Positions 1 through 64,000 of a stretch of DNA of 64,000 nucleotides are shown piece by piece. This DNA comes from an uncultured Methanobrevibacter sp. (lineage in GTDB: Archaea; Methanobacteriota; Methanobacteria; Methanobacteriales; Methanobacteriaceae). Made by a program: the position numbers and the translations under genes. The notes under the pieces are model-generated. The model saw nothing but the letters and a program-made list of their open reading frames with translations, made no database searches and was not told the DNA's origin. The stretch spans positions 1-64,000 of the forward strand of contig NZ_CAMVTE010000001.1 of assembly GCF_947170395.1 (NCBI RefSeq), read 5' to 3'. The stretch's first letter is position 1, and each line of letters opens with the position of its first letter.

Positions 1-161
1 AAAAGAATAAAAAGACCCATATCAGATGCAGAAGATGTGGTAGAAACACTTACCACGTACGTAAAAAAGTCTGTGCTTCTTGTGGATTCGGTAAATCCAA
101 AAAATTAAGAAGATACAGCTGGCAAAATAAAAAACCAACCACCAGGCAAAGATTGGTATAA
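1..161 (+). CDS. rpl37e: Ribosomal protein L37e (3' part, start lies before the window)
   Basis: The reading frame enters at the left edge and stops at 159-161. The visible residues contain [11 protein letters not shown] and then VCASCGFG, the two CxxC halves of the L37e zinc ribbon, followed by the basic tail [19 protein letters not shown] typical of this large-subunit protein. L37e binds 23S rRNA and is found in archaea and eukaryotes but not bacteria. Only the first few residues should be missing, because the family is about 60 residues long. In archaea this gene commonly follows an Sm-like protein gene, which cannot be checked here. A hairpin after the stop probably ends the transcript. 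Confidence 0.93.
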
Positions 162-176
162 GTTGGTTAAACCATT

Positions 177-198
177 GAAGATTATTTAATTAATCTTC
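177..198. terminator. Hairpin after L37e
   Basis: A perfect 8-base inverted repeat (GAAGATTA and TAATCTTC, 6-base loop) begins 15 bases after the L37e stop and is followed by an AT-rich stretch with a T run. The position suggests a transcription terminator. Archaeal termination usually depends mainly on the T-rich stretch, so the hairpin may have another role. Confidence 0.5.
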
Positions 199-268
199 AT
201 CCAAAATCTATTTTTCTAAGTAACTTTTAAGTCACTATCTAATTTATAAGCAACTTTTTTTAGATATA

Positions 269-316
269 TTTATATAATATTATAAGACTATAATAAATTT
301 AGGCATGACTAAATTT
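269..316 (+). promoter_or_regulatory. Promoter with palindromic operator
   Basis: A TATA element (TTTATATAAT, 269-278) is followed at the expected start of transcription by a perfect inverted repeat, AAATTTAG at 295-302 and CTAAATTT at 309-316 with a 6-base spacer. The ribosome binding site GGAGGT (321-326) and the ATG at 334 follow. A palindrome at the transcription start is a classical repressor position. The regulator is unknown. Confidence 0.5.
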
Positions 317-333
317 TTTAGGAGGTCAAAATC

Positions 334-747
334 ATGACTGGATTAGCAGATATTGCAAAAGAAAATGAAGTTGATTTGGAAAACTGTGTCGTTTTTGTAA
401 GAGGAAAAGACGACATTTTGGCTGTTGATATTTCAAATGCAGGAATAAGGCAGAGAAGTGATGATACAATGGGATTCACTTTTTCAATCTCTCCAAAACA
501 GGCTTTGGCACTGGAGGAATTTTTCAACAGATTCACAACAGGCGAAAAATTCTACTTTGACATTTCACAAACCGGCTACAGGCCGGTCTATTACAGGGGT
601 TTGTCTCCGATGACAAAGGAAGTCAGTGTCGAGTATGAACCTAAGTTCAACATTACATTATTTGCACAGAAAGCCATTGTTGAGCCTGATGACAATTACT
701 TTGAGCCAACATGTGAATGCTGTGAGTTCTGCCACATCGGTTTGTGA
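334..747 (+). CDS. Unknown protein with cysteine-rich tail (137 aa), paralogue of the next gene
   Basis: The ATG at 334 has a strong ribosome binding site (GGAGGT). No family was recognised. The middle of the protein, with LEEFFNRF and then KFYFDISQTGYRPVYYRG, matches the next gene in spacing and residues (LENFF, KLTVDIGGTGEFKVSYRG), so the two look like tandem duplicates that have diverged. The C-terminal end carries four cysteines in CECCEFC, which could bind a metal; the neighbour lacks this tail. No signal peptide or membrane segment is visible, so the protein is probably cytosolic. It should be co-transcribed with the next gene (4-base gap). Confidence 0.8.
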   Translation: MTGLADIAKENEVDLENCVVFVRGKDDILAVDISNAGIRQRSDDTMGFTFSISPKQALALEEFFNRFTTGEKFYFDISQTGYRPVYYRGLSPMTKEVSVEYEPKFNITLFAQKAIVEPDDNYFEPTCECCEFCHIGL

Positions 748-751
748 TATC

Positions 752-1132
752 ATGTACATTTCAAACAAAATCATAATTAAAAAGCAAAAGCATGGGGAAT
801 ATGTTGAGCTTGATCAAAGACGAGTCAGAATCAGGGAAAATGAAAATGGTCTGATGGCTTTAAGCTATGTTGCACCTGTATTTGAAATAATGGATTTAGA
901 AAACTTCTTTGATGATGTGATTTCCTCCGAAAAGCTAACTGTGGACATCGGAGGAACCGGTGAGTTCAAGGTAAGCTACAGGGGAATAGTTGACGGTAAG
1001 GGTAAGAGTCTTCCTCAAAACCTTGACCATAAGATAATTCTCCTGCAGGAGCCTAAATGTCTTGATGTGAGGGAAAACATTCAGATTACCGGTTTTTCAA
1101 AATTCAAACCAAGAGGTAGGATTTCCGAATAA
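752..1132 (+). CDS. Unknown protein (126 aa), paralogue of the preceding gene
   Basis: The ATG at 752 lies 4 bases after the stop of the gene before it. A longer frame back to 626 exists but overlaps that gene, so 752 was chosen. The protein shares the pattern LE-x-FF and K-x3-DI-x2-TG-x5-YRG with its neighbour, and a similar predicted strand order, but has no cysteine tail. It ends in a basic stretch (KFKPRGR). The function is not recognised. The pair probably forms one transcript under the palindromic promoter at 269-316. Confidence 0.75.
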   Translation: MYISNKIIIKKQKHGEYVELDQRRVRIRENENGLMALSYVAPVFEIMDLENFFDDVISSEKLTVDIGGTGEFKVSYRGIVDGKGKSLPQNLDHKIILLQEPKCLDVRENIQITGFSKFKPRGRISE

Positions 1133-1140
1133 TCCTACTT

Positions 1141-1476
1141 TTACAGTTCGTCTTCAACCGCATCCCATAAATCCACAGCCCAGCCTTGGCCAGCATCGAT
1201 TACCATATCAAGCAGTCTTACTTTACCGTCTCTGAATCGGAATACTCTGTAGTCCTGTTGAGGCTTTTTGGCAGTGCCTTCCTTGTTGCAGTCAAGATAT
1301 ATTCCTTCACTGTATTCAGCTTCGAAGTTGCCTGCCTGAACAAAGTCGCCTACAAGGGAATATCCGTTTCTAACACTTTTGTCCAATTCTTCGATTGTTT
1401 TTAGCCATCCGCCTTGAGCTCTGAATTTTATATCTGGATCGATTCTTGTTATTTCTTCTTGCCAATTCAATATCAT
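1141..1476 (-). CDS. Unknown small protein (111 aa) under the shared repair-type promoter element
   Basis: The frame is open up to 1611, but the region upstream of 1476 is AT-rich and contains a TATA element and a conserved motif, so the start MILNWQEEITR at 1476 was chosen. A weak site AAGGA lies about 10 bases before it. The protein is acidic and soluble, with no signal peptide, and contains FRAQGGWLKTIEELDKSVRNGYSLVGDF. The sequence suggests a compact alpha/beta fold, but no family was recognised. Its promoter carries the same 19-base element as mre11-rad50 and the UvrD helicase operon, which links it by inference to DNA maintenance. It is convergent with the unknown pair at 334-1132. Confidence 0.75.
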   Translation of the reverse strand: MILNWQEEITRIDPDIKFRAQGGWLKTIEELDKSVRNGYSLVGDFVQAGNFEAEYSEGIYLDCNKEGTAKKPQQDYRVFRFRDGKVRLLDMVIDAGQGWAVDLWDAVEDEL

Positions 1477-1512
1477 ATATACCAAATCCTTTTTGATATT
1501 ATTTTGGTATTG

Positions 1513-1553
1513 CTTTAAATATAAGAAAAGAGATAGAGCATTTGAAGAGTAAT
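1513..1553 (-). promoter_or_regulatory. Promoter with the shared 19-base element, copy A
   Basis: Read on the minus strand, ATTACTCTTCAAATGCTCT occupies 1553-1535. A TATA element (CTTATATTTAAAG, 1525-1513) follows about 10 bases downstream, then the start codon at 1476. The element differs by one base from the copies at 46016 and 58308, and all three sit at the same place relative to a TATA box. A position just upstream of the TATA box fits an activator or TFB-recruiting site. The divergent rnc gene starts at 1635 and could share the control. Confidence 0.6.
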
Positions 1554-1634
1554 ATTTATAACTATTGTTATATAATATTTTATATAATTGTAAATTTATA
1601 ATTAATATCATATCAACTGACTTTGGGATTTAAA

Positions 1635-2312
1635 ATGAATCTGTTTGAAAAATTTGGCATTGAAACTGAAAATGAACATCTCTATGATGTTGCATTCACT
1701 CATGGCTCTTATAGTGCAAAACATAATCTGGACTACAATTATGAACGGCTGGAGTTTTTGGGAGACTCAGTATTGAGTCTAATCGTATCTGATTATTTGT
1801 ACAAGAAGTATCCTCAATATGAAGAGGGAAAACTAACCAAATTAAGGGCCAATTACGTATGCCAGTCAGCATTAATTCATTATTCCCATGAATTGGGTTT
1901 GAATGATTATCTTAGGGTTTCAGCAGAAGAATCCAACCTTACAAAAAATGAGATAATTTCAATTACTGCAGACATTTTCGAATCGTTTTTGGGAGCCATT
2001 TTCATTGACCAGGGAATCGAATTTGCAAGAGAATTTATCTCCAAAAACATTTTAATATATATTGATGAGGAAAAAATATTCTTCACAGACTACAAATCCG
2101 CAATAAAGGAATATGCGGATGTCCATGAACTGGAAATAGATTATGAAATATTGGAGGAATATGGAGTTCCTCATGACAAAACATTTATAATATCCATTTT
2201 AATCAATGGCACTGAAATGGGTGTCGGAAGAGGAAAGAACAAAAAGGAAGCGCAGCAGGCAGCGGCTAAAGTTGCTATGGAAAAACTGAATATTGGTGTT
2301 TTAAATGAATGA
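1635..2312 (+). CDS. rnc: Ribonuclease III
   Basis: This endonuclease cuts double-stranded RNA. Residues 36-47 hold the family signature [12 protein letters not shown]40, D44, D113 and E116 (in [10 protein letters not shown]) match the four metal-binding catalytic residues. A double-stranded RNA binding domain follows from about residue 150 and ends in [18 protein letters not shown]. At 225 residues the protein has normal bacterial length. RNase III is uncommon in archaea but known in Methanobacteriales. The ATG at 1635 is preferred over an in-frame TTG at 1623, which would add only four residues. The last 8 bases overlap metX, suggesting translational coupling. Confidence 0.93.
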
Positions 2313-3771
2313 TGAATCTGTAGGTATTGTTGAGACAAAATACCTGAAAATTGATGAGCCAATCGAATTGGATAGCGGTGAAAGTCTTGACAATGTTACT
2401 GTTGCTTATGAGACATATGGCGAGCTTAACAAGGAAAAATCCAATGCTATCTTAATTTGCCATGCTTTAACCGGTGATGCTCATGCTGCAGGTTGGCATG
2501 AAGGCGACAAAAAGCCAGGATGGTGGGAAATTGTAATAGGTCCCGGAAAGGCCATTGACAGTGAAAAATACTTTATCATATGTTCCAATGTACTGGGAGG
2601 ATGTAAAGGAACAACAGGTCCAAGTTCCATCAATCCAAAAACCGGAATGGAATACGGTATGGATTTTCCTGTAATCACTATTAAGGATATGGTTAAGGTT
2701 CAAAAGAAATTAATCGATTCATTTGGAATCAATCAGTTATATGCAATAATAGGAGGATCAATGGGAGGAATGCAGGTTCTGCAATGGATGGTAACCTATC
2801 CTAAGATGATGAAAAAGGCAATTTCTATTGCAACTTCAGCAATGTCATATCCTCAACAGATTGCATTCAATGCTGTTGGTCGTCAGGCCATTTTCTCAGA
2901 TCCGAATTGGAACAATGGAAATTATTATGAAACCGGTAAAAAACCGGAAAACGGTCTTTCACTGGCCCGTATGATTGCACACATTACATATTTAAGTGAT
3001 GAATCCATGGACATCAAATTCGGAAGAGGTCTTCAGGATAAGGATGAAATCAGTTATGACTTTACAATCGATTTCCAGGTTGAAAGCTATTTGAGACACC
3101 AGGGAAGAACATTCGTAAAGCGTTTTGACGCTAACAGTTATTTATACATTACAAAGGCAGTGGATTTATTCGACCTTTCAGTCAACAATTCGTTAAGTGA
3201 CGGTTTTAATGATGTGGAATCCAAGGTAGAGGTAATTTCAGTTGATTCCGATTGGCTGTATCCGACAGAACAGAACAAGGAGATATTAACTGCGCTCAAT
3301 GCCAATGATGTTGAAGTTTCATATTCCGAAATCAAATCTAATTATGGCCACGACGCATTTCTTCTTGAAAAAGGACAGCTTAATTTCATTTTCTCAAAAT
3401 TCCTGTCCGATAACATTGTTGAAGATATAATGATGGAAAATGTTGCAACAATTAAGGAAGATGCCGATGTTCAGGATGCTGCCAAATTGATGTTGGACAA
3501 GCATGTAACACATATTCCTGTCGTTAGTGATGATTTTAAGCTAATAGGTATTGTTACAAGCTGGGATTTATCCAAATCCATTGCAACAAATTCAAATCAT
3601 TTGAAAGATATCATGACAACAAATGTAAAATACTGTCATGCTCGTGACAGCATTGAAGAAATCGCAAGAAAAATGCGCGATTTTGATATTTCATGTCTTC
3701 CGGTCGTTGATAAGGACATGAAAGTATTGGGTCTTATTACAACAGACCAAATCAGTAATTTACTCAGTTAA
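2305..3771 (+). CDS. metX: Homoserine O-acetyltransferase fused to a CBS domain pair
   Basis: Residues 1-370 form an alpha/beta hydrolase of the MetX family, which acetylates homoserine with acetyl-CoA for methionine synthesis. The nucleophile is S152 in GGSMGG, the acid is D314 or D316 in SVDSDWLYP, and the base is H349 in YGHDAF. Residues from about 375 to 488 form two CBS motifs ([16 protein letters not shown] and [15 protein letters not shown]). CBS pairs usually bind adenosyl compounds such as AMP or S-adenosylmethionine, so feedback control by S-adenosylmethionine is a reasonable inference. MetX-CBS fusions are known in methanogens. The start overlaps the end of rnc by 8 bases. Confidence 0.93.
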
Positions 3772-3813
3772 ATTACTTTCTTTTTTTTATTTATTTTTTC
3801 AGGAGACATTACT

Positions 3814-4506
3814 ATTTCCAGAAAATCAAAGTTTATTGAAGGCGCCAAAAAGGGTATTCCAATCACATTCGGCTATGTTCCGATGGGAATTGGCTATGCC
3901 GCAATAGCTATAAAGGCTGGTTTTACACCATTGCAGACTATTTCAATGTCATTTTTGGTATATGCAGGTGCAGGCCAGATTATAGCAGCATCAATGGCTC
4001 TTAGTGGTGCAACTGCCATAGCTATTATTTTAACAAACTTTGTTGTAAACTTAAGGTATTTTGTAATGTCAACATGCGTTCTAAATCAGGTTGAAGAGTC
4101 AAACACTCCACTGAATGTCATAGTGGGTCATGTAACCGTTGATGAATCCTTTGCAATGTTTTCGCTTTCAGATGATTCATCAATTTGGATATATCTCGGA
4201 ATTGCAATAACAGCATGGCTTTCATGGTGTCTGGGTGCTGCAATAGGTGTGGTTATACTGGATTTGCTTCCTGTAATAGTTACAAACAGTTTCAACATTT
4301 CGTTATATGCTCTCTTTGTTGCAATATTGACTCCGGCCGTTAAGGAAAACAGACAGATTGCCATTCTGGTTTTGATAACTGCTGTTTTAAACATTGTATT
4401 GAGCAACTTTTTGGGAAACTGGTCTTTGATTGTATCAACCCTTGTAGGTGCTGCAGTTGGAATGTATATAGTTGATGATGAATATCTGCTTTCGGGTGAT
4501 GCGTGA
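3814..4506 (+). CDS. azlC: AzlC family branched-chain amino-acid exporter, large subunit, probable ATT start
   Basis: The protein is a polytopic membrane protein with the AzlC hallmarks GIPITFGYVPMGIGYAAI and YAGAGQIIAASMAL. AzlC with AzlD exports branched-chain amino acids in Bacillus-type systems. The first ATG (3883) would cut into the first membrane segment, whereas family members begin about 20 residues earlier. The frame is open back to the metX stop with no ATG, GTG or TTG. A good ribosome binding site AGGAG (3801-3805) is followed 8 bases later by ATT at 3814, with another ATT at 3808. I infer initiation at ATT 3814, giving 230 residues. A sequencing error or mutation of an ATG is the alternative. 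Confidence 0.85.
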   Translation: MSRKSKFIEGAKKGIPITFGYVPMGIGYAAIAIKAGFTPLQTISMSFLVYAGAGQIIAASMALSGATAIAIILTNFVVNLRYFVMSTCVLNQVEESNTPLNVIVGHVTVDESFAMFSLSDDSSIWIYLGIAITAWLSWCLGAAIGVVILDLLPVIVTNSFNISLYALFVAILTPAVKENRQIAILVLITAVLNIVLSNFLGNWSLIVSTLVGAAVGMYIVDDEYLLSGDA

Positions 4507-4820
4507 TGGATTACATTAATCTTGTGATTTTGGGCTGTGCTTTGGTAACATTCATTCCGAGGTTGATTCCGGCATTATTCATTGACAGGCTTGATTTTTC
4601 ACCTAAAGTGGAGAAATTCCTGAATCTGATTCCATATACTGCCCTTGCGGCATTGATATGTCCCGGAGTGCTGACAGTTGACAATCAGCTGTGGTATATC
4701 GGTTTGATTGGTGCTGTTGTAGCTGCAGGTCTTGCCTGGAAAAAGGTGCCTCTCGGCGCTATTGTAATTTTGACAGTGGTTGTTCTGATTACTGTTTATT
4801 CGATTGTTCCTTTCTTTTAG
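4506..4820 (+). CDS. azlD: AzlD family exporter small subunit
   Basis: This is a protein of 104 residues with about four hydrophobic segments and the AzlD-type motif VTFIPRLIPALF near the N-terminus. AzlD is the small partner of AzlC in branched-chain amino-acid export at the cell membrane. The ATG at 4506 overlaps the azlC stop TGA by one base. A GTG at 4503 would add one residue. The overlap and pairing make joint expression with azlC almost certain. Confidence 0.88.
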   Translation: MDYINLVILGCALVTFIPRLIPALFIDRLDFSPKVEKFLNLIPYTALAALICPGVLTVDNQLWYIGLIGAVVAAGLAWKKVPLGAIVILTVVVLITVYSIVPFF

Positions 4821-4870
4821 TTTTAATATTAAAATTAGTTTTTTAGCCCCAAGCAGAGATTTAAGGAAAA

Positions 4871-4924
4871 ATGGAGGTTAATATATTGATAATTTTGATG
4901 TTTCTGCTTGGAACCATTTTGTAA
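4871..4924 (+). other. Possible very short hydrophobic ORF (17 aa) inside an inverted repeat
   Basis: An ATG at 4871 preceded by AAGGA opens 17 codons encoding the strongly hydrophobic peptide MEVNILIILMFLLGTIL. The stretch is framed by a perfect 9-base inverted repeat (CCAAGCAGA at 4849-4857 and TCTGCTTGG at 4903-4911). It may be a membrane micropeptide, or simply a terminator hairpin after azlD. The evidence is weak. Confidence 0.2.
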
Positions 4925-5233
4925 CATTAAATGTGTTAATGAAATGTTACATATGTTAAAGATGATTTACCTATTATATAAATGTTTCGTTTTTTATTAT
5001 TTACATTAAAAATTAATATTTGATTTTTATATATTGTATTTAGAATAATAATTGCTTTAAAAATATAAATAAAAAGTATTGATATAATTTAACATAAATT
5101 ATGGATTATTATTCTTATTTAAATGATTTAAACAAAATTAATAAGTTTTATTATTAACCGTTAAGTTTATATACTATGTAATGTAACATTAACATAAGTA
5201 ATTAGATTTTAACATAATTACTTGAAGTACTTA
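4919..5233 (+). promoter_or_regulatory. Operator-rich region upstream of the XRE regulator gene
   Basis: This AT-rich region of about 450 bases (4821-5272) has no convincing long gene. It holds repeated short words: GTAACATTAA at 4921 and 5183, its reverse complement form AATGTTAC at 4943, and TTAACATAA three times (near 5089, 5188 and 5209). A TATA element TTTATATAC (5166-5174) is followed by a perfect 9-base inverted repeat, AAGTAATTA (5196-5204) and TAATTACTT (5215-5223), at the expected transcription start, and by AAGTACTT at 5226-5233. The layout suggests autoregulation by the XRE protein encoded next. Confidence 0.5.
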
Positions 5234-5272
5234 AATACTTTTTGCAAAAATGAATTAATTTGTGGGAATACT

Positions 5273-5509
5273 ATGAAAACCATGATTAAATATTTAAGAC
5301 AAGAGCTCAAAATGAGCCAAAAAGAACTTGGGGATAAAGTTGGAGTTACCCGCCAGACGATTAACGCGCTTGAAAACGGCAGATATAATCCATCTTTATT
5401 TTTAGCATATGAAATTACCCAGGTCTTTAATAAAATGTTATTCAAAGGAGATCGAGAACAATATTTCGTCATGGAAGATATTTTCATTTTCGATGATGAT
5501 TACTATTAG
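5273..5509 (+). CDS. XRE-family transcriptional regulator (small, Cro/C1-type)
   Basis: This protein of 78 residues is almost entirely one helix-turn-helix domain: MSQKELGDKVGVTRQTINALENGRYNPSL is the standard SinR/Cro-type fold (quoted here only to name the pattern S-x-E-L-x5-GV-x-R-Q-T-I-N). Such small regulators in archaea and Firmicutes often control the adjacent membrane-protein or ABC-exporter genes. The ATG at 5273 was chosen because the upstream in-frame TTG (5222) lies inside the predicted operator; an ATG at 5282 is also possible. The acidic tail FIFDDDYY is unusual. It lies 11 bases before two DUF4013 genes and is probably in the same operon, acting as its repressor. Confidence 0.88.
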   Translation: MKTMIKYLRQELKMSQKELGDKVGVTRQTINALENGRYNPSLFLAYEITQVFNKMLFKGDREQYFVMEDIFIFDDDYY

Positions 5510-5520
5510 GAGTTGAAAAA

Positions 5521-6252
5521 ATGATTTTAGATATTTATAAGGACGCACTGGAATATTCAGCAAAGGACTGGAAAACACTGGTGATTTTAGGAGTAATATG
5601 TCTGTTCAGTTTCTTGTTGCTTCCAGTATTTTTACTTACAGGTTATAATTACAGAGTTATCAATACAGCAGTACACGGAATCATCAACGGAAGGGATCCG
5701 TTGCCTGACTTTGAAGATTTGATAGATATGTTTGTTGATGGAGTTAAAGTTGTAATAGTCCAAATTGCATATTTGCTTGTTCCAGCAATTGTTTTCATAC
5801 TCTTTGCGGTTGTTTCAAGACAATTGCCGGGTATAGCTTCATCTGCACTGATGATTGTCGGATGTTTGATTACATTTGCCCTTATTGTAGTTGCATGTCT
5901 TATGAACCAAATCGGATTGTGCCACATGGCATACAATGAAGGTTCATTTTCAAAGGCGTTTGCAATAGGTGAAATAAAAGAGGTAATTGATGAAATCGGC
6001 TGGTTCAACTGCATTGCAACCTATTTGGGATTGATTATAATAACTCTGGTCATATCAAGTGTTGTTACAGCAATTATTTATGCAATATTTACAGTATTCG
6101 GAATTTCAACAGCCATTTTAGGTGCAAATCCAAGCGGAATATTCATATTGGGAATATTGATTAATTCCATGGTTACAATGTTCATTGTCGGACCGTACCT
6201 TAGCATATTCAATGCAAGATCCATAGGATTATTATACACTATGCAGATTTAA
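5521..6252 (+). CDS. DUF4013 membrane protein, first of two
   Basis: The ATG at 5521 follows AGGAGTTGAAAA, a clear ribosome binding site. The 243-residue protein has about six hydrophobic segments, an early motif GYNYRVINTAVHGIINGRDPLPDFEDLIDMFVDG split over the loop after the first segment, and a long second half with paired helices. The central pattern (GYxYRV, LPDFEDL or LPGFDDI, DG/NGxK) recurs in the next gene and is typical of DUF4013 proteins, common in Methanobacteriales. The function is unknown. Association with an XRE regulator and an ABC exporter suggests a cell-envelope stress or export role, by inference only. Confidence 0.8.
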   Translation: MILDIYKDALEYSAKDWKTLVILGVICLFSFLLLPVFLLTGYNYRVINTAVHGIINGRDPLPDFEDLIDMFVDGVKVVIVQIAYLLVPAIVFILFAVVSRQLPGIASSALMIVGCLITFALIVVACLMNQIGLCHMAYNEGSFSKAFAIGEIKEVIDEIGWFNCIATYLGLIIITLVISSVVTAIIYAIFTVFGISTAILGANPSGIFILGILINSMVTMFIVGPYLSIFNARSIGLLYTMQI

Positions 6253-6261
6253 GGTGATTTG

Positions 6262-7098
6262 ATGGCAAGCATAACAGATCATGTCGTTGAGGGATTGAAA
6301 TATCCTTTCAATGACATCAAAAAACTTTTAGGCTGTGGCATTCTATTTGCATTGATAAGTGCATTGTCAGTGTTCATGAGTACAAAGTCATTAGATATTT
6401 TCAGATATTGCGTGCATCTGGCTGAAAATACAAACACTACCTTATCACACATACCGCTTTCACAGCTTCCTGCCGGAGACATTTACATTTGGGTTGGTCT
6501 GGCTATTTTAAGCCTTATCATATCTCTGTTCATATTCGGATATCAGTACAGGGTAGTAAGATTTTCAATCGACAGAAAGGAAGACCTTCCTGGTTTTGAT
6601 GATATTGTGTCAATGCTGGTTAACGGAATAAAATATTTCATTGTGATTGTGGCATACAACATAATTCCTGCTCTTATATTGGCAGGAGGAATAATACTGG
6701 TAGGCAACTCATCAGTATTGCTGATCATTAGTTTGATTTCAGCATTACTGTTCATAATTGCATTTTTCCTCCAGATTATGGCATTAAACAACATGGTTGC
6801 ACACGACAGCCTTAAAAAGGCATTTGACATAAGGGAGATTACAGACAATATCTCCAATCTCGGATGGGGAAAATACATTGGAATTATAATCTTTACAATA
6901 ATTGTATACATGATTATCATGGTTGCGGTAAACTTCATATTGAGTTTAATAACTGGAATATTCATAGCAGCCATATCAAATCAGGCTTTCTTTGTATCAA
7001 TTTTCATTGCAGTGATTGAAGGACTGTTTATAGACTCATACGGAGCAATATTCTACAATAGGGTTTTCGGATCAGTATATAGGGAATCAATTAAATAA
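6262..7098 (+). CDS. DUF4013 membrane protein, second of two
   Basis: This is a paralogue of the previous gene. It has the shared motif GYQYRVVRFSIDRKEDLPGF with DDIVSMLVNGIKYF, plus about six membrane segments over 278 residues. It has a longer N-terminal extracytoplasmic loop (residues about 45-75) than its neighbour. The ATG at 6262 lies 4 bases after GGTGA, the usual spacing in this genome; a TTG at 6259 is less likely. It follows the first copy by 9 bases, so the two are probably co-translated and may form a heteromer. Confidence 0.8.
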   Translation: MASITDHVVEGLKYPFNDIKKLLGCGILFALISALSVFMSTKSLDIFRYCVHLAENTNTTLSHIPLSQLPAGDIYIWVGLAILSLIISLFIFGYQYRVVRFSIDRKEDLPGFDDIVSMLVNGIKYFIVIVAYNIIPALILAGGIILVGNSSVLLIISLISALLFIIAFFLQIMALNNMVAHDSLKKAFDIREITDNISNLGWGKYIGIIIFTIIVYMIIMVAVNFILSLITGIFIAAISNQAFFVSIFIAVIEGLFIDSYGAIFYNRVFGSVYRESIK

Positions 7099-7113
7099 TA
7101 TTATGGTGATTAT

Positions 7114-7821
7114 ATGAAGTTCAATTCAAAAATATTGGGTGTTTTAGCTGTATTGGCAATTTTTCTTGCAATTTCAGCTGCAAGTGCAGTTAATTTGGAA
7201 AACGAATTTAATTTTGCAGATGATGTTTTTTCGGCCAACAATTTCACTGAAACAGTAAACGTTTCAACAAGTGATATGGCCATTGTGGTTTTTCAAAATT
7301 CAGAAAATAACTCATCTGATGTAAATTCAATAATGTATTTTAAGGATTTATCATCCGATAAAAGTGAAATAACAGGTTTTGTTAAAGATCTGGAGGGTTC
7401 CGCCAGCAAAGTTGAAGAGACAGACAAATATGTTGTATTGAAAAACTCTCCAGATTCCATGAATTTTGATGTTGGAAACAGTATTGGAGATATTTTCAAT
7501 TTCGTCGGCAGCATATTTTCATCTGAAGGCATGAATGTTTCATCCGATGGAGATTCAATTTCACTGTCAAGCAATGGTTTGAAAATTTCTGATGCTGATG
7601 GTCAAAACGTATCAATCACAGCTGATGGTGTATCTGTTTCAGGTGATTCATCATCCAATGACACCGTCAAAGTTTCAAGTGATGCTGATTTCAACATTAA
7701 AGATAATGTTTATTCACTCTATTTGAAAAATCCTGCTGGTGATAAGGTTGTTGTGATATCCGGAAACAACCTGGAATTGTTGAAATCAATGGCTGAAAAT
7801 GTATCTTTCAATGAGAATTAA
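7114..7821 (+). CDS. Secreted protein of unknown function
   Basis: The N-terminus has a typical secretion signal: basic MKFNSK, a hydrophobic core ILGVLAVLAIFLAIS and a likely cleavage after SAASA. The mature part (about 210 residues) is rich in Ser, Asp and Asn, with many Asn-x-Ser/Thr sequons (NFTETVNVS, ENNSS, VSFN), as expected for archaeal surface glycoproteins. A repeating pattern GMNVSSDGDSISLSSNGLKI / GQNVSITADGVSVSGDSSS suggests beta structure. GGTGA lies 4 bases before the ATG. It sits between the DUF4013 pair and an ABC exporter and may be a substrate or partner of either. No family was recognised. Confidence 0.75.
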   Translation: MKFNSKILGVLAVLAIFLAISAASAVNLENEFNFADDVFSANNFTETVNVSTSDMAIVVFQNSENNSSDVNSIMYFKDLSSDKSEITGFVKDLEGSASKVEETDKYVVLKNSPDSMNFDVGNSIGDIFNFVGSIFSSEGMNVSSDGDSISLSSNGLKISDADGQNVSITADGVSVSGDSSSNDTVKVSSDADFNIKDNVYSLYLKNPAGDKVVVISGNNLELLKSMAENVSFNEN

Positions 7822-7869
7822 ATTTATTTTCATTTATTTTTTTTAATTTTTTTATAGGAGATTTTTATC

Positions 7870-8787
7870 ATGTTAGACTACGTTATCGAAACAAACAACC
7901 TGTCAAAAATATATTCCAAAAATAAGGTTGTTGACTCTGTAAGCATGCATGTTGAAAGAGGCAAAATCTATGGGCTTTTGGGCAAGAACGGAGCCGGAAA
8001 AACCACAACAATGTGTATGCTTTTAAATCTTACATATCCAAGCAGCGGAGACATATATCTTTTTGGAAAAAATCCGAAAAAGAATTCTGATGGAATATAT
8101 TCCAAAATAGGTTCCATTATTGAAACTCCGGGGTTTTATGAAAACCTGACGGCTTATGAGAACTTGAAAATCATTGCAAAGATAAGGGGAAATTATGATT
8201 CGTTCCATATCAATTCGGTTCTGAAAATGGTCAACCTGGAAAATGCAAAATCAAAAAAATATAAGGATTTCTCTTTAGGCATGAAGCAGCGCTTGGGAAT
8301 AGCGGCCGCAATCATGCACAGTCCTGAATTGCTGATATTGGATGAGCCAATCAACGGCCTTGACCCTTTTGGAATTAAGGAAATCAGAACATTGCTTAAA
8401 AGACTGGCCCACGAGTTCGGAATAACCATTTTGATATCCTCTCATATCCTAAGCGAAATAGAAAACATTGCGGATGTCATAGGATTTATGGATGAGGGGG
8501 TCTTGATTGAAGAGATTTCAAAGGAGGACTTGCACAGTCGTCTTAATAAATTCGTTGAATTTGAAGTGTCAGACATTGACCTGGCAGTTAATATATTTAG
8601 GGAATTGGAACTTAAGGAAAATGAAGACTTCACTGTTTGCGGAAATGAAATCTGTTTGTATACTCATTTGCAGTTAAGGGACAAGTTCAATGAACTGTTT
8701 GTGAAGGCAGGAATTGATGTTAGAAAAGTAAATCTCTGCGAAGAGAACCTGGAAGAATTTTTCACACGGTTCGTATCAAATAATTGA
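7870..8787 (+). CDS. ABC transporter ATP-binding protein (bacitracin/lantibiotic-export type)
   Basis: This is the ATPase of an ABC-2 exporter. The Walker A is GKNGAGKTTT, the signature is FSLGMKQRLGIA, the Walker B is LLILDEPINGLDP and the switch histidine is in ISSHIL. The stretch LNLTYPSSGDIYLFG and the C-terminal dimer region resemble BcrA, NatA and EpiF-type subunits, which remove antimicrobial peptides from the membrane. At 305 residues it has normal length. A ribosome binding site AGGAG precedes the ATG. It pairs with the permease 9 bases downstream. Because the XRE regulator heads the cluster, induction by membrane-active compounds is a reasonable inference. Confidence 0.92.
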   Translation: MLDYVIETNNLSKIYSKNKVVDSVSMHVERGKIYGLLGKNGAGKTTTMCMLLNLTYPSSGDIYLFGKNPKKNSDGIYSKIGSIIETPGFYENLTAYENLKIIAKIRGNYDSFHINSVLKMVNLENAKSKKYKDFSLGMKQRLGIAAAIMHSPELLILDEPINGLDPFGIKEIRTLLKRLAHEFGITILISSHILSEIENIADVIGFMDEGVLIEEISKEDLHSRLNKFVEFEVSDIDLAVNIFRELELKENEDFTVCGNEICLYTHLQLRDKFNELFVKAGIDVRKVNLCEENLEEFFTRFVSNN

Positions 8788-8796
8788 GGTGATTTG

Positions 8797-9522
8797 ATGT
8801 TGACTTTCATTGAAATGGAATTTTTAAAACTGAAAAGATCAAAAATATTTCTGTTAAGTATAATTGGAGCCATTCTTCCTCCATTGCTGATGTTTATTGC
8901 TGTTACAGCCTTTGATGAAGGACAAACCTTTCAGATGTTGTTTGAAAATGTGAACATGTACATGTCTGCAATGTTTGCTGTTCTTCTCTTTGCAATAATC
9001 ATATCCTACCTGTTCGGCAGGGAGTACAATGAACATACTCTAAAGACCATGCTGACAATTCCGATATCTAGGGGAAAGTTTCTGATGTCCAAATATATTA
9101 TGTTTCTGGTGTGGATTGTCATCCTTACAGTTGTTACAATGCTTTCAGCAACCCTCTTCGGTTTCATTGCAGGTCTTGAAGGATTTACAATGGAGCTGTT
9201 TGCAGGCAGTTTTGCACAGCTTCTATATGCAAATGTGCTGTTGTTTTTGACATTCTCTCCGTTTGTATTTGTATCCCTGTTCATTACAAACATGGTTCCT
9301 GCAATGGTGGGTGGTGCAGGTTTGTCACTGGTTAATTTAATGATTTATGGCCAAAACTGGGCGCCGTTTGTGCCTTGGGTATGTCCGTATTTAATCGCAT
9401 CCGGTGAGATAGCTGAGTACACTACAAGCATTATGGTGTCTTATGGTGTTATTTTAGCCACATTTGTCATTGGATTGGCTATTTCGTATATCTATTTTAC
9501 AAAAAAAGATGTTCAAATTTAG
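8797..9522 (+). CDS. ABC-2 type transporter permease
   Basis: The 241-residue protein has six predicted membrane segments and begins MLTFIEMEFLKLKRSKIF, the pattern seen at the N-terminus of ABC-2 permeases of the BcrB/EpiE group. The stretch FGREYNEHTLKTMLTIPISR is also characteristic of the family. It forms the membrane channel for the ATPase encoded just upstream. GGTGA lies 4 bases before the ATG; an in-frame TTG at 8794 is less likely. A strong hairpin follows the gene. Confidence 0.9.
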   Translation: MLTFIEMEFLKLKRSKIFLLSIIGAILPPLLMFIAVTAFDEGQTFQMLFENVNMYMSAMFAVLLFAIIISYLFGREYNEHTLKTMLTIPISRGKFLMSKYIMFLVWIVILTVVTMLSATLFGFIAGLEGFTMELFAGSFAQLLYANVLLFLTFSPFVFVSLFITNMVPAMVGGAGLSLVNLMIYGQNWAPFVPWVCPYLIASGEIAEYTTSIMVSYGVILATFVIGLAISYIYFTKKDVQI

Positions 9523-9527
9523 TTTTA

Positions 9528-9558
9528 AAGCACTGGACGGGTTAGAAATCCAGTGCTT
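9528..9558. terminator. Hairpin between convergent permease and mtrH genes
   Basis: A perfect 10-base inverted repeat, AAGCACTGGA and TCCAGTGCTT with an 11-base loop, starts 6 bases after the permease stop. It lies between convergent genes, and T-rich tracts follow on the mtrH side. It is probably a terminator for the ABC operon. Confidence 0.55.
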
Positions 9559-9648
9559 ATTCGTACTTATGTTCAGATTTGTCAAATATATCAGTGAAGA
9601 ATAATATTTTGACTTAAAGGTTGATAAAAGGGTTTATTTTTGATAAAT

Positions 9649-10587
9649 TTATACTAATTTATTCATTGGGTGGTAATCGACAGGTTCTGTTCCCATTGCT
9701 TTTACTGCCTCACAGATAAACATGTCTGTTTGAGCAACTGCAGGGAATGCGATTTTTGCATTTTCAATAGGTCCGAAGAGAACGAAGTCTCCTCCACACA
9801 TCACTTGAACAATGTTAGCACCAATGTCACAAACAGTAAAAGCAGTCTTATTGCCTGCTTTTTTGTATTCTCTTAACCAGTCCCATGCGGATGGAACGTT
9901 ATGAATTCCAGATCCTACAGGATATCCCCATTTTGCCTTTTCAGCAAATGAGGTTCTAGCAGCAATACCTGCACCTTGGCCTAAAGGTGTTACAGCAGTA
10001 TCCATCATGAATCTGTCAATACCGCAATCTGCGGCAACTTCAAGTAAACCTTTTTCGTATGCACCATCGTCTCCATCTTCCCACATGGCCATTTTTCCTT
10101 CAATGGTAGCGTTCATTGGGTTGAATCCTAAGATAATGGATGCTGAAATGTCGGTTTCGGCAACTGCTTCCAATTCAGATTTGTCTGCTGCCATGTTAAT
10201 GGAGTTATAAATTGCCCTTTCGGTTAATCCCACTTCATCGGCATATTGGGCTCCAGCTACTCTTGCATCACCTGATGTTGAATCTATAAGGAATGGAGCA
10301 TCGCAAATTTCTCCAATATATTCAATATATTTTGGAAGAGCTTCAACTGTTTGCCCAAAGACTTGTACGATATACGGATTACCGGTTACATCTGAAATTG
10401 ATGCCATATCATTAACTAACTGTTCGGCTCGATCTTTGTCAAAGTCCCCAGTCAATTCGTCATTAAGAATATTGTGTCCACCATAGAAAATTGTTCCTGC
10501 TAAAACGGTAGGATATTCTCCTGGCTGTCCACCCATTTCGACTCCAGCGAAGTCAAAAACTATTTGTTCTTTATCAAATTTAAACAT
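9649..10587 (-). CDS. mtrH: Tetrahydromethanopterin S-methyltransferase subunit H (isolated copy)
   Basis: MtrH carries out the first half-reaction of the Mtr complex: methyl transfer from methyl-tetrahydromethanopterin to the corrinoid of MtrA. The full length of 312 residues and the motifs GGQPGEYPTVLAGTIFY, ILGFNPMNATI, KWGYPVGSGIHNVPSAWDWL and the C-terminus HPMNKLV agree with the family. In methanogens mtrH is usually the last gene of the eight-gene mtr operon; here it stands alone, flanked by an ABC operon and a PadR regulator gene. It may therefore be a second copy serving another methyltransferase or a conditionally expressed version. Its promoter has a very clear operator. The ribosome binding site GAGGT precedes the ATG. 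Confidence 0.93.
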   Translation of the reverse strand: MFKFDKEQIVFDFAGVEMGGQPGEYPTVLAGTIFYGGHNILNDELTGDFDKDRAEQLVNDMASISDVTGNPYIVQVFGQTVEALPKYIEYIGEICDAPFLIDSTSGDARVAGAQYADEVGLTERAIYNSINMAADKSELEAVAETDISASIILGFNPMNATIEGKMAMWEDGDDGAYEKGLLEVAADCGIDRFMMDTAVTPLGQGAGIAARTSFAEKAKWGYPVGSGIHNVPSAWDWLREYKKAGNKTAFTVCDIGANIVQVMCGGDFVLFGPIENAKIAFPAVAQTDMFICEAVKAMGTEPVDYHPMNKLV

Positions 10588-10608
10588 TTAACATAACCTC
10601 TATATTTT

Positions 10609-10688
10609 TAGACCTAAAAAAATTCAATTTAACTTTAAAAAAATTAAATTTAGGTCTAATAAATATATTTTATTTAAGCATATATAAG
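10609..10688 (-). promoter_or_regulatory. mtrH promoter with 10-base palindromic operator
   Basis: On the minus strand the TATA element CTTATATA (10688-10681) predicts a transcription start near 10658. Exactly there begins a perfect inverted repeat: TTTAGGTCTA at 10649-10658 and TAGACCTAAA at 10609-10618, 30 bases apart, with the start codon at 10587. The arms are placed to block the transcript start or form a 5' leader stem. The PadR-family gene next door encodes an obvious candidate regulator, but nothing in the sequence proves the link. Confidence 0.6.
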
Positions 10689-11218
10689 TTGATATTATTA
10701 ATTTTATAATAAATTTGAAATATATTGATAATTGTTTAATATATTTTTATTTTTTATATACATTTTAAATTCAAAAATATCAAGTTAACATATTTTTTTT
10801 ATGAAAAGGGGTGATATTATGTTTTATTTAATCAATTAATCTTAAAAAACTTGAAATAATTAATTGTTAATGATTAATCATGATTTGGAAAATAAATTTG
10901 AAATTCGCTCTTTGATTAGGGAAATAATGGTTTCTAACAAGTTTTAAAATGGCAAATAAGTGATTATTATCTATTCTAGTTTAAAAATTGTAAAATGGAT
11001 TTATTTTAAGAAATATGTGTCTAATTTAAATAGTTATGTTTTTAATTATTCCGATGGTTCAAATCTCAATTTCCTTTGATTGATTTTGAATTTTTTGTCT
11101 TAATATACTTAATTTAATAATAAAGTTTTATATATAATTTAAATCATAGTTTAATATAATTCAATTTAATTTGTGTAATATTTTTATTACTTTAAGATAT
11201 GTCTAGGGAATGTATGTC
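10689..11218. other. Long AT-rich intergenic region between mtrH and padR
   Basis: There is no convincing gene in these 530 bases. A very good ribosome binding site (AGGGGTGAT, 10807-10815) precedes ATG 10819, but only six codons follow, which could be a leader peptide or a decayed gene. A second short frame (10870-10947, 25 codons, beginning MINHDLENKFEIRSL) has no ribosome binding site. The promoter for the PadR gene is probably TTTTATATATAATTT at 11127-11141. Confidence 0.4.
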
Positions 11219-11629
11219 ATGCAAGATAGAGATTTAACCATCCAAAAAAACTATGTTGACATTATTACAAACAATTCGATAATAAAACATTATGTTAAAG
11301 GAATGTCTCGTTTTTTGATATTGTGGATTGTCAAGTTCAAGGGTCCTATACATGGTTATGCAATCCTTAAGGAATTGGATGCTTTTTTTTCAATATTGAT
11401 TGAAGAAGGATCTTTAAAAAAATCAAATCCCAGCAACATTTATCCGATTCTAAACCGGATGGTGGATTTGGGTCTCATCAACAGCGAATTAAAATACAAA
11501 AACAATAAGAAACTTAAATATTTCAGCATTACGGATGATGGAACACATGTATTTGAGTATATGTGGTCCCGGTTTGACATTATCCATGCCAATTCCCAAT
11601 GGGAATTGCTGTTTGAAACCATGAAATAA
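11219..11629 (+). CDS. PadR-family transcriptional regulator
   Basis: This 136-residue protein contains a winged helix of PadR type: LILWIVKFKGPIHGYAILKEL, then SNIYPILNRMVDLGLINSE and a beta wing ending KYFSITDDG. PadR proteins are usually repressors that respond to small ligands. The C-terminal helix is short, as in the compact PadR-s1 group, and the N-terminal extension of about 30 residues is unusual. The start 11219 fits AGGG at 11205 better than ATG 11210. Transcription is divergent from mtrH, so control of mtrH through the operator at 10609-10658 is plausible but not shown. Confidence 0.85.
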   Translation: MQDRDLTIQKNYVDIITNNSIIKHYVKGMSRFLILWIVKFKGPIHGYAILKELDAFFSILIEEGSLKKSNPSNIYPILNRMVDLGLINSELKYKNNKKLKYFSITDDGTHVFEYMWSRFDIIHANSQWELLFETMK

Positions 11630-11668
11630 GATGCAATTTAAGTATGATAAATTTTAAAATATTATATC

Positions 11669-13120
11669 ATGTGTTCAATAGTAGGTCTTCAGGGCAATTT
11701 TAAGGGTAATGAAATAATAAAAATGTTGAAAGCCTCCAAAAACAGGGGTCCTGATTCATCAGGAGTTTATCTGGATGAAATTCATGAAAATATTGATTTG
11801 GATGAATTTGCGGATGAAAATACTTATTCTATAGGTTTTGGCCATAACCTGCTTTCCATTTATGATTTAAATGACAGAATCTCAAAACCCCAGCCAGTTT
11901 CCAATGGAAATCTTACTGTTGTATTCAATGGTGAACTGTATAATTTTTACACCATGAGAAATTTCCTAAAAAAGGTTGGTGTTGAAGCTGAAATTACCTC
12001 AGACACTGATGTCATACTCTATCTGACTGAGTTTTACCAAAAGAAACTGGATCTTCTCAAGGCAGTCCAGTCAACCCTCAGACTGGTTGATGGAGATTAC
12101 GCCTTTGCCGTCTATGATGGCGAAAACCTTGCAATTGCAAGAGACCCGTTGGGGGTAAAACCTTTATTTTACTCAGATGATGGTAAATTAAAAGGATTTG
12201 CATCCTCAAGACACTCCCTAAAGGAAGTGGGATTCAGTGAGATTAACACTCTTAAACCTGAACACATTCTATACAACTGGCAGGATGTTGGCCCTGCCCA
12301 GCCGATTTATGAAAATGTATTTGAAGGCGATGTTGCCAAAATAGAAAAGATGCTAAGGTTAAGTGTACTGAAAAGAGTTGAAGGGCTCTCTGAAATCGGA
12401 GTAATATTTTCAGGTGGAGTTGACAGCTCTTATTTGGCATTGCTTTTAAAGGAGATTGCAGACAATGTTGCTCTAAAAATCAAGTTATATGCAGTTGGAG
12501 CCAAAGGTTCAAAGGATGTTGAAGCTGCAATATATGCCTCCAAATTCCTGAACCTGGATTTGGAGATATGTGAAGTTACAGAGGAGATGGTTCGTGAAAG
12601 CCTGCCTCAGGTTGTTGGTGCTATAGGGGACGATAATCTCATGAAAGTTGGCGTAGGCCTTACAACATATTTTGCAACAGAGCTTGTTGCCCGTGATGGA
12701 CTGAAGGTAGCAATTTCAGGCCAAGGCGCTGATGAGCTTTTCGGCGGTTATAAAAGGTATGTTCAAAGTTTCATCGACGGAACACTTAATTATGATTTGA
12801 GAGTTGACATGTCAAACATGTATCATGTTAATCTTGAAAGGGATGATGCATGCTCAATGCTTAATTCAGTAGAGTTGAGATTGCCATTTTTGGATAAAAA
12901 GCTTGTCGAGTTGGTATTGAACATTCCTGACAATAAGAAAATAGTTTCAATGCATGATGATATGAGAAAAAGTATCCTGAGAAAATTGGCTTTTGAAGAA
13001 GGTCTTGACTATGAAATCGCATACAGGCCCAAAAAGGCCGCCCAGTATGGAACCGGTATAGATAAGATATTGAGAAAGAAAATAATTAAGGATACTGATA
13101 TTTCACAGTATCTATATTAA
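11669..13120 (+). CDS. asnB: Asparagine synthetase (glutamine-hydrolysing)
   Basis: The protein makes asparagine from aspartate, glutamine and ATP. The N-terminal glutaminase domain starts MCSIVGLQG, with the nucleophile C2 exposed after removal of Met. NRGPDSSG and NGELYNF are glutamine-binding motifs. The synthetase domain has the ATP-binding PP-loop FSGGVDSSYLALLL near residue 247 and SGQGADELFGGYKRY. The length of 483 is shorter than the E. coli enzyme but usual for archaeal forms. No clear ribosome binding site precedes the ATG, so the message may be leaderless. Confidence 0.92.
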   Translation: MCSIVGLQGNFKGNEIIKMLKASKNRGPDSSGVYLDEIHENIDLDEFADENTYSIGFGHNLLSIYDLNDRISKPQPVSNGNLTVVFNGELYNFYTMRNFLKKVGVEAEITSDTDVILYLTEFYQKKLDLLKAVQSTLRLVDGDYAFAVYDGENLAIARDPLGVKPLFYSDDGKLKGFASSRHSLKEVGFSEINTLKPEHILYNWQDVGPAQPIYENVFEGDVAKIEKMLRLSVLKRVEGLSEIGVIFSGGVDSSYLALLLKEIADNVALKIKLYAVGAKGSKDVEAAIYASKFLNLDLEICEVTEEMVRESLPQVVGAIGDDNLMKVGVGLTTYFATELVARDGLKVAISGQGADELFGGYKRYVQSFIDGTLNYDLRVDMSNMYHVNLERDDACSMLNSVELRLPFLDKKLVELVLNIPDNKKIVSMHDDMRKSILRKLAFEEGLDYEIAYRPKKAAQYGTGIDKILRKKIIKDTDISQYLY

Positions 13121-13735
13121 TTAATTGTTATATAGGTCAAGTTCACTTAATTTAAAAATTTTACAGGATAATTTTTTTCCATATAAATCTTCTTTGAAAA
13201 ATGACAAATCATAATCGTTAGTTATTATGGGATAATGTTTGTCATTTGAGTAAGATATTAATGCCATATCCTCGAAAGATGGAATTTGTGAACCTTTTCT
13301 TTTTTTGTTTAGGAATTCATCAATTTGAGGGTGCACGATTAATTTCTCAAAAAAATCATGAATTTCATCAATGGATTCTTTTGAAGGAAAATAATCCTCA
13401 ACAACAAACCATTCCTTTTGTTGGAGTAGATTAAACTTGTATTTAACTTTTGATTCAAGTTTCATTTTGAAAAAATAGCCTGAATCTTTTGGCATATTTG
13501 TTAATTCTTTTTTAAAAATCATTCCCTCAATTTTTTCAGCAAATGATATTCTATTAATCTCATTAATTATGAACTTCGGAACCCTAAATGTAACCTTTTG
13601 ATTGATTAAAAATTCTATTAATTTATGTGTTTTATCTGTAAACTCGACAATTTGTGTTTCTTTAGTTTTAAAACAATAATAAATAATTATATTGGAATCT
13701 AAAGCAATGTTCTCATAGATTTTAAGTCGTTTCAT
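13121..13735 (-). CDS. PIN-domain protein, probable toxin ribonuclease
   Basis: The N-terminus NIALDSNIIIYY gives the first catalytic aspartate of a PIN nuclease (D13). Further acidic positions appear in FIINEINRI, PSFEDMALI and ITNDYDLSFF, giving the expected D-E-D-D series. PIN proteins cut RNA with divalent metals, and many are toxins of toxin-antitoxin pairs. The length of 204 is longer than a VapC (about 130), with an insert in the middle. It lies 12 bases after the gene for a YwgA/Panacea-like protein, so the order is antitoxin first and toxin second. The codon use is more AT-rich than in the neighbours, consistent with a mobile cassette. Confidence 0.8.
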   Translation of the reverse strand: MKRLKIYENIALDSNIIIYYCFKTKETQIVEFTDKTHKLIEFLINQKVTFRVPKFIINEINRISFAEKIEGMIFKKELTNMPKDSGYFFKMKLESKVKYKFNLLQQKEWFVVEDYFPSKESIDEIHDFFEKLIVHPQIDEFLNKKRKGSQIPSFEDMALISYSNDKHYPIITNDYDLSFFKEDLYGKKLSCKIFKLSELDLYNN

Positions 13736-13747
13736 TGAACCACATCC

Positions 13748-14617
13748 TTAAAAAAAGATGGATAAATCGGAATGTTCATTAAATTTAGGTAAAATTCCAA
13801 GTTCATCGGACACATACTCTTCTAAACTGTTAAAATCATGTTTTAAATATTCTAGATTAACATATTCAAAATTGGCAAGTTTTGAATAATTTTTAAAATA
13901 TTCTTTTTCAATTTTTTCACAATAATTATACAATTTATTTAACAGTTCTGATTTTTCAATGTCCTTAACATTTTCATGGTCAAATACGATTCTAAAATAA
14001 TCTAATGATCCCAATATGAATAATCTATTTGAACTAATATCAAATGTTTCAAAAATATCCATCAATCCTTTTGCTTTGTCTTTAACAATTTTTTCAAATT
14101 TATCTAAATCGTTAATTTGATTATCATTAATATTTTGATTAAACAAATTAAATTTTTCAATATTATCATAGGATTTAGAAGCAATGTCTTGATGAATATG
14201 TGGTTTCAATGATTTTAAAATGTTTAAAGAATCAGTTTTGCTTAGATTTTTAGTATCCATTTTATTTGAATAATAAAGGAGTGTAGATTCGGATTCTAAT
14301 GTATCATTGTCATGATTTTTAACAAATGAGTTGAATTTATCTAAGTCGATTTTGGCAATGGCTTCACATTCCTGATTAATTAAATCTGTGGAATGGTAAT
14401 CCGCACTTAAAGTAGCTGAAAAAGGTCCATTGATATGAAAATTAAAATGATAGTTGTTATTCCATCCAAAAAATTTTGATAAATAAACCAATTTTTGGAC
14501 TTTAATCCTAAAATCTTTGTTTTCATTAATTTTTTTCTGAAAATCTTTATCATCTTTAAAGGGTAATGTTTTTTTCATGGAATTCAAAAAATACACGAGA
14601 TTATTTATTTCACTCAT
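13748..14617 (-). CDS. YwgA/Panacea-like protein, candidate antitoxin
   Basis: Residues about 35-75 contain KVQKLVYLSKFFGWNNNYHF and NGPFSATLSADY. This layout (KxQKLxYL, then GP[FY]S-x3-L-x-D-Y) is seen in YwgA-type proteins and recalls the Panacea (DUF4065) domain, which neutralises many unrelated toxins. The remaining 200 residues are lysine- and asparagine-rich, mostly helical and not recognised. The gene sits directly upstream of the PIN gene in the same orientation and is very AT-rich. I infer an antitoxin or regulator role. The assignment to the Panacea clan is tentative because the match is only by pattern. Confidence 0.65.
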   Translation of the reverse strand: MSEINNLVYFLNSMKKTLPFKDDKDFQKKINENKDFRIKVQKLVYLSKFFGWNNNYHFNFHINGPFSATLSADYHSTDLINQECEAIAKIDLDKFNSFVKNHDNDTLESESTLLYYSNKMDTKNLSKTDSLNILKSLKPHIHQDIASKSYDNIEKFNLFNQNINDNQINDLDKFEKIVKDKAKGLMDIFETFDISSNRLFILGSLDYFRIVFDHENVKDIEKSELLNKLYNYCEKIEKEYFKNYSKLANFEYVNLEYLKHDFNSLEEYVSDELGILPKFNEHSDLSIFF

Positions 14618-14896
14618 AAAAATACCTCACATCATATTTTTCAATTTCACCTTTGTGGTGTTTGTTATTATTATAATCTTCATTTAATATAAAGTTTTAC
14701 TTCTATCTGACATCAATTTTACGAACTTAAATCAATTTTGAGGTAGACATGAACATACATGTGATTTAACTAGATTTTAAACATTTAAATTTGATGTTGA
14801 TGGGGATTATTTCAATTCATTGAAAAATCTTTAACTTTATTAATATAAAAAAACATAATAAATATATTATTTATTATTATAAGGAGTTTTTAATTT

Positions 14897-15112
14897 ATGA
14901 CAATCGAGAAAGATGCTGAAGACATTATTGAGAAATTTTCAAAAATATTAGAAGACATCCCGGATTCAGATGAAACCTGGTACATTACTGATAATTTAAA
15001 TTTAACACGTGAAGATCAATCTCATGAAAAAAATCCTGAAAAAATATTGAGAAATGCTCAAATTGATAAGGAAGGAAATCTCATTGTTAAAAAAGCAGAT
15101 TGGACAAACTAA
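14897..15112 (+). CDS. gatC: Probable Asp-tRNA(Asn)/Glu-tRNA(Gln) amidotransferase subunit C
   Basis: This small acidic protein (71 residues) begins MTIEKDAEDIIEKFSKILEDI and ends NAQIDKEGNLIVKKADW, the pattern of archaeal GatC, which is reduced to an N-terminal helix and a linker. GatC holds GatA and GatB together in the transamidation complex that makes Asn-tRNA. Its place before an ACT protein, homoserine dehydrogenase and apgM fits the order I recall for Methanobacteriales. The ribosome binding site AAGGAG is about 10 bases before the ATG. Confidence 0.65.
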   Translation: MTIEKDAEDIIEKFSKILEDIPDSDETWYITDNLNLTREDQSHEKNPEKILRNAQIDKEGNLIVKKADWTN

Positions 15113-15124
15113 AGAGGGATTCAA

Positions 15125-15610
15125 ATGAAAATGAATTTAGTTTTAGAATTGTTGGATATTCCGGGTCAGCTGGTTTCAGTACTGGAGCCAATCAGTAGTC
15201 TTGGCGCAAACCTGGTTACCGTTATCCACAAAAGGGAATTGAAAAATGAACAAGGCATGGTTCCTGTTCACCTTACAATTGAAGGGGAACGTGAAAACCT
15301 TTTCAATGTAATCCAAAAGTTCGATGATTTGGGTTTTTCCATCGTCGAAATGGATGGTGTGGTTAAAAAGGAAATGGTCAGTACAATTTTATACGGCCAT
15401 ATTGTTGATAAGGATGTAAGGGACACCATGGATAGAATCAACGCACTTAAAGGCGTTACTGTTGCAGGATTCGATATTAAGTTAGATGGTGAAAGAGAAT
15501 CAACTGCACTTGTTACTGTAGAGACTGATTATGGTAAAAAGCAATTTGTATTTGATAAAATCAAAGAAATTGCAGAAGAAAAGGATTTGGTAATGATTAA
15601 TGAAGTGTAG
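15125..15610 (+). CDS. ACT-domain amino-acid-binding regulatory protein
   Basis: This protein of 161 residues starts with an ACT fold ([29 protein letters not shown], broken here as [10 protein letters not shown] and [11 protein letters not shown]), where the GQL/GANL pattern forms the amino-acid-binding edge. The second half (from about residue 85) looks like another ACT-like fold. It lies 8 bases before homoserine dehydrogenase, so the likely role is sensing threonine or a related amino acid and adjusting that enzyme. In bacteria the ACT domain is often fused to homoserine dehydrogenase; here it is a separate gene. Confidence 0.85.
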
Positions 15611-15618
15611 GGATTATT

Positions 15619-16638
15619 ATGGATGAATGTAAGGTCATTATAATGGGATTCGGTGCAGTTGGTCAGGGTGTGGCCAATGCCATTTCCATGAAAAAGGATT
15701 TAATTTTAGAAAAAACAGGTGTGGCAGTAAAGGTCGTAGCAGCTGCCGATTCATCAACATCTGCAATATCTGCCGATGGTCTTGATGAAAAATTGCTTGT
15801 TGAAACCAAGAACAGTGAAGGAAAATTGTCAGCCTATCCTGAATTCGGATGTGATAAATCCGGTGAAGATGTCTTGGATGCTGTTGAATATGATTGTCTT
15901 ATCGAAGCAACTCCTACCAATATCGTAGATGCGGAACCTGCATTTTCATTAACACTCAAAGCTTTCAGCCAAGGAAAAGATGTGGTAACATCAAACAAAG
16001 GACATTTGGCACTTAAATTCAAGGAAGTTGTAGGTGCAGCTGAAAAAGCCGGTGTGGAATTCAAATATGAAGCAAGTGTTGGCGGAGCAATGCCAATCAT
16101 AAATTTCACAAAAGAGACACTCGCATCATGTGAAATCAAATCAATTGTAGGTATTCTCAACGGTACAACAAACTACATCCTGTCAAGGATGACAACTGAA
16201 GGTACAGATTATGAATCCACATTAATTGAATCACAGGAATTGGGTATTGCAGAAACTGACCCTACCCAGGATGTTGAAGGTATTGATGCAGCATGTAAAA
16301 CTGTGATTTTAGCAAATTCCCTTTTGGGAATCGATGCAACCTATAGTGATGTGGTAGTTTCAGGTATTTCAAACATCAACTCAGATGCAATAGAGCTTGC
16401 CAAAAAGGATGACTACCTGATTAAGTTGATAGCTGAAGTATCCAGTGAAAATTTACGTGTATCTCCACGTTTGGTTAAAAAAGGAAGTTCCTATGATGTA
16501 GGAGGAACCTTGAACATGGCTACAATCCATACAGATTTGGCCGGAGATATAACCGTAATGGGACTTGGAGCAGGATCTCTTGAAACTGCTTCTGCGATGT
16601 TGACTGATTTAATTAGTATTTTAAAAAATAAAAACTAA
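15619..16638 (+). CDS. hom: Homoserine dehydrogenase
   Basis: The enzyme reduces aspartate semialdehyde to homoserine, the branch point to threonine and methionine. The nucleotide-binding loop is [11 protein letters not shown] near the N-terminus. [14 protein letters not shown] and the catalytic region [13 protein letters not shown] with [11 protein letters not shown] follow in the expected order. The product is used by MetX, whose gene is at 2305 in this window, and by homoserine kinase for threonine. The length of 339 fits an enzyme without an attached ACT domain; the upstream ACT gene probably supplies regulation. Confidence 0.93.
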
Positions 16639-16668
16639 TTAAATTTTTTTTTTACTTTTTTTGATAAC

Positions 16669-17880
16669 ATGAAATATGTAATTTTTATTCCAGATGGGTC
16701 CAGCGACCTTCCAATTGATGCATTAGATGGTAAAACTCCTTTAATGGTTGCCAACACTCCAAATATTGATAAATTGGCTGAAAACGGTTTTGGTGGACTT
16801 ACAAACAATGTTCCTGAAGGATACACTCCGGGCTCAGATGTGGCCAACATGAGCATTTTCGGATACAATCCTGCAGATTACTATACAGGTCGTGGACCGC
16901 TTGAAGCAGGCAGTGAAGGCATTCCAACAACACCTAAAGACGTTATATTCAGATGCAACACCATATTCAGTGAAACTGATTCAATGGATGACTTTAATGC
17001 AGGTCACATTTCCACCGAAGAAGCAGATGAACTGATGAAAGGATTGAACGAATACTTCACAGAAAAATATCCTGACTTTAAAGGAAAATTCTACACTGGT
17101 GTCAGTTACAGACATCTGTTTATTTACTCCTGTGACAGCATTGAAGATGCAGAAATATTATCCGCCATCAAAACAATGCCTCCACATGACATTGTCGATG
17201 AAAAGTTAGCTGATAATCTGTTTGGTGAATGTGAACTCGCTGAAGAGATTCAGCAAATAATGTTTGAATCAAGACAATACCTTAAAGACGCCGAAGTAAA
17301 CCAGAAAAGGGAAATCCCTGCCAATATGATATGGCTATGGGGACAGGGCGTAACTCCAAGTCTGCCTGATTTTGAAGAGACTTATGGAATTACAGCTGCA
17401 GTGATTACTGGTGTGGATTTGCTTAAAGGTATTGGAAACTTCGCAGGAATGAATATCATTAATGTTCCTGGTGCTACAGGATATTTTGACACTGACTATG
17501 AACAGAAAGGCCAATATGGAATTGAAGCCTTAAAAGATAATGATTTATTGCTGATTCACATAGAGGCTCCTGACGAAGCGGGCCATGCCCAAAACATAGA
17601 AGAGAAAATAAAGGCAATTGAAAGGATTGATGAATTTATCGTCGGTCCGATTATTGAAAGTCTGAAAGGCCAGGACTTTAAAGCGGCAATACTGCCTGAC
17701 CATCCAACCCCAATTGATATTGGAACACATACAAGAGATGATGTGCCAATAGTTATTTATGATTCACAAAGAGATGGTGATGAATGCGAATCATTTGACG
17801 AGAAAGGTGTCCTGAAAGGTTCAATTGCTATAAAAGAAGGTTATACATTAATGCAAAAATTAATTGATGGGGATTATTAA
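16669..17880 (+). CDS. apgM: Archaeal-type independent phosphoglycerate mutase / homoserine kinase-like enzyme
   Basis: The protein belongs to the alkaline phosphatase superfamily group of archaeal phosphoglycerate mutases. FIPDGSSDLP supplies the first metal-binding aspartate, YTPGSDVANMSIFGY the catalytic serine region, and ILPDHPTPIDIGTHT the second metal site. The basic reaction is 3-phosphoglycerate to 2-phosphoglycerate. Related proteins encoded next to homoserine dehydrogenase have been proposed to act as homoserine kinases, and the context here (ACT, hom, then this gene) makes that a real alternative. The length of 403 is typical. There is no clear ribosome binding site. Confidence 0.88.
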   Translation: MKYVIFIPDGSSDLPIDALDGKTPLMVANTPNIDKLAENGFGGLTNNVPEGYTPGSDVANMSIFGYNPADYYTGRGPLEAGSEGIPTTPKDVIFRCNTIFSETDSMDDFNAGHISTEEADELMKGLNEYFTEKYPDFKGKFYTGVSYRHLFIYSCDSIEDAEILSAIKTMPPHDIVDEKLADNLFGECELAEEIQQIMFESRQYLKDAEVNQKREIPANMIWLWGQGVTPSLPDFEETYGITAAVITGVDLLKGIGNFAGMNIINVPGATGYFDTDYEQKGQYGIEALKDNDLLLIHIEAPDEAGHAQNIEEKIKAIERIDEFIVGPIIESLKGQDFKAAILPDHPTPIDIGTHTRDDVPIVIYDSQRDGDECESFDEKGVLKGSIAIKEGYTLMQKLIDGDY

Positions 17881-18519
17881 ATGAAAGTTTTATTATTCAA
17901 CGGCAGCCCTCATAAGAAAGGATGTACATATACGGCACTTACAGAAATCACAAAAAGCCTGAATGAAAATGATATTGAAACTGAAATATTTTGGGTGGGT
18001 ACAAAACCTGTTTTAAGTTGTATGGCTTGTGGAAAATGTGCTGAGATTGGAAAATGTACTTTTGGGGATGATAAAGTCAATGAATTTGTTGAAAAGGCAT
18101 ATGATGCTGATGGGTTTGTATTCGGAACTCCGGTTCATTATGCAGCGGCCAGCGGGGCAACAACTGCATTTTTAGACCGTGCATTTTACTCAAATGGTCA
18201 TGGAACTGGGGCTGAAGCATTCAGATTCAAACCTGCTGCAGGCATTGTATCTGCAAGAAGATCAGGTACAACTGCAACTTTTGACCAGCTAAACAAATAC
18301 ATGACTATTACTCAAATGCCAATAATTTCATCAGTTTACTGGAATGCAGTGCATGGAAACACTCCTGAAGAGGTAATGCAGGATGAAGAAGGTTTATTTA
18401 CCATGAGGCAAATCGGTAAAAATATGGCATACTTTTTAAAATGCATTGAAGCGGGTCGTGAAAAGGGTCTTGAACCTGACATGTCTGAGGCAAAACCACG
18501 TACCAATTTCATCAGATAA
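17881..18519 (+). CDS. Iron-sulfur flavoprotein-like NAD(P)H-dependent FMN reductase
   Basis: MKVLLFNGSPHKKGCTYTAL is the FMN phosphate-binding start of the flavodoxin-like reductases. CMACGKCAEIGKC (residues about 47-60) is the cysteine cluster seen in iron-sulfur flavoproteins and could hold a 4Fe-4S centre. GTPVHYAAASGATTAFLDR is the second flavin loop. Such proteins move electrons between ferredoxin and acceptors such as oxygen or peroxide in methanogens. The ATG directly follows the apgM stop with no gap, so it is probably co-translated. Confidence 0.88.
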   Translation: MKVLLFNGSPHKKGCTYTALTEITKSLNENDIETEIFWVGTKPVLSCMACGKCAEIGKCTFGDDKVNEFVEKAYDADGFVFGTPVHYAAASGATTAFLDRAFYSNGHGTGAEAFRFKPAAGIVSARRSGTTATFDQLNKYMTITQMPIISSVYWNAVHGNTPEEVMQDEEGLFTMRQIGKNMAYFLKCIEAGREKGLEPDMSEAKPRTNFIR

Positions 18520-18522
18520 CTT

Positions 18523-19878
18523 ATGAATTTATTTAAAACTCCTGAAGGTTATTTATACACAAATAAGGCATTACTCTACCTGTTCATTCCTCTATTGGTA
18601 GAATATGCCTTGGAATTTTTTGTAGGATTTGCCGATTCCATAATGGTCGCATCATTGGGAGAAGCGGCAATTTCAGGTGTTTCCCTAGTTGACTTTTTAG
18701 TTCAACTTCTTATTTTTTCTTTTTCAGCTCTTGCTACTGGTGGTGCTGTTGTAGCAGGCCAATATTTAGGCGATAAGCAATTTGATAAGGCACAGGATTC
18801 TGCAACCCAACTTGTATGGTTTTCAACAATTCTATCAACTGTGTTGATGGTTGTTGTTATACTTTTGAGAAGAGTTTTAATAGGAGTGTTATTTGGACAA
18901 ATTGAAGCTGATGTATGGGCAAATGCTGATATGTACCTATACATTATAGCTTTATCAATTCCATTCATTGCAATATATAATGCCGGAGCGGCTATTTTTA
19001 GAACAACCAATAATGCAAGCCTGCCAATGAAAATCATGCTGGTCTGTGATGTATTGAATGTAATAGGTAATGCATTCTGCATTTACTATTTGGGCTGGGA
19101 TGTTAGGGGAGTAGCTATTCCAACGGTAATATCCAGGATGGTTTCGGCATATGTGATAATGTATTTTGCTGTTGATGAGGATTATAAACTGCACATTAAA
19201 AAGACTTTAAAACACAAATTTGACTTGTATATTCTCAAAAAAGTTTTAAAAGTCGGAATTCCCTACGGAATTGAAAACGGATTATTCCAATTGGGCAGAG
19301 TATTGGTTTTAAGTATAGTTTCAACATTCGGAACAATGGCAATTGCTGCAAACTCAGTTGGATATGCAATCGGAATATTTTCAGTGCTTCCGGGATTTGC
19401 AATTAATTTGGGTCTGACTGCGGTCATTTCAAATTGTGTCGGTGCAAATGACTATGAACAGGCAAGATATTACAACAAGAAATGTCTGATAATAGTATTC
19501 ATTTCCCACATTGTCATTAACATTGTAATATTCGCTTTACTGCCTTTGATTTTAGGTATTTATGATTTATCTGCCCAAACAGCAGCCATGACAACTGAAA
19601 TGGTAATATGGCATGGAATATTTGCAATAATAATATGGCCTTTATCATTTACAATACCTGCAACATTCAGAGGTGCTGGCGATTCAAAATCAGTAATGTA
19701 TATCAGTTTGGCTGTAATGTTTGCATGCAGAATAGGTTTATCTTACATAATAGCTGACTGGATGGGCATCGGAGTATTTGGAACATGGATTGCAATGTTT
19801 ATTGACTGGTATGTGAGAGCAGCGATTTATATTTACAGATATTTTTCAAACAAATGGACGGAATATCGGGTGGTTTGA
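18523..19878 (+). CDS. MATE family multidrug/Na+ efflux transporter
   Basis: This polytopic membrane protein of 451 residues has about 12 segments and two homologous halves, as in NorM/DinF-type transporters. Family features include FVGFADSIMVASLGEAAISGV near the N-terminus (quoted as the M-[LV]-G-x3-[EA]-A pattern) and PATFRGAGDSKS in the second half. It would expel cationic compounds in exchange for Na+ or H+. It lies 3 bases after the flavoprotein gene and overlaps the next gene by one base, so it belongs to a continuous operon from hom. Confidence 0.9.
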   Translation: MNLFKTPEGYLYTNKALLYLFIPLLVEYALEFFVGFADSIMVASLGEAAISGVSLVDFLVQLLIFSFSALATGGAVVAGQYLGDKQFDKAQDSATQLVWFSTILSTVLMVVVILLRRVLIGVLFGQIEADVWANADMYLYIIALSIPFIAIYNAGAAIFRTTNNASLPMKIMLVCDVLNVIGNAFCIYYLGWDVRGVAIPTVISRMVSAYVIMYFAVDEDYKLHIKKTLKHKFDLYILKKVLKVGIPYGIENGLFQLGRVLVLSIVSTFGTMAIAANSVGYAIGIFSVLPGFAINLGLTAVISNCVGANDYEQARYYNKKCLIIVFISHIVINIVIFALLPLILGIYDLSAQTAAMTTEMVIWHGIFAIIIWPLSFTIPATFRGAGDSKSVMYISLAVMFACRIGLSYIIADWMGIGVFGTWIAMFIDWYVRAAIYIYRYFSNKWTEYRVV

Positions 19879-20285
19879 TGAGCGATATAGTTTATAAGGA
19901 TATTCATGAATTTAAAAAAGAGGACTTGCAGGACTTGTTTCTATCTGTTGAATGGTCTTCAGGTCATTTTCCCGAAAAACTGCAAATAGCTATGAGAAAT
20001 TTCGAAACGGTAATTTCAGCATGGAGCGATGATAAGCTAGTTGGCATGATTTGTGTGATGGATGACGGCATCATGACTGCATATGTTCACTATCTTCTTG
20101 TAATGCCTGAATATCAGGACAAAGGAATAGGAAAACATTTAGTAAATGAAATTAAAGATAGGTATAAGGATTATCTAAGAATTGTTGTTGTCGGATATGA
20201 TGAGGAAGTGGGCTTTTATGAGTCATGTGGATTCGAAAAGGCAGAAGACGCAAGCCCTCTATTCATAACCGACTTGTGGACTTAA
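19878..20285 (+). CDS. GNAT family N-acetyltransferase
   Basis: This 135-residue protein has the acetyl-CoA binding loop MPEYQDKGIGKHLV (Q/R-x2-G-x-G/A) preceded by a beta strand, and a C-terminal FYESCGF, all standard for the GNAT fold. The acceptor is unknown. The ATG at 19878 overlaps the MATE stop TGA by one base (an ATGA junction), which indicates translational coupling. An upstream TTG-region start is unnecessary. Confidence 0.88.
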   Translation: MSDIVYKDIHEFKKEDLQDLFLSVEWSSGHFPEKLQIAMRNFETVISAWSDDKLVGMICVMDDGIMTAYVHYLLVMPEYQDKGIGKHLVNEIKDRYKDYLRIVVVGYDEEVGFYESCGFEKAEDASPLFITDLWT

Positions 20286-20294
20286 GGTGTTAAG

Positions 20295-20462
20295 ATGATA
20301 GAAAATGAAGATATTTTTAATAAATTAGTAGGTTTGGTAAATTTGAATGATGCACATTTCAAAGTAATTATGGACAATCAGAATCTGATTTTAAAAAATC
20401 AGGAGATCCTGTTCAAGGAATTTAAAAAAATCAATGAAAGATTGGATAAACTGGAAGAATAG
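20295..20462 (+). CDS. Small coiled-coil protein (55 aa)
   Basis: A 55-codon frame starts at ATG 20295, 9 bases after the GNAT stop, with an AAGGTG site before it. The product is charged and heptad-like in its second half (LILKNQEILFKEF, INERLDKLEE), so a short coiled coil that oligomerises is likely. The dense packing between two co-oriented genes and the good ribosome binding site support a real gene. The function is unknown. Confidence 0.6.
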   Translation: MIENEDIFNKLVGLVNLNDAHFKVIMDNQNLILKNQEILFKEFKKINERLDKLEE

Positions 20463-20469
20463 GTGCATT

Positions 20470-21246
20470 ATGGTATTGTTTAGAGGAGATGTCAAGTGCA
20501 AAAGCCTGCAGAGAAGAACATCCATTAGCGTGATATTGCCGTCTGATAATATTCATTTCCTGCAGGACACAGAAGAGATTGTTCCAAAGCCTTATAAAAC
20601 ACTGTATCTGCTCCACGGTTTGTATGGCAGTGATGACATATTTTTGGCAAACACTTCAATCCAGAAGTTTGCAGAAGACAATGGGATAGCTATTGTCATT
20701 CCATGCGGTGAAAACAGCTTTTACGTTGACAATGTTAATGCACATGCTTATTATGGAGAATATGTCGGCCAGGAACTGTTGGACATTACAAGAAATATTT
20801 TTCCATTGTCAGATAAAAGGGAAGATACATATATCGCAGGCTTTTCAATGGGGGGATATGGTGCTATCAGAAACGGACTGAAATATTCCAAAAACTTCTC
20901 AAAAATAGGCATGATTTCAGCAGCATTGATAACTGATGATATCGTCAACTACACAAGTGATGATAATGTTTTAAGGTCAAGGCAATTTTATGAATCTGTT
21001 TTTGGCAGTTTGGAAGATATTGAAGGTTCGGATATGGATCCTAAAGCATTGATAGATAACTGTGAGAGCATTCCTGAAATTTTTATGGCCTGCGGATTTG
21101 ATGACTTTTTATATGAAAAAAACAAGGATTTTTATGGATTTTTAAAATCAAGAAATGTTGAAGCTAAATTTGTTGATGCCCCAGGCGAACATACATGGGA
21201 ATTCTGTGACAGATACATTAAGGAATTCATTAAGACTTTGATTTAG
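20470..21246 (+). CDS. Alpha/beta hydrolase, esterase D / tributyrin esterase family
   Basis: The protein has LYLLHGLYGSDDIFL (oxyanion region), the nucleophile elbow GFSMGGYGAIRNGL and a C-terminal PGEHTWEFCDRYI with the catalytic histidine; the acid is probably in ACGFDDFLY. This arrangement matches small esterases such as EstA and S-formylglutathione hydrolase. The substrate is probably a short acyl ester, perhaps from plant feruloyl or acetyl groups if the organism lives in a gut. The start at 20470 was chosen because an upstream in-frame ATG (20434) overlaps the small coiled-coil gene. The length is 258. Confidence 0.85.
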   Translation: MVLFRGDVKCKSLQRRTSISVILPSDNIHFLQDTEEIVPKPYKTLYLLHGLYGSDDIFLANTSIQKFAEDNGIAIVIPCGENSFYVDNVNAHAYYGEYVGQELLDITRNIFPLSDKREDTYIAGFSMGGYGAIRNGLKYSKNFSKIGMISAALITDDIVNYTSDDNVLRSRQFYESVFGSLEDIEGSDMDPKALIDNCESIPEIFMACGFDDFLYEKNKDFYGFLKSRNVEAKFVDAPGEHTWEFCDRYIKEFIKTLI

Positions 21247-21256
21247 ATGTGATAAT

Positions 21257-21622
21257 ATGAGATGTCCCAATTGCGGTAATGAATTGGATGAAGACAATTA
21301 CTGTTATGCATGTATGGAATTCATTACAGGCGAAGGCGATGATTTTAACGACGGCTTTAATGAGGAACATGACTATGATTCAAGGGTCAATAACGGTGAG
21401 GAAATCTGTCTTAACTGCACGTACTGGAGCGTAAATCCTCACGGGTCTGCTTATGGGATGGTCTGTCGTAGAGGTAACTTCACGCAGGGACCTGGTGATT
21501 CCTGCTTTGATTTTGTAAAGGAAACTCATTTTGCAAGTTATGGTGATGACGGTCAGTACCAGTTTGACGAGACCGGAAGGGCAATTTCAAACAAATTGTA
21601 TTACTGGAAAAATTCAAGGTAA
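21257..21622 (+). CDS. Zinc-ribbon protein with a second cysteine motif (121 aa)
   Basis: The start MRCPNCGNELDEDNYCYACMEF is a double CxxC zinc ribbon. After an acidic linker of 25 residues a second region holds CLNCTYWSVNPHGSAYGMVCRRGNF and GPGDSCFDF, four more cysteines that resemble the small cysteine-rich domains seen in ferredoxin-like or high-potential iron-sulfur proteins. No known family was identified with confidence. The gene is the last in the run from hom, 10 bases after the esterase. Confidence 0.7.
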   Translation: MRCPNCGNELDEDNYCYACMEFITGEGDDFNDGFNEEHDYDSRVNNGEEICLNCTYWSVNPHGSAYGMVCRRGNFTQGPGDSCFDFVKETHFASYGDDGQYQFDETGRAISNKLYYWKNSR

Positions 21623-21721
21623 ACTATTTTTCATATCTTCTTTATAAAGCCGATTAAATTTTTATATATCATAACGAACTAAAATTATAAATGTATTTTA
21701 ATATCAAAGGAGAGGATTTAT

Positions 21722-23323
21722 CTGACAAAATATATTATTATTACTGGTGGGGTAGTAAGTTCCATAGGTAAAGGTATCACATCTGCGTCTATGGGTAGAA
21801 TTTTAAGATCTTATGGTTTAAAAGTTTCAGCTATTAAAATAGACCCTTATTTAAACTGGGATTCTGGAACACTCAATCCTTATCAACACGGTGAAGTTTA
21901 TGTAACCAATGACGGTATGGAAACTGATTTGGATTTAGGTCACTACGAAAGATTTTTGGATGTCGAATTAAAAGGCCTTGCCAACATTACTACAGGTAAA
22001 GTTTATGAGTCCGTCATCGCTAAGGAAAGGGAAGGCGGATATCTGGGCGAATGTGTACAGGTAATTCCACACATCACCAACAGAATCAAGGAAATGATCA
22101 GGGTCACTTCCGAAGGCGATGACTATGATGTGGTCTTAATCGAACTTGGAGGTACTGTTGGAGATATTGAAAGTCAGCCTTTCCTTGAAGCACTAAGACA
22201 ACTCAGAAATGAGGAAGGACGTGAGAACGTCATGTTTGTCCATGTTACATTTATTCCCTACCTAAATGCAGCTGGAGAATTCAAAACCAAACCGACCCAG
22301 CACTCTACAAAAGAATTAAGAAGTGTCGGTATAAATCCTGATGTTATTGTATGCAGATCCCAGGAGCACATTGACGATGCATTGCTTGCAAAAGTAGCTC
22401 ACTTCTGTGACGTTGATGTAAATGCAGTGGTAAACACTCCTGATGCAGGTACAATATATGAAGTGCCTCTTGTTCTGGAAGATAACGGAATAGGTGAATT
22501 GATAGTCAACCGTATCGGTTTGGATGTTGAAGCCGATTCTTCCAAATTGGATGAGTGGAGAGAAATTGTAAAATCTTTAAGAATTAAAGATCCTCAGGTC
22601 ACCATTGGTATTGTGGGAAAATATGTGGAACTTGAAGATTCATATATCAGTATTAGGGAATCTCTGCTTCATGCGGCTGCAAGCATTGGAGTTAAGGCAA
22701 ATATCAAATATTTAAGCTCTGATGTTGAAGCGTTGGACAAAGATGCATTGGCAGAGTTTGACGGTATTCTGATTCCTGGAGGATTTGGTGAAAGAGGTTT
22801 TGAAGGAAAACTCGATGCTGTCGATTATGCAATTGAAAATAATGTGCCGTTGTTTGGAATTTGTCTTGGAATGCAATCCATGGTAACCCAATTTGCAAGA
22901 AGAAACGGGTATGACGATGCAAACAGTTCAGAGTTTGACGATGACTTGAAATATCCTGTCATTGACATGATGGAAGAGCAGAAGAAAATCAAAAACATGG
23001 GCGGAACCATGCGTTTGGGATCTTATGATTGTAAAATCATTGAAGGAACCAAAACCTATGATGCTTATGGTGAAATCGATATTGAAGAGCGTCACAGACA
23101 CAGATATGAATTCAACAATGATTACAGAAAGGATTTACAGGATAAAGGTTTAATAATTTCAGGTACAAGCCCTGATGACTTTTTAGTGGAAATTGTAGAG
23201 TTCCCAAATCATCCATGGGCAATTGGATGTCAATTCCATCCTGAATTTAAATCAAGACCAAACAGACCTCATCCTTTATTTAAAGCATTTTTAGAAGCTA
23301 TTTATGAGTTTTCTAAAAATTAA
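21722..23323 (+). CDS. pyrG: CTP synthase, probable CTG start
   Basis: CTP synthase converts UTP to CTP with glutamine ammonia. The synthetase half contains TGGVVSSIGKG, KIDPYLNWDSGTLNP and HGEVYVTNDG; the glutaminase half has GGFGERGFEGK, the nucleophile cysteine in FGICLGMQ and the H-x-E pair in FHPEF. The first ATG (21791) would remove the ATP loop SSIGKG, which is essential. The frame is open upstream with the conserved residues TKYIIITGGVVSSIGKG and starts at CTG 21722, 9 bases after GGAG within AAGGAGAGG. No ATG, GTG or TTG is available in frame. The CTG start gives 533 residues, the normal length. Confidence 0.92.
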   Translation: MTKYIIITGGVVSSIGKGITSASMGRILRSYGLKVSAIKIDPYLNWDSGTLNPYQHGEVYVTNDGMETDLDLGHYERFLDVELKGLANITTGKVYESVIAKEREGGYLGECVQVIPHITNRIKEMIRVTSEGDDYDVVLIELGGTVGDIESQPFLEALRQLRNEEGRENVMFVHVTFIPYLNAAGEFKTKPTQHSTKELRSVGINPDVIVCRSQEHIDDALLAKVAHFCDVDVNAVVNTPDAGTIYEVPLVLEDNGIGELIVNRIGLDVEADSSKLDEWREIVKSLRIKDPQVTIGIVGKYVELEDSYISIRESLLHAAASIGVKANIKYLSSDVEALDKDALAEFDGILIPGGFGERGFEGKLDAVDYAIENNVPLFGICLGMQSMVTQFARRNGYDDANSSEFDDDLKYPVIDMMEEQKKIKNMGGTMRLGSYDCKIIEGTKTYDAYGEIDIEERHRHRYEFNNDYRKDLQDKGLIISGTSPDDFLVEIVEFPNHPWAIGCQFHPEFKSRPNRPHPLFKAFLEAIYEFSKN

Positions 23324-23416
23324 TTTTTCTTTTTTTGTACAATATTACGAACCAATCTTCATTTAACGAGATAAATTTCTATCTAATTAATATTCTAGTT
23401 GTTAAATACTATAATT

Positions 23417-24283
23417 ATGAATATTAGTGTTTTATTTTTAATTCAAATTATTGTTACAGTTTTATTTGCTATTTTGGCATCAATTTTCGATGTCAGGAAG
23501 GGTTTTGTTCCGGATTCGTTAAATTATCTCCTGATATTTTTCGGCCTGGGATCGAACCTGATTTTGACATTGATTTCAAATAATGTTAAATACATTTCGG
23601 CTTCAATTATTTTGATGGTTGTGACATTTTATATATCTTATATGTTATGGCAATTGAATATGTGGGGTGGTGGTGACGTCAAGCTATTCACTTCCATTGC
23701 TGCAGCTATACCATTTGGTTTGAATATTGATTTTTTGAATATATTTCCTGTATTTTCGGTTTACCCTTTTGTTTTCAGTGTGATATTCAACAGCATTCTT
23801 GTTTCATTTCCTTTTTTGGTTTTGTTTACAGCACATTTGCTTTTAAAAAACAAAGCATTCAACAATAATGTTGATTTTTTGGTAAACATATTCAATTATC
23901 AAAGTTTAAGGGCGATGGTCAATTCAACGCTGAATAAAACAGTTCCAGTTAAGGACTTGAAGGTGGGAATGATTGTCAATGATTATGGATTTGATGATGA
24001 GCATGTTAAAAATCTCATAGAGGAACTGGACGGGAATCTGAAGGTTTACAAAAACCGGACTGATGACTTTAAATATTACTTCAAGTCCCAAAGTGCGGGA
24101 GGAATTACAAGCGATGATATGTACCTTTTGAAAATCATGTCTGCCCAGAAATTCATTTCAAAGGAACTGTCCGTAAAAATTTCATTTCCATTCACTCCGG
24201 CAATACTGGCGGGGTTAATCATTGCATTGAGCTATGGTGATTTGATAATGCTGTTTACAAAAAAACTGGTTTTGGTGGTTTGA
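23417..24283 (+). CDS. A24-family prepilin peptidase (archaeal class III signal peptidase, EppA/FlaK-like)
   Basis: This integral membrane aspartyl protease removes the signal of pilin-like proteins. The first aspartate lies in SIFDVRKGFVPDSLNYLL, the second in the GxGD motif WGGGDVKLF. Around six membrane segments are visible; residues about 165-255 form an unusual soluble insert before the last segment. It overlaps by one base the gene for a class III signal peptide protein, its likely substrate. The ATG 23417 was preferred to TTG 23399; neither has a ribosome binding site, and a TATA-like element about 25 bases upstream suggests a leaderless message. Confidence 0.88.
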   Translation: MNISVLFLIQIIVTVLFAILASIFDVRKGFVPDSLNYLLIFFGLGSNLILTLISNNVKYISASIILMVVTFYISYMLWQLNMWGGGDVKLFTSIAAAIPFGLNIDFLNIFPVFSVYPFVFSVIFNSILVSFPFLVLFTAHLLLKNKAFNNNVDFLVNIFNYQSLRAMVNSTLNKTVPVKDLKVGMIVNDYGFDDEHVKNLIEELDGNLKVYKNRTDDFKYYFKSQSAGGITSDDMYLLKIMSAQKFISKELSVKISFPFTPAILAGLIIALSYGDLIMLFTKKLVLVV

Positions 24284-24711
24284 TGATAAAGGATAACAGA
24301 GGCCAGATTTCCCTTGAATATCTGCTGATTTTCAGCATTTCACTGATAATTATAACGGTATTTTCACTGCCCCTATTGCATGAAAGCATGGACAATACCT
24401 TTGATGTTTCCGATTCCCTCAAAGCCAAAGCGGATTTGTCAAATATAGCTCAGGCAATTAAACATGTCTATGGTGAAGGTCAGGGATCAAAACGGGTTGT
24501 TAAATTAGATATAAGCCTTCCTGTTAAAATTAGTGTTGCAGGTGACCATGTCTCTTCAAAAATAAAGCTAAAGAACGGTGAAAGTAAGACAATAAAGATT
24601 TATGTCAACTCAAAATTGAAGAGGGATGATTTCAATCTAGGTAAGGGCAGGCATGAAATGATTGTTGAATGGCCAATAGGTGATGAGCACATGAAAATAT
24701 ATCAAAAGTAG
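24283..24711 (+). CDS. Class III signal peptide-containing pilin-like protein
   Basis: The N-terminus MIKDNRGQISLEYLLIFSIS matches the archaeal class III motif Q-x-S-x-E-x3-L, cut before the Q by the EppA-type peptidase and followed by a hydrophobic helix of about 20 residues that packs in a pilus or pseudopilus. The remaining 110 residues are a beta-rich soluble domain. At 142 residues it has a normal length. The start overlaps the peptidase stop (ATGA). The single pilin-peptidase pair without assembly ATPase nearby suggests that the assembly genes are elsewhere. Confidence 0.88.
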   Translation: MIKDNRGQISLEYLLIFSISLIIITVFSLPLLHESMDNTFDVSDSLKAKADLSNIAQAIKHVYGEGQGSKRVVKLDISLPVKISVAGDHVSSKIKLKNGESKTIKIYVNSKLKRDDFNLGKGRHEMIVEWPIGDEHMKIYQK

Positions 24712-24786
24712 CTATTTTCATACAAAGTTATTTAACTATTCATTTTTAAATATTAAAATATAATAGGTAAATGGCTGTGTGAATTT

Positions 24787-25593
24787 ATGGATATAATAAT
24801 GGCAATAATTTATATCGTTTTATTTATAATAATGATGGTATTCGTTTTTTCAATTGGAATGCTGAGAAACTACATGCCAAAAAAGGAAGTTGTCCTGGTA
24901 TTGGTTGTGGCTTTTTTGATAGGTGCAATTGGAGGAGCATTCTTTTTAGAGCCAATCTATGAAGAATTGCCTTCTGTTATGAGTATGGTTGAAAAAAACG
25001 TGCCTGGAAATGAAGAAACTTTATTTTTAGATTTATCTTCTTCTATAAACATGAATGAATTGAGAAATAATCTCTCAGCAACTGAAGGTTTTATTTCATT
25101 TAAGGAAACCAGCATTACAATTCCTTTGTGGAAATTAAATGATCGTGAGAAGGAATACTTCGAGTATGTTCTTGGAAACATCGATTCCCATTATAAGCAT
25201 TATAATGTAACAGATGACGGTAAACTTCAGATTCAGCTTGAAGACAATTATTCATCTTACGAAGCGTTGAAATCATTTTCCGATTGGTATAAGCTAGTTT
25301 ATGGAGGTTCCATTTCATATGCTCAGATTCATGCCGAGCTGGTAGTCGAATCATCTTCACTGGATACGTTTGAGAAGAACCTGCTAGATACGGGTATTGT
25401 TGCAAGCAGTAAACAGGGTCCTGTCCAGGACAGAATAAACAATACCAATTCAACAATGTTGTCCAATTCCTATTTTGTATTGGCTACTGGTGGTTTTGGA
25501 GTTCTTGTTGCTGTAATCGGTATTTACTTTGAATCCTTTGGTGTTTTCACAAGAAGATTTAAAAAATTCGTAAGGGAAAAACGTAAAAGGTAA
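24787..25593 (+). CDS. Membrane protein of unknown function with large extracytoplasmic domain
   Basis: There are two hydrophobic segments near the N-terminus (residues about 5-25 and 36-55) and one near the C-terminus (225-248), with a 165-residue domain between them and a very basic tail (FTRRFKKFVREKRKR). The large loop contains three sequons (NLSAT, NVTDD, NNTNST), consistent with an external location. No family was recognised. The location beside the pilin-like gene and the diphthamide gene gives no clear role. A TATA-like stretch near 24750 suggests its own promoter. Confidence 0.75.
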   Translation: MDIIMAIIYIVLFIIMMVFVFSIGMLRNYMPKKEVVLVLVVAFLIGAIGGAFFLEPIYEELPSVMSMVEKNVPGNEETLFLDLSSSINMNELRNNLSATEGFISFKETSITIPLWKLNDREKEYFEYVLGNIDSHYKHYNVTDDGKLQIQLEDNYSSYEALKSFSDWYKLVYGGSISYAQIHAELVVESSSLDTFEKNLLDTGIVASSKQGPVQDRINNTNSTMLSNSYFVLATGGFGVLVAVIGIYFESFGVFTRRFKKFVREKRKR

Positions 25594-25599
25594 TTTATT

Positions 25600-26280
25600 A
25601 TGAATGCTGCCGTTCTGTTTTCGGGAGGAAAGGATAGTACAATGGCATTGTATTATGCCTTGGATAAGGGAGAAGATGTGAAATATCTTCTTTCTGTCAA
25701 ATCTCGCAATGACGAATCATACATGTTTCATGTTCCAAATATTCATGTCACTGATTTGCTTGCAGAAGCGATTGATATTCCTATAATGTCAGTTGAAACT
25801 GATGGTGTTAAAGAAGAGGAACTTGAAGATTTAAGGCATGCCTTTGAAAACCTTAAAAGTTTGGGTGTCGAGTGCATATATACAGGAGCACTTTACTCAG
25901 TTTATCAAAAATCCAGAATTGAAAGGCTTGGCGATGAAGTCGGATTGAAGATTTTTTCTCCGTACTGGCATGTTGATGAGCTTGAATACATGAGGAAAAT
26001 TGTTGCACTTGGTTTTAAAATAATTATTTCAGGGGTTGCGGCATGGGGTTTGGATGAATCCTGGCTTGGACGCCTAATCGATGATGAAACCATTGACGAA
26101 CTTGTAAAAATCAATGAAAAGTATTATATAAACATTGCCTTTGAAGGCGGTGAGGCCGAAACGTTGGCTGTTGACGGACCTATATTTAAAAAGAAACTTA
26201 AAATTTTAAAAGATAAAAAGGAATGGCATCATGATAGTGGTGTTTACATTATAGAGGATGCCGTTTTGGAAGAAAAATGA
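25600..26280 (+). CDS. dph6: Diphthine-ammonia ligase (Dph6-type)
   Basis: The N-terminus AVLFSGGKDSTMAL is the PP-loop for ATP. The stretch YTGALYSVYQKSRIERLGDEVGLK and the C-terminal AFEGGEAETLAVDGPIF are characteristic of the family (also called MJ0570-type). The enzyme finishes diphthamide on the histidine of elongation factor 2. The gene follows the membrane protein by 6 bases. The length of 226 equals that of other archaeal members. Confidence 0.9.
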   Translation: MNAAVLFSGGKDSTMALYYALDKGEDVKYLLSVKSRNDESYMFHVPNIHVTDLLAEAIDIPIMSVETDGVKEEELEDLRHAFENLKSLGVECIYTGALYSVYQKSRIERLGDEVGLKIFSPYWHVDELEYMRKIVALGFKIIISGVAAWGLDESWLGRLIDDETIDELVKINEKYYINIAFEGGEAETLAVDGPIFKKKLKILKDKKEWHHDSGVYIIEDAVLEEK

Positions 26281-26820
26281 TTAGAAACCAATTTCTTCTA
26301 AATATTCATTAATTTCTTGGCGGAAACTTTCCAGATCACTTTCGTTAATAATCATTTTATCTGAAAGTGAAATGACATGTCCCATTCCAAAATCAAGTTC
26401 AGTATTATCTCTTTTTGCGAATCCTTCATAGTCTTTTGAATCGTCTTCCCTCATTCTTTTTAGAAGTCTTTCAAAGCGTATTTGAGGATTAGCAGATATT
26501 GAAAGTATAATGAAGTTATCAAAGTTTTCCTTAAACATTGCCACTTCGTGGTGGCTTCTGATTCCTTCAACGATGATTGGCTTTTCATTACCTTCCGCTT
26601 CTAATTTTTTAATTTTCTCGATTGTCAATTCGGAAACAATATTTTCTCCAAATTCTTTTCTTAAATTAGTTGCGGTTTCTTTTGTGCTTTCGCCTCTTTT
26701 TTTAGCTTCTTCTCTTATGATATCTCCCATACTTACTATGATGGCTCCCCTTTCAGTTGCCATATCAGAAACTATACTTTTTCCGGAACCTGGCATTCCG
26801 GTTATTCCCATTATTTGCAT
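26281..26820 (-). CDS. UPF0200 family nucleotide kinase-like P-loop protein
   Basis: The P-loop GITGMPGSGKSIVSD is followed by VSMGDIIREEAKKRG (adenylate-kinase-like substrate region), IIVEGIRSHHEV and the lid-like arginines in RFERLLKRMREDD. These match the UPF0200 family of archaea, related to dephospho-CoA kinase. A role in CoA synthesis would fit its neighbour, the phosphopantothenate synthetase gene, but is not proven. The start 26820 with GGAGA 6 bases before it is preferred; an ATG at 26832 overlapping the upstream stop is possible. Confidence 0.85.
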   Translation of the reverse strand: MQIMGITGMPGSGKSIVSDMATERGAIIVSMGDIIREEAKKRGESTKETATNLRKEFGENIVSELTIEKIKKLEAEGNEKPIIVEGIRSHHEVAMFKENFDNFIILSISANPQIRFERLLKRMREDDSKDYEGFAKRDNTELDFGMGHVISLSDKMIINESDLESFRQEINEYLEEIGF

Positions 26821-26831
26821 ATTAATCTCCA

Positions 26832-27569
26832 TTATCCTTTAATATTAATTTGTTCTATTGATTCTTTAAGGTTTTCCTCATTATCAAATTCATTAACCAT
26901 TTCAATCAGCACTTGCTTGTCCTGGGTTTTCAGGTCTTCGGCAATCTTTGTCATGAAAGGTATCGCTCTTGTAATGTTGTCCATTATGGAAACGTCAGAC
27001 ATTTTTGATGTTCTTGAAAGTGGATTCAAATCAATTGTAATTATGTTTTTCCCACTTTTTTTAAGAATCTCTGCCCTGTCGCCATCTTCAAGAGGTATCA
27101 AAATGGTATCAGCACTATAGATTCCGGTTTTGCTTGCTGATGCCCTGTTGTTTTTAATCTCATTTAAATACTCAATGTCATCATCAAGGGTTCCTAAAAT
27201 CTCTTTGTATCCGTGATCCCTGTACAGTTTTGTGATGATTTCAACTCTTTCATCAGTTCTGTAAAACAGGTTTATTTCGATTTTGGCATTTACTGTATTT
27301 GCCAAATCGATTATTTCGTCGATGGCCAATGCGGTTGCATTTCCGTTGACTGAAATAACTGGATTATTTGATAAAAGTAAAGCTGCGACAGCCACATACA
27401 TGGCTCTTTTTGCAGGATATGTTGTTTTTTCTCCAATCAAGTAATCAAAAGCTTCTCCTCTTCCATGGGCTATCATTGCGGAGTCGGCAAGATAACCTTT
27501 TTGGGAAGCCTTTACGATTTTATCTCTTAATATCAATGACTCATAACGGGGGTGGGATTTCGGTATCAT
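26832..27569 (-). CDS. 4-phosphopantoate--beta-alanine ligase (archaeal phosphopantothenate synthetase)
   Basis: This archaeal enzyme joins phosphopantoate to beta-alanine for CoA. IPKSHPRYESLILRDKIV at the N-terminus, SVNGNATALA in the middle, and IDLNPLSRTSKMSDVSIMDNITRA near the C-terminus (split by the serine-rich turn) are the family marks. The length of 245 is typical. AAGGAG lies 6 bases before ATG 27569. The UPF0200 kinase-like gene directly follows, and a membrane protein gene lies before it, all in one direction. Confidence 0.88.
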   Translation of the reverse strand: MIPKSHPRYESLILRDKIVKASQKGYLADSAMIAHGRGEAFDYLIGEKTTYPAKRAMYVAVAALLLSNNPVISVNGNATALAIDEIIDLANTVNAKIEINLFYRTDERVEIITKLYRDHGYKEILGTLDDDIEYLNEIKNNRASASKTGIYSADTILIPLEDGDRAEILKKSGKNIITIDLNPLSRTSKMSDVSIMDNITRAIPFMTKIAEDLKTQDKQVLIEMVNEFDNEENLKESIEQINIKG

Positions 27570-27580
27570 TATCAATCTCC

Positions 27581-27964
27581 TTATTTTAAATCAATGTTCA
27601 TTTGAGCTAAATATCCTAAAAATGTTGTAATAAGCAGTGTTAAAACAATCATTGAGAACAGATGAAGTGCATAATCTGAAAAAATTAAATTTTTTGTATT
27701 TGGCATGATGAAAAATATCATGTCACATATCAAATCAACGAAAATAAATATCAATCCTACCAAAAATCCTTCGATAACTTCGTTTTCATTAATTTCCCTG
27801 ATGTATAGAATTCCAAAAAATCCTGTTGTAATGATTAGTATTATCGGAACCAGGATATTAATGCCTGCCAAATGATTTGAAAAGATTGGATTAATTATTT
27901 CTGTTAAAATATAAGTGATTATCCATATTAATATTCCAAAAATTATTGCGACTTTTAATTTCAT
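27581..27964 (-). CDS. Small four-helix membrane protein
   Basis: The 127-residue protein has four evident hydrophobic segments (near residues 5-25, 35-55, 68-88 and 98-120) with a charged loop REINENEVIEGF between the second and third. No family was assigned. It starts an operon with phosphopantothenate synthetase (gap 11 bases), so it could be a transporter for a vitamin precursor, by context only. The promoter is probably ACTTATTATATTTT near 28000-28013. Confidence 0.75.
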   Translation of the reverse strand: MKLKVAIIFGILIWIITYILTEIINPIFSNHLAGINILVPIILIITTGFFGILYIREINENEVIEGFLVGLIFIFVDLICDMIFFIMPNTKNLIFSDYALHLFSMIVLTLLITTFLGYLAQMNIDLK

Positions 27965-28039
27965 ATTCAAAACCTAATATATACTATGTTTAATATTGTT
28001 TTGAAAATATAATAAGTTTTTCTAAATTGAGTCTTGAAA

Positions 28040-28163
28040 AATTAGTATTGGGATGGTTAGGTAGATAGGAATTATCTACCTAACAACTTGTTTTTACAAG
28101 TTTTTAGAGAAATGAATTTTAAAATTTGGCTGTTTAATCTATCTCTCCGGCTACATTGTAGCC
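28040..28163 (-). ncRNA. Candidate structured small RNA
   Basis: This gene-free 300-base region between divergent genes holds three strong hairpins: GTTAGGTAGATA/TATCTACCTAAC (28056-28084, 12 perfect pairs, loop GGAAT), AACTTGT/ACAAGTT (28085-28102) and GGCTACA/TGTAGCC (28149-28163). On the minus strand a TATA element (TTTATATA, 28194-28187) predicts transcription starting about 28163, exactly at the GGCTACA hairpin. The strand then runs through the other two hairpins to a T run at 28041-28036. The layout fits an independent RNA of about 120 bases. A 5' leader of the gene at 27964 is an alternative, although that gene seems to have its own TATA box. Confidence 0.5.
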
Positions 28164-28271
28164 AAGTATTATTTATGTATTACTAGTATATAAAGTTATT
28201 TGCATTTTATAAAAATTCAAGTATACTTTATAAAAAAAATATATATTCTTTGATACATAAAATTTACTTGA

Positions 28272-29318
28272 ATGAGCGATTATAACGAACATGAAATGTA
28301 TCTTAAAAGAGTCCTTTCAAATTCAATAGGCTCTCAAAATCCATCAGAAAATGCAAAAAACAGGGCACGTAAATTATCCAATTCCTATTTTATGGATTAC
28401 AAGGAAAACCTTCTAATGGATTATGAAGGTAAGCAATTGGATGATATAGACAACTCCAGTGTAGTTTCAACATCATTCGGGGACACGTTAAAGATATCTC
28501 AAACAGAAAAGATAGACTTCAAAATCACTGATAACAATTTCAAAAGTCAAATAAACAATAACTTAAAGTTGCTTCCAAAAATTGGCCTCAAAACCGAGCA
28601 AAACCTTAAAAACAAGGGATACACTACAATAGAATCGCTTACACGCCATGACAAATATGGGGATAGCGCATCAAAATTCCTTGATAACATTGACGGATTG
28701 TCATTTAGGCAAATTGTTGATTTGCTGGACAATAACAGATACAGCAAAAAATGCAGGGACAATATCCTGAGGTCAATCAGTCTGACAGATAGGGAAAACT
28801 TCAAATTCATGGATATCGAGACATTGGGTCTTTCCAACGTTCCGATAATATTGATTGGTGTGGCTGAGATTAAAGGAAATGAGATCATCTCTTCCCAGTA
28901 CTTTTTAAGGGATATCTATGAGGAGCCTGCAGTAATCGAGGCATATCTGTCTCATCTGGATGAGGATTCGGTGCATGTCACATTCAATGGAAAAAGCTTC
29001 GATGTGCCATATATCAAAAACAGATGCCTTTCCAACAGGCTGTCTGCAGATTTGAATCTTGCCCATCTGGATTTGATGTATTTTGCAAAGAATCTCTGGA
29101 AGGATGACCTGCCTAACTGTCAGCTTCAGACAATCGAAAGGGAAATTTTTGGAATTGAACGTGAAGGTGACGTTCCGGGACAATATATTCCCGACTATTA
29201 CAATACATATCTTGCCGAAAAAAATATAGGTCCAATCGTTCCAATTATAGAACATAACCGTCAGGATATCGTTTCACTTGCTAGCTTTTTAGAGAAAATG
29301 TATGAGGATGTAAATTAA
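28272..29318 (+). CDS. RNase H-like exonuclease (YprB / COG3359 type)
   Basis: From about residue 175 the protein has an exonuclease fold with the DEDD residues: FMDIETLGL (D and E), HVTFNGKSFDVPYI, and a final HNRQDIVSLASFL with the last aspartate. These are marks of the YprB-type family of predicted 3'-5' exonucleases. Residues 95-150 resemble helix-hairpin-helix elements (LLPKIGLKTEQNLKNKGYTTIESL split by a turn), possibly DNA binding. The TATA element at 28230-28243 lies about 30 bases before the ATG, so the message is probably leaderless. The stop is 1 base before a repeat-protein gene, suggesting that they work together. Confidence 0.85.
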   Translation: MSDYNEHEMYLKRVLSNSIGSQNPSENAKNRARKLSNSYFMDYKENLLMDYEGKQLDDIDNSSVVSTSFGDTLKISQTEKIDFKITDNNFKSQINNNLKLLPKIGLKTEQNLKNKGYTTIESLTRHDKYGDSASKFLDNIDGLSFRQIVDLLDNNRYSKKCRDNILRSISLTDRENFKFMDIETLGLSNVPIILIGVAEIKGNEIISSQYFLRDIYEEPAVIEAYLSHLDEDSVHVTFNGKSFDVPYIKNRCLSNRLSADLNLAHLDLMYFAKNLWKDDLPNCQLQTIEREIFGIEREGDVPGQYIPDYYNTYLAEKNIGPIVPIIEHNRQDIVSLASFLEKMYEDVN

Positions 29319-29319
29319 A

Positions 29320-30825
29320 ATGGGATTTTTAGACAGATTTAAAAGCAAAGACAACAAAAAGGAAAAAAAGCCTCTTCCGGAAGATGTTGAAATTGACGAA
29401 GAGCAGCTGATACTTAAGGAAATTGCCATCAACAGTAAGGACAGAACTGAAAGGGCTGTGGCTGCAGACAGCATCACCGACCAGTTTGTGGCACTTGACA
29501 TTGCAAAAAATGTAAAGGACCGTGCAATCAGACTGATTGCTGCAAACAAACTCAAGGATGAAAGACTGCTTTGGGATGCTGCTGAAAACTCAAAATTTTT
29601 TGATGTAAGAAGCTTTGCATATGAAAGGCTTGGCGAGAACAACAAATCAATATCTGAAATTGTAAAAAACACAAAAAAGAACAAGAATGTCGATGAGATA
29701 TTTGAAAAGATTGTTGACGAAGAGACCCTTGAGGACATTGCCATCAATGCAATTGACAGAAATTACAGAAGACTGTCACTTGAAAAAATTGAAAGTGAAG
29801 AGATATTGTATGATCTTGTTTTCAAGGCTGGTGATTCATCAATCAGAAAATCTGCAGTAAACAAGGAGAACTTCACAGATGAGGATGTTCTCTTTAAGGT
29901 GGTAAGCCAGGATAAGGATGAAACTGTAAAAATTGCTGCAGTTAAAAAGATGGAAAATGAAGAGATTTTGGCAGAAATTGCCAAAAACGAGGAAAATGCA
30001 AAAATCAGATCAATCATTTTCGGCAAAATTCAGGATATAGAAATCTTAAAAGGCATTGCATTGGATTCCAATAAGGCTGACGTTCGCCTTGATATTATAA
30101 ATAAATTGGATGATGAGGAGCTGCTGTTAAATATAGCTTTAAACGACTCCGATAGTGTTGTCAGAACAGAAGCAGTCAAAAAGATAACCTCAGATGATGC
30201 ATTATTAAAAGTCATATCAAATGAAAATGATCCGTTTGTAAGACAAATTGCCGTTAAAAACTTAAATGACACAAAGGAATTGATTAACATTGCTTTAACC
30301 GATGAAGACCAGTTTGTAAGAAATCATGCACTTTCCAACCCTGCCATTACAGATGAAGCTGATTTTACATATATTGCAATCAATACAACTCATGAAGATG
30401 TTGCAGCTCAGGCAATGGAACACATTAGTGATGAGAAAAACTTCATTGAAATATTGAAGAATGCCGAATTGGAGAATGTCAGAAAATCCACATTGGACAA
30501 CATCACTGATTTGGAAACATTAATCAGAATTGTTCTTGCAAATAAGGATGAGGAATTTTCACTTAAGGCATTGAATAAGATTAAAGTTGAAAAATGTCTG
30601 ATGAAGATTCATGAACAGGGAATTTCAGAAAATATCTCCGTAAGGGCAATTTCCCTAATAAGGGACCAGAAATATCTGACCGATGTAGTTAAAAACGACG
30701 ATTCGTGGAGAGTTCGTGAAGCGGCATGTAAAAAAATAGTAAGTAAAAAGGTCCTAAAGGATGTTTCAATTTCTGATGAAAATGAATATGTAAGGGCTGT
30801 TGCTAAAAAAAGAATGAGTTTATAA
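29320..30825 (+). CDS. HEAT/LRV-like repeat protein
   Basis: The protein of 501 residues is built of about 18 repeats of 22-26 residues with the pattern L-x2-IA-x-N-x3-x-VR-x2-A-x2-KI, for example LLNIALNDSDSVVRTEAVKKI. The alternation of a leucine-rich helix and a VR-x-AA helix resembles leucine-rich variants or short HEAT repeats, which stack into a curved scaffold. The N-terminus (residues 1-30) is basic and different. It follows the exonuclease gene by one base and probably forms a platform for protein or nucleic acid binding. Its last 6 bases overlap the end of the convergent EFR1 gene. Confidence 0.85.
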   Translation: MGFLDRFKSKDNKKEKKPLPEDVEIDEEQLILKEIAINSKDRTERAVAADSITDQFVALDIAKNVKDRAIRLIAANKLKDERLLWDAAENSKFFDVRSFAYERLGENNKSISEIVKNTKKNKNVDEIFEKIVDEETLEDIAINAIDRNYRRLSLEKIESEEILYDLVFKAGDSSIRKSAVNKENFTDEDVLFKVVSQDKDETVKIAAVKKMENEEILAEIAKNEENAKIRSIIFGKIQDIEILKGIALDSNKADVRLDIINKLDDEELLLNIALNDSDSVVRTEAVKKITSDDALLKVISNENDPFVRQIAVKNLNDTKELINIALTDEDQFVRNHALSNPAITDEADFTYIAINTTHEDVAAQAMEHISDEKNFIEILKNAELENVRKSTLDNITDLETLIRIVLANKDEEFSLKALNKIKVEKCLMKIHEQGISENISVRAISLIRDQKYLTDVVKNDDSWRVREAACKKIVSKKVLKDVSISDENEYVRAVAKKRMSL

Positions 30826-31578
30826 GAAAAACTCAGGCTCTTTTCTTTCGCTGTTTGCACTTTCAAATGCAGGTTTTTTGGCTTCAAATGCATCTCCGCT
30901 AAACATTCTGGCATCCTCAGGACAGATGCTGATGCATGCAGTGCACCTTGAACACAAATCAAGGTCTGTATCAATAGGATCATCATCAGGTATTGCTTTT
31001 TCAGGACATATTGATACGCAGTCATAGCAGAATGCACAGAGGGTTTCATCACAGCTTATTTCAAATGGAAGTTGTTTGTATTCGACATAAGGTCTGTTTC
31101 CAGGTATTTCGGCATTCAGACTTTCACCGGATTTGATTTTTTCAAGGCATTTTTTGGAAAATTCGTTAATCTTTTCAATGTCGCTGGCATCAGGTCTTCC
31201 AACTGCAACGCCGTCAAATATTGAATGGTGACTTACTGTAGTGGCAGCCGCAATAACATAGAAGTTATTTTCTTTCAACAAATCAACCAACTCAAGCAAT
31301 GCATCGGACACATGAGCATTCCCATAATTTGTGATAGCTATTGCATTAGCATTGTTTCCTTTTAATTTTTCTAATCTTTCACGACCTCTTTTTGGAATTC
31401 TTCCGGCAAAAATAGGCATTCCGACTATGACTATGTCGTCCTGGTCAAATTCCTTGCTTTCATCGAAATTTAATAAATCATAAGTTTCGCTGGAATAGTC
31501 AAAATTCCTTGCAACTTGTTCCACGACTTTTTTGGTTGTTTTAGATGGACTGAAATAAATTTTAATGATGTTTGACAT
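30820..31578 (-). CDS. EFR1-family flavodoxin-ferredoxin protein
   Basis: Residues 1-160 form a flavodoxin-like domain (IKIYFSPSKTTKKVVEQVA for the FMN phosphate, GMPIFAGRIPK, TNYGNAH). Residues about 185-230 carry two 4Fe-4S clusters: CAFCYDCVSICPEKAI and CSRCTACISICPEDA. EFR1 proteins couple flavin and iron-sulfur electron transfer in anaerobes. The tail of about 25 residues is charged. The gene has its own promoter region and is convergent with the repeat-protein gene. Confidence 0.9.
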   Translation of the reverse strand: MSNIIKIYFSPSKTTKKVVEQVARNFDYSSETYDLLNFDESKEFDQDDIVIVGMPIFAGRIPKRGRERLEKLKGNNANAIAITNYGNAHVSDALLELVDLLKENNFYVIAAATTVSHHSIFDGVAVGRPDASDIEKINEFSKKCLEKIKSGESLNAEIPGNRPYVEYKQLPFEISCDETLCAFCYDCVSICPEKAIPDDDPIDTDLDLCSRCTACISICPEDARMFSGDAFEAKKPAFESANSERKEPEFFL

Positions 31579-31699
31579 GCTTTCACCTATTTGATATTAT
31601 AGTATATTCATAACATATAAATTTCGGATATTACTTTAGAATGGCTAATAATAGAAACCATTTAATATTATTAAATTTAAAAAAATATTTGGTGATACG

Positions 31700-32728
31700 A
31701 TGGAATTAATGAGAGAGCTATCTTTAGCACCTGGTGTATCAGGTTCCGAAGAGGAAATAGCTAAAATTATTACACGTGAATTAAAAGATGTAGCTGATAA
31801 AATTGAAAAAGACAGTATGGGAAACCTTATTGCTACCAAAAAAGGTGAAAAAAAGGCTCCTACTGTAATGCTTGCCGCCCACATGGATGAAATTGGGCTT
31901 ATGGTAAGATACATTGACGATAACGGATTTATTAAATTTTCAAATATTGGTGGAATCAACGACCAGATGTTAATGAACCAGACAGTAACTGTTCACTCAT
32001 CTATTGGAGAACCAATTGTAGGTGTAATCGGTTCAAAACCACCTCACGTTACCAAACCGGAAGAGAGAAACAAGGTCGTTAAGGCTGACGACATGTTCAT
32101 CGATATCGGTGCAAAAGACAAGGAAGATGCGGAAAAAATGGTCAGAATTGGTGACAAAATGACCTTCAATGCACTCTTTGAGGAATATCCGAATAATTTG
32201 ATTATGGGTAAGGCTTTAGACAACCGTGTAGGATGTTACGTAATGATGGAAGTTTTAAAAAGAGTTGAAACCAGAGCCACAGTGTACGGTGTAGGTACCG
32301 TTCAGGAGGAAGTGGGTCTTAAAGGAGCAAAAACTTCAGCATTCAAATTAAACCCTGATTTGGCAATTGCACTTGATGTAACATTATCCGGTGATCATCC
32401 TGGAATCAAACCTGAAGAGGCACCTGTTGTGATGGGTAAAGGTCCTGCAATTATTTTGGCTGATGCAAGCGGAAGAGGTATCCTGACTCAGGAATCCGTA
32501 AAGGAAATGCTTATTAAGGCAGGAGATGAAAAGGAAATTCCATACCAATTGGAAGTTAGTGATGGTGGAACAACTGACGGAACAGCAATTCACCTGACTC
32601 GTGAAGGAATTCCTACCGGTGTTTTATCAGTTCCTACCCGTTACATACACACTCCTGTTAGTGTATGCAGTATGGATGATATTGAATCAACAATTCAATT
32701 GATTACAGAAGCTATAAATAACTTATAG
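31700..32728 (+). CDS. M42 family metallopeptidase (aminopeptidase, FrvX/TET type)
   Basis: The family residues appear in order: [11 protein letters not shown] (first zinc histidine), [11 protein letters not shown] (bridging aspartate), [15 protein letters not shown] (catalytic glutamates), [11 protein letters not shown] and RYIHTPVSV (last histidine). M42 enzymes form tetrahedral dodecamers that remove amino acids from peptides produced by the proteasome. GGTGA lies 4 bases before the ATG. The gene stands alone with its own promoter. Confidence 0.92.
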
Positions 32729-32769
32729 CTTTAATTTTTCTTTTTTTAAAAAAAATAGTTAGATGAAGA

Positions 32770-33255
32770 TTATTTGAATCTGTCATCTGATTTTTGTGAT
32801 TTTGCTTTTTTGTGTTTGGTTTCAAACCATCCGATTTTTAGCTCATCAATGGTGTCTTCGTAGAGCTGGGGTACATATGGTTTGATGTCGAGAAGTGGTG
32901 TTCCATCAAGCACATCAATATTTTCAACACAGACCTTATTATCCTTAACGTCTGTGAGCTTAACCACGCTCATTCCGATGCGGTTTGGCCTTTTGGGTGA
33001 TCTTGTTGCAAACACTCCATGGGTGTTGTCATCCATGAACGGTTTTACTTCAAGCATGTAGCCGTCAACCTTGTGAAGCAGATATATGATGTGGATGTGT
33101 GAGAAATCATTGAGGTCTTTTAGACCGTCTACATATTTGTCCTTGATTTCAATAGTTCCCTTTACTCCCTTTGCACCAGTCGGCTGAATTGGCATGCCTT
33201 CGATTTCTTTAAACTCAGTATGGATTGTACCAATTGATTCCATTTCGATTTTCAT
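32770..33255 (-). CDS. trmO: tRNA N6-methyltransferase TrmO (TsaA family)
   Basis: The motifs IGTIHTEF, FSHIHIIYLLHKVDG, FATRSPKRPNRIGMSVV and DVLDGTPLLDIKPYVP match the TrmO beta-barrel family, which methylates N6-threonylcarbamoyladenosine at position 37 of tRNA with S-adenosylmethionine. The 161 residues include a lysine-rich tail of about 15 residues. It is convergent with the M42 peptidase gene (41 bases apart). Confidence 0.88.
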   Translation of the reverse strand: MKIEMESIGTIHTEFKEIEGMPIQPTGAKGVKGTIEIKDKYVDGLKDLNDFSHIHIIYLLHKVDGYMLEVKPFMDDNTHGVFATRSPKRPNRIGMSVVKLTDVKDNKVCVENIDVLDGTPLLDIKPYVPQLYEDTIDELKIGWFETKHKKAKSQKSDDRFK

Positions 33256-33658
33256 AATATTATTTTTCGATTTGATTTTTAATATATTTTACTGGTTTAT
33301 TTAAATATGTCCATTGTCATTTTATGAATTTCGATAGAATTTAATATAAACTAATATATAATTTTTAAATTAAATATAAAATTATATATAATCTTATTTT
33401 TTATTTAAAATTAATATTTAATTTTTATTTTGAAATTAATTGTTTTTTATCTAAATAAAAAATAATTTTTATAATTTTTGTTATCGATATGAAGCAAAAA
33501 AAGTAATCGATATTAAAATTCTTCTTTTACCCAAAAACCGAAACATTTATATACAATTCGATACTACTTATTATTACAAAACATAGGTTGATGTGAAAAT
33601 TAACTTATGAAAAAAATTATTATATATAATTATACAATATAAAATAAAGGTGATATGA
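33256..33658 (+). promoter_or_regulatory. Promoter region of mop with paired ATCGATAT words
   Basis: The region has about 400 bases and very high AT content. The word ATCGATAT occurs twice, at 33483 and 33506, 23 bases apart (about two helical turns), just upstream of the TATA element TTTATATA at 33546-33553. The transcription start is expected near 33575, and GGTGA lies 5 bases before the mop ATG. The ModE repressor of bacteria uses an ATCG-x-TATA-type site, so a metal-sensing regulator is possible. Before 33480 I see only AT-rich sequence. Confidence 0.4.
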
Positions 33659-33865
33659 ATGAAACTTAGTGCAAGAAACCAATTAGAAGGAAAAGTAACA
33701 AATGTTGAACTCGGTGCTGTTATGGCTAACATCAAAATCGAAATTAGCGAACCTAACACTATTACTGCTGTAATCACTAAAGAATCTGCTGAAAACTTAG
33801 GTTTAAAAGAAGGCGATGATGTTTGCGCTCTCATCAAATCAACTGAAGTGATTATCGGAAAATAA
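33659..33865 (+). CDS. mop: Mop-type molybdate/tungstate-binding protein (molbindin)
   Basis: The 68-residue protein MKLSARNQLEGKVTNVELGAV... is a single TOBE/Mop domain: S-ARNQ-L-x-G-x-V at the N-terminus, AVITKESAENLGLKEGD near the middle and ALIKSTEVIIG at the end. Mop proteins assemble to hexamers that store molybdate or tungstate. The metal is needed for formylmethanofuran dehydrogenase and formate dehydrogenase in methanogens. MoaE, for making the molybdopterin cofactor, is encoded close by on the other strand. Confidence 0.92.
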   Translation: MKLSARNQLEGKVTNVELGAVMANIKIEISEPNTITAVITKESAENLGLKEGDDVCALIKSTEVIIGK

Positions 33866-33874
33866 GTAGGATGA

Positions 33875-33890
33875 CAGGATTAAAATCCTG
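33875..33890. terminator. Hairpin between mop and the small membrane-protein gene
   Basis: A perfect 7-base inverted repeat (CAGGATT, AA, AATCCTG) begins 9 bases after the mop stop and includes the stop of the convergent 46-residue gene. It probably ends transcription on both strands. Confidence 0.5.
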
Positions 33891-34020
33891 CTATTCCTAA
33901 TAATAGTAAAACAGCAAATACGATTATTGCTGCTTTCAATAATGTTTTTAAATTTTTAATTACTGCATAAACTATTACAAACAATATTATTAAACGGATA
34001 ATGTTAATTCCCATTAACAT
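33880..34020 (-). CDS. Small membrane protein (46 aa) downstream of moaE
   Basis: A frame of 46 codons starts at ATG 34020, only 2 bases after the moaE stop, with a good ribosome binding site (GGTGGA, 5 bases before the ATG) inside the end of moaE. The product has two hydrophobic stretches (INIIRLIILFVIVYAVI and AAIIVFAVLLLLGIAGF) joined by KNLKTLLK. Coupled position, ribosome binding site and composition support a real gene. The role is unknown; context suggests cofactor or metal metabolism. Confidence 0.65.
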   Translation of the reverse strand: MLMGINIIRLIILFVIVYAVIKNLKTLLKAAIIVFAVLLLLGIAGF

Positions 34021-34022
34021 TA

Positions 34023-34460
34023 TTATCCACCTGCAAGAATGGTCTTTGTACCTTCTTCAGAAATTTCTTCTTTTTTAAATTCAACATCATATTTTACGGT
34101 TTCAATAACTTCTTTTAATGCGTCAAGGGTTTCCCCTCTGTGATTTCCTAAAACCGCAACTAAAAATAGCATGTCGCCGGTGTAAAATTCACCGATGTAG
34201 TGAACTACTGATATCTCATGAACGTTGTATTTGATTTTTGCATTTTCAGCGATTTTTTCGATTTCCTTTTGGGTCTTTTCCTTATCTGGAGTTGTTAATA
34301 TTAACTTTTTCAAGTTCATGTTTTCTTCTTTGCCGCGCACAATTCCTTCAAAAGTAAAAATAGCTCCTGAATAATCGATTTTTGTACTTTTTTTCAAGTC
34401 TGCTATTAAATCGGCCATTGTAACTTTGTCTTCTTTAGCTTCTATAACTCTTACAACCAT
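34023..34460 (-). CDS. moaE: Molybdopterin synthase catalytic subunit MoaE
   Basis: The protein has the MoaE features SGAIFTFEGIVRG at the N-terminal half, a basic stretch around KKLILTT, HYIGEFYTGDMLFLVAVLGNHRGETLDAL (substrate pocket, split at GDM) and the C-terminal lysines EFKKEEI. MoaE places sulfur on precursor Z together with the MoaD carrier. No moaD is nearby. The length of 145 fits. A small membrane-protein gene is coupled downstream, and nadM lies 50 bases upstream. Confidence 0.85.
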   Translation of the reverse strand: MVVRVIEAKEDKVTMADLIADLKKSTKIDYSGAIFTFEGIVRGKEENMNLKKLILTTPDKEKTQKEIEKIAENAKIKYNVHEISVVHYIGEFYTGDMLFLVAVLGNHRGETLDALKEVIETVKYDVEFKKEEISEEGTKTILAGG

Positions 34461-34510
34461 GATTTCATCTCCATTATGTTAATATAATTTAATGATATAA
34501 ATAACTATTG

Positions 34511-35053
<543 letters not shown>

Positions 35054-35764
35054 CTAAGGATTCAATTCGTCTAAACTTTTAATTAATTTGTCTGCCTTTT
35101 CCTGCTTTTGGGATAAATTATCGGTAATTGAGGTTTCCATTAAAATTGTTGTAATTCCTTTATTGGCTATCGGCATTGTAACCTTTTCTGGACTGGTTCC
35201 TTCGCTAAAGTTGAAGTCAACTATGCCGATATCGTCGGATAATTTATCGATGTAAGTGTCGATTTTGTCAGTTCTGTTAGACAAACTAAATAGGAAATTG
35301 GAATATTCATATATAGGGTCTATTTCATGAACATCAACGACAATAAACGGTTTGTCTTTTTTAATGTTTGGAACAATGTATTTGTGGGCCAGTGCCTCTC
35401 CTGCCTCTCTTGTATCATAACGGGAAGTCAGATTGTCCTTGACTTTAACATAATAGATTACGTATTTTTTTGTCAGGTTCCTGTCTCCATTTTCACTGGT
35501 AATGTTGTATATGGTTTTGTTTACGGCTTCATGGATTTCATGTTCTCGTGGATGAACTCCCAATATGATTCCAACGGTTTCATTTGAAGAGGGATTGCCT
35601 GCAATAATCTTATATACGGTACCATTGGCATTTTTTCCAACTGTAGTGATGTTGTAGATATTGTCATGAGGACCGGTATTTGCAGTTAACATTATTGCTA
35701 TGTTAAATATTACCACTAAAATTAAAACCAAGAGTAATATTTGATATTGTCTTTTTTTATTCAT
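35054..35764 (-). CDS. Membrane-anchored zinc carboxypeptidase-like protein
   Basis: After a basic start (MNKKRQYQ) a single hydrophobic segment (ILLLVLILVVIFNIAIMLTA) anchors a 205-residue external domain with several sequons (NITTV, NGTV, NETV, NLTS). GVHPREHEIHEAV and VDVHEIDP give the H-x2-E and a later histidine, as in M14/AstE-type zinc carboxypeptidases. The final glutamate may be in ILMETSITDN. Substrates could be cell-wall peptides. The domain is short for M14 (about 300), so either a reduced member or a relative. Confidence 0.7.
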   Translation of the reverse strand: MNKKRQYQILLLVLILVVIFNIAIMLTANTGPHDNIYNITTVGKNANGTVYKIIAGNPSSNETVGIILGVHPREHEIHEAVNKTIYNITSENGDRNLTKKYVIYYVKVKDNLTSRYDTREAGEALAHKYIVPNIKKDKPFIVVDVHEIDPIYEYSNFLFSLSNRTDKIDTYIDKLSDDIGIVDFNFSEGTSPEKVTMPIANKGITTILMETSITDNLSQKQEKADKLIKSLDELNP

Positions 35765-35892
35765 AAGCAGACCTTTTAATTTATAGTATATTTTTTTGTT
35801 TTTAACAATTAATAAACTTTCTTAAATGAAACTAAACTATATTAAAGACTTTTTACTAAAATATTAAATGAATAAATTATGGAGTTTTCATA

Positions 35893-36543
35893 ATGGAAAA
35901 TAGAAATATAATTATTATAGCAGTGGCAATCATTGCAGTCATCGCAATTGTTGGCGTTATTTTTGCTACTGGAATGTTAGACAATAAAGACCAAGTTACC
36001 ACTCCATTTAAAACAGCGTTTATGGAAGGTAAGTTTATCGGAAACGTTACTCTGGAAAATGATACAGAAGAATTCATGCATTCATATAAGGATAAGGAGC
36101 ATGACATTACTTACAACATATCAACTGTAGACAATTCCTCTGCACTGATGGACATATACTGGCTTCAGGGCGTTACAAATCCTGAAGAGCGTTCAGTTAA
36201 TGGAAATGACTGGAACATATACTTCAATGAAGCCGTTCCAGGAAATGAAACAAACAATACAAATGCGACCATGAACATTGTAATATGTCAGTCACAGGGT
36301 GAAAAACAGGGATATCTGATTTATGCAATATTCGGACCGGATAGTGATGTAAACTCAACAGGAAACGAATTTGGCGCAACTTATACTGATTACATATTGC
36401 CTCTTCTCAAAACAATTAAATTGAAAGAGAGCAGTAATGTTCCAGCCATCAATGAAGAGTTTGGATTAAGTGAATCAGAATTTGCTGAACAAATCGATTT
36501 GATTCATCAATATCAGGCCGGAAACGTTTCAGCATTAGGTTAA
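35893..36543 (+). CDS. Membrane-anchored exported protein of unknown function
   Basis: The N-terminus has a short charged start and one hydrophobic helix (IIIIAVAIIAVIAIVGVIFATG) without a clear cleavage site, followed by a 180-residue external domain with many sequons (NVTL, NDTE, NISTV, NNSS, NATM). A ribosome binding site GGAG precedes the ATG. Such PsbP-like or DUF4367-like single-domain exported proteins are numerous in Methanobrevibacter, but no family was assigned. It lies 4 bases before tsr3. Confidence 0.7.
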   Translation: MENRNIIIIAVAIIAVIAIVGVIFATGMLDNKDQVTTPFKTAFMEGKFIGNVTLENDTEEFMHSYKDKEHDITYNISTVDNSSALMDIYWLQGVTNPEERSVNGNDWNIYFNEAVPGNETNNTNATMNIVICQSQGEKQGYLIYAIFGPDSDVNSTGNEFGATYTDYILPLLKTIKLKESSNVPAINEEFGLSESEFAEQIDLIHQYQAGNVSALG

Positions 36544-36547
36544 AACT

Positions 36548-37078
36548 ATGAAAATAACAGTTTTTCATGCGGATGAATGCGACAGGAAAAAGTGCACTTC
36601 CATCAAGATGGAGAGGCTAGGCAAATGTAGGTTAGTCTACAATATCAATAAGATTCCCTCAGGTGCAATCGTCCTAAATCCATATGCTGAAAAAGCTGTT
36701 TCATATGAAGACTACAGATATGTACAAAGAAGAGGAATTGTGGGGCTTGACTGTTCTTGGAATGAAGTATCAAGCTCTAAAAAATTCTTTTCTTTATCTA
36801 AATATCACAGATCCCTTCCTTTTTTAATTGCAACCAATCCTGTCAACTATGGTAAACCTTGCATTTTATCAACAGTTGAGGCAATAGCCGCAACATTATA
36901 CATTACCCGTTTTAAGGATGAAGCCCATAAAATTTTGGACGGTTTTAAATGGGGTCATACATTTTTGGAGCTCAACCATGATTTGCTTGAAAGTTATTCT
37001 GAAGCAGATACAAGTGTTGAGGTTGTGGAAGTTCAAAATGCTTTTCTTGCTGACAATGGCATTAACATCGGAGATTAA
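36548..37078 (+). CDS. tsr3: 16S rRNA aminocarboxypropyltransferase Tsr3 (DUF367)
   Basis: The motifs HADECDRKKCTSIKMERLG at the N-terminus, GLDCSWNEVS in the middle, LPFLIATNPVNYGKPCILSTVEA and FKWGHTFLELNHDLLESY at the C-terminus (parts quoted) are the DUF367 family. The SPOUT-like enzyme adds the acp group of S-adenosylmethionine to a hypermodified uridine of small-subunit rRNA. The length of 176 is typical. Confidence 0.9.
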   Translation: MKITVFHADECDRKKCTSIKMERLGKCRLVYNINKIPSGAIVLNPYAEKAVSYEDYRYVQRRGIVGLDCSWNEVSSSKKFFSLSKYHRSLPFLIATNPVNYGKPCILSTVEAIAATLYITRFKDEAHKILDGFKWGHTFLELNHDLLESYSEADTSVEVVEVQNAFLADNGINIGD

Positions 37079-37272
37079 CCGTTTTTTTTAAATAATTTTT
37101 AGAAACCTTTGTAAAATAAATTGTACAATGTAATACATTTCATTAAGGGTATTTGAATTTTTACCTAAAAAATGAGCCATTTCCAAAAAAATTTTTATTT
37201 TTTTTAGAATTTTGGATAATGTTTACAAACATATAAATTGTTTAAATTATATATTAACAATCGGTGATTATT

Positions 37273-37734
37273 ATCGGAAATAATGATATGAAAGGTTTGA
37301 ATGGTTTGCTTAATATTTTTAAAAAGGAGGCTGAAGACGCATCTAAAATTACTTTTATTGGCTCTCCAGGTCTTTGCACTCCATTTGCAGAATTTTTAAG
37401 TTTTGGTGTAAATGATATGGAATCCCACTATATTCCGTTATTAAATATTGATGACTGTCATGAATTTGAACTCAGATCCTATGGTATGGCGCTTAAGGAT
37501 GAAGTCTCAAATCCAATTGATTCAGACATTGTTGTTTTATTGGGCGGATTGGCGATGCCCGACTTTAATGTGGATGTGGATGAACTCAAATCATTAATAA
37601 GTAAAATTTTAAAAAACGACGGAAAAATCATTGGAGTATGTTTCATGAACATGTTTGCCGATTTTGGCTGGCTGGATGAAATAGATTTCGACAGCATCAT
37701 CGATGGAACATTAATCCCTATGGTTCAAAAATAA
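37273..37734 (+). CDS. DUF2124 protein, probable ATC start
   Basis: The motif KITFIGSPGLCTPFAEFLS with the downstream DSDIVVLLGGLAMP and GKIIGVCFMNMF marks DUF2124, a methanogen family of unknown function with a Rossmann-like fold. A ribosome binding site GGTGA (37263-37267) is followed after the usual 5 bases by ATC at 37273, not by ATG. The first in-frame ATG (37288) is 20 bases away from it, and a GTG at 37264 lies within the site itself. Initiation at ATC is inferred; ATG 37288 is the conservative alternative and would remove only five residues. Confidence 0.82.
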   Translation: MGNNDMKGLNGLLNIFKKEAEDASKITFIGSPGLCTPFAEFLSFGVNDMESHYIPLLNIDDCHEFELRSYGMALKDEVSNPIDSDIVVLLGGLAMPDFNVDVDELKSLISKILKNDGKIIGVCFMNMFADFGWLDEIDFDSIIDGTLIPMVQK

Positions 37735-37749
37735 TTTTTGGTGATAACA

Positions 37750-38433
37750 ATTAAAAGTAAAATCATTTTAACCCTATTTGCTGTTTTAATTTTGTTTTCA
37801 TCTATGAGCATCATCACTGCAGGTGATGTTGATTCAAATCAGACTGATGTTTTGAAAGCTGATGCTTCAACATCCTCAACAGATGATTTGCAGAATGTTT
37901 TGTCTGCCTCCAGTCAGGAAAATTCAACAGAAAATAATACTCAAGGCAGTGCATTTTTGGTATTGGACAATGATGCAGATAAAGAAAATGTACATATCGG
38001 TGATTATGTAACCTGGATTTTAAAGGCACAAAACTTCGGTCCGGATATAGCCAAAAATACTAAAATTCATAATACTCTGCCTGAAGGCTTAAAATACATA
38101 AGACACACTACTACAAAAGGAACATTCTCTCCTGAAACTGGAATTTGGGACATTGGTGATTTAAGTATGGAAGATGGTTCTGTAAGATTGTTAATCACTA
38201 CCAAAGCAATCACTGCTGGTGAAAAAGTTAACAAGGCATATATAACAACCGATACAGCTAATTTAAATAACGTAACTTATGAGGAAGAGGAAATGGATGT
38301 ATCGGACGATACTTATACAAAATCGTCCAAATTGGAAAAGTCAGCAAAAACAATGTATGAAACCGGAAATCCTATATTTTTAATTTTAGCTTCATTATTC
38401 ATATTGTTCATCCCATTTTTCAAAAAACAATGA
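37750..38433 (+). CDS. DUF11 surface protein with C-terminal anchor, probable ATT start
   Basis: The N-terminus KSKIILTLFAVLILFSSMSIITAG is a normal signal peptide (basic start, hydrophobic core, cut near TAG). A Ser/Thr-rich linker leads to a DUF11 domain (HIGDYVTWILKAQNFGPDIAKN, LPEGLKYI, GIWDIGDL), common in adhesin-like proteins of Methanobrevibacter. The C-terminus GNPIFLILASLFILFIPFFKKQ is a hydrophobic anchor with a positive end. GGTGA (37740-37744) is followed after 5 bases by ATT 37750. The alternatives TTG 37738 and GTG 37741 lie in or before the site. I infer ATT initiation. Confidence 0.82.
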   Translation: MKSKIILTLFAVLILFSSMSIITAGDVDSNQTDVLKADASTSSTDDLQNVLSASSQENSTENNTQGSAFLVLDNDADKENVHIGDYVTWILKAQNFGPDIAKNTKIHNTLPEGLKYIRHTTTKGTFSPETGIWDIGDLSMEDGSVRLLITTKAITAGEKVNKAYITTDTANLNNVTYEEEEMDVSDDTYTKSSKLEKSAKTMYETGNPIFLILASLFILFIPFFKKQ

Positions 38434-38460
38434 TTTAACATTATTATACTGTTTTTTTTA

Positions 38461-38560
38461 AGCTGGGGAGTTTTGTCAATGTCATAGTGAGTCTAGTCCG
38501 ATGGGAACAATGACTCAATCAGAAAAATAGATGAATTATTGTAGTTGGTGCTACAATAAT
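38461..38560. terminator. Convergent intergenic hairpins
   Basis: Between convergent genes a perfect 10-base hairpin (ATTATTGTAG, loop TTGGTG, CTACAATAAT; 38535-38560) directly precedes the stop of the minus-strand gene and should end both transcripts. Upstream, TGAGTC (38488-38493) pairs with GACTCA (38512-38517) in an otherwise GC-richer, non-repetitive stretch of about 65 bases, which might be a separate small RNA or the 3' end of the plus transcript. Confidence 0.5.
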
Positions 38561-39238
38561 CTAAAATTTATTTATTTTTTCCTGGAATTCCTCTTCAGTT
38601 TTCATTTCATGTCTTTTTTCGGTTAGAACTTCCATTCCAGCAAATACAAGTCCTGTTATGACAAATGTCAGGTGAAGCACAATTCTCCAGAATTCAAAAT
38701 TCGGATCTACATGTGTAGTAGCATTCAGGAAATCCTGCAGTAATTCAATCAGGGAAATTGCCACCACTGAACCGATGATTTTTATTTTAAGTCCTGAGAA
38801 ATCCAAACGACCCATCCATGGAAGGCGGTCATCACTTCTCTCGGCAGCATCAATTTTAGATACGAAGTTTTCATAACCTGAAATTGTAACGATGAGCACT
38901 AAATTGGCCACTAAAGTCAAATCCAGAAGCTCCAGGATGCGTACAATCCACTGATTGGTATTCAATGTTTGCATTATCAAAACAAAATCATATACTTCAA
39001 ATACGAATTTGCCTAATATAAGTATCAATACGATTATCAGGATAAGATACATTATTGATAAAATCCATCTGCTTCCAAAAAGGAAAAATTCTATTCCCCT
39101 TTCAACAAGATGCCTTAAATAATGGAATTTTTGCTCAATATATGCATACTTTTCATTCTTTTTATCATCTTTGCCGGGTTTATGTTTTACATTTCGTTTA
39201 TCGACTACTTCAAATATGGGCTTCTTTTCTTCTGGCAA
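38561..39238 (-). CDS. YqhA family (UPF0114) membrane protein
   Basis: After a charged N-terminal extension (about 35 residues) there are four membrane segments. LDLTLVANLVLIVTISGYENFVSKID, quoted in parts as LLDLTLVANLVLIV and SGYENFVSKID, is the signature of the YqhA family. SGLKIKIIGSVVAISLIELLQDF and the C-terminal HLTFVITGL also fit. The function is unknown; some relatives have been suggested to help solute transport. It lies 11 bases after the beta-helix gene on the same strand. Confidence 0.85.
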   Translation of the reverse strand: MPEEKKPIFEVVDKRNVKHKPGKDDKKNEKYAYIEQKFHYLRHLVERGIEFFLFGSRWILSIMYLILIIVLILILGKFVFEVYDFVLIMQTLNTNQWIVRILELLDLTLVANLVLIVTISGYENFVSKIDAAERSDDRLPWMGRLDFSGLKIKIIGSVVAISLIELLQDFLNATTHVDPNFEFWRIVLHLTFVITGLVFAGMEVLTEKRHEMKTEEEFQEKINKF

Positions 39239-39249
39239 GCCATCACATC

Positions 39250-41094
39250 CTATATGTTAGTGTTATATTCATAAGGAGAACCATTACTGCCTGTTTTAAC
39301 ATATTTTTCAATATCTTCTCCCTGTTTAATATAAATTTTGTTATCGTTGTAAATTGATTCGTTATTCACGTTTCCAAATTCAAGATTTTCAAGCTGCAAT
39401 ATTCCGTTTTCATTGTAGATTGCATATGAATTTTCATGTTCTTTTTTAAGGTCGAATTGGGTTGATTTTATATCGCAGGAACCGTTTTCGACATATATTA
39501 GATTGTTGTTGTATTTGTCTCTGGAAAATGAACAGTCTTTAAGGTTCAATTTGTTGTTTTCTCCACCGGTCTGATAAATAATGTTTGAATATTTGGTGGA
39601 AATATTGTTTTCGGATTCGCATTTTTCCATATGGGCAATATTGTCATTATATATTATGCTTCCCTGATTTGTTGCCCTGTTGGATTTGAATTTGGCGTCT
39701 GATAGTGTTAATTTGGCATTTTCACCATTGCTTATTGATGCTCCGTTTTTAGCATGGTTTGATATGAAATTGCAATTGTTGTCGATTTTCACTATGTTTG
39801 TATTGTTTATGGCACCGCCGTTCTCATCGGTTGTGTTGCTTAAAAAGTCACAGTTGTTAATGTTTAATTCACCTTTGTTGTTGATTGCACCGCCATCACT
39901 TTCATTTGCGAAATTTTTTCTAAAATTGCAGTTTTCAATATCTGCAATACCTTCATTGCTGATGGCTCCTCCGGCATTGGAAATGTTGCGGTCAAAATTA
40001 CAGTTGATAATCTTCAGGGAGTTGCTTTTGTTGTTGATTGCGCCTCCTTCAGTTGATGATCCGTTTCTGAAGTTGATGTTTTTCAACGTGACATTTTCGC
40101 CGGTAACATTGAATATTCCTTTTCCAAGTCCGTCAACGGTAAAGCCGCATCCGTCAATGACCAGATTGTCTTTGTCAATGTCAATGCCCTTTTTGAATTC
40201 CTTGTTTATGATGTCACTGTCCAGTTTTATTTCTTTTTCACCGCTGGATATGATAAGATTGAGATTTTTAAATGTTTTTGCATTTTCGCTGTTGATGTGG
40301 ATAAATCCACCTTGAGTAATCTCTTCAAGCTCTTCCTTTTGAGCACTTTCAATATTGACCGTTCCCTGATTGTGGATTTCAAATTTATTTTTAAGCATGT
40401 CCGTTTGGTCCCTTTTGAATTCACAGTACCTTAAGGTTGCATCTGAGTTGAATGTGTTGAATATTGCAGGGCCCTTCAAACCGGAATTGTTTTTAAATGT
40501 TGAACCAGTCAGATTTAACGCATTTCCATTATATATGGCTCCTCCGAATTTGGCATAATTGTTTTCAAAGGTGCATCCTTCGATATTAAGCTCGCCGTTG
40601 AAATTGTAGATGGCTCCGCCGTCGTTTCTCTCGGTACGGTTATCGATGAAATCACATTTTTCAATGTTTAATTTTCCTTCCAGATTGTATATGGCACCGC
40701 CGTTGCTGTCATGGGCATAGTTTCCGATGAACTTGCAGCCGATGATATTCAAATTGCCTTTGAGGTTATTGATGGCTGCCCCATCGGTATTTGAGCTTGC
40801 CTTTTTAAATATGATGTTTTTTAGGGTGATGTTGTTTGCATTAACGATTAGAATTGGGGTGTTTCTGCCGCTTGGCTGGATGGTGTGACCCTGGCCGTCC
40901 AGAACAATATCGTCAACATCCAGTACGAGGGTTTCGGTTAAATAAAAATCGCTGTTTATAATGATTTCCTTTCCACCGCTGTGTATTGCATTTAAAAATT
41001 GTTCGGTGGGTGATTCATCGATTTCAGCTTCTTTTTTTCTGAGAGTTTCCTTTTGATTTTTAGAAGATTTCTTTAGCCAGTCACTAAACCCCAT
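39250..41094 (-). CDS. Right-handed parallel beta-helix protein without signal peptide
   Basis: Most of the 614 residues form coils of the pattern GGAI[YN]N-x6-I-x2-C-x-F-x-N-x-A, e.g. GGAIYNLEGKLNIEKCDF, repeated about 14 times in two blocks (residues about 90-225 and 345-470). These resemble adhesin-like polymorphic repeats of Methanobrevibacter and pectate lyase folds. Unusually there is no signal peptide: the start MGFSDWLKKSSKNQKETL is hydrophilic. Each block begins with a stretch (IVLDGQGHTI, LVIDGCGFTV) that starts the helix. The ATG 41094 follows AAAGGTG by 6 bases. It is probably cytosolic or inner-surface, which makes the role unclear. Confidence 0.8.
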   Translation of the reverse strand: MGFSDWLKKSSKNQKETLRKKEAEIDESPTEQFLNAIHSGGKEIIINSDFYLTETLVLDVDDIVLDGQGHTIQPSGRNTPILIVNANNITLKNIIFKKASSNTDGAAINNLKGNLNIIGCKFIGNYAHDSNGGAIYNLEGKLNIEKCDFIDNRTERNDGGAIYNFNGELNIEGCTFENNYAKFGGAIYNGNALNLTGSTFKNNSGLKGPAIFNTFNSDATLRYCEFKRDQTDMLKNKFEIHNQGTVNIESAQKEELEEITQGGFIHINSENAKTFKNLNLIISSGEKEIKLDSDIINKEFKKGIDIDKDNLVIDGCGFTVDGLGKGIFNVTGENVTLKNINFRNGSSTEGGAINNKSNSLKIINCNFDRNISNAGGAISNEGIADIENCNFRKNFANESDGGAINNKGELNINNCDFLSNTTDENGGAINNTNIVKIDNNCNFISNHAKNGASISNGENAKLTLSDAKFKSNRATNQGSIIYNDNIAHMEKCESENNISTKYSNIIYQTGGENNKLNLKDCSFSRDKYNNNLIYVENGSCDIKSTQFDLKKEHENSYAIYNENGILQLENLEFGNVNNESIYNDNKIYIKQGEDIEKYVKTGSNGSPYEYNTNI

Positions 41095-41224
41095 GTACAA
41101 CACCTTTATTAATAAGTCTTAATTTAAAAAGATTTAAATATTTCTTTACATCATTATTAAATATTGAAAAATAATAATTATTTTCTATAAGCGGTTTTAG
41201 TTGTTTTGACTCTTTTTTACTAAA

Positions 41225-41294
41225 CATTTAAATACTATTAAAGTAAAATAATTAATTAATAGTTATGAAGACTGGATTATGCTGATTTCATAAC
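41225..41294 (+). promoter_or_regulatory. L40e promoter and 5' leader structure
   Basis: A TATA-like element (ATTTAAATACT, 41226-41236) predicts transcription near 41260. The leader then contains an 8-base inverted repeat, GTTATGAA (41262-41269) and TTCATAAC (41287-41294), followed by a strong ribosome binding site AAGGAGG before the ATG at 41341. A leader stem could allow feedback by the ribosomal protein. This is only suggestive. Confidence 0.35.
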
Positions 41295-41340
41295 GGTTTT
41301 ATTATTACTAAATTTTCACGATTATAAGGAGGAATTGTTA

Positions 41341-41487
41341 ATGGCAAGATTTGAAGTAGCAGAAAACAGAATGTTCAATGTAAAAATCTGCTTAAAATGT
41401 AATGCTCGTAACCCTGCTGGTGCAACTACCTGCAGAAAATGCGGTTACAAAGGTTTAAGATACAAAGCTAAAGAACCAAGAGGATAG
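41341..41487 (+). CDS. rpl40e: Ribosomal protein L40e
   Basis: The 48-residue protein [20 protein letters not shown]... has two CxxC pairs (CLKC and CRKC) forming a zinc ribbon, and the basic end RYKAKEPRG. These are the marks of L40e, which in eukaryotes is the ubiquitin-fused L40 of the large subunit. The start has the strongest ribosome binding site in the window (AAGGAGGAATT). It lies before the GGGP synthase gene. Confidence 0.93.
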
Positions 41488-41584
41488 ACATATTCTCTTT
41501 TTTTACTATTTTTTTATTTTTTTCTTATTTTTAACAATTAATTTAATATATCATTTTTTATAAATCTTATTTTAGGTAATCTTT

Positions 41585-42337
41585 ATGAAGGACGTAGAAA
41601 ATTATATCAGAGATATTCTAAAAACAAGAAAAATACATTTTACATTGATTGACCCGGATGAACAAACTCCGGAACAGGCTTTGGAAATAGCCACTCAGGC
41701 TATTGAAGGCGGAACCGATGGTATTATGATTGGAGGATCAACCGTTAACGGTGACGATGTTGACAATACCTGTAAAATATTGTCTGAAAACATTGCAGTT
41801 CCGATTATTATCTTTCCTGGAAATACAAGCAGTGTAAGTAAATATGCCGATGCAATATTTTATATGAGTTATGTAAACTCTAGAAATCCGCACTGGATTA
41901 ACGGTGCTCAGGCAATAGCTGCCCCTGCAGTTAAAGCTTCAGGAATGGAAATATTGTCCATGCATTATATGGTCGTTGCACCTGGAGGAACTGTCGGTTG
42001 GGTTGGTGATGCAAATCTTGTACCTAGAAACAAACCTAAAATACCTGCAGTTTACGCAATGTCTGCTGAACTTTTCGGAATCAAATTCTTCTATCTTGAA
42101 GCAGGTTCTGGCGTGGATGAGCCAATTCCAGTGGAAATGGTCGCATATTCCAAAAAGGCCGCTCCAAAAAACATCCTTGTTGTCGGAGGAGGAATTCGTG
42201 ACGGTCAAGCAGCTTACATGGCAGCAAAAGCTGGAGGAGACATTATTGTAACCGGAACAGTTGTCGAAGAGGTTGCAGATGTTAAAGCTAAAATTCAAGA
42301 ATTAACCGGAGCTATCAAAAAAGCTTCAATGGAGTAG
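41585..42337 (+). CDS. Geranylgeranylglyceryl phosphate synthase
   Basis: The enzyme joins geranylgeranyl diphosphate to sn-glycerol-1-phosphate, the first specific step of archaeal ether lipids. Motifs: HFTLIDPDEQTPEQA, GTDGIMIGGSTV (phosphate region), IIFPGNTSSVSKYADAI, FFYLEAGSG and VVGGGIRDGQAAYMAA, in the order of a TIM barrel. The length of 250 is standard. Confidence 0.93.
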   Translation: MKDVENYIRDILKTRKIHFTLIDPDEQTPEQALEIATQAIEGGTDGIMIGGSTVNGDDVDNTCKILSENIAVPIIIFPGNTSSVSKYADAIFYMSYVNSRNPHWINGAQAIAAPAVKASGMEILSMHYMVVAPGGTVGWVGDANLVPRNKPKIPAVYAMSAELFGIKFFYLEAGSGVDEPIPVEMVAYSKKAAPKNILVVGGGIRDGQAAYMAAKAGGDIIVTGTVVEEVADVKAKIQELTGAIKKASME

Positions 42338-42400
42338 TCACCAACTGCTCTTACCATACTTTTTTTTAATATATTAACATAACTAATATCAGGAGATATT

Positions 42401-43471
42401 ATGTTAAATTCACTATATGAAAAGGCCATCGCTAAAAGAGGAAATATCCAACCTATGGAATCAGACAATAATGTCGAATCCCAACTGGAATGGAACTGGT
42501 TTGAAAGACCGTTTAAGGAAAGTTCCAAAGAGTTTTCAATCGCAGCAGGCGACGGAAGCTTCAACAAAAAGAAATTCCTGACAACAAATTTCTGTGCCGT
42601 AGGTGCCGAATCCATAATATATGATGGTGAAATAAAAAAGATTGACGATGCAGACATATTTGAAATTTCGCATGTTCCGTTTCTCGATGAGCTTTTGGGA
42701 AATTACATGTCAATCTATGAACTCAAATGTGCACTGAAATCAATTGAAGAGTACAATGTGGACTACTACATGTTTGACGGATCCATATTGGGAGACTTGG
42801 AGAATGCTTTTCCAAAGGGCGCGAAACTGCCTTTAAAAATAAAGGACAATCTTGATGAAAGTCTTTTGAATGAATTTGAAAGAAGGCTGGAGCTGACCCC
42901 TTACGGTTTTGTATTTCCGCAGATAAAGGAACGTGTCCTTGCTGATGTAAGCGTTAAAATGGAATATGAAAACAGGGAGGATTTTGATTTGCATCTTGCT
43001 TCAATAGAAAAGATTATCCTTCTAAAAAAGCTTCTTGAAAACAAAAGCAAAATAATTTCAATCGCAAAAACCTCATCCGACAACAATCTGTTCGGGTGGA
43101 ACATTCCGGACATTGCCTTTTTGGACAAGTTCACCAAAAAGCAGGGAATATCAAAACTGGAATATCGAAGGGTATTTAAGAATGCGGCATTTCCGTATTT
43201 CAATGACTTTTTCAAGCAATTGAAATTCACCATATTCTACGTGAGATTGCAGGACAACAAAAATGTTTTAAAGGTTGAATTGCCATATAAGGCTTCAGAA
43301 AAGGAAATTTTGGATATTGTGGAAAAAATTAACGTGTTGACCGTTCAGGGTTATCCGTATTTGCTCAATAAGGCACACAATGATGTTGTGATTACGGACA
43401 GGAACATGAAGGAATTATTGAAGATAGCTAAAGTTTATGAAACAACAAACAGGGAAGTGATGTCATGGTAG
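42401..43471 (+). CDS. nurA: NurA 5'-3' nuclease
   Basis: The RNase H-like fold gives AAGDGSFNKKKF with the first catalytic aspartate near residue 50 and MFDGSILGDLE with a second; later acidic residues are in YVRLQDNKNVLKVELPY. NurA with HerA resects DNA ends in archaea, together with Mre11-Rad50. The next gene is herA, with a 7-base overlap. The AGGAGATATT ribosome site precedes the ATG. Upstream, at 42333-42351, there is a weak copy of the 19-base repair element. Confidence 0.9.
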   Translation: MLNSLYEKAIAKRGNIQPMESDNNVESQLEWNWFERPFKESSKEFSIAAGDGSFNKKKFLTTNFCAVGAESIIYDGEIKKIDDADIFEISHVPFLDELLGNYMSIYELKCALKSIEEYNVDYYMFDGSILGDLENAFPKGAKLPLKIKDNLDESLLNEFERRLELTPYGFVFPQIKERVLADVSVKMEYENREDFDLHLASIEKIILLKKLLENKSKIISIAKTSSDNNLFGWNIPDIAFLDKFTKKQGISKLEYRRVFKNAAFPYFNDFFKQLKFTIFYVRLQDNKNVLKVELPYKASEKEILDIVEKINVLTVQGYPYLLNKAHNDVVITDRNMKELLKIAKVYETTNREVMSW

Positions 43472-44967
43472 TCGGAATTTGTGTAGGAGAAACATCCCTT
43501 TCAGAAATAACATTCATTTCTGACAAGATGCCTAAAGTAGGGGAATATGTTACCATAGAATATGACGGCAAAAAGGTTTTGGGAATGGTTGAAAATCTTA
43601 TAAGGGGAAACGATGCTTTAAATGTAGACATTAACGATTTTAAAGCCATTCAAAAAATTTCCAAAATAGGAGTTGAAGACAACTATATCAGAGGAAAGGT
43701 AAAGATTTTAGGGGATGTCAATGACAATTTGAAATTGCCAAGAACACCAGCTCTTCCGGGAACAGAAATCAAATTGGCGGACAAAGAAGTGTTGTCAGAG
43801 ATATTCAAGGTTGCAAATCCGATTAAACTTGGTTGTTTAGTAAACCAGAGTGATGTCGATGTCAATGTTGATGCAAACCCTATTCTGTCAAGACACCTTG
43901 CCATTCTGGCCATGACAGGTGCCGGAAAATCCAATACTGTATCTGTTTTGATAGATCAGCTGCTGACATACAGTGTGCCTGTATTCGTTTTTGACATGCA
44001 TGGCGAGTATAAGGATGCGGAATTTCCAAACGGCGATGTAAATATCATAAGGCCAAAGATAAATCCTAACTATATGGATTTTCATGAAATCAAAAAGCTG
44101 GTCAACATTCCGTCAAATGCCTATCTTCAGGAAAGATTCTTCAGAAAGGCATTTAAAACCGCTAAAGACAATCTTAAAAACGGAAAGGCCAATTCAAATA
44201 ACTTTTTACAGATTATGTATGATATTCTCTATCAGGAATCTCTTGATGAAAGTTCAGATAAAAGAATTGTTGATGTAATGAACAAAATCGATGATTCAAT
44301 GGACAGGTATTCCAAGCTATTCGACAAAAATGCAGCAAACATCCTTTCAAATATCAAACCTGCCCATGTTAACGTATTGGATTTAAGCCAGGTGGATGAA
44401 TCTGTTGCAAGCGTGCTTGTAAGCCACATCCTTAGAAATTCACTTCAAAGGTCCAAGAATGCTGCCCACAGCGGCAATAAGGACGAACTGATGGACAATT
44501 CAGTATTCTTTATATTGGAGGAAGCCCATATTTTGGCTCCAAATAGACGTGATTCAGATTCTAAAAGATGGATTCAAAGGGTTGCAAGGGAAGGTCGTAA
44601 ATTCGGTTTGGGCTTATGTCTGGTAAGCCAATCACCGAAAACCGTTGACCATGATGCATTGTCACAGATGAACAACATGATTATCCTAAGGCTTGTTGAG
44701 CCCGAAGACCAAAGACATGTTCAATCAGCAAGTGAAAGCCTCTCTCAGGATCTTGTCAATCAGCTTCCTTCTTTAAATGTAGGTGAAGCTATTGTACTGG
44801 GTTTAATGAGCAAAGTACCGACTCTTGTTAAAATTGATGAGTTTAAGGGCCGTCGCCATGGTGATGACATGGACATTGTATCTCACTTTAAAAACATTAA
44901 GCAAAGACAGGCTGAAGAGCTTGAACATGATTTAAAGGAATCAGAAGACATGGGATACGATTATTAA
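43465..44967 (+). CDS. herA: HerA DNA helicase/translocase
   Basis: This 500-residue hexameric motor has an N-terminal barrel (HAS domain, GEYVTIEYDGKKVLGMVE), Walker A LAMTGAGKSNTVSVL near residue 150, Walker B FFILEEAHILAPN, and a C-terminal arginine finger region RVAREGRKFGLGL. HerA pumps DNA for NurA. The overlap with nurA shows tight coupling. Mre11-Rad50 lies 1.2 kb downstream, separated by a HEPN pair, whereas in many archaea the four genes are adjacent. Confidence 0.93.
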   Translation: MVVGICVGETSLSEITFISDKMPKVGEYVTIEYDGKKVLGMVENLIRGNDALNVDINDFKAIQKISKIGVEDNYIRGKVKILGDVNDNLKLPRTPALPGTEIKLADKEVLSEIFKVANPIKLGCLVNQSDVDVNVDANPILSRHLAILAMTGAGKSNTVSVLIDQLLTYSVPVFVFDMHGEYKDAEFPNGDVNIIRPKINPNYMDFHEIKKLVNIPSNAYLQERFFRKAFKTAKDNLKNGKANSNNFLQIMYDILYQESLDESSDKRIVDVMNKIDDSMDRYSKLFDKNAANILSNIKPAHVNVLDLSQVDESVASVLVSHILRNSLQRSKNAAHSGNKDELMDNSVFFILEEAHILAPNRRDSDSKRWIQRVAREGRKFGLGLCLVSQSPKTVDHDALSQMNNMIILRLVEPEDQRHVQSASESLSQDLVNQLPSLNVGEAIVLGLMSKVPTLVKIDEFKGRRHGDDMDIVSHFKNIKQRQAEELEHDLKESEDMGYDY

Positions 44968-45096
44968 TCCCTACTTTTTTTATTTTTTAAATTCAATATT
45001 GATTTGACTTCGTTATATTGTATAGGACTATATAGAAACTTATTTATATTATTTAATCGATATTAATAATTGAAATGGAATTTGGAGAATTATATT

Positions 45097-45153
45097 TCAA
45101 TGTGGGGTCAATTTTCCAATGTGAAAGCAATTTTTCAATGTGAAAACAATTTT
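45097..45153 (+). repeat. Three tandem 19-base repeats before the HEPN gene
   Basis: Three consecutive units of exactly 19 bases follow each other: TCAATGTGGGGTCAATTTT, CCAATGTGAAAGCAATTTT and TCAATGTGAAAACAATTTT. They end 16 bases before the HEPN start codon, and a ribosome site GAGG follows. Such iterons at the head of a toxin-antitoxin operon usually bind its own regulator. A frame of 18 codons (45100-45156) runs through them and could be a leader peptide. Confidence 0.7.
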
Positions 45154-45169
45154 TGAGGATATAAAAAAA

Positions 45170-45565
45170 ATGTTTCAATGGCAAGATTTTCGTCAAGTTG
45201 CGGATGAATTAATGATGCATTATGATGAATCTCATATTAGATGTGCAATAAGTAGGCATTATTATTCTCTTTTTGGTTCTACTAGACAATATTTGATAAA
45301 TGATAAAAATCTTTATGAGTTTAATAGTCGAAAGAATATTCATGAAAGGATATATAGGGAATTAATTAATTCTAATGATTCTACAGAATATGAGCTAGGT
45401 GAAATAATTGGATTTTTAAGAAAAATGAGAAATCATGCAGATTATGATCTGGGTGATGATTGTTTAAGTTATTTTGAAGAAAACTTAGAAAAGATTTTGG
45501 AAGATGTGGAAACTGCTTTCAATTCTCTTAATTCTTTAAAGGTTAATCCGCCTTATATTGTGTGA
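45170..45565 (+). CDS. HEPN-domain protein, probable ribonuclease toxin
   Basis: The helical protein of 131 residues has the HEPN catalytic motif R-x4-H (R84-K-M-R-N-H89, followed by ADYDL) and an N-terminal helix with RCAISRHYYSLF, typical of HEPN proteins with an R/HYYS start. HEPN proteins cut RNA and are often toxins paired with nucleotidyltransferases. The ATG 45170 was chosen over GTG 45140, which lies inside the repeats. It is followed by a partner gene 9 bases later. Codon use is AT-rich. It separates herA from mre11. Confidence 0.85.
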   Translation: MFQWQDFRQVADELMMHYDESHIRCAISRHYYSLFGSTRQYLINDKNLYEFNSRKNIHERIYRELINSNDSTEYELGEIIGFLRKMRNHADYDLGDDCLSYFEENLEKILEDVETAFNSLNSLKVNPPYIV

Positions 45566-45574
45566 GTTGATAAT

Positions 45575-45982
45575 ATGGATTATTTAAATTACGTTAATAA
45601 ATTGGAGTCAGATGAAGGTTTATTTTTAAATGAGTTAAATGAATTGAAAGATAATTATGAAATTAAACATAAAAAGGAAGTGTACGATTTTATAAATTCT
45701 AATAGAGGATTAATTGTTTTGCTAAAAGAACTTCATCCATACCTAAGTTCAAATTTTCCAAATGGTGAATTTTCTTTAATGTATAGTATTGACCCTGAAT
45801 TTGATTCACTGTCAAATATTGTTGTAAATGTTAAAGTGGACAGATACACATTTGATAATGGAGTTATGAAAACTTTAAGAAATATTTCTTTTGAATTAAG
45901 ACCATTAAGACAAAAACTGGATTTGATGGTTGAGTTAATGTTAATGCCTGCATTATTGGATAAGGATAAAATTAAAAGATAA
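45575..45982 (+). CDS. Partner protein of the HEPN gene (candidate antitoxin)
   Basis: The protein of 135 residues has an acidic N-terminal helical half and a second half with FSLMYSIDPEFDSLSNIVVNVKV (parts: GEFSLMYSIDPEF, SNIVVNVKV). This beta-hairpin (a strand, D-x-E, a strand) recalls a small family encoded beside HEPN genes in bacteria and archaea. The nucleotidyltransferase motif G-S-x10-D of the usual MNT antitoxin is absent, so the pair is not a standard HEPN-MNT. The two genes are 9 bases apart, suggesting an operon. Confidence 0.65.
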   Translation: MDYLNYVNKLESDEGLFLNELNELKDNYEIKHKKEVYDFINSNRGLIVLLKELHPYLSSNFPNGEFSLMYSIDPEFDSLSNIVVNVKVDRYTFDNGVMKTLRNISFELRPLRQKLDLMVELMLMPALLDKDKIKR

Positions 45983-46015
45983 TTCTTCATTTTTTTTAAG
46001 TTGATTTTGGTTATT

Positions 46016-46055
46016 ATTACTCCTCAAATGCTCTCTTAGCAAACCATTAAATATA
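46016..46055 (+). promoter_or_regulatory. mre11-rad50 promoter with the shared 19-base element, copy B
   Basis: ATTACTCCTCAAATGCTCT (46016-46034) is followed 12 bases later by the TATA element TTAAATATA (46047-46055). The start codon lies at 46139. The element differs at one base from copy A (1535-1553) and at two from copy C (58308-58326). The same spacing to the TATA box in all three makes chance unlikely. Confidence 0.65.
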
Positions 46056-46138
46056 CAATCGAATAAAATATTATTCAATTAAATACTGTTATAGTGTTTA
46101 AATTGGTTATATACAATAAATTAAAAAAAGGTAATATA

Positions 46139-47356
46139 ATGAAATTTGCACATTTAGCAGATACTCATTTAGGTTATCGCCAATTTGGTTTAATTGAGCG
46201 TGAAAAAGACTTTTATGAAGTATTTGGAAAGGTTATTGATAAAATAATTGAAGAAAAAGTAGACTTTGTAATACATAGTGGGGATTTGTTTGAAAATGCA
46301 AAACCATCTCCAATGGCACTTTTGGAATTTCAAAAAGGATTGTTAAAGCTAAAAGGTGCGGGCATTCCCATGTATGCAATTGCAGGAAATCATGACTCTA
46401 CATTGCGTAAGGGATCAATTCCTCCGCAAGTTGTTTTTAAAAAAATGGGTTTGAAAGTTATAAGTCCAATAAATACTAATTATATGCATGGAGATATTTT
46501 CATTGCGGGACTGCCGTTTTATCCAGCATCCAAAAGTAAAGTTTTAAAATCAAAACTGGTTGATTTGTCCAAAAAGGCAGCCAATCATGAAAAATCAATT
46601 CTTGTTTTGCATCAGGGTATTGACAATTACTTTGATTATCAGTATGAACTGGAACCAGGTGACATTCCCGACAATTTCAACTACTATGCGCTGGGTCACA
46701 TTCATAAGTATATTGTATCTGATTTCGGAAAAGGAAAACTGGTTTATCCGGGATCCGGTGAAATCTGGAAAACAGATGAACTGGAAGACTACAACCTGAA
46801 CGGCAAAGGTTTTGTCGTGGTTGACTTTGATGGTTCCAAACCACAAATCAAAAGGGTAAAGGTTGATGTTTCAAGAGAATTCATTAAAAGGTCTCTAGAT
46901 TATCATAACCTGGAAAGCGGAATTAATGGAATAAAGGAAACCATCAAGGATTTTGACAAAAAGCCTATCCTGATTTTAGAGATAAACAATGTTGATTCCG
47001 ATACTGGTATTATATATGAGTTGATTAACAGGGAACTTGGCGAATTGTCTTTAATGATCAGGCCTACATTCAATCTTGTTGATGATGAAATTGAAATTGA
47101 ACTAACTAGGGACTCTCCAGTAGGTCCTGAAGAACTGCTTATTGAGAAATTGGAAGGTTATGAAAACGAGGATGTTCAAAAATTGGCTGTTGATTTGTAT
47201 AACTTCCTTTCAAAAGACAAACTTGAAGATTCCCAGGAGTTGATTGATCAGTATTTCATTGAGCATTATCCTTCTTTGGAAAGTGAAGACGACGAAGAGG
47301 AGAGTGAAAAAGACACAGATGATATTCAAGTAACCTTTAAGGGGGTTCTGGAATGA
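46139..47356 (+). CDS. mre11: DNA double-strand break repair nuclease Mre11
   Basis: The nuclease has five phosphoesterase motifs: HLADTHLGY (D8 and H10), HSGDLFENAKPS, AGNHDST, HQGI and YALGHIHKY. It removes blocked DNA ends with Rad50. The 405-residue protein ends in an acidic tail (ESEDDEEESEKD). The start overlaps the rad50 start by 4 bases at the other end (GGGGGTTCTGGAATG). The ATG 46139 follows AAAAAGGTAAT; a longer frame from 46094 has no support. Confidence 0.93.
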   Translation: MKFAHLADTHLGYRQFGLIEREKDFYEVFGKVIDKIIEEKVDFVIHSGDLFENAKPSPMALLEFQKGLLKLKGAGIPMYAIAGNHDSTLRKGSIPPQVVFKKMGLKVISPINTNYMHGDIFIAGLPFYPASKSKVLKSKLVDLSKKAANHEKSILVLHQGIDNYFDYQYELEPGDIPDNFNYYALGHIHKYIVSDFGKGKLVYPGSGEIWKTDELEDYNLNGKGFVVVDFDGSKPQIKRVKVDVSREFIKRSLDYHNLESGINGIKETIKDFDKKPILILEINNVDSDTGIIYELINRELGELSLMIRPTFNLVDDEIEIELTRDSPVGPEELLIEKLEGYENEDVQKLAVDLYNFLSKDKLEDSQELIDQYFIEHYPSLESEDDEEESEKDTDDIQVTFKGVLE

Positions 47357-50103
47357 TTTTCACAAGATTAAAACTAAATAATTTTAAATCTCATCAAGAT
47401 ACTACCATTGATTTTGATAGGGGAATAAGCGTTATTGTTGGTGAGAACGGTGCTGGAAAATCAACAATCCTTGAAGCCATCAGCTTTGCTTTATTCAAAC
47501 AGCACACCGCAAAAAGAATTGATGATCTGGTTAGAAACAATTCAAATCATATGTCAATTGAATTGCAGTTCGTTTCAAACGGCAAGGAATATAAAATAGT
47601 TCGTGAAAAGAAATCCGCTCTAAAATCATCCCTTTTTGCAAAAACCTCTTCTGATGGTGGTTTTATGCATATATGTACTGGTGATAAGGAAGTCAATGAG
47701 GAAATTCGCCAGATATTGGACATTGATTCCGATTTGTTTTTAAATGCCATTTACATAAGGCAGGGTGAAATTGCAGAACTGGTTGACAAAACACCTGCCG
47801 AGAAAAAACAGTTGATAGCCAAATTATTGGGTATTGATTCTCTTGAAAAAGCTTGGAAAAACTTATTGCCTTTCATAAATGATTATGAAAAGAAACTTGC
47901 TGAACTTGAGGGTAAATTATTCAATTCTTCTGAACTAAAGGAAGATTACGATAGAAAAAAGGAAGAGTTGAACACTCTTAAAGAAAAAGGCCATGAGCTT
48001 GAAAGCCAAATCAACGATGCAACCAAGTCCTTAAATGAAATTTCCGAAAGTAAAAGAGACATGGAAAGGGAAAAGGAAATTTATGAAAACCTTGTCCATA
48101 ACCTTGAAAGCGAAGAAAAGAATCTGGCAAAATTCGAAGCAGATAAGAGAATGGTTCAGGAAAATCTGGATAAGATTAGGGATGCTGAAGAGCAGATTTC
48201 CAGATTGGAAAAATATGTCTCAAAGCTGGATGTTTATCTTGATTTTGAAAAGTCTGTAGTAAGTATTCAGAAATTAAAAGAGGACGAAAAACAGATTACC
48301 GATAAATTATCAGCTATGGATGAGCAAAAAAATATCGTTAAGGACAATAAAAAAGGACATAATGAATTTTTGGCTTCAGATGAAAAGATTTCCAGATTGG
48401 ATAATCAAAAAGTCAGTTATGAAAAGGAATTGGCAGCTATGGCCAAATTGGAAAAGGATAAAAAAGACCTTTTAAAATCCATTGAAAATGAAAGAAATGA
48501 AATTGAGGAATTTTTCTCAAAAGCTAAAGATAAATTGGATGATTGTGGTTTGTCTGATGATGAATTGGCTGCAATTGATGATTTCAATAATCTTGAAGAG
48601 GCAACCAATAACTTAACCGAGACAACCTCTCAAAAAATCAAAGATTTGTCACAGGACATCATATCCAAAAATGAGGAAATTGTGGTATTTAAACAGAATA
48701 TTAAAGCCTGTCAAAAACCATTGGATGAACTGGAAGGCGTTGACAATAACAAATGTCCTGTTTGTCAATCAGATATTGATGATGATAAAAAAAGAGATCT
48801 GATTGAACAGTATGAATCAGATATTGAAAAGAATACTGAAATGATTTCCCAATATGAGGAAGATGTCAAATTATTTGCCAAAAATAAACAAAGCCATGAG
48901 GATAAACTTGAAAATCTTGATGTTCTCTCAAAGGATATCATAGAATACAAGCATAAATTCAACCATTTGGAAAACGAACTTGTTAAGCTAAAAAAGATTG
49001 ATGAAGGTCTTGAATCCAAAGAGTTTATCAGCAACAAACTTGGTGAACTTATTTTGGTGATTGCCAAGGAAAGAACTGCCCGTGAAGCTAACAAAAAATC
49101 TCATGATGCCTATAACCAGGCTAAAGGTGCTTTGGAAGTTTTAGGAAGCGAAACTGATGCTCAATATAAACTGAAACAGGTAAAAAATGAGATTGATGTC
49201 CATGTTAAAAATATCAAATTGGCCATTGAACAGGATCCTCATCTGAGTGGTGATATCAGCGCATCTGAGCTTCAAAATCGTATTGCCGATTTAAAACAGA
49301 AAAATGAGGAGTACAATCAGCTTAAAGGATTCATCCAAAATAAAAATTCCCTGATGACTCAGCATGATAATATCAAAGAGGAAATCGGTGTCAGCATTAA
49401 CCAAAAGGACATCATTGAAAATAAGATTGAAGCTTGTTTGTATGATAAGGAAAAATACGAAAATATCGTATTCAGATATGAAATGTATGAAAGACAGCTT
49501 AATTCTTTCAACTCCCAACTTTCAGAACTTAAGGGTCAGGCTCGTGAATCTATCGTTCATCTCAAGGAATTGGGTGAAAAAATACAAACAGCCAATCAGT
49601 TCCAAAAAGAGTACGACAACGTTTCAGATTATATTAAAATATTGAAGCATATCCGTGAGTTATATGATAAAAACGGTATTCAAAAAGAGCTTAGAAGCAT
49701 TTCCAAACCTTTAATTCAAATGTATACAAAGGAATTCTTCAAGGAATTCAATTTCAACTATTCCGATTTGACCTTGGATGATGAATACGACGTTACAGTA
49801 TATGGTCCTGAAGGAGAATCCTCAATGAGCATGGTTAGTGGTGGTGAAAAAATCGCTATAGCCCTTGCATTGAGATTGGGTATTACAAAGGCAATGTCTA
49901 AAGGGGATTTGGATACAATCTTACTTGACGAGCCTACAATTCATTTGGACAGCTCAAGAAAACATGAACTCATCAATCTGTTGAAGGACATGTCAGTATT
50001 GCCGCAAATGATAATTGTAACTCATGAAAGTCAGCTTGAAAATGCTGCTGACAATCTGATTAAAGTTGAAAAAGAAAATGGTATTTCAAATGTTATAGTT
50101 TAA
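47353..50103 (+). CDS. rad50: DNA double-strand break repair ATPase Rad50
   Basis: The protein of 916 residues has an N-terminal Walker A (VGENGAGKSTILEAI), long coiled coils, the zinc hook CPVCQ near residue 467, then a second coiled coil and the C-terminal signature MVSGGEKIAIALALRL with Walker B TILLDEPTIHLD. Rad50 tethers DNA ends and controls Mre11. The start overlaps mre11 by 4 bases. The length is normal for archaeal Rad50. Confidence 0.95.
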   Translation: MIFTRLKLNNFKSHQDTTIDFDRGISVIVGENGAGKSTILEAISFALFKQHTAKRIDDLVRNNSNHMSIELQFVSNGKEYKIVREKKSALKSSLFAKTSSDGGFMHICTGDKEVNEEIRQILDIDSDLFLNAIYIRQGEIAELVDKTPAEKKQLIAKLLGIDSLEKAWKNLLPFINDYEKKLAELEGKLFNSSELKEDYDRKKEELNTLKEKGHELESQINDATKSLNEISESKRDMEREKEIYENLVHNLESEEKNLAKFEADKRMVQENLDKIRDAEEQISRLEKYVSKLDVYLDFEKSVVSIQKLKEDEKQITDKLSAMDEQKNIVKDNKKGHNEFLASDEKISRLDNQKVSYEKELAAMAKLEKDKKDLLKSIENERNEIEEFFSKAKDKLDDCGLSDDELAAIDDFNNLEEATNNLTETTSQKIKDLSQDIISKNEEIVVFKQNIKACQKPLDELEGVDNNKCPVCQSDIDDDKKRDLIEQYESDIEKNTEMISQYEEDVKLFAKNKQSHEDKLENLDVLSKDIIEYKHKFNHLENELVKLKKIDEGLESKEFISNKLGELILVIAKERTAREANKKSHDAYNQAKGALEVLGSETDAQYKLKQVKNEIDVHVKNIKLAIEQDPHLSGDISASELQNRIADLKQKNEEYNQLKGFIQNKNSLMTQHDNIKEEIGVSINQKDIIENKIEACLYDKEKYENIVFRYEMYERQLNSFNSQLSELKGQARESIVHLKELGEKIQTANQFQKEYDNVSDYIKILKHIRELYDKNGIQKELRSISKPLIQMYTKEFFKEFNFNYSDLTLDDEYDVTVYGPEGESSMSMVSGGEKIAIALALRLGITKAMSKGDLDTILLDEPTIHLDSSRKHELINLLKDMSVLPQMIIVTHESQLENAADNLIKVEKENGISNVIV

Positions 50104-50126
50104 ATATCATTTTTTAATTCTTTTTT

Positions 50127-50522
50127 TTACATCAGTTCATCTGCATCCTTTACAGAGTCAATGATGCAGTTTGCATTCCATCCGACAATTGTTGCAGCTT
50201 TTTCTTCAAGTATTTCCGGAACTTCTTCAAGTCCCAAAGGTCTGACCAATATGATTGGTATGTCGTATTTTTCACCAGCTTCAAGTAATGATTCGAACAA
50301 TTCCTTATTGTTGTTGTAGAGGCCTGCAAGCAATATGATTCTGTCCACTTTGCTGTAGAATGCCTCACCGGCCAGTGAATAATCTCCGGATATGGATTCC
50401 TTCCATAAAAATTTCACTTTGGAAAACAGTTTTTCTGTAAATTGTGCATATTCCCTGTTTTCATCAATGCCATTTGAAATAATTAAATTGTAAATTTTAT
50501 CATCTTTTTCATCTTCAAACAT
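50127..50522 (-). CDS. TIR-like domain protein (DUF1863 / MTH538-ThsB type)
   Basis: The 131-residue protein has a Rossmann-type layout: IYNLIISNG at the start, KVDRIILLAGLYNNNKELFESLLEAGEKYDIPIILVRPLG in the middle, and ATIVGWNANCIIDSVKD at the end. The core pattern (VLAG-x-Y, then PII-x-V-P-G, then I-VGWN-x2-I-D-I) matches the ThsB/MTH538 TIR-like group, in which relatives take part in Thoeris antiviral signalling. GGTGA lies 4 bases before the ATG. It is convergent with rad50 (23 bases apart), and no ThsA-like effector gene is in the window, so a defence role is only a possibility. Confidence 0.75.
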   Translation of the reverse strand: MFEDEKDDKIYNLIISNGIDENREYAQFTEKLFSKVKFLWKESISGDYSLAGEAFYSKVDRIILLAGLYNNNKELFESLLEAGEKYDIPIILVRPLGLEEVPEILEEKAATIVGWNANCIIDSVKDADELM

Positions 50523-50642
50523 TTAATCACCTTGCTTTAATTATTTTTATTCTACTATAAAATAATTTGTTTTTTCAAAATATTTATTAATCCTAAAATA
50601 ATAACTATTTATAAGAATTATTTTTTTAAGGATTAGTTTTTT

Positions 50643-51929
50643 ATGAAAGCAGCAGTGATAGGATTAGGAGTAGAAGGAAAGAAAGCTGTAAATTCTCTTT
50701 TAAAACATGGATGGGAGGTTTACGCTACTGATTTAAATATTAACGTTGATTTGGATGGTCTTGATTTGCCGTTACTTTCCATGAATCTGATGGATAGCGA
50801 ACAGACAGTATCGATAGTAGGTGAAAAAATTACTGTGGATTTGGGTTTTACCAATCCCTATGCAATTGAGGAGTGTGATGCAATAGCTATAAGTCCCAGC
50901 ATGTATGGGGGAGCATTTGCAAATCGCCTATTGATGGATGGCAAACTTTTAAGTGATGTGGTCGACAGACATAAGGATATTTTCACAATAGGCATCACAG
51001 GAACAAACGGCAAGACAACAACTGTTCACATGATAAAAACAATTCTTGAAGCAGCAGGCAAAAAAGTGCTGGTTGGAGGAAACGGCGGCGGAGGATTTTC
51101 AGGATACTATGATTTGATTCTTGAAGCCTCAGAAGGTGAATATGACATTTTGCTTGTTGAAGTATGTGACATGACTTTGGATTTCTGCAGATACTGCTTT
51201 GACTTTGACATGATTGGGCTTACAAACATAGGCAACGATCACATGAATGTCCACAAGACCATTGCCAATTATAAGAATTCACTGGTAAGATTTTTTGAAG
51301 ATAAACTAATATTTACTGCTTTCAATCAGGATTTCAACAGTGATTTCAAGGAATCTGCCAGCAGATATATTCCTTATTTTGAGTATCAGGATGAACTGCA
51401 GGTTTTCGGTAAATTTAATCTGCTCAATGCAGGTCTTGCAACAGCCATTGCACGTGAACTGAAAGTATCCAAGGATATTATCAAATCCAGTTTGGCTGAC
51501 TTTAAGGCTGTTGAAGGCAGATTGGATGTATATAAGATAAATGATGCTTCAGTTTATGTTGGAAAAACCGACAATTCAGATGCTTTGGCTTCAATTTTGG
51601 CTGAAAGGGATTTCTACGCCCTTTTCATTGGAACTCCTCGCCATAATGAGGAGCACAGGCTGGATATCCTGGATGTTGCGGTTAAGTATAATCCTGAAGT
51701 GATTGTGTTGTTTCCGGGATTGGATGATACCTTGGACATTGCAATTTACAGGCTTAATTCATTGGGTTATGCCGGAAATATCATCACTGTCAATTCACTG
51801 GACCAGATTATTGAACTGGTTGCGGAATACTCTCATGAGGATGCCATTCTAATAGGGGGTAACGGTCAGGATACAATCATTGACATTCAGGAAAGAATCA
51901 AATTAATTTCTCAAAAACTGTCAGATTAA
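50643..51929 (+). CDS. Mur ligase family protein, probable pseudomurein synthesis enzyme
   Basis: The N-terminal nucleotide-binding part (AAVIGLGVEGKKAVNSLL) is followed by the Mur ligase ATP motif GITGTNGKTTTVHMI, the metal region LVEVCDMTLDF and the central NIGNDHMNVH. A C-terminal ligase domain completes the 428-residue protein. Bacterial MurD/MurC use this architecture. In Methanobacteriales, related enzymes are believed to assemble the pseudomurein peptide by adding glutamate, lysine or alanine. The AAGGA site precedes the ATG. The next gene encodes an exported protein. Confidence 0.88.
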   Translation: MKAAVIGLGVEGKKAVNSLLKHGWEVYATDLNINVDLDGLDLPLLSMNLMDSEQTVSIVGEKITVDLGFTNPYAIEECDAIAISPSMYGGAFANRLLMDGKLLSDVVDRHKDIFTIGITGTNGKTTTVHMIKTILEAAGKKVLVGGNGGGGFSGYYDLILEASEGEYDILLVEVCDMTLDFCRYCFDFDMIGLTNIGNDHMNVHKTIANYKNSLVRFFEDKLIFTAFNQDFNSDFKESASRYIPYFEYQDELQVFGKFNLLNAGLATAIARELKVSKDIIKSSLADFKAVEGRLDVYKINDASVYVGKTDNSDALASILAERDFYALFIGTPRHNEEHRLDILDVAVKYNPEVIVLFPGLDDTLDIAIYRLNSLGYAGNIITVNSLDQIIELVAEYSHEDAILIGGNGQDTIIDIQERIKLISQKLSD

Positions 51930-51991
51930 CAATAATCTTTTTATATATTGAATTTTATACTAATTATTGTTATATATTATAGGTGGAGTAA

Positions 51992-53179
51992 ATGAGAAGT
52001 TGGAGAAGAACATCCGTTACAATATTTTTAGCAATATTATTTGCATGTATTTTATTATTTGCTTTTTCATTTGTGAATAGTGCCCCTTACACAGGTCAAA
52101 CCATTGCTGATGATTATAATATATCTGTAGGTCAATCAATATTCGAAGGACAATCAATATTTGGTGTAAACAAGACTATTGAAGTGCCATTATTAAATAA
52201 TTTTGGTTTTTTAACTCACCAGTTATTGGCTCTGGATCTTCAGGGTATTTTCATGTCATTGAGTACTGGTATTGTTCCTTTTGATTTCACAACAGTTGCA
52301 AGTGAAGGTATCGATTCATATGGAAATGCAAAGGATATAGAAGGACCGGGATATTTGACATATGAAGGAGATAAATTGGCTGTTAGGGGACCTGATACCT
52401 ATGTATGGGGATACAGTACACCTTATAAACTTTTATGTAAAACAGATACTGGAGTTGACATAATCGAGGGTGGAAAAGTCATAGAATCAGTTCCTACCGA
52501 TAAAATTAAGGATTTGAATTTCACAAGTGATTATTATAACAATGACACTATTGTAAGCTGGTATAATTATGATGCATCTGTCGGATCAACATTTACCTTG
52601 GAAAAAGGTATTGTAGGATTTTCCGATGGAAGATCAGACATCGGATCACAGGATGTTCCAATAATATTCGGTAAGGATGTAACCGATTATGCAGCGGAGT
52701 ATCCAACGGGTTCACCAATCCTGTTGTATGCAGGAAACTATACTGAAGAAAATGGTGAGGTTTATGGAACATCATTAGGTTCTCACCCTGAATATGGTGA
52801 TGGGGTTAGAGAAATCAATGCCAGACAGTTCGTAGAGGCATGGAACGGCACTATCATACCGCCTAATTCTACAAGTTCAGGTAAGGACTATGTTTACTTT
52901 GAATCAGCCAGTGATGCAGAAGCTCCTGGTGGAAGTGCAGCACACGGTGTATGTCCATCAGCTAGAGCATTAAGAGCAGCAGTACTTGCTGAAGGATTTG
53001 GCTTGCCTGTTGGTATGGATGGTTCTGAAAATGCAGTATTGTTCGGTTATAACCCTGCAAGTGACATTACAGTAACAAACAATCATGACTACCCAGTTAA
53101 AATTACCATGTGGACTGAAGGTTCAGGTACTGGAATGGGTATTTATGCACAAATAACAAGATATATTCCAAATCAGTGA
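51992..53179 (+). CDS. Exported protein with VanW-like C-terminal region
   Basis: The N-terminus RSWRRTSVTIFLAILFACILLFAFSFV is a membrane anchor or signal. The C-terminal 130 residues (GVREINARQFVEAWNGTI, GVCPSARALRAAVLAEGFG, LFGYNPASDITVTNNHDYPVKITMWTEG, quoted in parts) resemble the VanW-type domain, where TNNxxYPVxI is common. VanW-like proteins are of uncertain function in the cell envelope. The proximity to a Mur-type ligase suggests a role in pseudomurein, by inference. GGTGGAG precedes the ATG. Confidence 0.65.
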   Translation: MRSWRRTSVTIFLAILFACILLFAFSFVNSAPYTGQTIADDYNISVGQSIFEGQSIFGVNKTIEVPLLNNFGFLTHQLLALDLQGIFMSLSTGIVPFDFTTVASEGIDSYGNAKDIEGPGYLTYEGDKLAVRGPDTYVWGYSTPYKLLCKTDTGVDIIEGGKVIESVPTDKIKDLNFTSDYYNNDTIVSWYNYDASVGSTFTLEKGIVGFSDGRSDIGSQDVPIIFGKDVTDYAAEYPTGSPILLYAGNYTEENGEVYGTSLGSHPEYGDGVREINARQFVEAWNGTIIPPNSTSSGKDYVYFESASDAEAPGGSAAHGVCPSARALRAAVLAEGFGLPVGMDGSENAVLFGYNPASDITVTNNHDYPVKITMWTEGSGTGMGIYAQITRYIPNQ

Positions 53180-53202
53180 ATATGTTCTTTTTTTCTTTTT
53201 TT

Positions 53203-53856
53203 ATGACAATTTCAACTATTATAACAGCGGCTGGAAAAAATTCCAGAATGAGAAAAGATCAATTGGCCAGAAACATTGATTTGAAAAACAAGCTTATTTT
53301 ACCTTTCAAGGATTCCACAGTTATAGAGACTACCATTGACAATGCACTAAACGCAAATATTGATGAATGCATTGTGGTACTTGGCCATTATTCCAGTGAA
53401 ATAAGGGAAGCTATTTTTGATAATTATAAAGATGATGTAAAATTCATTGAAAACAATCCGGTTGATGTAGGTTTATCGGTATCATTGTACAATGGTCTGT
53501 CGAATATTGACTCTGATTTTGCATTATGCATTACCGCTGACCAGCCTACAGTTTCTACAGAAACATTCAATAAAATGATTGAAGTAAGTCAGAACAGTGA
53601 CGACCCTTTTCATACGATTTCAATTTTAAGAAGAAGAAAAACAGGATTGCTTGATACTGCAGAAGGTTTGGGAATGCCATTTGTAGCTCCAAGATTGAAT
53701 CTTATGAAATATCTGGAAAATGAGGATGACAACCTAAATCCGATTTTGAGAAAAATATTTGCTGATGGCTATACGTTTTATGGAATAAAGGAAAAAAATA
53801 AAAAAGAATTATTGAATATTAATCATTATGAAGATTATTTAAATCTTCTAGATTGA
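53203..53856 (+). CDS. MobA-like nucleotidyltransferase family protein
   Basis: The N-terminus STIITAAGKNSRMRKDQL is the nucleotide-binding loop of sugar-nucleotidyl and MobA-type transferases, and ITADQPTVS supplies the metal-binding aspartate. Members of this group attach CMP or GMP to cofactors, or nucleotides to sugars. The protein has 217 residues when started at ATG 53203; an earlier start at 53176-53182 would add the hydrophobic stretch NMFFFSFF, which is unusual for a cytosolic enzyme. No ribosome binding site is visible. Confidence 0.8.
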   Translation: MTISTIITAAGKNSRMRKDQLARNIDLKNKLILPFKDSTVIETTIDNALNANIDECIVVLGHYSSEIREAIFDNYKDDVKFIENNPVDVGLSVSLYNGLSNIDSDFALCITADQPTVSTETFNKMIEVSQNSDDPFHTISILRRRKTGLLDTAEGLGMPFVAPRLNLMKYLENEDDNLNPILRKIFADGYTFYGIKEKNKKELLNINHYEDYLNLLD

Positions 53857-54522
53857 TTCCAAACCTGAAATCACTTCTTCAATCATATCGGAACTAATTC
53901 CAACAGTCATTTCATTATCCTTAATGTCTGCTGCTTTTCTGGAACCGTCACAGCCCAATGTGAAATTAACTCCTTTTGCAAGATATGGGTTTGCAAATGC
54001 ATCTCCGCATAATGATTGAATTCCTGCAAATGAAGGTTCGATTTTTTCACCTGTTTTATAAACTATACTCTGTGCAAGAAGCATTCCGCCTACAGGTTCT
54101 GTGATGATTTGAATGACGTCAGCCTCAAAGTCTGCTTCATCCAAAGGAGCATAAATGATTCCCCAGGAAATATCTTTTATGATTGAAAGTTTTGCAGTAA
54201 GGTTTTTAGCTGTTTCCAAGTCTTTAAATCTTCCAAGTGAGAAGTATTTTTCACCGTTGGCCAATTTTTCAGGCATGTCTCTAAGTCCGATGGCTCCAGC
54301 TCCTCCCAAACACATTTGCTCATCGATAGTTGAGTAAAATTTGTTTCCCAAGGATGCTTTTCTAACCATTTCGCAATGTCTGATTTTTTCATCGATTAAA
54401 TCGTAGCCTTCAGGAAGGTCGTTAGAGGTTTTGATTAATTTCATTGCCACTGGTTTTGCATCGAGTTTAATTTTACTTTCGATGACTTCACAATATTTTT
54501 TGTTTGTTTCTAAATTAGTCAT
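53848..54522 (-). CDS. DUF169 family protein
   Basis: The 224-residue protein holds the DUF169 features: PVAMKLIK near the N-terminus, HCEMVRKASLG and CLGGAGAIGL with two conserved cysteines, AIVY-like strands, and the C-terminal CGDAFANPYL and LGCDGSRKAA (cysteines). The four cysteines could hold an iron-sulfur centre or zinc. Family members in methanogens and sulfate reducers have unknown function. The last 9 bases overlap the end of the MobA-like gene. Confidence 0.85.
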   Translation of the reverse strand: MTNLETNKKYCEVIESKIKLDAKPVAMKLIKTSNDLPEGYDLIDEKIRHCEMVRKASLGNKFYSTIDEQMCLGGAGAIGLRDMPEKLANGEKYFSLGRFKDLETAKNLTAKLSIIKDISWGIIYAPLDEADFEADVIQIITEPVGGMLLAQSIVYKTGEKIEPSFAGIQSLCGDAFANPYLAKGVNFTLGCDGSRKAADIKDNEMTVGISSDMIEEVISGLESI

Positions 54523-54556
54523 GGTATCGCCTAATTAATAATATGGTTAATTAATT

Positions 54557-55762
54557 TTAAATGTTTTTTGTTATGTCACTGTTATGTTTGCAGAATGTCT
54601 TGAAATCACAAGCTAAACAGGTCCTTTTATCGGCTTCCGCTTTCCATGCGTCCTGGATTTTACATCCTTTCATTTCTCTGATAAGTGAATTTTCTATATC
54701 GCAAACCACATTATCAAACTTTTTGAGTGCTTTTCTTTTTTCTTTGTCATTGATTTCAATGAATCTGATGGAACGGGCAATTTTAAATTCATCGCTCAAT
54801 TCAGGTGCCTTATCTTCTTCTTTCCAGTTTTCTATTGTTTCAACGTCCTTTTCGAATTCTCCGTTTTGAGGAACATCAGTCAGGTTATCTCTAATTTCCT
54901 CTTTTATCATCATAAGGTCCTCTTTTGAGGGTACAAGTTCGTTGAGATAAAGGATTATTCCCGCTGAAATGTCCTTGGCATCTTCCTGTTTGGACCGAAG
55001 CCAGGAATATGTGAGAATTTGCTGTTTGTGGTTTTCCCATTTGTCTTCGGAAAGAGGGTCTGCAACCTTTATTGGAGGTCTTTTCATTCCCTTATAATCG
55101 ATAATGATTTCATATTCTCCAATACTGTTTTCTTTGATGTTGCTTTTGATGAAATTGACAATCTTGTTGTTATTTGCGGAGGTTCTCTCTTCATGCATCC
55201 TGTTTATCTTGGTAGATGTCAGCACGTCCACTACACCATTGATTCCGTAATAATTGGATCTGCTTATGTTTTTGTCATAATTTGGCATTGGGCGCAGCCC
55301 CTTAATCAGCAGTTCGGCAGAATCAATCAGGGGGAACAGGTGCTCTCCCCAGATGTTTATTGCCTTTTCAGCCCTTGCGCTGGCTAACTTTTTATGGTCA
55401 TGTTCGTTTAAGTCCTCACGTTTCAAATCCTGTCCTGGCTGATTGATGCTGAAAAACAAGTCTTCATCATGGGGATAAAGTCCTCTGACCTGCAGTCTCA
55501 AATCAATTTCATCTTCTATCGGCCGAATATCATCTTTCCAATCCCAAGGGAATTCTTTTTTGCCGAATTTCCATTGGTTGAACGATTCCTCCATGACACC
55601 ATGAATGAATTCTCCGAACCATCTTTGAACTGGCTTTGACGGTGGCAGGGCTCCCTTATTTTGATATCGGTATTGAAGACCGCATGTGATGTATGATAGC
55701 AAATCTCCGGTAAGGCTGTATTCCGGAATCATGTATGATTTTGATTTTGGGGGTATTTTCAT
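54557..55762 (-). CDS. PD-(D/E)XK nuclease with iron-sulfur cluster cysteines
   Basis: The 401-residue protein resembles the nuclease of AddB, Cas4 and Dna2: an N-terminal cysteine (C27 in SYITCGLQYRY), the catalytic core GEYEIIIDYKGMKRP (D and K), the QxxxY motif QILTYSWLR, and three C-terminal cysteines CLACDFKTFC that would complete a 4Fe-4S cluster. Together with the UvrD-type helicase 11 bases upstream it forms a helicase-nuclease pair, analogous in design to AddAB or AdnAB for DNA end processing. It is not linked to CRISPR genes. Confidence 0.85.
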   Translation of the reverse strand: MKIPPKSKSYMIPEYSLTGDLLSYITCGLQYRYQNKGALPPSKPVQRWFGEFIHGVMEESFNQWKFGKKEFPWDWKDDIRPIEDEIDLRLQVRGLYPHDEDLFFSINQPGQDLKREDLNEHDHKKLASARAEKAINIWGEHLFPLIDSAELLIKGLRPMPNYDKNISRSNYYGINGVVDVLTSTKINRMHEERTSANNNKIVNFIKSNIKENSIGEYEIIIDYKGMKRPPIKVADPLSEDKWENHKQQILTYSWLRSKQEDAKDISAGIILYLNELVPSKEDLMMIKEEIRDNLTDVPQNGEFEKDVETIENWKEEDKAPELSDEFKIARSIRFIEINDKEKRKALKKFDNVVCDIENSLIREMKGCKIQDAWKAEADKRTCLACDFKTFCKHNSDITKNI

Positions 55763-55773
55763 GTTTAATCCTC

Positions 55774-58245
55774 CTAAATTAGGTAAATCTCCTTAAATCC
55801 AACATATTTTTCATCCCTGCTCCATCCAAGAGCAATGTTCGGTATGTCAAAATGCTGATTTTTCTTTACATATCCTTCAATCGATGGGTTGAGTCCGACA
55901 AGCAGCAGTACGCTTTCCGCTCTTGAAAATGCAACAAAATAACGGCGTATCAAATCGTCGAATTGCCTGTCCTTTTCACTTCTCGGATTTTCACCGAGGG
56001 AACTGTATTTCCTGATGCTGTCCTCGATTGTTTCTTTATCCTTAAGGGATTTTGGAAATCTGAGGTGTTGGGTTCTGATGTCGTTGTTCTTAAACATTGA
56101 CCCCACATCGACAATGACCAAAGGAAATTCCAATCCTTTTGACTGGTGGATTGATAGGACATTGATTCTGTCTTCCGGAAGTGTTTCAAAATGGCTTTCA
56201 TCCAGATTGACTCCTCCTGTTGAGAGAGGTATGAAAATGTTCCATATTGCTTCCTTGATTGATTCGGTTTCCTTCTCTTTATCTTTAAATGATATTTGTG
56301 AATGGTACTTGTTGAAAAATCCGGTTTGTGTGATGGATTTTGTTATGGATTCGAAATATACGATTCCTTCGGCATCATCATAGAATTCCTCTATCCAGAT
56401 GGCCAATCCATATGCAAGGTCAATGAGACTTGCACTTTCAGGCCTTATCTCTCTTCCTTCATCGTCCATTTTGAGATTTACTCTTCTTTGCTGCCAGTTA
56501 ATGACAAATGAACTTAATGATTGGGGATGATGTGGTTCGGGATTCAATTTGATGTATTCCTTTGCACTCATTCTCCATCGGGTCATGTTCCGCCTGGCCA
56601 GATTTGGAATGTCCTTGTCTGACTTTTGTATTTCACCTTCCGGGTCGATACATTCAAGCATCAGTCCGCAAAATGTTGCAACAATGTTGACATCCTGAAG
56701 TTCAATTCCCCGAGGATTGAACATTTCAATCGGTTTTCTGAGTCTTTTAAGATTTTTTCTTAAATGGTGAAGAAATGACCTTCCGCCGTACTGTGTTTCC
56801 TTAGGGGAATATGATAATATTGCCAAATCCGCTGATGAACCATATGTTTCATCCAATTCAAGTGTAATGGTTTTGACTTCCTTTCCCTTTTGGATATTTC
56901 TTCTTTTGATTTCCTGTAATTTTGCAATATTCAAATCGCCATCAATCTGCCTATAATACTCTTCATCTAAAACCTGTAGGACTTTTATTTCTGCTTTTTT
57001 CTTATTCACGAGATTGTTTATCAGTCTGGCAAGGTCTTGCGCCAGCATTTCAGGATTGTTTCTAAACATTCCCAAAACAGGCATCTTTTCCTTTTCGAAA
57101 TCGGGTGCGGTGATTTTTGGCTTGTTGTCAACTCGTGCATTCTGATATTCGCTGTCAAGTTCAACAAACTTGTTGCAGTGGTCGATAATGTTTTCGGTTG
57201 AGCGGTAGTTGGTTGTCAGGTTGATTTCATCAACGTCAATGTCAAGTCTGTCCTTTGCACGTTGCTTGAAATTGGTAAACAGATCAACGGTTGCTCCCCT
57301 GAAGCGGTAAAGTGACTGGTCATCATCGCCTACAACGGTTATGCTTCCATTGTTTTTCAATGCTGACTCGGCTATTGTAAAGTAGATGTCTTCCTGAATG
57401 AGATTTGTGTCCTGATATTCATCAATCAGAACGATTTTAACGTCCTCTAAAAATTCGTTCAGTTCTCCGTTTTTTAGCTTTTCAAGAAATGAAGATTCAA
57501 GCATCTGAAAATCAATTGCATGTCTACTGTTCAATGTTTTTTCATATTCCTTGATGCATTCAAGGGCAATCCTAAGACCGCTGTCCTTGTCTGTCTTTTC
57601 ATAAAGCTCATCAATGTCCACCTGATCATAGCATAATCTGTCTTTTATTTCAATGAGGTATCTGCTCATAAGTGATGGTTCTTCAAGCTTTTGCCTTCCG
57701 CTTAACTGCTTAAGGTAGTCGGTGAGATTTGTATCAAGATATTTCTTTGTGTCAATGAGGATTTTTATCATTGCGGAGTTTGCAACGAAGTTTTCAACGA
57801 TGACAGGTTGTGTTTCTCCGGGTTTTCTGAATTCCCTCAAAAGCTCTTCTGCAATGCTGTCTGTGGTACCGATGTTGATTTGGTTGAAGTCAATCCTTTC
57901 GATTTCAAGAATTTTTTCAATGTCTCCAAAGTCGCTTTCATCAAGCTCGCCGGTGAGGTGGTTTTTGATTTGATCTCCCCAGCTTAAAATTCTTGAATTC
58001 AACTCATCAGCAGCTTTTCTGGTAAATGTTGTAGCCACTATTTCATTCGGTTCTATTCCGTCAACAAAAATGTATTTCAATATTTTAAGTACAATAACGG
58101 TTGTTTTACCTGATCCGGGTCCCGCTACAATGAAAAGGGATTTGTCATTTTCAGACAGTATGGCTTTTTGTTGATTTAGATTTGAAGAAATATCTCTTTT
58201 AAGTGTATTTACTACAATGTCTTCAAATTTATCATATGAAATCAT
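55774..58245 (-). CDS. UvrD/PcrA-type superfamily 1 DNA helicase
   Basis: The 823-residue protein has all helicase motifs in order: GPGSGKTTV (residues 42-50), VLIDEYQDTN, VGDDDQSLYRFRGA, LTTNYRS, VLSIHQSKGLEFPLVIV and RYFVAFSRAE. It unwinds DNA 3' to 5'. An insertion of about 160 residues (roughly 400-560) between motifs IV and V differs from PcrA. It is coupled to a nuclease gene and shares a promoter element with mre11-rad50, so DNA repair or end resection is likely. Confidence 0.92.
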   Translation of the reverse strand: MISYDKFEDIVVNTLKRDISSNLNQQKAILSENDKSLFIVAGPGSGKTTVIVLKILKYIFVDGIEPNEIVATTFTRKAADELNSRILSWGDQIKNHLTGELDESDFGDIEKILEIERIDFNQINIGTTDSIAEELLREFRKPGETQPVIVENFVANSAMIKILIDTKKYLDTNLTDYLKQLSGRQKLEEPSLMSRYLIEIKDRLCYDQVDIDELYEKTDKDSGLRIALECIKEYEKTLNSRHAIDFQMLESSFLEKLKNGELNEFLEDVKIVLIDEYQDTNLIQEDIYFTIAESALKNNGSITVVGDDDQSLYRFRGATVDLFTNFKQRAKDRLDIDVDEINLTTNYRSTENIIDHCNKFVELDSEYQNARVDNKPKITAPDFEKEKMPVLGMFRNNPEMLAQDLARLINNLVNKKKAEIKVLQVLDEEYYRQIDGDLNIAKLQEIKRRNIQKGKEVKTITLELDETYGSSADLAILSYSPKETQYGGRSFLHHLRKNLKRLRKPIEMFNPRGIELQDVNIVATFCGLMLECIDPEGEIQKSDKDIPNLARRNMTRWRMSAKEYIKLNPEPHHPQSLSSFVINWQQRRVNLKMDDEGREIRPESASLIDLAYGLAIWIEEFYDDAEGIVYFESITKSITQTGFFNKYHSQISFKDKEKETESIKEAIWNIFIPLSTGGVNLDESHFETLPEDRINVLSIHQSKGLEFPLVIVDVGSMFKNNDIRTQHLRFPKSLKDKETIEDSIRKYSSLGENPRSEKDRQFDDLIRRYFVAFSRAESVLLLVGLNPSIEGYVKKNQHFDIPNIALGWSRDEKYVGFKEIYLI

Positions 58246-58290
58246 TTTTTCCCTCGTAGTCTATAATAATTAATTTATGGTCCGACCTTA

Positions 58291-58326
58291 TTTATATAAT
58301 GAATGAGAGAGCGTTTGAAGAGTAAT
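58291..58326 (-). promoter_or_regulatory. Helicase-nuclease operon promoter with the shared 19-base element, copy C
   Basis: On the minus strand, ATTACTCTTCAAACGCTCT (58326-58308) is followed 8 bases later by a TATA element (TTATATAAA, 58299-58291). The UvrD start is at 58245. It is the third copy of the element, differing from copy A by one base. Confidence 0.65.
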
Positions 58327-58556
58327 ATTTTTTAAGTTTCAAGGATTTAATAAAAAAAATTATTTATTATAAACATCAAACTATATTCATGGAGGAAATA
58401 TCCTTCCATAATATGTATAAATAAAAGTTGGGAATCTAATATTCCTGACTTTAATCAAGATTCTATTTTTCTTATCAAATTAATTCCAAAAACAACAAAT
58501 ATTTTAAATATTATGCTAATTTAAAATATAATTGTTAACTTAATTGAGCTGTTATT
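58327..58556. other. Intergenic region between divergent helicase operons
   Basis: About 230 AT-rich bases lie upstream of the MrfA-like helicase gene. A near-palindrome (ATGGAGGA...TCCTTCCAT, 58389-58410) and a short inverted repeat (GGAAT and ATTCC near 58432-58444) are visible, but no gene of more than 12 codons. The start ATG at 58557 has no ribosome binding site. Confidence 0.4.
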
Positions 58557-61430
58557 ATGTCTGAGCCTAACAATATTGATATGTTTAAAAATGATGTCCG
58601 ATATAGGGATAATATTGCACATGTTGAGACAATACCAGCAAAAGAACCTACTTTTAAGAAAGTTGACAATTTAAATGAAAAAATCATAGATTATCTTGAT
58701 TCAAGGGATGTCAAGCTTTACAAACACCAGGCCGATACATATGAGGCCATAAAAAACAATGAAAACGTTATAATTACAACACCGACAGCTTCAGGAAAAA
58801 CTCTGGCCTTCAATTTGCCTATTATGGAGATGATGATTGATGACATGGATGCAACGGCCCTTTATATCTATCCGGCAAAAGCCCTTTCAAATGACCAGCT
58901 GCATGTTCTTGAAAACCTAGAAAGGGAACTCGAAATCGATATCATGCCGAGAACCTATGATGGTGATACTCCCAGGGAAGATAAAAAGGGAATCAGGGAC
59001 AAATCAAGGATCGTTCTTACAAATCCCTACCAGTTGCATTTGATTTTGTCCTGGCACCATCAGTGGACAAGATTTTACAAGAATCTGAAATATATCGTAA
59101 TCGATGAGGCCCATTACTATAAGGGAGTTTTCGGTTCAAATGTCGCATTTCTCATAAAGAGATTAAAAAGGATAGCCAATTTTTACGGTTCAAATCCACA
59201 GTTCATATTGTCATCTGCAACACTGGCAAATCCGTTGGAGCTTGCAAACAGATTGACTGGCGAGCAGTTCAGTTTGGTTGATGAGGACGCATCACCGAGC
59301 GGAGAAAAGGACTTCATCATGTACAATCCCTTTAAAAATTACCGAAGAAACAAGGTAAACATGCAGAATGCTCCTTCAGTGCACATGGAAACTGAAAACA
59401 TATTCATATATATGATGCTTAAGGGAATTCAAACGTTGTGTTTTACTGTTTCAAGAAAAACCACTGAACTGATAGCTATGTGGGCCAAAAAGGACATGAC
59501 GCAAATTAAGGGAAAGCTGGCCCATAGGATTGCTGCTTATCGTGCAGGTTACCGTCCTCAGGAGAGAAGGGAAATTGAAGAAGGCCTTAAAAGCGGAAAA
59601 TATTTGGGTGTTACCTGTACAAATGCATTGGAATTGGGAATCAACATAGGTTCGCTTGACGCTGTTATCATTTCGGGATATCCAGGAACCATGATATCAA
59701 CATGGCAGCAGTCAGGAAGGGCAGGTAGAAGCAACCAAAAATCTCTTGCTGTTTTGATTGCTTTTGAAAACCAGCTTGATCAGTATTTCATGAACAATCC
59801 TTCATTTTTCTTTGACAAGCCTCATGAAAACGCAATCATAGACCTGACAAATCCTATTTTGCAGGAGGCGCATATACTTTGTGCAGCCAAGGAACTGCCG
59901 ATTAAATCAGGTGAGGTTTCCAAATACTTTGGAGTCGATGAAAAAATTCTTGATGCTCTGGTTTCAAAAAAGGATCTTCATAAGAATATCCGTGGGGACT
60001 ATATGTATCCTTATGATGACAATCCTGCACTGGACCATTCCCTTGACCAGATTTCAGGTCAGGAATTTAAGGTAATGAATAATGGAAGGCTTCTCGAGAC
60101 AATGGAAAGGTCCCAAGTATACAGGGAAGCCCATGAAGGAGCCATTCTAATCAACAAGGGAGACACATATGTTGTAAATAGTGTCAATCTAAAAAACGGT
60201 TTTGTCAACGTGAGCCAAAAAACCGTAGATTATCATACGATGGTTTTGAATAAGACAGAAATCAACATAGAAAAGAAAATTTCTAAAACCAAATACGGAA
60301 ACCTGACTATTCACTTTGGTGAGCTTACTGTTCGAGAGGATTACTATAAATATAAAAAAATGCATTTTTCCAAACCGATTGGAACATATCCTTTGGATTT
60401 ACCTCCATTGAAGTTTAAAACCAAAGGATTATGGTTTACAATTCCAAAACAGGTTCAGGACACTTTGGAAGATATGTTTTCTGAAGAGGAAGTCTTTGCA
60501 GGAGGTCTTCACGGCGCTGAACACGCACTGATTGGTCTTTTCCCACTTCATACAATGTGTGATAGATTTGATATAGGGGGTCTGTCAACCAATTATCATG
60601 AAGATACACAGGAGGCAACCATTTTCATCTATGACGGTTATGAAGGTGGAATCGGAATATGTGAAAAGGCGGTTGACGTATTTGTCGATTTGCTTAAATC
60701 CACTGTTGATTTGCTTGAAAACTGCAACTGTAAAAGCGGTTGTCCTGCTTGCATATATTCACCGAAATGCGGAAACGATAACAAGCCGCTTCACAAAAAT
60801 GCAACAAAATACATTCTCAACTATATGACACAGTTAATTTCCAAAAGTGAAACTCCCAAAAAGGAAATCGTTGAAGAAACTGTTGAGAAAAGTGAAGAGA
60901 ATGATGTTGAATCATTGTTTGGTGAGGCATTGGAGCTTTTTAACAAAAATGACTATTCAACATCAAAGGATATCTTAAACAGCATTCTGACAATTGATAA
61001 AAGGCATGTCAATTCACTTGCACTTATGGGTCAGATTTTATACAATCAGGAGCAGAACGATATTGCACTCTATTTTGTTAAAAAGGCATTAAGCATTGAT
61101 AAATCCAATGAAATGGCCAATGAACTGGACAGTCTGCTTTCATCAAAACCTGAAAAATCCGATGAAGAGGAATTCGAATCCATTGATGATGTTGAAGTGA
61201 TGTATGAGGAAGCATACGATTTGTATGTGCAGGGTGATTTGGACACATCAGCTGAAATTCTCGAAAAGATAATCAACTTCGATGACAGGAACGGCGATGC
61301 ACTAGCATTGATGGGATTGATTTATTACCACTCAGGAATCTTTCCAAAGGCAGTTGAATATTACAGAAAAGCTTCAAAAATAAATAAAAATGGTGAAATG
61401 GTTAGGGAATTAAAGATGAGGGTTTCCTAA
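58557..61430 (+). CDS. MrfA/Hrq1-like DEAH-box helicase with DUF1998 zinc region and C-terminal TPRs
   Basis: The SF2 helicase has Walker A TTPTASGKTLAF (K81), VIDEAHYYKG near residue 183, SSATLANP and QQSGRAGRS. The DUF1998 part carries HGAEHALIGLFPL and four cysteines NCNCKSGCPACIYSPKCG (residues about 723-741), as in MrfA, a mitomycin-repair helicase. From about residue 778, charged segments and at least three TPR-like repeats (EALELFNKNDYSTSKDIL, ALYFVKKALSIDKSNEMA, EAYDLYVQGDLDTSAEIL) extend the protein to 957. TPR fusion is unusual and suggests a partner-binding tail. Confidence 0.9.
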   Translation: MSEPNNIDMFKNDVRYRDNIAHVETIPAKEPTFKKVDNLNEKIIDYLDSRDVKLYKHQADTYEAIKNNENVIITTPTASGKTLAFNLPIMEMMIDDMDATALYIYPAKALSNDQLHVLENLERELEIDIMPRTYDGDTPREDKKGIRDKSRIVLTNPYQLHLILSWHHQWTRFYKNLKYIVIDEAHYYKGVFGSNVAFLIKRLKRIANFYGSNPQFILSSATLANPLELANRLTGEQFSLVDEDASPSGEKDFIMYNPFKNYRRNKVNMQNAPSVHMETENIFIYMMLKGIQTLCFTVSRKTTELIAMWAKKDMTQIKGKLAHRIAAYRAGYRPQERREIEEGLKSGKYLGVTCTNALELGINIGSLDAVIISGYPGTMISTWQQSGRAGRSNQKSLAVLIAFENQLDQYFMNNPSFFFDKPHENAIIDLTNPILQEAHILCAAKELPIKSGEVSKYFGVDEKILDALVSKKDLHKNIRGDYMYPYDDNPALDHSLDQISGQEFKVMNNGRLLETMERSQVYREAHEGAILINKGDTYVVNSVNLKNGFVNVSQKTVDYHTMVLNKTEINIEKKISKTKYGNLTIHFGELTVREDYYKYKKMHFSKPIGTYPLDLPPLKFKTKGLWFTIPKQVQDTLEDMFSEEEVFAGGLHGAEHALIGLFPLHTMCDRFDIGGLSTNYHEDTQEATIFIYDGYEGGIGICEKAVDVFVDLLKSTVDLLENCNCKSGCPACIYSPKCGNDNKPLHKNATKYILNYMTQLISKSETPKKEIVEETVEKSEENDVESLFGEALELFNKNDYSTSKDILNSILTIDKRHVNSLALMGQILYNQEQNDIALYFVKKALSIDKSNEMANELDSLLSSKPEKSDEEEFESIDDVEVMYEEAYDLYVQGDLDTSAEILEKIINFDDRNGDALALMGLIYYHSGIFPKAVEYYRKASKINKNGEMVRELKMRVS

Positions 61431-62575
61431 GGAGCGCCTGCATAAGGGCTGAAACCATTTTCAAAATGGCTGCAAACCTCTTCAAGTTTATCCGGAATAT
61501 CTATTTTTTGAGTACAGTGGTCAAGACAGGTTCCGCAATAGGTACACTCGTCTGCAGGTACTTTTTCATCACCCAATTTATCATAATACAATCTGTATAT
61601 GTCTGATTCAGGTTGGTTTTTGCTTGTATTGTACAGGTTGAAGTATTCCGGAATTGGAATCATCTCAGGACATGCATCCACACAATATCCGCATTCGCTG
61701 CATGGTACTGCAACGTTTTGTTTAAGCTTTTGAGCCATCTTTTCTAAAAATGCTCTTTCTTCATCGCTTAAAACCTCAAAATTGTCATATGTATCGCAGT
61801 TGTCAAGCAGATCTTCCATTTTGCTCATTCCGCTTAAGACAATTTTAACACTGTCAAGTGAAGCGCAGAATCTGATTGCAAAGCTTGCTATTGACTTGTC
61901 TGGGTTGAACTCTTTGAATTCATTTTTAATTTCATCGTTTGTGTTAACGATAACTCCTCCTTTCAAAGGTTCCATCACATAGACGTCAAGGCCATGTTCA
62001 ACGCATAAGTCGTAGCATTTGTGTGCTTCGATTGCAGGATCTTCCCAGTCAAGATAGTTCAGCTCCAGCTGGACAATGTCAAACATGTCCCCATATTCAT
62101 CCAGAACTTCCTTTAGCAATTTGGAATTGTCATGGAAGCTGAAACCGATTTGTTTTGCTGTTCCATCCTCTTTCATTTTTTTAACATATTCGAAAGTTTT
62201 GGCATTTTTAGCATTTTTCAGCCATGGTACGTTAATGTTGTGAATGAAAAACACATCAAAGTAGTCAATTCCCAATCTTTCAAGCATTTCGTTTACAAAC
62301 TTTTCATTGTCATTTTCGCTTGTCAATGCCCAGGTAGGCATCTTGTCACATATCTTGAATGATTCGCGAGGATACCTTTCGACTACTGCCTTTCTGATTG
62401 CAGTTTCACTGGCTCCGTTGTGATATGCATAGGAAGTATCAAAGTAGTTGTATCCTTTTTCCATATAGATATCGACCATCTGATTGAATAATTCCTGGTC
62501 GATAGTTGTCGGGTCTTTTTCATCGGTTTGAGGAAGTCTCATGCATCCGAAACCGAATTTAGATTTATAAGTCAT
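61427..62575 (-). CDS. Aldo/keto reductase with two 4Fe-4S cluster motifs
   Basis: Residues 1-285 are an aldo/keto reductase barrel: GFGCMRLPQTDE, FDTSYAYHNGASE (catalytic Asp and Tyr), KICDKMPTW (Lys) and VFFIHNI (His). The C-terminal 100 residues add CSECGYCVDACPE and CTYCGTCLDHC, typical of the bacterial-type ferredoxin-fused group. Such proteins reduce unknown carbonyls with electrons from ferredoxin. The 3' end overlaps the MrfA-like gene by 4 bases. Confidence 0.92.
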   Translation of the reverse strand: MTYKSKFGFGCMRLPQTDEKDPTTIDQELFNQMVDIYMEKGYNYFDTSYAYHNGASETAIRKAVVERYPRESFKICDKMPTWALTSENDNEKFVNEMLERLGIDYFDVFFIHNINVPWLKNAKNAKTFEYVKKMKEDGTAKQIGFSFHDNSKLLKEVLDEYGDMFDIVQLELNYLDWEDPAIEAHKCYDLCVEHGLDVYVMEPLKGGVIVNTNDEIKNEFKEFNPDKSIASFAIRFCASLDSVKIVLSGMSKMEDLLDNCDTYDNFEVLSDEERAFLEKMAQKLKQNVAVPCSECGYCVDACPEMIPIPEYFNLYNTSKNQPESDIYRLYYDKLGDEKVPADECTYCGTCLDHCTQKIDIPDKLEEVCSHFENGFSPYAGAP

Positions 62576-62599
62576 AATGTATCTCCTATAATATAATTT

Positions 62600-62671
62600 A
62601 GTATTACTGAATTATTTAAGTGTTGTTAATTGCAACATTAATTTATTTTTTTTAAACTGTTTAGTAATACT
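62600..62671. promoter_or_regulatory. Paired inverted repeats between the reductase and hypA genes
   Basis: AGTATTACT (62600-62608) and its reverse complement AGTAATACT (62663-62671) lie 54 bases apart in the divergent region, and each is nearly palindromic itself. They are placed to control the reductase and hypA together. The hypA TATA element (ATATATTTATAAAT) is at about 62691-62704. Confidence 0.4.
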
Positions 62672-62755
62672 CCAATATCGGCCAAATATTAAATATATTT
62701 ATAAATGGATAAAACTAAACTTAAAATATTAATACTTATTATAAGGAGTTGTAAA

Positions 62756-63133
62756 ATGCACGAATTATCTATGGCTCAGGGTATTATTAATGCAGTTCTG
62801 GAAACTGCTGAGGAAAATAATGCAACTGAAGTCAATGAAGTTACTATCGAAATCGGAAGATTGGCTATGATAAACCCTGAACAGCTGCAGTTTATGTTGG
62901 GGGTATTGGTTGAAAACACCATTATGGAAGATGCTAAAGTGAATATCGAAGATATTCCTGCTGAAATCGAATGCGGTGATTGTGAGTTTAATGGTGTGGC
63001 TATTCTCGATGATAGTGACCATTATGCACCGCTAGTTAAATGCCCTGAATGCGGCAGTTTAAAAGTTGAAATCTTAAATGGTAAGGATATAGTTGTTAAA
63101 AACATCGTTATCGAAAAACCTGATGATACATAA
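62756..63133 (+). CDS. hypA: Hydrogenase nickel incorporation protein HypA
   Basis: The start MHELSMAQGI gives the nickel-binding histidine 2, and the zinc site is in ECGDCEF and KCPECGSLK. HypA delivers nickel to the [NiFe] hydrogenases. AAGGAG precedes ATG 62756; an in-frame upstream ATG at 62705 lies in the leader and adds 17 hydrophobic residues, which is not usual. HypB follows 18 bases downstream. Confidence 0.93.
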   Translation: MHELSMAQGIINAVLETAEENNATEVNEVTIEIGRLAMINPEQLQFMLGVLVENTIMEDAKVNIEDIPAEIECGDCEFNGVAILDDSDHYAPLVKCPECGSLKVEILNGKDIVVKNIVIEKPDDT

Positions 63134-63151
63134 AATAAATGAGGAGATATT

Positions 63152-63808
63152 ATGCACCAAGTTGCAGATGTGGAAGTAGCAAAAAATATTATGGACGCTA
63201 ACAAAAGATTAGCTGATAAAAACTTGAAAAACTTAGAAGAAAAAGGAATTTTCTGTATAGACTTTGTTGGAGCAATCGGTTCCGGAAAAACTACATTGAT
63301 TGAAGAAATCATTGACAATACTGATTATAATATAGGTGTTATTGCAGGAGACGTAATCTCCAAATTTGATGCTGAACGTATTGAATCCCATGACGTTCCT
63401 GTTGCAGGTTTAAATACAGGTAAGGAATGTCACCTTGATGCGCATTTGGTTCACCACGGACTTCACGACTTGCCGTTGGATGATTTGGATATGGTTATCA
63501 TCGAAAATGTGGGAAACTTGATTTGTCCTGTTGACTTTGAGTTAGGTTCACACATGAGACTGGTTGTAATCAGCGTAACTGAAGGGGATGACACTGTCGA
63601 AAAACACCCAATCATATTCCAGACTTCTGATGTAATTATTATTAATAAAATCGATTTGGCTGATGCTGTCGGCGCCGATGTGGATAAGATGGTGGCTGAT
63701 GCCAAAAAATTAAATCCAAATGTCAGGATAATCACTTCCAATTTAAAAGAAGGTGAAGGATTGGATGAGATTATTCAGGTCATTAAAGATAAAAAAGAAA
63801 GTTTATAA
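63152..63808 (+). CDS. hypB: Hydrogenase nickel incorporation GTPase HypB
   Basis: The GTPase has the P-loop FVGAIGSGKTTL, the metal-binding TGKECHLDAHLV, the switch motif IIENVGNLICPVDF and the base-recognition NKIDL. HypB powers nickel insertion with HypA. It lacks the His-rich N-terminus, as archaeal members do. GAGGAGATATT precedes the ATG. Confidence 0.93.
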   Translation: MHQVADVEVAKNIMDANKRLADKNLKNLEEKGIFCIDFVGAIGSGKTTLIEEIIDNTDYNIGVIAGDVISKFDAERIESHDVPVAGLNTGKECHLDAHLVHHGLHDLPLDDLDMVIIENVGNLICPVDFELGSHMRLVVISVTEGDDTVEKHPIIFQTSDVIIINKIDLADAVGADVDKMVADAKKLNPNVRIITSNLKEGEGLDEIIQVIKDKKESL

Positions 63809-63826
63809 GTGCTTTAAGGTGGTTTC

Positions 63827-64000
63827 ATGAAAGTATGGATAGATATTTCGAATGCACCTCATGTAAGGTTCTTTAAGGATGTAATCAAGTATTTGGAAGC
63901 TGAAGGTGAGGATGTAATCGTTACTGCAAGGCAATTTGGTGATATCCATAAATTGATGGAAATGTATGACATTGATTTCATATCCGTTGGAAAACATGGT
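63827..64000 (+). CDS. DUF354 (glycosyltransferase-like) protein, 5' part only
   Basis: The frame starts at ATG 63827 after AAGGTGG and runs off the right edge of the window. The 58 visible residues include VWIDISNAPHVRFFKDVIKYL and VTARQFGDIHKLMEMY, characteristic of the DUF354 family of archaea, whose fold resembles UDP-GlcNAc epimerase or GT-B glycosyltransferases. The substrate is unknown. Confidence 0.8.
   Translation, partial: MKVWIDISNAPHVRFFKDVIKYLEAEGEDVIVTARQFGDIHKLMEMYDIDFISVGKHG

Follow-up and report, generated by a model that had tools for sequence, protein, structure and literature searches.

Does the interval between an exonuclease gene and a divergently oriented membrane-protein gene of an uncultured Methanobrevibacter sp. 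hold an RNA gene of its own, and if so, what might that RNA do? A sequence-only reading of the window (the whole 64,000-nt stretch of DNA analysed here) had proposed a small RNA of three hairpins with its own promoter on the minus strand. Comparison across the genus supports that reading, and we consider it very likely that the element is a functional RNA gene. Its parts are as follows.

28163-28037, minus strand: RNA gene of ~127 nt (~125), spanning H1 through the U-tract, both ends predicted
28194-28187, minus strand: TATA box of the RNA gene, TTTATATA
28163-28149, minus strand: helix H1, GGCUAC-AAU-GUAGCC, 6 bp with a 3-nt loop
28148-28106, minus strand: module H2, arms 28148-28141 and 28113-28106, loop of ~27 nt
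28135-28125, minus strand: AAACAGCCAAA, core of the H2 loop and proposed site of pairing
28102-28085, minus strand: helix H3, AACUUGU/ACAAGUU, 7 bp, predicted by folding
28084-28056, minus strand: helix H4, terminator-like, 12 bp
28041-28037, minus strand: U-tract, the predicted transcription end

Fold of the element

The TATA element lies where it had been placed, and H1 begins 31 nt past its first T, in keeping with the claim that the transcript would start on the first hairpin. That hairpin, read as GGCTACA/TGTAGCC, was correctly located, although its seventh pair would leave a 1-nt loop and the helix is better drawn with six pairs. The two further hairpins (H3 and H4) and the T run at 28041 are likewise present; the count of three was too low, the H2 helix having been missed, and the AT content of the stretch is 72%, not the 76% given (window, 65%). 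The expectation that so many hairpins would not arise by chance holds well. The predicted transcript has a minimum free energy of -37.4 kcal/mol, against -15.0 +/- 3.1 in dinucleotide shuffles (z -7.1). When both strands of the window were cut into 984 tiles of 130 nt, the most extreme tile reached z -5.1 and none reached -6; the RNA element is thus, by a wide margin, the best-folding place in the window. The next-best tiles, 38481-38610 on the plus strand (z -5.1) and 32761-32890 on the minus strand (z -4.9), lie at convergent gene ends and are likely terminators. H2 encloses the most conserved part of the RNA, and its loop core has a predicted mean unpaired probability of 0.87.

The element does not resemble the established classes that were considered. 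No tRNA was found there. A C/D box guide RNA was rejected, as boxes C (RUGAUGA) and D (CUGA) are both absent from 28163-28037, and so was an H/ACA guide, given the short uninterrupted helices and the lack of a terminal ACA; neither class gave an Rfam match. Indeed, nowhere in the window did a family of Rfam release 15 attain its gathering score. The two sub-threshold matches are chance ones: one, to a plant-virus pseudoknot, lies on the opposite strand, and the other, to lsy-6, falls outside the element.

Conservation and independence from the neighbouring genes

Among 56 genomes the TATA box has a mean major-base frequency of 0.98, compared with 0.65 in the spacer behind it, which bears out the proposal of an own promoter. 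In 48 of the 56 loci, 28-30 nt separate TATATA from the first G of the RNA, a spacing that fits archaeal promoters; most of the other eight look like cases in which the script chose a nearer TATATA. Within the RNA, the loop core AAACAGCCAA is completely conserved (1.00), and the mean major-base frequency is 0.96 in the H2 loop, 0.99 in the H2 3' arm and 84% in H4, dropping to 67% past the U-tract. In most relatives a T-run follows H4 beyond a short A/C-rich spacer.

Conservation of H1 and H4 extends to their pairing. Rather than being lost in relatives without compensatory change, the outcome that would have counted against a small RNA, both helices are kept by such changes across the 56 genomes: both-sided changes occur in three of the six pairs of H1 (99.4% of cells paired) and in 11 of the 12 pairs of H4, giving 14 pairs with compensatory changes. 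Overall, 94% of cells in the RNA alignment are paired, against 35-54% for slid controls, and the covariation score is 0.180, compared with 0.104 +/- 0.004 for shuffles, slid controls staying at or below 0.055; these scores come from an alignment fitted to the structure, and an unfitted alignment shows the same picture. H1 and H4 also came out of RNAalifold, which was supplied with no structure, and 10 of 13 pairs covaried. Judged from the alignment, with 14 covarying pairs and the controls passed, the secondary structure is conserved. The inner helices behave differently. H2 shows no compensatory pairs in the alignment, and its proposed helix rests on folding energy and conservation; in one sub-clade (L036, L040-L042, L044, L046, L051-L053) the pairing is kept in a shifted register. 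H3 has 97% of its inner-pair cells paired, yet on this comparison it is dispensable, since L047 and L049 lack it and L045 and L050 have it in degenerate form.

It could be argued that such a pattern reflects DNA rather than RNA, as inverted repeats may covary as DNA sites too, and H4 with its T-run looks like a terminator. A palindromic regulatory element or terminator with no functional RNA is, however, very improbable: the most conserved part is unpaired and non-palindromic, the letters of H4 vary while its pairing is kept, unlike in a protein-binding DNA site, and the TATA box stands at a near-fixed distance. The possibility that the conserved stretch encodes a small protein on the plus strand, where the invariant part reads MNFKIWLFNLSL, is negligible. 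The frame is open in many close relatives, but indels of 1-2 nt that shift it, together with stops, occur in L015, L016, L021, L025, L028, L031, L034-L036, L040 and others, in which the nucleotides are otherwise conserved; these indels rule out what is the only candidate coding frame.

The surroundings of the RNA raise a further question, namely whether it belongs to one of its neighbours.

28272-29318, plus strand: divergent neighbour, RNase H-like exonuclease (Pfam RNase_H_2, E 5.6e-36)
28026-28004, minus strand: TTAGAAAA..T-rich block, conserved after the RNA in relatives
27964-27581, minus strand: downstream gene, small membrane protein without a Pfam family
past the small membrane protein gene: phosphopantothenate synthetase, then kinase

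Nearly all loci share the gene order of divergent exonuclease, RNA, small membrane protein, phosphopantothenate synthetase and kinase, and the RNA is intergenic in every syntenic locus. Lying almost always just upstream of the membrane-protein and CoA-biosynthesis genes, on their strand, and carrying a hairpin that resembles an intrinsic terminator, the RNA might be taken for their 5' leader or a riboswitch. Three observations make this improbable. The conserved TTAGAAAA..T-rich block between the U-tract and the downstream gene is promoter-like and is likely to be a separate promoter of that gene. In G061 (L039) ~0.5 kb, and in G013 (L056) ~1.7 kb including an extra gene, separate the RNA from the membrane-protein gene. 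Finally, G008 has cleanly lost the RNA yet retains both neighbours and a similar downstream promoter-like block. In view of these two insertions and the clean loss in G008, genome comparison indicates that the RNA is a separate gene and not a leader of its neighbours. The extra gene of L056 (2601-3443) resembles, by eye, PD-(D/E)XK-type nuclease/transposase-like proteins.

Distribution and novelty

Blast searches among relatives found the RNA across Methanobrevibacter, and the named contigs that share its neighbour gene all belong to that genus. In the source genome the element is single-copy. A covariance model trained on 56 copies and searched at E <= 1e-9 identified exactly one copy in each of 56 of 67 Methanobrevibacter genomes, and none in any of 84 other genomes of the order Methanobacteriales. 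The single-contig genomes G034 and G011 carry a divergent version, and in G055 a degenerate second copy of the 3' half lies directly behind the first (L031, 2177-2400). A relaxed search of 16 genomes outside the genus gave weak matches only, the best of which, in G063 (32 bits) and G071 (26 bits), were unconvincing as relatives when inspected. Eleven of the 67 genus genomes gave no match; in several of them the neighbouring exonuclease gene was not detected as well, and these absences may thus be assembly gaps. In G021 and G008 the locus is present and the RNA absent, a weak DNA match in G021 (L057) having been rejected as a copy.

A survey of open-access papers turned up no intergenic small RNA described for Methanobrevibacter, this one included. 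The family is new relative to Rfam 15 and those papers; its kind, the archaeal intergenic small RNA, is already known.

Proposed function and a candidate partner

Beyond the conservation, structure and independence evident from comparison, we infer that the element is transcribed: its own TATA promoter would drive a ~125-nt RNA that opens with H1 and closes with the terminator-like H4 and the U-tract. The reading we favour, and hold to be probable, is that this archaeal small RNA gene stands alone, is specific to the genus and acts in trans by pairing through the H2 loop of its RNA. The accessible loop (AAACAGCCAAA), possibly together with the invariant 3' arm AUUCAUUUCUCU, would pair with partner RNAs and so alter their stability or translation.

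An invariant loop is equally explicable by a protein, and the RNA could be real and yet serve as a protein-bound scaffold or decoy whose loop is recognized by that protein. The length of the invariant stretch, AAACAGCCAA followed by AUUCAUUUCUCU, exceeds that of a usual pairing seed, and in the eight genomes searched the loop-core complement TTTGGCTGTTT occurs 3-10 times per genome without any genus-wide partner showing a perfect 11-nt match to the loop. We regard this ribonucleoprotein role as rather unlikely, as it comes with no known protein candidate and as a conserved site complementary to the loop exists in about 30 genomes.

The gene behind that site encodes a heavy-metal P-type ATPase. 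In three of the eight genomes (G000, G029 and G062) one TTTGGCTGTTT occurrence precedes this same gene, and in about 30 genomes the ATPase leader carries UUUGGCUGU(UU), complementary to the RNA loop. The ATPase upstream region holds three tandem promoter units, in each of which AGTAATACT operators flank a TATA box; these units are conserved over much of the genus and are probably sites of a metal-responsive repressor. The arrangement AGTAATACT-GAGTATWTAAATGAACTCAAAAAA-AGTAATACT, three times in tandem upstream of the P1B heavy-metal ATPase, is seen in L092 at 1375-1650 (the source genome, G000:C29, ~15.7-16.0 kb) and in L203-L257. After the second unit comes TTTTTGGCTGTTTGGTAGTTACTGAATTTAATTTTT, a potential weak hairpin with the loop-complementary letters in its loop; in G042 the site stands directly before the ATPase start codon. 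Elsewhere, around position 1500 of L279, L282 and L283, intergenic AGTAATACTTTTTGGC(G/T).TTTTT elements occur outside a tandem operator context and are possibly other small transcripts.

Inspection of the upstream region placed the GGCTGT site in 30 genomes, and an exact 18-nt match added two, for a total of 32 of 67. Thirty of these 32 have the RNA; the two others, G036 and G049, come from assemblies in which the neighbouring exonuclease gene was not detected either. In G008, where the locus is intact but the RNA absent, the ATPase leader has just two promoter units and lacks the site, although its ATPase is nested in a well-supported group that bears the site; this joint loss is a single event. 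Between the loop and the site, 14 pairs can form with an energy of -18.5 kcal/mol (shuffled loops, -7.3 +/- 2.4), a value that is biased because the site search itself used complementarity. Furthermore, the first part of the site (GTAATACTTTTTGGC) recurs elsewhere with other letters behind it, so that only about six complementary letters are specific. ATPase upstream regions and the 18-nt match revealed no site in about 26 of the 56 RNA-bearing genomes; genomes without it include those with the second ATPase paralogue only, G010, G048, and G034 with G011. Since about 26 genomes have the RNA and not the site, the ancestral partner must be something else or more. It is thus doubtful, on these sequence comparisons, that the ATPase leader is the true partner; it is a lead, not proof.

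Other target searches added little. The complement of the H2 3' arm found nothing shared beyond the RNA gene itself, and the matches to a 10-mer loop complement in the source genome, mostly inside coding sequence (for example ..LAV.. codons), were set aside as uninformative alone. A tandem TTTGGCTGTTTTGGCTGTTT element considered as a double sponge proved instead to be a dispersed multi-copy repeat (L095 1465-1545, L094 1465-1545, L164 1455-1560), with matches in 35 of the 67 genus genomes, some of which hold several copies.

Very few archaeal intergenic small RNAs have known targets (PMC5867862). Methanosarcina mazei sRNA154 and sRNA162 (PMC5867862; PMC3510493) are likewise intergenic methanogen genes with genus-level conservation and stable hairpins, and the loops of sRNA154 pair with several mRNAs, much as is proposed here for the H2 loop. 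They differ in belonging to another archaeal order and in a nitrogen control that has no counterpart seen here; the structure and loop sequence of the present RNA appear to be its own, and Rfam provides no link.

If the RNA pairs in trans, as we prefer to read it, one candidate partner, restricted to about half of the species, would be the P1B-ATPase leader, in which UUUGGCUGUUU could make as many as 14 pairs with the loop. A speculative extension, to which we give a low probability, is a metal-controlled RNA-RNA switch: the metal-operator promoter upstream of the ATPase would yield a short hairpin RNA or leader that captures the loop or is acted on by it. Some bacterial small RNAs have sponge or anti-sRNA partners, and an RNA loop complementary to part of a stress-regulated leader would act in a comparable way. 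If the switch exists, the small RNA would be sponged under metal stress, or would itself act as the gate of the exporter. Methanobrevibacter ranks among the main methane producers in the human gut and rumen, and the comparison presented here provides, across this genus, a new and strongly supported RNA family whose loop is defined and for which one candidate partner can be tested.
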